Of a stretch of 22,438 nt of DNA, positions 1 to 22,438 are shown one piece after another. The DNA is taken from contig JAADBR010000057.1 of NCBI GenBank assembly GCA_009995705.1, positions 1-22,438 on the forward strand, in the 5' to 3' direction. Made by a program: the position numbers and the translations under genes. Below the pieces are notes generated by a model. It saw only the letters and a program-made list of their open reading frames with translations, was not told where the DNA came from and did no database searches. Numbering within the stretch: the stretch's first letter is position 1; each line of letters begins with the position of its first letter. Origin of the DNA: Microcystis aeruginosa W13-11. GTDB taxonomy: Bacteria; Cyanobacteriota; Cyanobacteriia; Cyanobacteriales; Microcystaceae.

Positions 1-1
1 G

Positions 2-592
2 GGGGGATCTCCCACGCGCTGGGATAGACCCGTAGAACGAGTCAACTGGTATGATGCCGTCGAATTTTGCGCGAGATTATCGAAATTGACAGGGAAAGAA
101 TACCGACTTCCCAGGGAAGCGGAGTGGGAATATGCTTGTCGTGCTGGGACAACCACCCCATTTTACTTTGGGGAAACCATTACCGGAGAATTAGCCAACT
201 ACAATGCTGGCTATACCTACGCTGACGAACCAAAGGGAGAATATCGAAGACAAACGACCCCCGTGGGACAATTTCCCCCCAATGCCTTCGGGCTGTATGA
301 TATGCACGGAAATGTTTGGGAATGGTGTTTAGATCCGTGGCACGACAGCTATCAGCGTAAAACGCAGACCGATAGCGAAGTTTGGGATGAAGAACAAAGC
401 GCGGAGCAATATTTGCTTAATGAAAATAATGTTATACAACTATTAAGTGATAAAAGAACTAGAGTACTACGCGGCGGTTCTTGGAACGACTTTCCGTGGT
501 ACTGTCGCAGTGCGTATCGTTACTGGGACAACCCCGACAACCGCGACAGCAACGACGGTTTTCGAGTTGTCTGCCGCTTCCCCAGGACTTGA
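2..592 (+). CDS. FGE-sulfatase / C-type-lectin-fold protein, 3' part (5' end outside window); probable DGR target
   Basis: The reading frame is open from base 2 to the stop at 590-592, so the start lies upstream of the window; an in-frame TTG at 86 falls mid-domain and is not the start. The visible 196 residues form the C-terminal part of a formylglycine-generating-enzyme/sulfatase-modifying-factor-like domain. Recognisable blocks are RLPREAEWEYACRAG, GLYDMHGNVWEWCLD, RVLRGGSW and a final GFRVVC. Many bacterial members are not true formylglycine enzymes but use the C-lectin fold as a ligand-binding scaffold. The stretch from the LRGGSW block to GFRVVC is rich in codons that look like adenine-mutated AAC/AAT (GAC, TAC, TAT, TTT, AGC), the signature of a DGR variable repeat. 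The upstream domain, which might be a kinase, caspase or other effector in this family, is not visible. Family assignment is firm; ligand and role are unknown. Confidence 0.85.
   Translation, partial: GGSPTRWDRPVERVNWYDAVEFCARLSKLTGKEYRLPREAEWEYACRAGTTTPFYFGETITGELANYNAGYTYADEPKGEYRRQTTPVGQFPPNAFGLYDMHGNVWEWCLDPWHDSYQRKTQTDSEVWDEEQSAEQYLLNENNVIQLLSDKRTRVLRGGSWNDFPWYCRSAYRYWDNPDNRDSNDGFRVVCRFPRT
470..580 (+). repeat. Candidate DGR variable repeat (VR)
   Basis: The C-terminal coding segment reads WNDFPWYCRSAYRYWDNPD and continues with N, R, D, S, N, D before GFRVV. Invariant codons (Trp, Pro, Cys-Arg-Ser, Arg, Pro-Asp-Asn-Arg, Gly-Phe) alternate with codons explainable as A-to-N changes of AAC, AAT or AGG in a template encoding Asn/Arg-rich sequence. 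This placement and pattern match known DGR variable repeats in FGE-like C-lectin targets. Neither the template repeat nor the reverse transcriptase is in this window, so the boundaries are approximate and the call is inferential. Confidence 0.6.
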
Positions 593-760
593 TTTCCCTT
601 TATTCTTTTTTCTTTTTCCCTTTTCTGGCGATTTTTTTGCCGCCCATAGTACATATATACTATTCTTGATACTGCAGAAGAGAACTCTCTAACCCTTTTT
701 CTTTTTTTTCCCTTTTTACTCTCATTCCCTATTTTTTCTCTTTTCTTTTCTTTATCGCCA
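593..760. other. Pyrimidine-rich spacer
   Basis: About 170 bases after the FGE-like gene consist largely of runs of T with scattered C on the plus strand. I see no convincing gene. The Lys/Arg-rich minus-strand reading frame here is a by-product of the polypyrimidine tract. A similar taaccc-plus-T-run segment at about 1843-1868 precedes the second copy of the duplication, so the duplicated unit may begin as far left as about 689. Confidence 0.5.
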
Positions 761-1158
761 GTTTTTTGGGTTTTTGGGGCGATTTTGGGGTTATTTGGGC
801 GCACCAGAAGGCAAAAACCCCCGCATCAAGTTAATCTAGATGCCTTTCGAGAAAAAATTTTTTCTGTACAGGGAATCCTTACAATAGAAAAGGGAACACA
901 CAACCAAATTGCTGGTTTTTTTCCTCTGGGCATGGTGGCGCAGTTTGTAGAATTTAGCTGGAATTTATGAATCATTTCCTGCATTCTTTCACTGTTTTTC
1001 CTGATTCTGCCCGAAAATCTCGCTCTTACTCCTTGGGTAAACTGCGACGACCCTTAATCTTCCTGTTTACCGTCGGTTGTCGTTTCTATAATCAGCCGAA
1101 ATTGGCCGTCGGGACTATTTCTCCGGTCACAATTATCGCCCCCGAAGATGCCAGTTTT
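761..1158 (+). repeat. Direct duplication, copy 1 (promoter region plus 5' end of HD-phosphohydrolase gene)
   Basis: This segment is near-identical to 1952-2370, covering the upstream region, the -10-like TACAAT and the first codons of the HD gene. Differences are scattered substitutions plus one clear 21-base in-frame deletion in copy 1, located between two gtcggtt direct repeats. Copy 1 ends exactly after ccagtttt, where unrelated sequence begins. The lengths fit: 398 bases plus the 21 missing equals the 419 of copy 2. Confidence 0.9.
880..885 (+). promoter_or_regulatory. Candidate -10 element (duplicated promoter, copy 1)
   Basis: TACAAT matches the sigma-70 -10 consensus well and is conserved in both copies of the duplication (compare 2071-2076). 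There is no good -35 at 17 bases, only a T-rich stretch, so this may be a -35-independent cyanobacterial promoter. In this copy it would drive the truncated HD fragment and possibly the downstream BECR/DUF2283 pair. Confidence 0.35.
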
Positions 1159-1170
1159 CATCTTGACTAA
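967..1170 (+). pseudogene. Truncated 5' duplicate of the HD-phosphohydrolase gene
   Basis: This 67-codon frame repeats the N-terminus of the HD phosphohydrolase that starts at 2158 (MNHFLHSFTVFPDSARKSRS). It lacks seven residues of the membrane segment (LTSVVGY) because of a 21-base deletion between short direct repeats. It diverges after DASF and stops four codons later. It keeps only the cytoplasmic tail and part of the first transmembrane helix, so a catalytic function is excluded. It could still be translated as a short leader-like peptide, ending 23 bases before the next gene. Confidence 0.85.
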
Positions 1171-1193
1171 GAATTTGCTGATGAGGACAAAAC

Positions 1194-1514
1194 ATGAGCA
1201 AAAATGATCTATTTTTTGAGATTTCAACCCCTCTTAATTGTACGATCTGCGTCACTGTTGCCTATTGGGAAATTATCACCCAGATAAAACATCCTATAAT
1301 CAAAGGACAAGAAAAATTAGTCCAAGAAACCCTTAGCCAACCTGATGAAATTCGACGTAGCCGCAGTAATCCCAATGTTTATCTTTTTTATCAACTTCAA
1401 CGACCAAAACGTTGGCTCTGTGCCATTATCCGAAAACTCAATGGTGATGGCTTCCTAATTACCACTTATCCCACCGATGCAATTAAAGAAGGGGAAATTT
1501 TATGGCAGAAGTAA
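1194..1514 (+). CDS. Putative BECR-fold (PBECR2/DUF4258-like) nuclease, toxin candidate
   Basis: This encodes 106 residues. The sequence has the layout I associate with small cyanobacterial BECR-type (barnase-EndoU-colicin-RelE) domains: a helix ending in IKHP, a PDEIR segment, a YLFYQL strand, a WLCAIIRKLN strand and a C-terminal GFLITTYPTDAIKEGE block. This assignment is from memory of the family pattern, and catalytic residues cannot be assigned with certainty. The stop overlaps the next gene's start by 13 bases, a strong sign of a translationally coupled pair. With DUF2283 downstream, the arrangement resembles a toxin-antitoxin module. It sits within the DNA flanked by the duplicated HD-gene fragment and has no obvious promoter other than the duplicated one upstream. 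Confidence 0.55.
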   Translation: MSKNDLFFEISTPLNCTICVTVAYWEIITQIKHPIIKGQEKLVQETLSQPDEIRRSRSNPNVYLFYQLQRPKRWLCAIIRKLNGDGFLITTYPTDAIKEGEILWQK

Positions 1515-1717
1515 ACGTTTATTATGATCCGATGGGCAATACCTTAACCGTGTGGTTTGGCGATCGCTCCTCGGAATATCTCTGCGAAGAAACCGGCGAC
1601 GAAGTTATTTTAATGAAAAATCAAAAAGGCGAAGTTATTGGTTTTGAAAAACTTAACTATAGGATTTCTGAGAACACGAATCTGAAAATTTCCCTAGAAA
1701 CCGCCATCCCTCTTTAA
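1502..1717 (+). CDS. DUF2283 family protein, antitoxin candidate
   Basis: This encodes 71 residues that match the DUF2283 pattern: an N-terminal VYYDPMGNTLTVWF strand pair, an acidic ETGDEVILM segment and a VIGFEKLNY block near the C-terminus. DUF2283 proteins are small beta-rich proteins of unproven function, often encoded next to small BECR-like or DUF4258 genes. Here the start lies inside the 3' end of the preceding gene (13-base overlap), so the two are almost certainly co-translated. The antitoxin role is inferred from this pairing alone. Confidence 0.7.
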   Translation: MAEVNVYYDPMGNTLTVWFGDRSSEYLCEETGDEVILMKNQKGEVIGFEKLNYRISENTNLKISLETAIPL

Positions 1718-1892
1718 ACAGTAAAGGTTAAAAATGACAATTACTAAAAGTGGGCAAGCTTTCAACAATATTAAGGAAAATCAATCAAAATAATCTCTCC
1801 TTGTCTAACTTTCCCGTGGTGTGCGGTGCTGGGGGGACTTTGTAACCCTTTTTCTCTTTTTTTTCCCGCCCAAAGGCCGGTCGATTTTGTAG

Positions 1893-1911
1893 GGGTGAAC
1901 TGCGTTCGCCC
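1893..1911. repeat. Small inverted repeat (REP-like)
   Basis: The arms gggtgaac (1893-1900) and gttcgccc (1904-1911) pair with one G-T wobble around a 3-base loop. This gggtgaac-n3-gttcgccc type of word resembles short interspersed palindromes common in cyanobacterial intergenic DNA. That family link is recollection. Confidence 0.5.
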
Positions 1912-1946
1912 ACCGGCAATTATCGGCCCACCGGCAATTATCGGCC
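1911..1946. repeat. 18-bp tandem repeat, two perfect copies
   Basis: The unit caccggcaattatcggcc occurs at 1911-1928 and again at 1929-1946 with no mismatch. It lies just before copy 2 of the HD-gene duplication and is absent in front of copy 1. Confidence 0.9.
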
Positions 1947-1951
1947 CGCCC

Positions 1952-2370
1952 GTTTTTTGGGGATTTGGGGCGATTTTTGGGTTATTTGGGCGCACCAGAG
2001 GGCAAAAAACCCCCGCATCAAGTTAATCTAGATGCCTTTCGAGAAAAATTTTTTTTGCACAGGGAGTCCTTACAATAGAAAAGGGAACACACAACCAAAT
2101 TGCTGGTATTTTTCCTCTGGGCATGGTGGCGCAGTTTATAGAATTTAGCTGGAATTTATGAATCATTTTCTGCATTCTTTCACTGTTTTTCCTGATTCTG
2201 CCCGAAAATCTCGGTCTTACTCCCTAGGTAAACTGCGACGACCCTTAATCTTCCTGTTTACCGTCGGTTGTCTGACTAGCGTGGTCGGTTATCGTTTCTA
2301 TAATCAGCCGAAATTGGCCGTCGGGACTATTTCCCCCGTCACAATTATCGCCCCCGAAGATGCCAGTTTT
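1952..2370 (+). repeat. Direct duplication, copy 2 (intact context)
   Basis: This is near-identical to 761-1158, as described there, and carries the 21 bases missing from copy 1. It runs directly into the complete HD-phosphohydrolase coding sequence, so this is the functional copy. Confidence 0.9.
2071..2076 (+). promoter_or_regulatory. Candidate -10 element for the HD-phosphohydrolase gene
   Basis: TACAAT lies 81 bases before the ATG and is preserved in both duplicate copies. The expected -35 position is only T-rich. It is the best promoter candidate for the HD/DUF29 transcription unit, but the evidence is modest. Confidence 0.4.
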
Positions 2371-4506
2371 GAAGACCAAGAAACCACCGACTTCAAACGC
2401 CAAAAAATTCGGGCTGGACTGCTTCCCCGACTGAAAAGAGACCCCCAAACCACTGCCGAGATTGAGCGATCGCTACGGGACACCTTAGGGCAATTAAGTC
2501 AAATTAGCCCAATTCTGCGAAAAAATTCGATTTTACTGAGCAGGACTATTTCTAACGCCACGCTGGGAACGCTACTCACCTTTTCTGCCGCTCAATGGTC
2601 AACTCTACAAAGCGGCCTTAACTATGAAGAATCTTTTGCAAAACCCTTGACAAAAGAACAGGAATATGCTAAACAGGAAATCCAAGCCTATCGTCAGCGC
2701 GTGACGAAGGGAAACTTTGGGCAATTTATTGATCGATTAGGGGAATTACGGCAAATACAGGAGCAAACCAGCCAAAATTATCGGCATTCCAGCTTAAATA
2801 AACTCAAATACGCCGATCTGATCGCAGTGGCCCAAATGGGCGATCGAGAGTGGCAAAACCTAGAAAAAGCCGTCCTGCAAGCGGGGCGCCGGATTTTGGT
2901 GCAAGGCGTTCCCCCGGGGATTTCCACCAGTCACCTACAGGATACCATCGCCGTGCAGATTAGCAGCGATCGCCTAAACCGTCGTCAGCAGCTTTTAGCT
3001 GAAAATATCCTTCTGGCGGTCCTAGAGGGACAAACGAACCTGATAGAAGATCGAGAGGCCACCAAAGAACAAGCCACTAAAGCGGTGGAAGCGATAGACA
3101 TGGTCATGTCTAATGCTCAAACCGGTCAAATTATCGTTAAAGCAGGCGAAAAAATTACTCAAGCTCAGTTTGTTCTCATCGATGGCTTTGGTTTAAGCGA
3201 ACGGGGCATTAACTGGATGGGTTTAGGGTCAACGGCAATCCTTGTCACCGGTGTGATCGGGACTTTTTGCCTCGTGGCCCAGCGTCTCCATCGGCCTCTG
3301 CGTCACCGGGATTTTCTTCTGTTGGGTTTACTAAGTTTTACCACACCGATCCTAGCGATCGCCCATATTCCCTTTACCAATCTGGCAGCCGTGGGTTTAT
3401 TAGTCAGCAGTTTCTATGGCCCGACTCTGGCCGTCACCCAAGTCCTCTTAACTGCCGGTCTTTCCCTATTCAGCATCCAAGGCATCAGCGCCGATTTAAT
3501 CGCGGGGACGATTGGGGGACTAATAGCAGCCATGATAGCGGCAAAATTGCGCTCCCGGGATGAATTATCGCTCCTAGGGATGGGCATCGGAGTCAGTCAA
3601 GGGGGTGTTTATCTGCTCACTTACCTAATCGTTAGCGCCACGGCCAGCACGATCATCTATGCTCTACTACCCACGGCGCTCGTCTATGGTCTATCGGGGA
3701 TAGCTTGGACAGTAATCGCCCTAGGATTATCCCCCTATCTAGAACGCTGTTTCGATGTGGTCACTCCCATTCGTCTGGTGGAGTTGTCCAATCCTAATTG
3801 TAGTTTGCTCAAACGTTTGGCCACGGAAGCACCGGGTACTTTTCAACATACCCTTTTTGTCGCCTGTTTAGCGGAAGCGGCCGCCCGAAAACTGCACTGT
3901 AATGTGGAATTAATTCGCACGGGAACCCTCTATCACGATATCGGGAAAATGCACGATCCCCTCGGTTTTATTGAAAATCAAATGGGTGGCCCGAATAAAC
4001 ACGATGAAATTAACGATCCCTACGTCAGCGCCGAGATTATTAAAAAGCACGTTAGCGAAGGGTTAGTCATGGCCCGCAGACACGGTTTACCGCGAGTGGT
4101 TCGCGATTTTATTCCCGAACACCAAGGCAATCTCTTAATTTCCTATTTTTATCAGCAAGCTTTGCAAAAATCCAGGCAAAATGGTCAAGAAATCATCGAT
4201 GAGGCGGCCTTTCGCTACGATGGTCCGATTCCCCAATCGCGAGAAACTGCGATCGTCATGTTGGCCGATAGTAGCGAGGCTGCTTTGCGATCGCTGAAGG
4301 AGGCATCCCCAGAACAAGCTATGGATATGATCAAAAAGATTTTTCAGGCCCGATGGCGCGATCAACAATTAGTAGATAGTGGTATTCGTCAGGAGGAATT
4401 ACCAATTATTGCTGAGGTTTTTGTGCAGGTTTGGCAACAATTCCACCATCAACGCATTGCCTACCCGAAAGCAGTTTTAGAAGTCTCCTCAGCCGAAAAA
4501 ATATGA
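2158..4506 (+). CDS. 7TM-HD family membrane phosphohydrolase (PgpH-like, probable c-di-AMP phosphodiesterase)
   Basis: This encodes 782 residues. The order is a short cytoplasmic tail, a first membrane helix at about 30-48, a large extracytoplasmic 7TMR-HDED-like domain at about 50-350, a multi-helix membrane region at about 351-545, and a C-terminal cytoplasmic HD domain at about 560-710. The HD metal ligands are visible: His564 in GTFQHT, His593-Asp594 in YHDIGK, His655 in PEHQG and Asp704 in LADSSEA. This is the architecture of PgpH, which hydrolyses the second messenger c-di-AMP to pApA in Firmicutes. Cyanobacteria carry an orthologue, but the substrate here is inferred. The start is supported by the duplicate at 967, which preserves the same ATG. 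The stop overlaps the next start as ATGA, so the following gene is translationally coupled. The first ~65 codons are duplicated upstream. Confidence 0.88.
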   Translation: MNHFLHSFTVFPDSARKSRSYSLGKLRRPLIFLFTVGCLTSVVGYRFYNQPKLAVGTISPVTIIAPEDASFEDQETTDFKRQKIRAGLLPRLKRDPQTTAEIERSLRDTLGQLSQISPILRKNSILLSRTISNATLGTLLTFSAAQWSTLQSGLNYEESFAKPLTKEQEYAKQEIQAYRQRVTKGNFGQFIDRLGELRQIQEQTSQNYRHSSLNKLKYADLIAVAQMGDREWQNLEKAVLQAGRRILVQGVPPGISTSHLQDTIAVQISSDRLNRRQQLLAENILLAVLEGQTNLIEDREATKEQATKAVEAIDMVMSNAQTGQIIVKAGEKITQAQFVLIDGFGLSERGINWMGLGSTAILVTGVIGTFCLVAQRLHRPLRHRDFLLLGLLSFTTPILAIAHIPFTNLAAVGLLVSSFYGPTLAVTQVLLTAGLSLFSIQGISADLIAGTIGGLIAAMIAAKLRSRDELSLLGMGIGVSQGGVYLLTYLIVSATASTIIYALLPTALVYGLSGIAWTVIALGLSPYLERCFDVVTPIRLVELSNPNCSLLKRLATEAPGTFQHTLFVACLAEAAARKLHCNVELIRTGTLYHDIGKMHDPLGFIENQMGGPNKHDEINDPYVSAEIIKKHVSEGLVMARRHGLPRVVRDFIPEHQGNLLISYFYQQALQKSRQNGQEIIDEAAFRYDGPIPQSRETAIVMLADSSEAALRSLKEASPEQAMDMIKKIFQARWRDQQLVDSGIRQEELPIIAEVFVQVWQQFHHQRIAYPKAVLEVSSAEKI

Positions 4507-4970
4507 AAAGAGATACTTGGCTAAATCAGTTACAATTTCTCTACGAACAAGATGAACATCTCTGGTTGACTGAAACAATTAAACTCCTCAAGGAAAATCG
4601 TCTAGCCGAGTTAGATATTCAACATTTAATCGAGGAGTTGGAGGCTTTGAGCAAACGGGATAAAAATCGAGTTGAGAGTTTTTTAAGACAGATAATTATT
4701 CATCTTTTGCTGTGGCAATATTGGTCAGAAGAATTTGAATTAAATCATCGGCATTGGCAAGGAGAAATAGCCACTTTTAGAGTTCAGCTAAATGGATATT
4801 TCAGCACAAATCTAGAAAAATATCTCCTAGATAACCAAGAAAGAATCTATCAAGATGCTGTTTTTATTGTCGGACAAAAAACTGAAATATCTCCTCACAA
4901 TTTTCCTCTAAATTGTCCCTATTCCCTCGAACAAATGCTTGATAGGCATTGGTTGCCAGAGCGAAATTAG
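4503..4970 (+). CDS. DUF29 family protein
   Basis: This encodes 155 residues from the ATG at 4503. A longer TTG-initiated frame exists, but this ATG is chosen because it gives the usual DUF29 N-terminus (WLNQLQFLYEQDEHLWLTET) and a 4-base ATGA overlap with the HD-phosphohydrolase stop. Typical DUF29 features follow: LDIQHLIEELEALSKRDK, then a helix FLRQIIIHLLLWQYW, and a C-terminal segment with NCPYSLEQML. DUF29 proteins are helical, about 140-160 residues long, very abundant in cyanobacteria, and of unknown function. The coupling to the HD gene may reflect co-regulation or recent insertion; the sequence does not decide. Confidence 0.85.
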   Translation: MKRDTWLNQLQFLYEQDEHLWLTETIKLLKENRLAELDIQHLIEELEALSKRDKNRVESFLRQIIIHLLLWQYWSEEFELNHRHWQGEIATFRVQLNGYFSTNLEKYLLDNQERIYQDAVFIVGQKTEISPHNFPLNCPYSLEQMLDRHWLPERN

Positions 4971-5008
4971 TTAAATCCCACGGGAAAAAATCAAAAATAA
5001 TTACTAAA

Positions 5009-5650
5009 ATGCTACTAATTACTCTCAACGAAAATACTTTATCTTTATCTCCGGGCAGTCAAGTTATTTTTCCCCATCAGACTTGGGAAGATTACGAAAG
5101 ATTGCTGAATTTACGTCTCCATAAAACCTATCCCAAACTCTATTTTAATCGCAAAACTCAAGAAATTCGGCTTATGTCTCCCCTACCAAGTCATGGCAAT
5201 CGTGTTGATACATTAAGAGATTTAGTAAAAATTATCCTCCGTCGTCAAGGTAAAGACTGGCAATGTTTCGATCCCATTACCTTGAAAATGCCGGGGGAAG
5301 CGGGAGTAGAGCCAGATACTTGTTTTTATATTGATAATAGACAGGCAATTTTAGGCAAAGAAAGAATTGATTTAACTGTTGATCCTCCTCCCGATTTAGC
5401 TATAGAAGTGGATTTTACTTCTCTGACTGATGTAGAGGCTTATCAATTGTTGAAAATACCTGAATTGTGGGTTTATCGTCGGGAAGAATTAAAAATATAT
5501 TTGTTAATAGAAGACAGTTATCAAGAAAGGGAAAATAGTCGTCTCTTTCCCGATATAAATATCAAAAAACTTTTTCCCTATTATGTTGAATTAGGCTGGA
5601 ATCAAGGCTCTAGTCTTGCTTTACGTCAATTTGAAGCTTTAGAGAATTAG
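5009..5650 (+). CDS. Uma2 family endonuclease-like protein (variant group)
   Basis: This encodes 213 residues from the ATG at 5009, chosen over an upstream TTG because the Uma2-like sequence begins with MLLITLNENTLSLSPGSQVI. Uma2 proteins have a PD-(D/E)XK-like restriction-endonuclease fold and are hugely expanded in cyanobacteria; their biological role is unsettled. Seen here are VEPDTCFYI (first acidic site), PPPDLAIEVDF (second acidic strand) and a C-terminal IPELWVYRRE. The usual S-x-S/T, D and K residues after the EV strand are replaced by FTSLTDVEAYQLLK, so this belongs to the divergent EVD-type branch and may differ in catalysis. It lies 38 bases after the DUF29 gene and converges with the next Uma2 gene. 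Confidence 0.8.
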   Translation: MLLITLNENTLSLSPGSQVIFPHQTWEDYERLLNLRLHKTYPKLYFNRKTQEIRLMSPLPSHGNRVDTLRDLVKIILRRQGKDWQCFDPITLKMPGEAGVEPDTCFYIDNRQAILGKERIDLTVDPPPDLAIEVDFTSLTDVEAYQLLKIPELWVYRREELKIYLLIEDSYQERENSRLFPDINIKKLFPYYVELGWNQGSSLALRQFEALEN

Positions 5651-5685
5651 GGACATAAAAGTGCGATGTCAAAAAAGAATTGTAA

Positions 5686-6258
5686 CTATACCAAACCGGG
5701 GACTTTGCGATAGATAGAAGAGATCGATCCCCAGAATCCTACACTGGTAAATTCTACCTCATCTCCCGCTTCATAGATCTGTTCTTGCCAAACTCCTGAA
5801 TCCTCGCGACGGTGACATTCAATTTTCATCTGGTTTTGATGAATAAGAATATATTCTTTTAAGGTGGGACAGGTTTGATAATCGCTAAATTTATCACCCC
5901 TATCAAAGGATTCCGTAGATTTCGATAATACTTCAATAATCAGAACGGGATAAAGAATAAAATCATCGGTATTGTTAATCTCTCTCTCGTCACAAACCAC
6001 CGCAATATCAGGATAATAATAACAATTTGCCTCCTCTAACCGGACTTTGATATCGGAAGTGAGAACAAGACAGGGACTATCATCGAGATGGATACTCAAT
6101 AAAGTGGCTAGATTTGTATTTAAGACAATATGGGGCTTTTTTGCCCCTACCATCGCATAAATCCGTCCTTTTCGGTACTCGCGCTTGATCGGACTGACTC
6201 TTTCCCCTTCTAGATACACTTCTGGAGAGACATAAAAAAAATTAGGATTCGTCACCAT
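5686..6258 (-). CDS. Uma2 family endonuclease-like protein (canonical group)
   Basis: This encodes 190 residues on the minus strand, with ATG at 6258-6256. It shows the canonical Uma2 pattern: an N-terminal SPEVYLEGE...EYRKGRIYAM segment, a middle helix ending HIVLNTNLATLL, then YYYPDIAVV, LIIEVLSKSTESFDRGDKFSDYQ and a strand EYILI. The Asp of PDIAVV, the Glu of IIEV and the Lys of GDKF are the expected PD-(D/E)XK-like residues, so it may be catalytically competent, unlike its divergent neighbour. It is convergent with the other Uma2 gene, with 35 bases between the stops, and divergent from ileS. Confidence 0.85.
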   Translation of the reverse strand: MVTNPNFFYVSPEVYLEGERVSPIKREYRKGRIYAMVGAKKPHIVLNTNLATLLSIHLDDSPCLVLTSDIKVRLEEANCYYYPDIAVVCDEREINNTDDFILYPVLIIEVLSKSTESFDRGDKFSDYQTCPTLKEYILIHQNQMKIECHRREDSGVWQEQIYEAGDEVEFTSVGFWGSISSIYRKVPGLV

Positions 6259-6343
6259 GCTCCCTATCCTCGAATAACTAAATTATAGCCTTTGGGAATC
6301 ATCGCTCTTGGACTCAATCTCGCTAGACTTATAGATCATTGAT

Positions 6344-6379
6344 TGTCACTTGTAATATTTGTATTACAGTTATGTGACA
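6344..6379. promoter_or_regulatory. Nested inverted repeat upstream of ileS
   Basis: The outer arms tgtcac (6344-6349) and gtgaca (6374-6379) enclose the inner arms gtaat (6352-6356) and attac (6363-6367). The unpaired gaps are asymmetric (2 and 6 bases). It could be an operator or, if transcribed, a bulged hairpin. It lies between the divergent Uma2 and ileS genes. Confidence 0.45.
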
Positions 6380-6387
6380 GAATAGAG

Positions 6388-6412
6388 ATAACGACTCTCA
6401 AAGAGACGTTAT
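6388..6412 (+). promoter_or_regulatory. Hairpin in the ileS leader
   Basis: Two 10-base-pair segments, ataacg plus ctct against agag plus cgttat, form a stem with one A-A mismatch and a 3-base loop. There is no T-run after it, so it is not an intrinsic terminator. It ends about 46 bases before the ileS ATG and may influence translation or mark a regulator site. Confidence 0.4.
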
Positions 6413-6458
6413 TTAGGAATAAATCCCGAAAACGATTGATATCCATAGGTTTGCCAGA

Positions 6459-9317
6459 ATGTCCAACGCTAAAAGTTACAAAGATACCGTTAATTTGCCT
6501 CAAACTGACTTTGATATGCGAGCAAATGCCAGCAAACGTGAGCCAGAACTGCAGAAATTCTGGCAAGATGAGCAAATATACGAGAAATTAGCGCAAAATA
6601 ACCCCAAAGAATTATTTATTCTCCACGATGGTCCTCCCTACGCTAACGGGTCCCTGCATATCGGTCATGCTTTAAATAAAATTCTCAAAGACATTATCAA
6701 TAAATATAAACTGCTGCAAGGCTACAAAGTGCGCTATGTGCCGGGTTGGGATTGTCACGGGTTGCCGATCGAACTAAAGGTTTTACAAAGTCTCAAAAGC
6801 TCGGAAAAAGAGGGTCTAACCCCTTTGAAATTACGTCAGAAAGCCCACGATTTTGCCCTTCAAACGCAAAAAGAGCAGTGTGAAGGTTTCAAAAGGTATG
6901 GAGTCTGGGGAGACTGGGAAAATCCCTATTTAACCCTACAACCTGAATACGAGGCCGCTCAAATTGCCGTATTCGGAAAAATGGCCCTAAAAGGTTATAT
7001 TTATCGGGGACTAAAACCGGTTCACTGGAGTCCTAGTTCTCAAACCGCTTTAGCTGAGGCAGAATTAGAATATCCCGAAGGTCACACTTCCCGCAGTGTC
7101 TATGTTGCTTTCCCAATTACGTCGGTTTCAACCCCGGTTTTAACGCCATTTTTGCCTAATTTATCCGTGGCTATCTGGACGACTACTCCCTGGACTTTAC
7201 CCGGGAATTTGGCCGTCGCATTAAATCCAGAATTAAACTATTCAGTGGTAGAAACTAGCGAGTCTAATTATCTAATCGTAGCGACGGATTTAATCGAAAA
7301 ATTGGCCGACACTTTTAACACAACTTTGACGATTAAAGCAACGGTTAAAGGTCTGGAATTAGAACATACTAAATATCGTCATCCTTTGTTTGACAGAGAA
7401 AGTGCTATTCTCATCGGTGGGGATTATGTCACCACCGATTCCGGCACTGGATTAGTTCATACTGCTCCCGGTCATGGTCAGGAGGATTATATCGTCGGCC
7501 AACGTTACGGTTTACCGATACTTTCTCCCGTGGATGATAAGGGAAATTTCACTGCAGAAGCGGGACAATTTGCGGGTTTAAATGTCTTGAAAGATGCTAA
7601 TGAAGCAATAATTTTAGCACTGGCAGAAAAGGGTGCCTTACTCAAAGAAGAAGCATATCAGCATAAATATCCCTACGATTGGAGAACCAAAAAACCGACA
7701 ATTTTCCGCGCAACAGAACAATGGTTTGCTTCTGTGGAAGGATTCCGGGAATTAGCTTTAGAAGCGATTGATTCGGTGCGTTGGATTCCTGCAACGGGGA
7801 AGAATCGCATTACTTCTATGGTCAGTGAAAGAAGCGATTGGTGTATCTCTCGTCAGCGCAGTTGGGGGGTTCCTATTCCTGTTTTTTATGACGAAGAAAC
7901 AAATGAACCTCTGTTAAATGAGGAAACGATTAATCACGTGCAAGCTATCTTCGCAGTCAAGGGTTCTAATGCTTGGTGGGAGTTATCGGTAGAGGAATTG
8001 TTATCTCCCAGTTATCGCGATAATGGTCGCAGTTATCGCAAGGGAATGGATACCATGGATGTGTGGTTCGATTCTGGTTCCAGTTGGAATGCGGTGGCTA
8101 ATGCTCGACCAGAATTAAGTTATCCTGCGGATATGTATCTAGAAGGATCGGATCAGCATCGGGGATGGTTTCAATCGAGTTTATTAACCAGTGTGGCTGC
8201 TAATGGTATTGCTCCCTATAAAACGGTGTTAACTCACGGTTTTGTTTTGGATGAACAGGGACGAAAAATGAGTAAATCCCTGGGTAATGTCATCGATCCC
8301 AATGTGATCATTAATGGAGGTAAAGACCAGAAAAAAGAACCCGCTTATGGGGTGGATGTGATTCGGTTATGGGTGTCCTCGGTGGACTATACCAATGATG
8401 TGAATATTGGTCAAAATGTTCTTAAACAGTTGGTAGATATCCGTAATAAAATCCGTAATACTGCTCGGTTTTTACTGGGGAGTTTAAATGATTTTGATCT
8501 CGTTAAAGATGCGGTAGCTTATCAGGACTTACCAGAGATTGATCGCTATATGTTACATCGTATCTCGGAAGTGTTTACGGAAGTTACGGCAGCTTTTGAA
8601 AGTTTCCAATTTTTCCGCTTTTTCCAGACGGTACAGAATTTTTGTGTTGTCGATTTATCTAACTTTTATATCGACATCGCTAAGGATCGTTTATACATTT
8701 CTGATCCTAATTCTTTCCGTCGTCGCAGTTGTCAAACAGTCTATGCTATTGCTTTAGAAAATCTCGCTAAAGCGATCGCTCCTGTCCTGTCTCATCTAGC
8801 GGAAGATATCTGGCAATTTCTCCCCTACAAAACTCCTTATTTATCGGTATTTGAGTCAGGATGGCTAAACATCGATCCTGCTTGGAATAATCGCCAATTA
8901 GCCGATAAATGGGCGAAATTCCGGCAGCTACGCACCGAAGTTAATAAGGTGATGGAAACTGCCAGAAATGATAAAGCGATCGGTGCTTCTTTAGAGGCAA
9001 AAGTTTTACTTTATGTTCCCGATGAAACCTTACAACAGGAGTTAGAATTATTCAACAATTGTGATAGCTTGACGGGGAATAAAGTCGATGAATTGCGTTA
9101 TCTATTTCTCTCTTCTCAAGTGGAATTAGTTAGGGATATTAGCGCGATTCAAACCGCAGAATATAAGGGAGAATCGGACTTTGTTTCGGTGGGAATTGTC
9201 AAAGCAGACGGCGAAAAATGCGATCGCTGTTGGAATTATTCCACTCAAGTGGGAAATTTTGCCGATGATCCCACTATTTGCGAGCGCTGTAATGCCGCTT
9301 TAAAAGGAGAGTTCTAA
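6459..9317 (+). CDS. ileS: Isoleucyl-tRNA synthetase
   Basis: This encodes 952 residues, the usual length for bacterial IleRS. This class Ia enzyme charges tRNA-Ile with isoleucine in the cytosol. The HIGH signature is at residues 67-70 within PYANGSLHIGHALN, and WDCHGLPIE follows. The CP1 editing domain shows TTTPWTLPGN from residue 241 and the VHTAPGHGQEDY block, so proofreading of valine should be intact. KMSKS is at residues 603-607. The C-terminal zinc-binding module has Cys921, Cys924, Cys941 and Cys944, as in E. coli-type IleRS. The ATG start gives a normal N-terminus of MSNAKSYKDTVNLPQTDFDM. The gene stands alone, with inverted repeats in its leader and a strong terminator just after it. 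Confidence 0.98.
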   Translation: MSNAKSYKDTVNLPQTDFDMRANASKREPELQKFWQDEQIYEKLAQNNPKELFILHDGPPYANGSLHIGHALNKILKDIINKYKLLQGYKVRYVPGWDCHGLPIELKVLQSLKSSEKEGLTPLKLRQKAHDFALQTQKEQCEGFKRYGVWGDWENPYLTLQPEYEAAQIAVFGKMALKGYIYRGLKPVHWSPSSQTALAEAELEYPEGHTSRSVYVAFPITSVSTPVLTPFLPNLSVAIWTTTPWTLPGNLAVALNPELNYSVVETSESNYLIVATDLIEKLADTFNTTLTIKATVKGLELEHTKYRHPLFDRESAILIGGDYVTTDSGTGLVHTAPGHGQEDYIVGQRYGLPILSPVDDKGNFTAEAGQFAGLNVLKDANEAIILALAEKGALLKEEAYQHKYPYDWRTKKPTIFRATEQWFASVEGFRELALEAIDSVRWIPATGKNRITSMVSERSDWCISRQRSWGVPIPVFYDEETNEPLLNEETINHVQAIFAVKGSNAWWELSVEELLSPSYRDNGRSYRKGMDTMDVWFDSGSSWNAVANARPELSYPADMYLEGSDQHRGWFQSSLLTSVAANGIAPYKTVLTHGFVLDEQGRKMSKSLGNVIDPNVIINGGKDQKKEPAYGVDVIRLWVSSVDYTNDVNIGQNVLKQLVDIRNKIRNTARFLLGSLNDFDLVKDAVAYQDLPEIDRYMLHRISEVFTEVTAAFESFQFFRFFQTVQNFCVVDLSNFYIDIAKDRLYISDPNSFRRRSCQTVYAIALENLAKAIAPVLSHLAEDIWQFLPYKTPYLSVFESGWLNIDPAWNNRQLADKWAKFRQLRTEVNKVMETARNDKAIGASLEAKVLLYVPDETLQQELELFNNCDSLTGNKVDELRYLFLSSQVELVRDISAIQTAEYKGESDFVSVGIVKADGEKCDRCWNYSTQVGNFADDPTICERCNAALKGEF

Positions 9318-9327
9318 GCTAAACTAA

Positions 9328-9363
9328 AAGGGTACTTTATTGTCTAATAAAGTACCCTTGTTT
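9328..9363 (+). terminator. Intrinsic terminator after ileS
   Basis: A perfect 14-base-pair stem (aagggtactttatt / aataaagtaccctt, arms 9328-9341 and 9346-9359) with a 4-base loop is followed by gttt. It starts 11 bases after the ileS stop. The stem is symmetric enough to work in both directions. It isolates the accessory gene pair downstream. Confidence 0.85.
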
Positions 9364-9420
9364 AATCCTCAGCTAAAAACTTATTCACAGATATTGACTC
9401 TAGGGAATAGATAATTAGGG

Positions 9421-9843
9421 ATGGAAGATTACCAATCAGCTTTTTTACAACGTCATCAAGATACAGAAATACTTTGTAAATCTAATGGGAAAATAGCTGC
9501 TATGCACTTTGGAGGTATTACGATCGAATGTTTGCTGAAATCTATGATCTTAGCTTCGGTATCCAATAAAGAATGGAAAACTAAGTCCAATAACCCCGGA
9601 CATACCATAACTAATCCGGGTCACAGTTTTACAGCTGCTCTAAGAAGTCATAATCGTCTCTATTCGAGAGTTCAAAAATTTCCAGAGGTGATAAAATGGA
9701 TTAATATAGTAGAAAATCCTAGTCAAAATTTTATAACTATGCGTTATTCCAGCAGTGAACCGAATGACGATGAATACAAGCAGTGGTTATCAGCTTATAC
9801 AAGTCTGAAACAATGGCTTCATAAACAAGCTACTCAACTTTGA
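9421..9843 (+). CDS. HEPN-like helical protein, partner of the KGGVGR ATPase
   Basis: This encodes 140 residues, predicted mostly helical. The pattern RHQDTEILCKSNGKIAAMHF followed by GITIECLLKSMI is typical of HEPN-superfamily proteins (a long first helix with His-x-Asp, then an ECLLK helix). NPGHSFTAAL and an ITMRYS segment fit later helices. A canonical RX4-6H ribonuclease motif is not apparent, so it may be a non-catalytic or divergent HEPN. The stop overlaps the Shine-Dalgarno-like GAGGAG of the next gene, and only 10 bases separate the stop from the next ATG, so they form an operon. By analogy with HEPN/MNT and other two-gene conflict modules it could be the effector or a regulatory subunit. 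The family call is my inference and has not been searched. Confidence 0.55.
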   Translation: MEDYQSAFLQRHQDTEILCKSNGKIAAMHFGGITIECLLKSMILASVSNKEWKTKSNNPGHTITNPGHSFTAALRSHNRLYSRVQKFPEVIKWINIVENPSQNFITMRYSSSEPNDDEYKQWLSAYTSLKQWLHKQATQL

Positions 9844-9853
9844 GGAGATAGTT

Positions 9854-11035
9854 ATGTCAGAAACTTGGTTAAGATTACTGAAACAAAAATTAACAGATAT
9901 ATATGTGCAGAAAAAAGCACAAGAATGGGTTGATCTCAATGTATCTACTGCTGGACTTTTGAATATAACTATCATTAGTGATAGGTTTGAAAATTTATCA
10001 ACAACTCAGCGAATAGAAGCAGTTAAAAATGACATAGGACAACAGCATAAATCTTTAGGTTTTATATCTTTATATACTATTCAGGAGGCAGCCTCTCTCG
10101 ATCTAAAAGCTCCACAACTTCTGGACGCAAAATCAATTCACACTTGGCAGGATTTAGCCTTGTGGTCAGCTAATCCACAAAATCAATCACCGTCTTTTCC
10201 CGAACTTTGTCTTCCTAGAACCGTAACTTTTTATTCTTTTAAAGGGGGAGTAGGTAGGACAACTGCTTTAATTCATGTTGCTTGGATTTTAGCGATGCGA
10301 GGTCGTAAAGTAGTAGCTGTTGACTTGGATTTAGAAGCACCGGGGTTAAGCACAGCTTTTCCCTTAAATCCCTTACCGGAATACGGAATTGTGGACTATT
10401 TTTATGAAAAATCCTATTTACCAGAAGGTGTAGAAGCAAAGATTAATATCACTAAAATATTTGGAGAAGTTAATATTCCCGATACAACGGGAAGACTATT
10501 TATTGTTCCTGCGGGTTATTTGAGTCTTGATTACATTACTAAAGTTGACGATCTGCGAGCAACAACAATTCTCGATAATGGGGAAACACTCTGGTCAACT
10601 TTTAGTCGAGAGATTCAAAATCAGTTAAAACCTGATCTTATCTTAGTAGATTCGTGTACTGGAATCAATGAATGGGGAGCTTTATCTTTACTACAGGCAG
10701 CCAACAAAGCAATTATTTTTTTATTTCCTAACGAACAAAATCAAAAAGGAATCGAGCTTGTTTTGAAATCTTTGACTTCTTTTGTTCGACTTTCGCTTAA
10801 TTTTGTTTTTTCACCCGTTCCCGATTTAAGTGATACGGGAATAAATAAAGTTACCCATACTTGGCAAATTTTACAAAAAGATATTGACAAAAATATAGAT
10901 ATAGATTCAGAAGACTATCTAATCATACCTTATATCCCCTCGATCGCTCTAGCAGACCGTTATCCTGTCACTGGATTACTGGATTATTATGCTCCCATTG
11001 CTAACTTAATCGATGAAGATACCAATTTTCAGTAG
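9854..11035 (+). CDS. KGGVGR-type ParA/MinD-like ATPase with N-terminal BolA-like segment
   Basis: This encodes 393 residues. Residues about 125-390 form a SIMIBI/ParA-type P-loop ATPase. The deviant Walker A is YSFKGGVGRTTA with KGGVGRTT at 130-137; a Walker A'-like DLDLEAPG is at 157-164, and Walker B LILVDS has Asp266. The Arg replaces the Lys of the usual KGGVGKTT, which defines the KGGVGR-variant group often found in defence-type neighbourhoods. The first ~85 residues read like a BolA domain: ITIISDRFENL, an Arg ten residues on, then ISLYTIQEA, matching BolA SDRF...LHTYTIKEW. The conserved His that follows that Arg in BolA is absent. The ATG follows a good GAGGAG ribosome-binding site. 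It is probably the nucleotide-dependent sensor or switch for the HEPN-like partner; this role is inferred. Confidence 0.75.
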   Translation: MSETWLRLLKQKLTDIYVQKKAQEWVDLNVSTAGLLNITIISDRFENLSTTQRIEAVKNDIGQQHKSLGFISLYTIQEAASLDLKAPQLLDAKSIHTWQDLALWSANPQNQSPSFPELCLPRTVTFYSFKGGVGRTTALIHVAWILAMRGRKVVAVDLDLEAPGLSTAFPLNPLPEYGIVDYFYEKSYLPEGVEAKINITKIFGEVNIPDTTGRLFIVPAGYLSLDYITKVDDLRATTILDNGETLWSTFSREIQNQLKPDLILVDSCTGINEWGALSLLQAANKAIIFLFPNEQNQKGIELVLKSLTSFVRLSLNFVFSPVPDLSDTGINKVTHTWQILQKDIDKNIDIDSEDYLIIPYIPSIALADRYPVTGLLDYYAPIANLIDEDTNFQ

Positions 11036-11209
11036 ATAGCATCCGAGAGATAAATTTCCCTCTTGACCAAGTTGGTAGAGCAAGTTTCTTTGTTCTATGT
11101 TAAGATGTTGGTGACTTCGTTTTTGGGTCTGATTTGTTGTTGTATTGATCGGATAGTACCTGATGAGCCTTTTTTAGAGATTTTATAGATATTAGCAGGG
11201 ATAAAAATT

Positions 11210-12319
11210 ATGGTTAATTATCTCACTCAAGAAGAGAAATTACTAGCAGCCGAAGAAGAAAAGTATCTAGAGGAAGAAGATGATGTGGATTTTCTTCCTC
11301 TAGATATTATTGCTTACAATGAGCAGCGATCCTGCTCTGATCTAGTTAGAATGTATCAAAAAAAACAATTGGTTATCGATCCAGATTTTCAAAGAGATGT
11401 GGTGTGGAGTGAGGCACAACAAACTCGTTTTATTGATAGTTTAATGAAACAGTTACCGATTCCTAGTATGTGTATTAGTCTTGACTATAAGACAGATAAA
11501 CGCTATATCATTGATGGATTACAACGAATTAGTACCATCGTCAAATTTTTAACTACTGAAAATTGGAAGCTATCAAAATTAGCTGATGTAGATTGGTCTA
11601 TTTCTGGAAAAACAGTTGAAGAAATAAAAACTCAGCATGAAGAATTATATGAACGCGTAGAAAATATGACTATTCCCATCACCATGATTCGCTATGACTC
11701 CAGCAAAAAAACTCATAATAATTATATTTTTAACATTTTCCATCGCTTAAATACTGGTGGAGTAAAACTCAATAATCAGGAGATCAGAAATTGTATCTAT
11801 AATGGCGAGTTTAATACTTTTTTAAAAGAATGCGCTCAATATGAAAACTGGCTTTTGCTGATGGATCGAAAGCAGCAAAAAGCATCTCGATTTGAAGATG
11901 AAGAATTAGTACTTCGTTTCTTTGCTTTTTATGATGAATACAACAACTACAAGGGGAAATTGACAGGATTTTTAAATGATTATATGGATAAACATAAATC
12001 TGCCCACGAAGATTTTATTCAAGATAAAGATCAATTATTTAAGCAAACTGTTGACTTGATTTATGATAGAATCTTCAAAAAGGAACCTCTCAAAACCAGT
12101 AAAGTTATTGCTGAGGGAATTCTCTTAGGAGTTGCCAAGAATTTAGGTACTTTAGTCAATCTCTCCAATGATGAATTACAAGACAAGTATTCTAGATTAA
12201 TAAAATCTGAACCATTTTTGACTAAAAATTTAGCTGGTGGTATTTATCAAAAAGATAAGGCTTTAGAGAGAATTAATACATCTATTAAAATTTTTTCATC
12301 TACTGGTAATGATTACTAA
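11210..12319 (+). CDS. DUF262 (GmrS-type ParB/Srx-fold) protein
   Basis: This encodes 369 residues. The N-terminal third matches DUF262: an acidic leader, then IDPDFQRDVVWSEAQQTRFI (Phe60-Gln61-Arg62), LPIPSMCISL and the nucleotide-handling motif IIDGLQRISTI. The usual DGQQR is DGLQR here (102-106). Further on, IFHRLNTGGVKLNNQEIRN is the second hallmark block. DUF262 is the GmrS-like NTPase/sulfiredoxin-fold module of Type IV restriction enzymes and several other phage-defence systems; here the GmrD-type HNH domain (DUF1524) is missing. The stop lies 11 bases inside the following HEPN gene, so the nuclease part is probably supplied in trans by that partner. A separate promoter may exist in the 174-base gap upstream; none is clear. 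Confidence 0.85.
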   Translation: MVNYLTQEEKLLAAEEEKYLEEEDDVDFLPLDIIAYNEQRSCSDLVRMYQKKQLVIDPDFQRDVVWSEAQQTRFIDSLMKQLPIPSMCISLDYKTDKRYIIDGLQRISTIVKFLTTENWKLSKLADVDWSISGKTVEEIKTQHEELYERVENMTIPITMIRYDSSKKTHNNYIFNIFHRLNTGGVKLNNQEIRNCIYNGEFNTFLKECAQYENWLLLMDRKQQKASRFEDEELVLRFFAFYDEYNNYKGKLTGFLNDYMDKHKSAHEDFIQDKDQLFKQTVDLIYDRIFKKEPLKTSKVIAEGILLGVAKNLGTLVNLSNDELQDKYSRLIKSEPFLTKNLAGGIYQKDKALERINTSIKIFSSTGNDY

Positions 12320-12812
12320 AAGTTATTTATTCAAGACGCTAAACAGGCTTGATAAACTCTATAATGACCCTACAGCTGATGATCAAAAAACTTCTTCTTA
12401 TTCTAAACTAGCTCTTATAGAATTATGTGGCTGGATCGAGGAAACTATGGATGATATAGTTTTAAGATGTGCTAAACGATGCTTAAAGTCCCCAGTTAAC
12501 CTAAAATTCATCGATAAGACTGTTCATAATACTAATAGTTTTGAATATGAAGCTTTTAGAAAAATGTTGATGATGGTTATTGGTTTAGCAACATTAGAAA
12601 AAATCGAAGAAAAGTTAGAAAAAACTGATAAAATTAGTGCTTTAAAAGGTGATCTTGGTAATCTAAAGACAAGTCGCAATCGAGCGGCTCATACTCATAC
12701 TAAAGGTACTTTGACAACTTATGGCGCTCCTTCTAAAACTAAATATAATTTTGATAGAATATATGCTTTGTTAACAGAGTTAGATGCAGAATTGCAACGT
12801 CATAAATGTTGA
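12309..12812 (+). CDS. HEPN ribonuclease-like protein paired with DUF262
   Basis: This encodes 167 residues, all-helical in appearance. It resembles the HEPN groups that cap or accompany defence proteins (RiboL-PSP or MAE_28990 type): LALIELCGWIEETMDDIVLR in the first half and a canonical RX4H motif RNRAAH with Arg123 and His128 in the second. In HEPN RNases these residues form the metal-independent active site. It overlaps the upstream DUF262 gene by 11 bases, giving tight translational coupling. The pair would make a compact sensor-plus-RNase system. The exact Pfam family is uncertain. It is the last gene of the accessory block before ridA. Confidence 0.72.
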   Translation: MITKSYLFKTLNRLDKLYNDPTADDQKTSSYSKLALIELCGWIEETMDDIVLRCAKRCLKSPVNLKFIDKTVHNTNSFEYEAFRKMLMMVIGLATLEKIEEKLEKTDKISALKGDLGNLKTSRNRAAHTHTKGTLTTYGAPSKTKYNFDRIYALLTELDAELQRHKC

Positions 12813-12965
12813 CTTATTTCTCGTACAATCGCTTTTAGCGCATCTTCGACAAAGACAATCAGTCAAAATTAAACCCCCCCGATCAGCGAAAATTAACTGT
12901 AAGTGATCGAAAAACTGGGAAAATATTCAATTGATTAAATGTCATCTTTTTTAACTATCCTGCCC

Positions 12966-13355
12966 ATGAATAATCAGGTCATTCGTACTGATAAAGCTCC
13001 GGCCCCTGTGGGTCCCTATAATCAAGCGATCGCCGCTCCTGGTCCTTTTCTCTTTGTTGCGGGACAAATTCCCCTAGATCCCGTTACGGGTGAAATCGTC
13101 TCTGGGGAAATTAGCGGCCAAACCGAACAAGTTATGGCCAATCTAGAGGGCATTTTAACCGCTGCAGGAGCCAATTGGTCAAATGTGGTAAAAACTACCG
13201 TCTTTCTCTCGGATTTAGCCAATTTCGGGGCGATGAATCAAGTTTATGCCCGTTATTTCCCCCCAGAAACCGCCCCGGCCCGGGCCTGCGTGGAGGTGGC
13301 CCGTCTTCCCAAAGATGTGCTAGTGGAAATAGAATGTATTGCCGCTTTAGCCTAA
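12966..13355 (+). CDS. ridA: RidA family reactive enamine/imine deaminase
   Basis: This encodes 129 residues from the ATG at 12966. An in-frame ATG at 12939 would add MSSFLTILP, which is not conserved, so the later start giving [18 protein letters not shown] is preferred. RidA hydrolyses reactive 2-aminoacrylate and related enamines from PLP enzymes, protecting branched-chain and other PLP-dependent pathways. Signature features are [19 protein letters not shown], the catalytic Arg106 in [14 protein letters not shown] and Glu121 in LVEIECIA. Length is normal. It converges with rpoC1, and a shared hairpin lies between them. Confidence 0.95.
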
Positions 13356-13362
13356 AAATTAA

Positions 13363-13379
13363 GGTGGGCAATGCCCACC
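13363..13379. terminator. Bidirectional hairpin between ridA and rpoC1
   Basis: A 7-base-pair G/C-rich stem (ggtgggc / gcccacc) with a 3-base loop lies in the 40-base gap between the convergent stops. There is no long T-run on either side. This palindrome also resembles a common interspersed cyanobacterial repeat, so it may be a repeat used as a terminator. Confidence 0.6.
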
Positions 13380-13395
13380 CTAACCCAATCTCTCT

Positions 13396-15276
13396 CTAGA
13401 CCACCAAAGCTTCTAGAATCGTCTTATTGTAGATAATTCGCCCTACAGTAGTACGCACATACTGGGAAATTATCTGACCATCCTTCTCGCGGGTTTTGCG
13501 TTCCCGATAATATTTCCAGATGCTGCCATCGGGGAGAGTTTCCGTTTCCAGAACTTCCTCATCCGGTTTATTGGTTTTCACCTTTTCTCCGACGGGTAAA
13601 CGCAACCACACAGAAGCGTGTAGATCCACCAATCCCTGATCAAAAGAGCGAATAGCGTCATCCATGCTGGCGAAATAACGACCCCCACCCTTTTGGGCCT
13701 TGGGATTTTCGGCCGTGAGATAATAACAACCCAAAACCATATCCTGAGAAGGGGCAACAATGGGGCGACCAGTCGCGGGTGAGAGAATATTATGACAAGC
13801 TAACATCAATAATCGCGCTTCCGATTGTGCTTCTAGGGAGAGGGGAATATGTACGGCCATTTGGTCCCCGTCAAAGTCAGCGTTAAAAGCGGGACAGACG
13901 AGGGGATGTAACTGAATCGCCCGGCCTTCCACTAGGATCGGTTCAAACGCTTGAATGCCCAAACGGTGCAGGGTAGGGGCGCGGTTTAACATCACCGGAT
14001 GTCCCGTGATCACTTCATCCAAGACGTGCCAAACATTGGCATCCCCCCGTTGGATCATTTTCTTGGCCGCCTTGATATTATTGACGATGCCTAATTTAAT
14101 TAAACGATGGATAACGAAGGGTTGGAACAATTCGATCGCCATTTCCCGGGGTAAACCGCATTGATAGATCTTCAATTTCGGACCGACAACGATAACCGAA
14201 CGTCCGGAATAGTCCACCCGTTTGCCGAGGAGATTTTGACGAAAACGCCCCTGTTTACCCTCGATAATATCCGATAAAGACTTCAGGGCGCGATTATTGG
14301 CCCCCACCACCGTGCGACCGCGACGACCGTTATCAATTAAAGCATCGACGGCCTCCTGTAACATCCGTTTTTCATTGCGGACGATAATTTCGGGAGCGAG
14401 AATTTCTTGCAGACGGGATAAACGGTTATTGCGGTTAATCACCCGACGGTAGAGATCGTTCAAGTCAGAGGTGGCAAAACGGCCGCCGTCCAACTGCACC
14501 ATCGGGCGTAAATCGGGGGGAATCACGGGAATTACGCTTAAAACCATCCATTCTGCCTGAGAACCCGTGGCGACAAAGTTATCGATTACCCGGAGACGTT
14601 TAATTAATTTTGCCCGTTTTTGCCCTTTACTTTCGACAATTTCCGTCCGCAGTCTTTCCGCTTCTTCTTCCAGGTTAATTTCCTGTAAGAGTCTTTGGAT
14701 AGCCTCGGCCCCGATACCCACTTCAATGCCGACTAATTCCGAATCCTCCGCGTAGATTTCCTCTTCGATCTCTAACCATTGATCTTCGCTGAGGAGTTGT
14801 TTATAACTAAGATTGCCAGCATTACCCGGATCGAGAACCACATAGGCATTAAAATAGACGATTTGCTCCACGTCCCGCAGGGGCATATCGAGCAGGATAC
14901 TGAGATAACTGGGAATACCTTTGAGATACCAAACGTGGGTGACGGGGGCAGCTAATTTGATAAAACCCATGCGATGACGACGTACCCGCGACTCGGTGAC
15001 TTCCACCCCGCAACGTTCACAGACAATTCCCCGGTGACGGACGCGTTTGTATTTACCGCACCAACATTCCCAGTCCTTCGAAGGTCCAAAAATTTTCTCG
15101 CAGAATAACCCATCCATTTCCGGTTTGAGAGTCCGATAGTTGATCGTTTCTGGTTTGGTTACTTCTCCGACGACTTGACCGTTAGGCAGGTTTCTTTCTC
15201 CCCATTGCCGAATTCTTTCAGGGGACGCTAAACCGATTTTGACGTAATCAAATCTTTGATCTGTTGGAGTCTTCAT
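13396..15276 (-). CDS. rpoC1: DNA-directed RNA polymerase subunit gamma
   Basis: This encodes 626 residues from the ATG at 15276-15274. A longer frame reaches 15348, but the extra 24 residues are Arg/Ser-rich and not expected, while [20 protein letters not shown] is the normal start. In cyanobacteria beta-prime is split, and rpoC1 encodes the N-terminal part (gamma). Visible are the zinc-binding cysteines 71, 73, 86 and 89 and the catalytic magnesium loop NADFDGDQM (Asp467, Asp469, Asp471). The lid/rudder region includes [20 protein letters not shown]. Length matches other cyanobacterial gamma subunits. rpoB is not upstream and rpoC2 is not downstream, so the gene is a single unit here, with its own candidate -10 at about 15431. 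Confidence 0.97.
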
Positions 15277-15425
15277 TCTGAATTTTTTACTATGGGTGAT
15301 GATCCGGGATAAGCGATCGCTCTCGCGTTCTCGATGCCCCGATGACAACTATTAGGCAGAAACGACGGTTAACTCAGTCACTTTTTCTTGGGGTCAAACT
15401 GGCCCGACCGAGTCTGGGACATTAC

Positions 15426-15431
15426 ATTATA
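15426..15431 (-). promoter_or_regulatory. Candidate -10 box for rpoC1
   Basis: Read on the minus strand, TATAAT is a perfect -10 hexamer about 150 bases upstream of the rpoC1 ATG. The -35 position is poor (around ggtcga at 17 bases). A leader of about 140 nucleotides is implied. It overlaps the region just after the WD40 remnant. Confidence 0.45.
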
Positions 15432-15455
15432 CAATTTTTCCAGTTCGATCGACCA

Positions 15456-15830
15456 TTAAGTGATATTTTCCCAGATGGTGATGCTACCGTCGGCTGCGGC
15501 CGCTGCTAGGTGACAATAATCAGGGCTGAGAGCTAAACTGGAGATCGGCGATGATCGCCCATCGGCAGCGCCGAGAGTTGCGATCGCTTGTTGAGAATTG
15601 GCTAACCAGATTTTAATCTCTCCGTCGGTTCCCCCGGTAAATAACCATTGACCCTCCTCTCCGAATACCAAGCTTGTCACCTGACCATTATGGGCATTAA
15701 TCACCCGAATTGGCGCAAAATGGTCGCTTTTTTGTGGGTTGTATTGCCAGGTTTTCGCGGTTCCATCTGTGCAGCCGGTGGCAATAGTCTGGCTATCGGC
15801 AGCGATCGCCAGACTTTGACTAAAATTAAT
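15456..15830 (-). pseudogene. 5'-truncated WD40-repeat protein remnant
   Basis: On the minus strand the frame ending at 15456 is open back to about 15857. It encodes WD40 repeat sequence throughout: LAIAADSQTIATGCTDGTAK, VTSLVFGEEGQWLFTGGTDG with EIKIW, and SSLALSPDYCHLAAAAADGS with ITIWE. There is no ATG in this frame; the first usable codon is a GTG at 15704, which would cut into the first repeat. The open frame meets the 3' end of the radical SAM gene at 15833. Only about two and a half repeats remain, too few for a closed propeller, so this is most likely the tail of a larger WD40 gene cut by a rearrangement. A short translated product from 15704 is possible but unlikely to fold alone. 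Confidence 0.75.
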
Positions 15831-15832
15831 TT

Positions 15833-17407
15833 TTAAGCAGGAGTTAAGGCTTTTTTCTTAATTGGTGCGGTTAAAGCGGATTCTAAATCGGCTTTCCCTA
15901 GTCTTGTTTCTAAAATTTTTAGCACTTCCCGTCCAAAATCATCGGGATTTTGTTGCCATGCTTGCAGACAAATTTCGCCAAAGAATGACCCCAAAGGTTG
16001 GGGATTCCAGAGCAGTTTTTTGGCTGTCCAGGGCATTAAGCTCATGGGATCATAGTTGGGTTTAATAATTTCTTTTTTGAGGGCGTATTCTTCTAGATGG
16101 GTGTGGGGTTGTAGGCCGATAAAAAAGATGGCTGGTTCCACTTTATCGATTCCAAAAATGTTTTCTAGTTCCCGATGATAGGCGATGGTTTGGCGAATAG
16201 TTTCTAGGGTTTCATCAATGACGTTAAAGGAATAATTTACTGAAACTAGATCATTAAAGCCTGCGGCTTTTAAGTCTCGACAATTTTGCAGAACTGTGCG
16301 CAAATTATAGCCCATGCGCATTTTTCGGACTAATTCCTGAGAGCCACTGGTGATGCCAATTTCAAAGTAGTTCATGCCTGTTTTTACCATTAAATCGCAC
16401 AGTTTTGGAGTGAGGTTATCGGCACGAATATAGGCTGCCCAATGGATATCTTTCATCCCGGTGGCAAGGATTTTTTCTAATAGTTCTTCTACGTTGTTGA
16501 TAAATTTTTTGGTGGGGATAAATTGGGCATCGGTAAACCAGAAGTTGCGAATGCCGCGGTCGTATAATTGGCGTATTTCTTTAACTACTTCGTCGGCGGG
16601 GTTAATGCGTACTTGTTTGCCTTCGACTACGGTGTAGATGCAGTAGCAGCAGTTATGGGGACAGCCGCGCTTGGTTTGTACGCCGATATAAAAGTCGTTT
16701 TCTTGGAAGTAGTAGGAGATTTCTGGCCAAATACTGGTGATGTAGTTGTAGTTACAAGCGGATTTTTCTAAGGGGGTGGGGGATTCGTGGATTAAACGCG
16801 GCCGGGGTGTGGTTTCTCCGACTATATAACAGCGTTCATTGCTAAGGTCTTGGCTGGAGAGGAATTTTTCTAGCAGGGTTTCTCCTTCTCCGACTGATAC
16901 GATTGTTCCTGTGGGCAGTTTGGTTTTTAGTTGTTCGTAGAAAACGCTGACGGCACCACCCCCGACGATAGCTCGCGCTTCGGGATGGTGTTTTCTGGCC
17001 TGCTGCAACCCGCGGCGAATTAGTCTCTGATTGCGCCATAATTCGCTGTAGTAGGCGGTTGTCACTTTTAAGCCTCCTAAGGCACCGCGCATTTTGATTA
17101 GGGGGTTTTTAGCGTAGTAAAATTCAAAGGCGTTTTGCAGGGGATTACCACCACGACCACCGACGGGAGCATATATTTGAATGTCCCGCCAGGAGAATAC
17201 TAGCAGGGTGGGCCGAAATTCGTTAACACAGCGATGGAGTGCTTGGTTAATGTCTAAGGGGGGGACGGTGCTAAGGTCAAGGATTCTTTGTTCGATGTCG
17301 GGGAAGTGTTTATGAACGTGGTCGGAAAGGTAGGCTACGCCGATGGGGAAAATGGGGTTGCAGGGTAGTCTAACGTAGAGGATGCGTTGTGCTTGCGGTT
17401 GAGTCAT
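15833..17407 (-). CDS. B12-binding domain/radical SAM protein
   Basis: This encodes 524 residues. The N-terminal ~200 residues fit a cobalamin-binding-like Rossmann domain (RILYVRLPCNP, TLLVFSWRD, AIVGGGAVS, VSVGEGETLLEKFL). A radical SAM domain follows: the 4Fe-4S ligands are Cys249, Cys253 and Cys256 in KRGCPHNCCYC. RNFWFTDAQF and MNYFEIGITSGSQELVRKMR are typical later blocks. Such enzymes generate a 5'-deoxyadenosyl radical. The substrate is unknown; members occur widely in cyanobacteria, including ones annotated as lipid-biosynthesis or photosystem-related, but I cannot choose between these. The ATG at 17407 follows a good sigma-70-like promoter at 17477-17505. The 3' end abuts the WD40 remnant on the same strand. 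Confidence 0.88.
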   Translation of the reverse strand: MTQPQAQRILYVRLPCNPIFPIGVAYLSDHVHKHFPDIEQRILDLSTVPPLDINQALHRCVNEFRPTLLVFSWRDIQIYAPVGGRGGNPLQNAFEFYYAKNPLIKMRGALGGLKVTTAYYSELWRNQRLIRRGLQQARKHHPEARAIVGGGAVSVFYEQLKTKLPTGTIVSVGEGETLLEKFLSSQDLSNERCYIVGETTPRPRLIHESPTPLEKSACNYNYITSIWPEISYYFQENDFYIGVQTKRGCPHNCCYCIYTVVEGKQVRINPADEVVKEIRQLYDRGIRNFWFTDAQFIPTKKFINNVEELLEKILATGMKDIHWAAYIRADNLTPKLCDLMVKTGMNYFEIGITSGSQELVRKMRMGYNLRTVLQNCRDLKAAGFNDLVSVNYSFNVIDETLETIRQTIAYHRELENIFGIDKVEPAIFFIGLQPHTHLEEYALKKEIIKPNYDPMSLMPWTAKKLLWNPQPLGSFFGEICLQAWQQNPDDFGREVLKILETRLGKADLESALTAPIKKKALTPA

Positions 17408-17758
17408 CGAAAATTTTGGGTCTGAAACCCTGTCGTTCTACGACGGTTTTACTGTTAAATATTAACGCATTTACGAAATGTATGCTAAAGTGCTCTGCAG
17501 GTCAAAAGCCTATTCTTACCGATAGGGAAAGAAGCAGAAGCCTAAATGGTGAGGTTTGGGAATTGCCGTCTGTTTGCGGCGGTGAGGATGTCAAGAGATT
17601 TCATCAGGGGAGGGGGACGCATTCTGAGTAGTCTTAATGTAATTTAACTTTGCTGGGCTTGTCTGACAGTTATCAGTTGTGAGTTGTGGGTTCACTGGTT
17701 GCTGTTTGCTAATCGCTGAAAAGCTTCCCGCTTCCCCATACTGGGCTTGCGTCTTGGG
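17408..17758 (-). other. Intergenic region between smc and the radical SAM gene
   Basis: Apart from the promoter at 17477-17505, no gene or RNA is recognisable. A plus-strand reading frame at 17389-17631 has no family resemblance. The smc-proximal part (about 17660-17700) contains low-complexity tcagttgtgagttgtggg-like words often seen as cyanobacterial intergenic filler. No clear terminator follows smc. Confidence 0.5.
17477..17505 (-). promoter_or_regulatory. Sigma-70-type promoter of the radical SAM gene
   Basis: On the minus strand TTGACC (17505-17500), a 17-base spacer, and TACATT (17482-17477) form a near-consensus promoter. It reads towards the ATG at 17407, implying a leader of about 60 bases. 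Confidence 0.65.
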
Positions 17759-20700
17759 TTAAACTTTAATTCCTAGTACTTGTGTGTGGGTTCCCCGGGC
17801 TTGGGTGACGCCGATGGCTCTTTCTGATGCTTCTATCATGGGACGACGCAAGCTAACGACAATAAACTGCGCTTGTTGTGCTTGTTTTTGGATCATTTTA
17901 GCCAATTTTTCTACATTTGCTCCATCTAAAAACATATCTACTTCATCAAAGGCATAAAAGGGAGAAGGACGATATCTTTGTAGGGAAAAAATAAAGCTTA
18001 AAGCGGTTAAAGATTTTTCGCCTCCAGACATGGAACTCAATCGCTGTATGGGTTTTCCTTTGGGATGGGCTACTAGATTTAGGCCGCCATTAAAGGGGTC
18101 ATTTTCGTCTTCTAGTTGTAAGTAACCATCGCCATCGGACAGGGTGGCAAATATATTCTTAAAGTTTTCGTTAACGGCAGTAAATGCTTCCTGAAAAGCA
18201 TTAAGTCTGAGGGTGGTAAAGTTTTCTATGCGTAAAAGTAGTTCGGTTCTTTCTGCTTCTAGAGTTTGCAGTTTTTCTGATAGTTCATCTAGTCTTTCTT
18301 TGGTTTTTTGGTGTTCTTCTAAGGCTAACATATTGACAGGTTCTAAGGCTTCTAGTTTCTTTTGTAGCTGCCGAATGTCGCTTTGAATTTTCTCGAAGTC
18401 TCGCTCGCTTTCGGGAATTTCGGGCAAGGGATTGGGTAAGTCGCTTTCTAGTTGATTAATTTCTGTTTGTAAGGTGGTTAGTAATGTTTGTCTTTCTTGT
18501 TGATTGTTGGCTAATTTTTCGGATTGCCAGATAGCCTGTTGTTGTTGGTTTTGTTGTTGTCGCAAGGCTGTCTCTAGTTGGTCTCTTTTTTGCTTGGTTT
18601 CCCCTAGTTGTCGGGATAATTGCTGTAAAGTTTGATTGATTTCTAAAATATGGTGATCAAGTTTTTCTATCGACCGATTTCCGATATTTTTCTGATGAGC
18701 TGCGTCGGTGATTATTTTTTCAATCTCGGTAATTCTATCGGCAGATTCTTGGCTTTTTTCTTTTAGTCTGATTTGTTGATTTTGTAGGTCTTTTAACTGT
18801 TCGCGGACTGTTGTGAGGTGATTTTCTTGGGTTTGTAATTGCAATTCTTGAGTGCGAATTTTCCTTTGTGCTTGTTGCCATTCGCTATGGGTATGATTGG
18901 CTTCTAAAGTAGTTAATTTTTCCTGTTCTTGCTGTAAGGATAACTCTAGCTGAGGAATTTTTTGGGTTAATATTTCTAACTGTTGGCTAGAAGTAGTAAT
19001 TTCTTGTTGCTGTCCGGATAATTGGCGGGTTAAATCCTGTTTTTCTGTGGTTAAGCGTTGTAGATCTTTGCTTAATTGCTGTAGAAGTAATTGATTTTCC
19101 CGATGACTCTGACGCGCTTCGGTTAGCTGTTGGGTTAGCTGGCTGATAAGATTATTAAGTTGGGTGATTTTTTCTTCGTTGCGGGTCAGAATGCGATCGA
19201 TTTCTGCTAGTCTTTCCCGCAGAGATTCTGTTTCACTAGACTCTTTGGCAGAAATTTTACCAAAGCGTAGCCCCGATCGCGTTGGTTGGCTGCCTCCGGT
19301 CATGGCGCCAGTCATTTCTAATAGCTCGCCATCTAAAGTAACGATGCGATATTGATTGATATAATAACGGGCAGAGTCTATATCCTCGAAAACTACGGTG
19401 CTGCCAAAAATATAGTTAAAAACTTGCCGATATTGGGGTTGAAATTTAACTAAATTCACTGCTAAATCCAGATAGCCGCGCGCGTGATGCAGAGAGGAAG
19501 TATCTTGGGGACGGGGAGGACGAATTTTATTTAGGGGTAAAAAAGTGGCCCGACCGATGCGACGCTGTTTGAGCAAGGCAATGGCTGCGGCCGCAATGCT
19601 GTCGTCTTGGACGACTACATGACCTAAACGACCTCCGGCGGCGATTTCTAGAGCGATTTGATAATGCTCCTCTACTTCGCCTAGTTGTGCTACTAATCCG
19701 CAGATTCCGGGTAAGTCTGACTGTAGTAGTGTTTGAGTGGCATGGGTTCCCTGGGCTTCTTGTTGCGCTTGCTTAGTTGCTTCTAGTTTATCTAATTCTC
19801 TCTGTTTGTCCCGTTGTTCCTTGAGCAGGCGTTTTTGGGTGTCCTGGCTGATAATATGGTTTTGCTCGGCAATGGTGAGTTTTTGGGCTAAATTTTGGAT
19901 ATCGGGTTCAGAATTATTAATTTTTTGTGATATTTCTTGACTTTCTTCTGTTTTTGTGCTAATGACTTGCTCTAATTCTTGGAGACGTTGGCCAGTTTCT
20001 GCTATATTGGTTTGCAATCGATCGCATCTTTCGGTCAATTGGGCGTGTTGGCTACGGTAGGGGTTTAATTGTTCCTGAAGACGGGTGGTATTGCGGGAAA
20101 GGTCACTTTGTTCTTTTACCCAAGCTTCTGATGCTTCTGCGAGACTGCTTGCTTGCAGACGATGGGTTTCTAGGGTTTCTCTTGCGGTTTGGGTTGTCTG
20201 TAGGAGATTGGGTAAAATTTCGGTTTCTAAATGGCTTTTTTCGGCAGTGGTCTGGTTTAATTCGAGATTGTAGCGGTTAATTTCCTCTAAGAGTCTGGTT
20301 TTCTGTGCCTGAGATTCTTTTTCGAGGTTTTCTAACTGTTGTTGCTGTTGTTGCTGTTGTTGTCGTTTGGCCTGTTGATTTGCTAGTCGGGAGGTCTCGG
20401 ACAGGTATTCATTTTCCCCAAAAGTTTTGATCTGTTGATTGAGTTTCTCTAATTCTTGGCTATTTTGGGCGATTTGTTGGGATAAGTTGGTGATATTCTC
20501 GGTTAAGACCTGTTTTTCTTTTTCTCCAGCTTGAATTTGTCTTTGTACTTGCTGGCGGCGCTGCTGGAGATTTTGCCAATGGAGGACTATTTCCCATTGT
20601 TGTTTTTCTTGGACTTGGGTCTTGAGTTTTTGGTATTTTTCGGCTTTAATGCGATCGAGTGCTAGTTTCTCGAGGGATTTTTGCAATTCTGTGGAAATAA

Positions 20701-21289
20701 TTTGGCAGCGTTCTTCCCTTTCTTTAACGGAATCGATATTCTCTTTAGTTTTCTCAATTTTGCGGTCAAATTCAGCTACTCCTGCTAGTTCGTCGATAAT
20801 TCCCCGTCTTTCCTTGGCATTCATGCTGATAATTCGGGTTACGTCTCCCTGTAACACTATGTTGTATCCTTCGGGATAGATGCGTAACTGGTTTAATTGG
20901 TCGTGAAGTTCGCTAACTGTACAGGTTTCTCCATTGATATGGTAGGTGGAAGTATAGCTGCCCCCTTTAGCTACTTTTAAGCGTCGGGAAACTGTCCAAT
21001 CCCTGTGGGTTGTGTTGGTTATATCGGCAATATCAAAGGTCACGGAAACACTCGCTTCTGAGCTATGACGTTGACTGTTATAGCTATGATTGACTAAGTC
21101 TGGTAGTCTTTCGGCCCGCATTCCTTTGGAAGTGGCTAATCCCAAGCAAAATAACAATGCGTCGAGGATATTCGACTTTCCTGAACCATTTGGACCAGAA
21201 ACCACTGTAAATCCGGGTAAAAAGGGGATGGGAGTTGTTCCCCCGAAGGATTTGAAGTGTGAGAGTTCGACCTTTTTGATGTAAACCAT
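17759..21289 (-). CDS. smc: Chromosome segregation protein SMC
   Basis: This encodes 1176 residues from the ATG at 21289; an upstream start at 21301 would add MLIA, which is less likely than MVYIKKVELSHFKSFGG. SMC dimers extrude and organise DNA with ScpA and ScpB. Walker A GPNGSGKS is at residues 32-39. Two long coiled coils surround a hinge at about 520-670 (DLPGICGLVAQLGEVEEHYQ, VVVQDD, MTGAMTGG). The ABC signature SSMSGGEKSLTALSF and Walker B FYAFDEVDMFLD (Asp1115-Glu1116) lie near the C-terminus. Length is usual. An unusual run of nine glutamines (residues 310-318), encoded by CAACAACAG three times, sits in the first coiled coil. No scpA or scpB is in view, and the gene is a single unit bounded by intergenic repeats. 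Confidence 0.97.
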   Translation of the reverse strand: MVYIKKVELSHFKSFGGTTPIPFLPGFTVVSGPNGSGKSNILDALLFCLGLATSKGMRAERLPDLVNHSYNSQRHSSEASVSVTFDIADITNTTHRDWTVSRRLKVAKGGSYTSTYHINGETCTVSELHDQLNQLRIYPEGYNIVLQGDVTRIISMNAKERRGIIDELAGVAEFDRKIEKTKENIDSVKEREERCQIISTELQKSLEKLALDRIKAEKYQKLKTQVQEKQQWEIVLHWQNLQQRRQQVQRQIQAGEKEKQVLTENITNLSQQIAQNSQELEKLNQQIKTFGENEYLSETSRLANQQAKRQQQQQQQQQLENLEKESQAQKTRLLEEINRYNLELNQTTAEKSHLETEILPNLLQTTQTARETLETHRLQASSLAEASEAWVKEQSDLSRNTTRLQEQLNPYRSQHAQLTERCDRLQTNIAETGQRLQELEQVISTKTEESQEISQKINNSEPDIQNLAQKLTIAEQNHIISQDTQKRLLKEQRDKQRELDKLEATKQAQQEAQGTHATQTLLQSDLPGICGLVAQLGEVEEHYQIALEIAAGGRLGHVVVQDDSIAAAAIALLKQRRIGRATFLPLNKIRPPRPQDTSSLHHARGYLDLAVNLVKFQPQYRQVFNYIFGSTVVFEDIDSARYYINQYRIVTLDGELLEMTGAMTGGSQPTRSGLRFGKISAKESSETESLRERLAEIDRILTRNEEKITQLNNLISQLTQQLTEARQSHRENQLLLQQLSKDLQRLTTEKQDLTRQLSGQQQEITTSSQQLEILTQKIPQLELSLQQEQEKLTTLEANHTHSEWQQAQRKIRTQELQLQTQENHLTTVREQLKDLQNQQIRLKEKSQESADRITEIEKIITDAAHQKNIGNRSIEKLDHHILEINQTLQQLSRQLGETKQKRDQLETALRQQQNQQQQAIWQSEKLANNQQERQTLLTTLQTEINQLESDLPNPLPEIPESERDFEKIQSDIRQLQKKLEALEPVNMLALEEHQKTKERLDELSEKLQTLEAERTELLLRIENFTTLRLNAFQEAFTAVNENFKNIFATLSDGDGYLQLEDENDPFNGGLNLVAHPKGKPIQRLSSMSGGEKSLTALSFIFSLQRYRPSPFYAFDEVDMFLDGANVEKLAKMIQKQAQQAQFIVVSLRRPMIEASERAIGVTQARGTHTQVLGIKV
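20336..20362 (-). repeat. (CAACAACAG)x3 microsatellite in smc
   Basis: Three perfect tandem copies of a 9-base unit on the coding strand give Gln310-318 in the N-terminal coiled coil. Length changes would be in frame and could be tolerated by the coil. Confidence 0.9.
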
Positions 21290-21309
21290 GGCGATAAGCA
21301 AAAAGTGGG

Positions 21310-21331
21310 CAAGCTATCAGCTGTCAGCTTG
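21310..21331. repeat. 22-bp near-palindrome close to the smc start
   Basis: caagct-at-cagctg-tc-agcttg is symmetric except for the two dinucleotides beside the central cagctg. It lies about 20 bases upstream of the smc ATG. It could be an operator, but it also resembles filler words seen elsewhere in such genomes. Confidence 0.45.
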
Positions 21332-21514
21332 AATCGATGGGGGATAACTCGGGTTTATCTTTGACAATATCTTCAGACTTGACCGGAAATGAGCTTGATT
21401 AGTTGCGTAGTTGGAAAATTTTATGACAACACCCTTGGGTCAAAGTATAGCAACAGAGCATCTCTTAGATGGCTTGAATCCATTCTTTAACTTGGTATTC
21501 TGTCCAGATGCCAT

Positions 21515-21619
21515 CTAGGGAGGGGGTGGAACGAACCACAAAGACACAAAGGACACAAAGGTTGATCGATCCTATGTAAGTTAAACTTATCATACAGAAC
21601 CGAGAAGGGCCATTTCTGG
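21515..21619. repeat. 105-bp direct repeat, copy 1
   Basis: Matches 21667-21771 with a single base difference (aagttaaactt here, aagttaagctt in copy 2). It contains an internal series of acacaaagg-like words (ccacaaagacacaaaggaca). No reading frame of note. Confidence 0.95.
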
Positions 21620-21642
21620 GCTCTCCTAGGTTTGGTGGGTAA

Positions 21643-21662
21643 AATGTATTCTAAGATACATT
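21643..21662. repeat. Hairpin between the two 105-bp repeats
   Basis: The arms aaatgtat-like (21643-21649) and atacatt (21656-21662) pair over 7 bases around a 6-base loop. It lies within the 47-base spacer that separates the repeat copies. Confidence 0.5.
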
Positions 21663-21666
21663 CCTC

Positions 21667-21771
21667 CTAGGGAGGGGGTGGAACGAACCACAAAGACACA
21701 AAGGACACAAAGGTTGATCGATCCTATGTAAGTTAAGCTTATCATACAGAACCGAGAAGGGCCATTTCTGG
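21667..21771. repeat. 105-bp direct repeat, copy 2
   Basis: Second copy of the repeat at 21515-21619, 152 bases downstream. The near identity implies recent duplication or ongoing gene conversion. Confidence 0.95.
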
Positions 21772-21823
21772 TTTCACCGATAGGTTATTGTCCGAATGCT
21801 TCGCCCCTACACCGAAGCGGGCC

Positions 21824-21936
21824 GATGAAGATGCGAGGTTTTGAACGACGATTCTCTCAAAATCTTGCACCTGTTTCGCGAGAAAAGCCCCAAAACCCTT
21901 ACTTTGCCTACATTTCACATTTATTCAGCAAGCCCT
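21824..21936. repeat. Probable MITE-like or IS-end remnant
   Basis: From memory, the words aaaatcttgcacctgtttcg, gagaaaagccccaaaaccct and ttattcagcaagccct recur in Microcystis genomes at the ends of interrupted genes. Here the last of these supplies the final codons Gly-Leu-Ala-Glu-stop of the minus-strand reading frame, as expected if the element had inserted into a gene. No transposase is visible. The identification is recollection and needs a search. Confidence 0.4.
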
Positions 21937-22139
21937 AAATAGTCTTTATCACTTTCAAATAAAATATATTGTTTCTGTTGAGTAAAATCAGTATTTTCGC
22001 TGTCCTTTAGGGTGACGGCTACCTGACGTGGCTTTCCTCCCCCAAATTGTTCTGGTAATAGAGGATAAAAGTGATATCCAAAAGCACTAAAATAGTAAAT
22101 TAATATTATTGGAGACAAAAAAACGAAAAAGTATTTCAA
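21921..22139 (-). pseudogene. Membrane protein fragment, C-terminus probably cut by a repeat
   Basis: This is a 72-codon frame beginning with TTG at 22139. It contains one strong membrane helix (YFFVFLSPIILIYYFSAFGY) followed by a soluble FGGGKPRQVAV segment. The last codons (GLAE, stop) lie within repeat-like sequence, so the natural C-terminus is probably lost. Its start overlaps the stop of the upstream minus-strand frame as TTGA. There is no ATG and the content continues the membrane character of that upstream frame. It may therefore be the shifted-frame tail of the same gene rather than a separate gene. No family is recognised. Confidence 0.5.
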
Positions 22140-22438
22140 TAAGTTATTAAGGTTAATATACTTTGAAAGCTGATTAAAACGCCTCCCAAAATATCACTTC
22201 CCCCCGAAAGAAACCGCGAGCCAATTTCACCAATTAATTTTAAAGAAATTGTCAAGAAAGTAACAGAAGCTCCATTGGCCAATAAATCGTATTTGTGCCA
22301 AGAAGAATCAATTTTGGGTGCTTTAAGTAGCCACCACCAATTTTTAGTATCGGGATTAAAATCGGGATGTAATTTGGCGATTATTGGGGCGATTGTGGCT
22401 TGTTTTTTCCTAAGAATGTTGTCTAATTCTTGGAGAAT
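22136..22438 (-). CDS. Conserved-looking membrane protein, partial (start beyond window)
   Basis: The minus-strand frame is open from the window edge to the stop at 22138-22136, giving 100 residues. Sequence includes KNWWWLLKAPKIDSSWHKYD, then a hydrophobic VTFLTISLKLIGEIGSRFLS and SDILGGVLISFQSILTLITY, suggesting two membrane segments after a cytoplasmic helix-rich stretch. I do not recognise a named family, though the WHKYD...SRFLSGG arrangement looks like a conserved cyanobacterial membrane protein. The stop comes right where a hydrophobic run would continue in the next frame, so a frameshift is possible. Confidence 0.6.
   Translation of the reverse strand: MLQELDNILRKKQATIAPIIAKLHPDFNPDTKNWWWLLKAPKIDSSWHKYDLLANGASVTFLTISLKLIGEIGSRFLSGGSDILGGVLISFQSILTLITY

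Follow-up and report, generated by a model that had tools for sequence, protein, structure and literature searches.

The window, that is, the whole 22,438-nucleotide stretch of Microcystis aeruginosa W13-11 DNA analysed here, carries two plus-strand modules between ileS, which ends at about position 9317, and ridA, which starts at 12939. The first comprises two open reading frames on the same strand, separated by a 10-base gap, which encode a 140-residue protein with a predicted HEPN fold (9421–9843) and a 393-residue short-form ATPase (9854–11035). The second, which neighbours the pair and lies outside it, comprises a DUF262/GmrSD_N protein resembling PD-T4-2_A (11210–12319, plus strand; PADLOC, E = 5.6e-156) and a RiboL-PSP-type HEPN protein resembling PD-T4-2_B (12309–12812, plus strand; E = 1.3e-96). 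An earlier note, made from the letters of this DNA, had given the spacing of the two frames and their setting between ileS and ridA beside a second HEPN pair; both descriptions hold, the second pair being PD-T4-2-like. The note also placed a strong terminator here. A 14-pair inverted repeat does lie just 3′ of ileS (9328–9359; stem-loop scan), but only four of its 14 pairs are G–C, its terminator-like score is on the minus strand only and the region 9250–13000 holds three terminator-like matches against 1.9 expected from shuffling.

Structure prediction models the 140-residue protein as a HEPN helical fold, as the earlier note had proposed, and the PADLOC model PDLC04558 (PDC-M28A) matches its residues 2–113 (E = 3.7e-7). 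No Pfam family was found for it at E values up to 10, and PDB searches with the single sequence and with the family profile returned no HEPN match; the assignment is based on the predicted structure, on motifs in the family alignment and on relatives within the family that match PF05168. Residues R11, D14, E36, K40, H68, R108 and Y109 are invariant in the family, and R108, H68 and E36-x3-K40 are kept in all 41 HEPN sequences. The canonical Rx4-6H RNase motif is present at the conserved R108 in none of the 41. An Rx4-6H string lies somewhere other than R108 in 32 of them, and R23 occurs with H29 in 26; the window protein lacks this combination and carries G23 in place of the usual R23, as the only one of the 41. 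The family has the features that the available part of PMC3710099 gives for the alternative active site of HEPN-T proteins, namely a retained arginine, a second conserved histidine N-terminal to it and an Ex3[KR] motif. It differs from the HEPN-T family itself (AF0298-type; PDB entry 2hsb) in the additional invariant R11 and D14, and the window protein has no direct Pfam match. The invariant H68 and R108 are candidate active-site residues, and the protein is probably an RNA-cutting HEPN protein.

Residues 1–81 of the ATPase (9854–10096, plus strand) form a domain with the order helix–strand–strand–helix–strand–helix. The note's suggestion that this N-terminus reads like BolA is borne out for the fold over approximately 81 residues: a profile of 25 N-terminal sequences, searched against 177,635 distinct PDB sequences, placed BolA-family entries at ranks 1–10 (best E = 9.6e-4), and in Foldseek ranks 1–17 were all BolA-family. 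A plain single-sequence PDB search with the ATPase gave no BolA match, and with Pfam PF01722 the full-length protein of locus L002 reached 12.2 bits, below the cut-off of 25.7, the window protein not being listed. The domain shares with the BolA family (PF01722) its fold, the order of its elements and the V-S-x-x-F and T-x-x-E positions, which line up between the two. It differs in being joined to a ParA-type ATPase and in its histidines. When 25 distinct cyanobacterial BolAs were aligned to it, the three histidines invariant in all 25 fell on L35, I54 and G69 of the window domain, and none of 25 BolA-like domain sequences has a histidine at any of these columns. The last of the three histidines is the Fe–S ligand in BolA. 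Because all three are absent, the domain is BolA-like by fold and, judged by its sequence, not a working Fe–S BolA. A retained BolA role, whether glutaredoxin or Fe–S cluster binding or redox or iron sensing, would accord with the shared fold and the detectable sequence relationship to BolA; given three columns empty of histidine in 25 of 25 sequences, we regard it as very improbable and set aside as unlikely the iron–sulphur role that the note had mentioned for BolA domains in general. A separate, ordinary BolA gene is also present in 36 of 39 genomes of near relatives, and the available text of PMC11742926 offers a precedent for a BolA-like domain in another role, in the Toxoplasma mitoribosome.

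The following domain, of the ParA/SIMIBI type (residues 121–307; 10214–10774, plus strand), belongs to NF047398, the 'KGGVGR-motif variant AAA ATPase' (E = 6.4e-49; 166.9 bits, cut-off 90). Its P-loop (residues 130–137; 10241–10264, plus strand) reads KGGVGRTT in place of KGGVGKTT, as noted earlier, and since the protein matches NF047398 this is a recognized family feature and not a one-off. Among 39 aligned ATPases K130, which we take to be the ParA-type signature lysine, is invariant, and position 135 is arginine in 33 and cysteine in six. The PDC-M28B model PDLC04559 matches residues 121–348 (E = 1.1e-37), the N-terminal part of the model being unmatched.

The note's picture of a two-domain ATPase is not the normal form of the family. 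Proteins of this branch are mostly of about 870–926 residues, a few of 667–821, and the usual chain of about 890 residues carries a second P-loop domain (C) after the BolA-like domain and the ParA-type KGGVGR ATPase. The L002 protein (Microcystis LEGE 91341; 888 residues) matches PDC-M28B over residues 115–364 (E = 8.1e-41) and PDC-M28C over 597–886 (E = 5.3e-31). Tentatively, the C domain is ORC/Cdc6-like: it matches an ORC/Cdc6-type protein weakly in the PDB (E = 0.012), and that of locus L046 matches PF24389 'ORC-CDC6-like' below the cut-off (E = 2.8e-4). PDC-M28C had no match among the four window proteins scanned and tblastn found no remnant in the whole window; the C protein being absent, the window holds A and B and not the full PDC-M28 set.

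Judged from these matches, the pair is a candidate form of the PADLOC candidate phage-defence module PDC-M28. The A and B models match the window, and A, B and C are all matched across the branch (B and C in L002). In the sister loci L070, L074, L077 and the second copy in L003, neighbouring genes encode A, B and C separately, with C matches of 1.7e-74 to 1.1e-81; in this branch, by contrast, one gene encodes B and C together, and C is missing from the window copy. The N-terminus of the sister B proteins is different, and the PADLOC B model covers them nearly from the start, whereas the best B match in this branch starts at residue 121 (window) or 115 (L002), so that the BolA-like part is left uncovered by the model. 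A BolA-like domain was sought in the sister B proteins (the same four loci and L080) and gained no support (hhalign probability of 0.2 against BolA).

The HEPN and ATPase genes co-occur, as the note's proposal of a two-gene module implied. The ATPase alignment supplied 80 loci, the best 80 of the list. Among the 56 of these that could be tested, having a BolA-like N-terminus (by an HMM built partly from loci then counted) and at least 600 bases upstream, 54 carry a HEPN gene immediately before the ATPase gene, and L037 and L056 do not; L020 and L021 did not enter the count, having too little DNA on that side, and one strain is represented by two contigs, L053 and L054. Eighteen other KGGVGR proteins, 16 of them of 564–665 residues, have no BolA-like domain, and among the matches listed none of the 18 has a HEPN neighbour by the HMM used, which missed the diverged HEPNs upstream of the L003 second copy and L080 that PDC-M28A finds (E = 1.4e-11 and 1.2e-6). 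A separate set of 146 cyanobacterial genomes, independent of these loci, includes ten with the BolA-like domain, and each of the ten has a HEPN match immediately upstream. A strong HEPN match (E values up to 1e-30) occurs in 12 of the 146, nine of them within those ten and the others being G035, G096 and G124, where an ATPase of 890–892 residues stands directly downstream; the two genes are therefore found together in 12 of 12. These three ATPases belong to a second branch, whose N-terminus matches less strongly; compared by hhalign, this branch scores 97.8% against the first branch and 82.5% against BolA.

Some further loci depart from the intact arrangement. The HEPN frame of G161 (L182, 2895–3323) is broken by an in-frame stop, and G014 (L091, 1501–1743) has an 80-residue HEPN fragment without an ATPase. 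In Halanaerobium (L037, 7959–10313) a 784-residue BolA-like ATPase has no HEPN neighbour and the next gene appears to carry its own P-loop, possibly a partner swap.

Within Microcystis the HEPN gene is present in eight of 12 genomes, which with the window makes nine loci. The ATPase is full-length in three (G007, G008 and G012) and short in six (G002, G005, G009, G010, G011 and the window). Compared with G012, the short alleles have lost about 1.69 kb and all resume at one identical downstream position; separate origins of the short form are rejected because the six share this deletion edge. In the window the junction region closes the short ATPase gene at 11019–11050 (plus strand; comparison with L128), and in L125 the deletion edges share eight bases. 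A further in-frame loss of 30 bases is common to the window, G002 and G005. The six short alleles do not group together in the B gene tree despite their common edge, so recombination is likely.

The window copy may be a reduced A+B form, or it may be decaying. That it is a remnant, the C domain having been deleted and what is left no longer a working system, is possible, though we are inclined to doubt it. Such decay would fit a single deletion common to six of nine loci, the absence of any C remnant from the window, the G23 of the window HEPN protein, and residue 268 in the D-S-x-T-G motif of the ATPase (codon 10655–10657, plus strand, from the allele alignment), which is cysteine in all six short alleles but arginine in all three full ones and in 27 of 39 proteins of the wider alignment. 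It would also fit the 892–910-residue open frame kept by all ten BolA-domain genomes of the cyanobacterial sample. Against it, the A and B frames are open in all six short alleles, without a stop or frameshift and with every indel in frame, and dN/dS for the B gene is not higher in the short alleles (0.40; 0.25–0.68) than in the full ones (0.50; 0.23–1.27), although the substitutions may predate the deletion. The short alleles thus show constraint in B, some of which may be older than the deletion; for the HEPN gene dN/dS is 0.85 (0.45–1.85) in short and 0.78 (0.32–2.69) in full alleles. Calothrix sp. NIES-4105 (L019, 7959–9278) likewise has a HEPN gene with a short ATPase and no trace of a C domain, a form that seems to have arisen separately from the Microcystis deletion.

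The interval between ileS and ridA is an exchange site in Microcystis at which PD-T4-2, PDC-M28-like and BanI-type restriction–modification modules alternate. The 3′ part of ileS (8400–9318) is 97–98% identical to that of 12 same-genus genomes, and the interval (window 9359–12862) is occupied in all 12 and in the window. PD-T4-2 stands alone in G001 and G004; G003 and G006 carry a DNA methylase and a restriction enzyme of the BanI type; the full module stands alone in G007 and G008 and together with PD-T4-2 in G012; and the short module accompanies PD-T4-2 in five genomes and the window. In four module-free genomes (L117, L119, L120 and L122) the match to G012 ends at window position 9359, at the hairpin after ileS, which forms the left edge of the exchangeable segment. 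On the other side the match resumes about 77 bases before ridA in L119, L123 and L124, by analogy with which the right edge in the window is the flank at 12862–12938; in G004 and G010 it resumes a little way into ridA. The available text of PMC9519451 reports that PD-T4-2 protects against T4, by deletion in its native strain, and the alternation supports a defence setting well at this site.

Elsewhere this setting, which the earlier note had called typical of conflict or anti-phage systems, did not show as an enrichment. The neighbourhoods, reaching 5 kb from each of 34 non-Microcystis loci, contained 257 genes, and the 100 closest were scanned with PADLOC at 1e-20. The controls were 261 genes in 20 arbitrary regions of nine cyanobacterial genomes, 100 of which were scanned in the same way. 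The scan found five families per 100 neighbour genes against 21 per 100 control genes, one member each in both sets, with 11 of the 21 control families on one gene; it is a coarse comparison, in which the cases include non-cyanobacteria and the controls none, and the genomes and threshold were chosen by the analyst. Two individual loci do point to defence. In L080 (1459–9005; Spirochaetales) the module, a PDC-M28A-like gene with a B–C fusion, lies inside a type I restriction–modification locus, between the specificity and restriction genes. In L003 the BolA-type module is preceded on its contig, at a distance of about 2.2 kb, by a second, three-gene PDC-M28 set (A, B and C; 2060–5379), which was beyond the 100 genes scanned.

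Several further observations concern such sites. In G004 (L120, 2102–2986) and G010 (L126, 4053–4937) the HEPN gene of PD-T4-2 (PD-T4-2_B) continues in frame into ridA, giving a protein of 294 residues; PADLOC model PDLC04030 may derive from such a fusion, since it is 294 long and the window protein matches its first 165 positions only. In G005 (L121, 3981–4474) the PD-T4-2_B gene looks broken, as it is split across two frames. A copy of about 75 bases of the ridA upstream flank lies 3′ of the full module in G012 (L128, 4151–4225), a sign of stepwise insertion beside ridA. In L070, L077 and L181 the module versions differ (separate B and C, or fused BC) and the two adjoining genes are the same, an obg GTPase (PF01018 in L070 and L181, a look-alike of the same size in L077) and a gene for 376 residues; this obg-side site is probably a second exchange site.

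The note knew of no described system of this kind. That claim holds in part, since the module type is already known as a database candidate through PADLOC PDC-M28A/B/C and the idea of HEPN with ParA is published: the available text of PMC3710099 predicted dyads of a HEPN protein (MAE_18760 family) and a ParA/Soj-like, SIMIBI-type ATPase in 2013. These dyads share the two-gene pairing with the present module. That text lists Rx4-6H as conserved in the MAE_18760 family, whereas the motif is absent here at R108, and it does not mention a BolA-like or second P-loop domain. In the open-licence literature we found no publication naming PDC-M28, none on KGGVGR and none joining a BolA domain with HEPN; BolA with phage defense and P-loop gave nothing related by title, the two apparent BolA mentions among the HEPN, ParA and antiphage papers listed were the author names Bolam and Boland, and the available part of the BREX paper contains no BolA, MinD or SIMIBI. 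Within that literature, the new elements are the BolA-like domain and the loss of its histidines, the alternative active site of the HEPN family, the deletion common to the short Microcystis alleles and the exchange site. PDC-M28, so far only a named database candidate within these searches, gains for one of its branches a domain anatomy (BolA-like head, ParA-type ATPase, second NTPase and HEPN-T partner), which makes its function directly testable.

With roughly even confidence, we read the pair as a HEPN effector (A) and an NTPase controller (B), a candidate defence module of the PDC-M28 form. The earlier idea of an ATPase that responds to a cue and controls its HEPN partner is plausible. 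Normally, one controller chain of about 890 residues would form a complex with a small HEPN-T protein and keep it silent. A cue derived from an invader would be sensed by the BolA-like part, the C-terminal part or both, and would alter the nucleotide state or dimerization of the controller; HEPN subunits would then be released or paired, and would cut or bind RNA and so halt growth. Of this picture, computation shows the folds, the conserved pairing, the invariant H68 and R108, the missing BolA histidines and the exchange at ileS–ridA, whereas the RNase activity, the complex, the cue and the sequence of steps are inferred. It is a speculative and, in our estimate, rather unlikely extension that a ParA-type NTPase switching a HEPN RNase has recruited the histidine-less BolA fold as its head, either to sense or to contact RNA or DNA, this fold detecting invasion or docking the effector, with a minimized A+B form kept in part of Microcystis. 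The module would also be an instance of a BolA fold serving outside Fe–S metabolism, and the full-length and shortened alleles within one genus are a natural experiment on the purpose of the second NTPase domain.

The main rival is a toxin–antitoxin pair, in which a HEPN toxin would be neutralized by the ParA-like ATPase through binding or modification (for example phosphorylation) and would serve plasmid or island maintenance or a stress response instead of phage sensing. The part of PMC3710099 available postulates this for the MAE_18760-family dyads; the HEPN gene comes first and the controller second, with a short gap or overlap; and Nostoc sp. UHCC 0870 carries a plasmid copy. In all, six plasmids match, one of them across 98% of the protein; phage records gave no match. 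Two NTPase domains and a BolA-like domain in most controllers go beyond the needs of a simple antitoxin, however, and the exchange with known defence modules at ileS–ridA also speaks against this explanation, which we consider rather unlikely overall. The effector–controller reading is preferred.

Two further minus-strand genes in the window have PADLOC matches: a Uma2-family gene (PF05685) at 5686–6258, matching PDC-S03 (E = 5e-26), and that of a 524-residue protein at 15833–17407, with a weak match to PDC-M51A (E = 4.3e-12).
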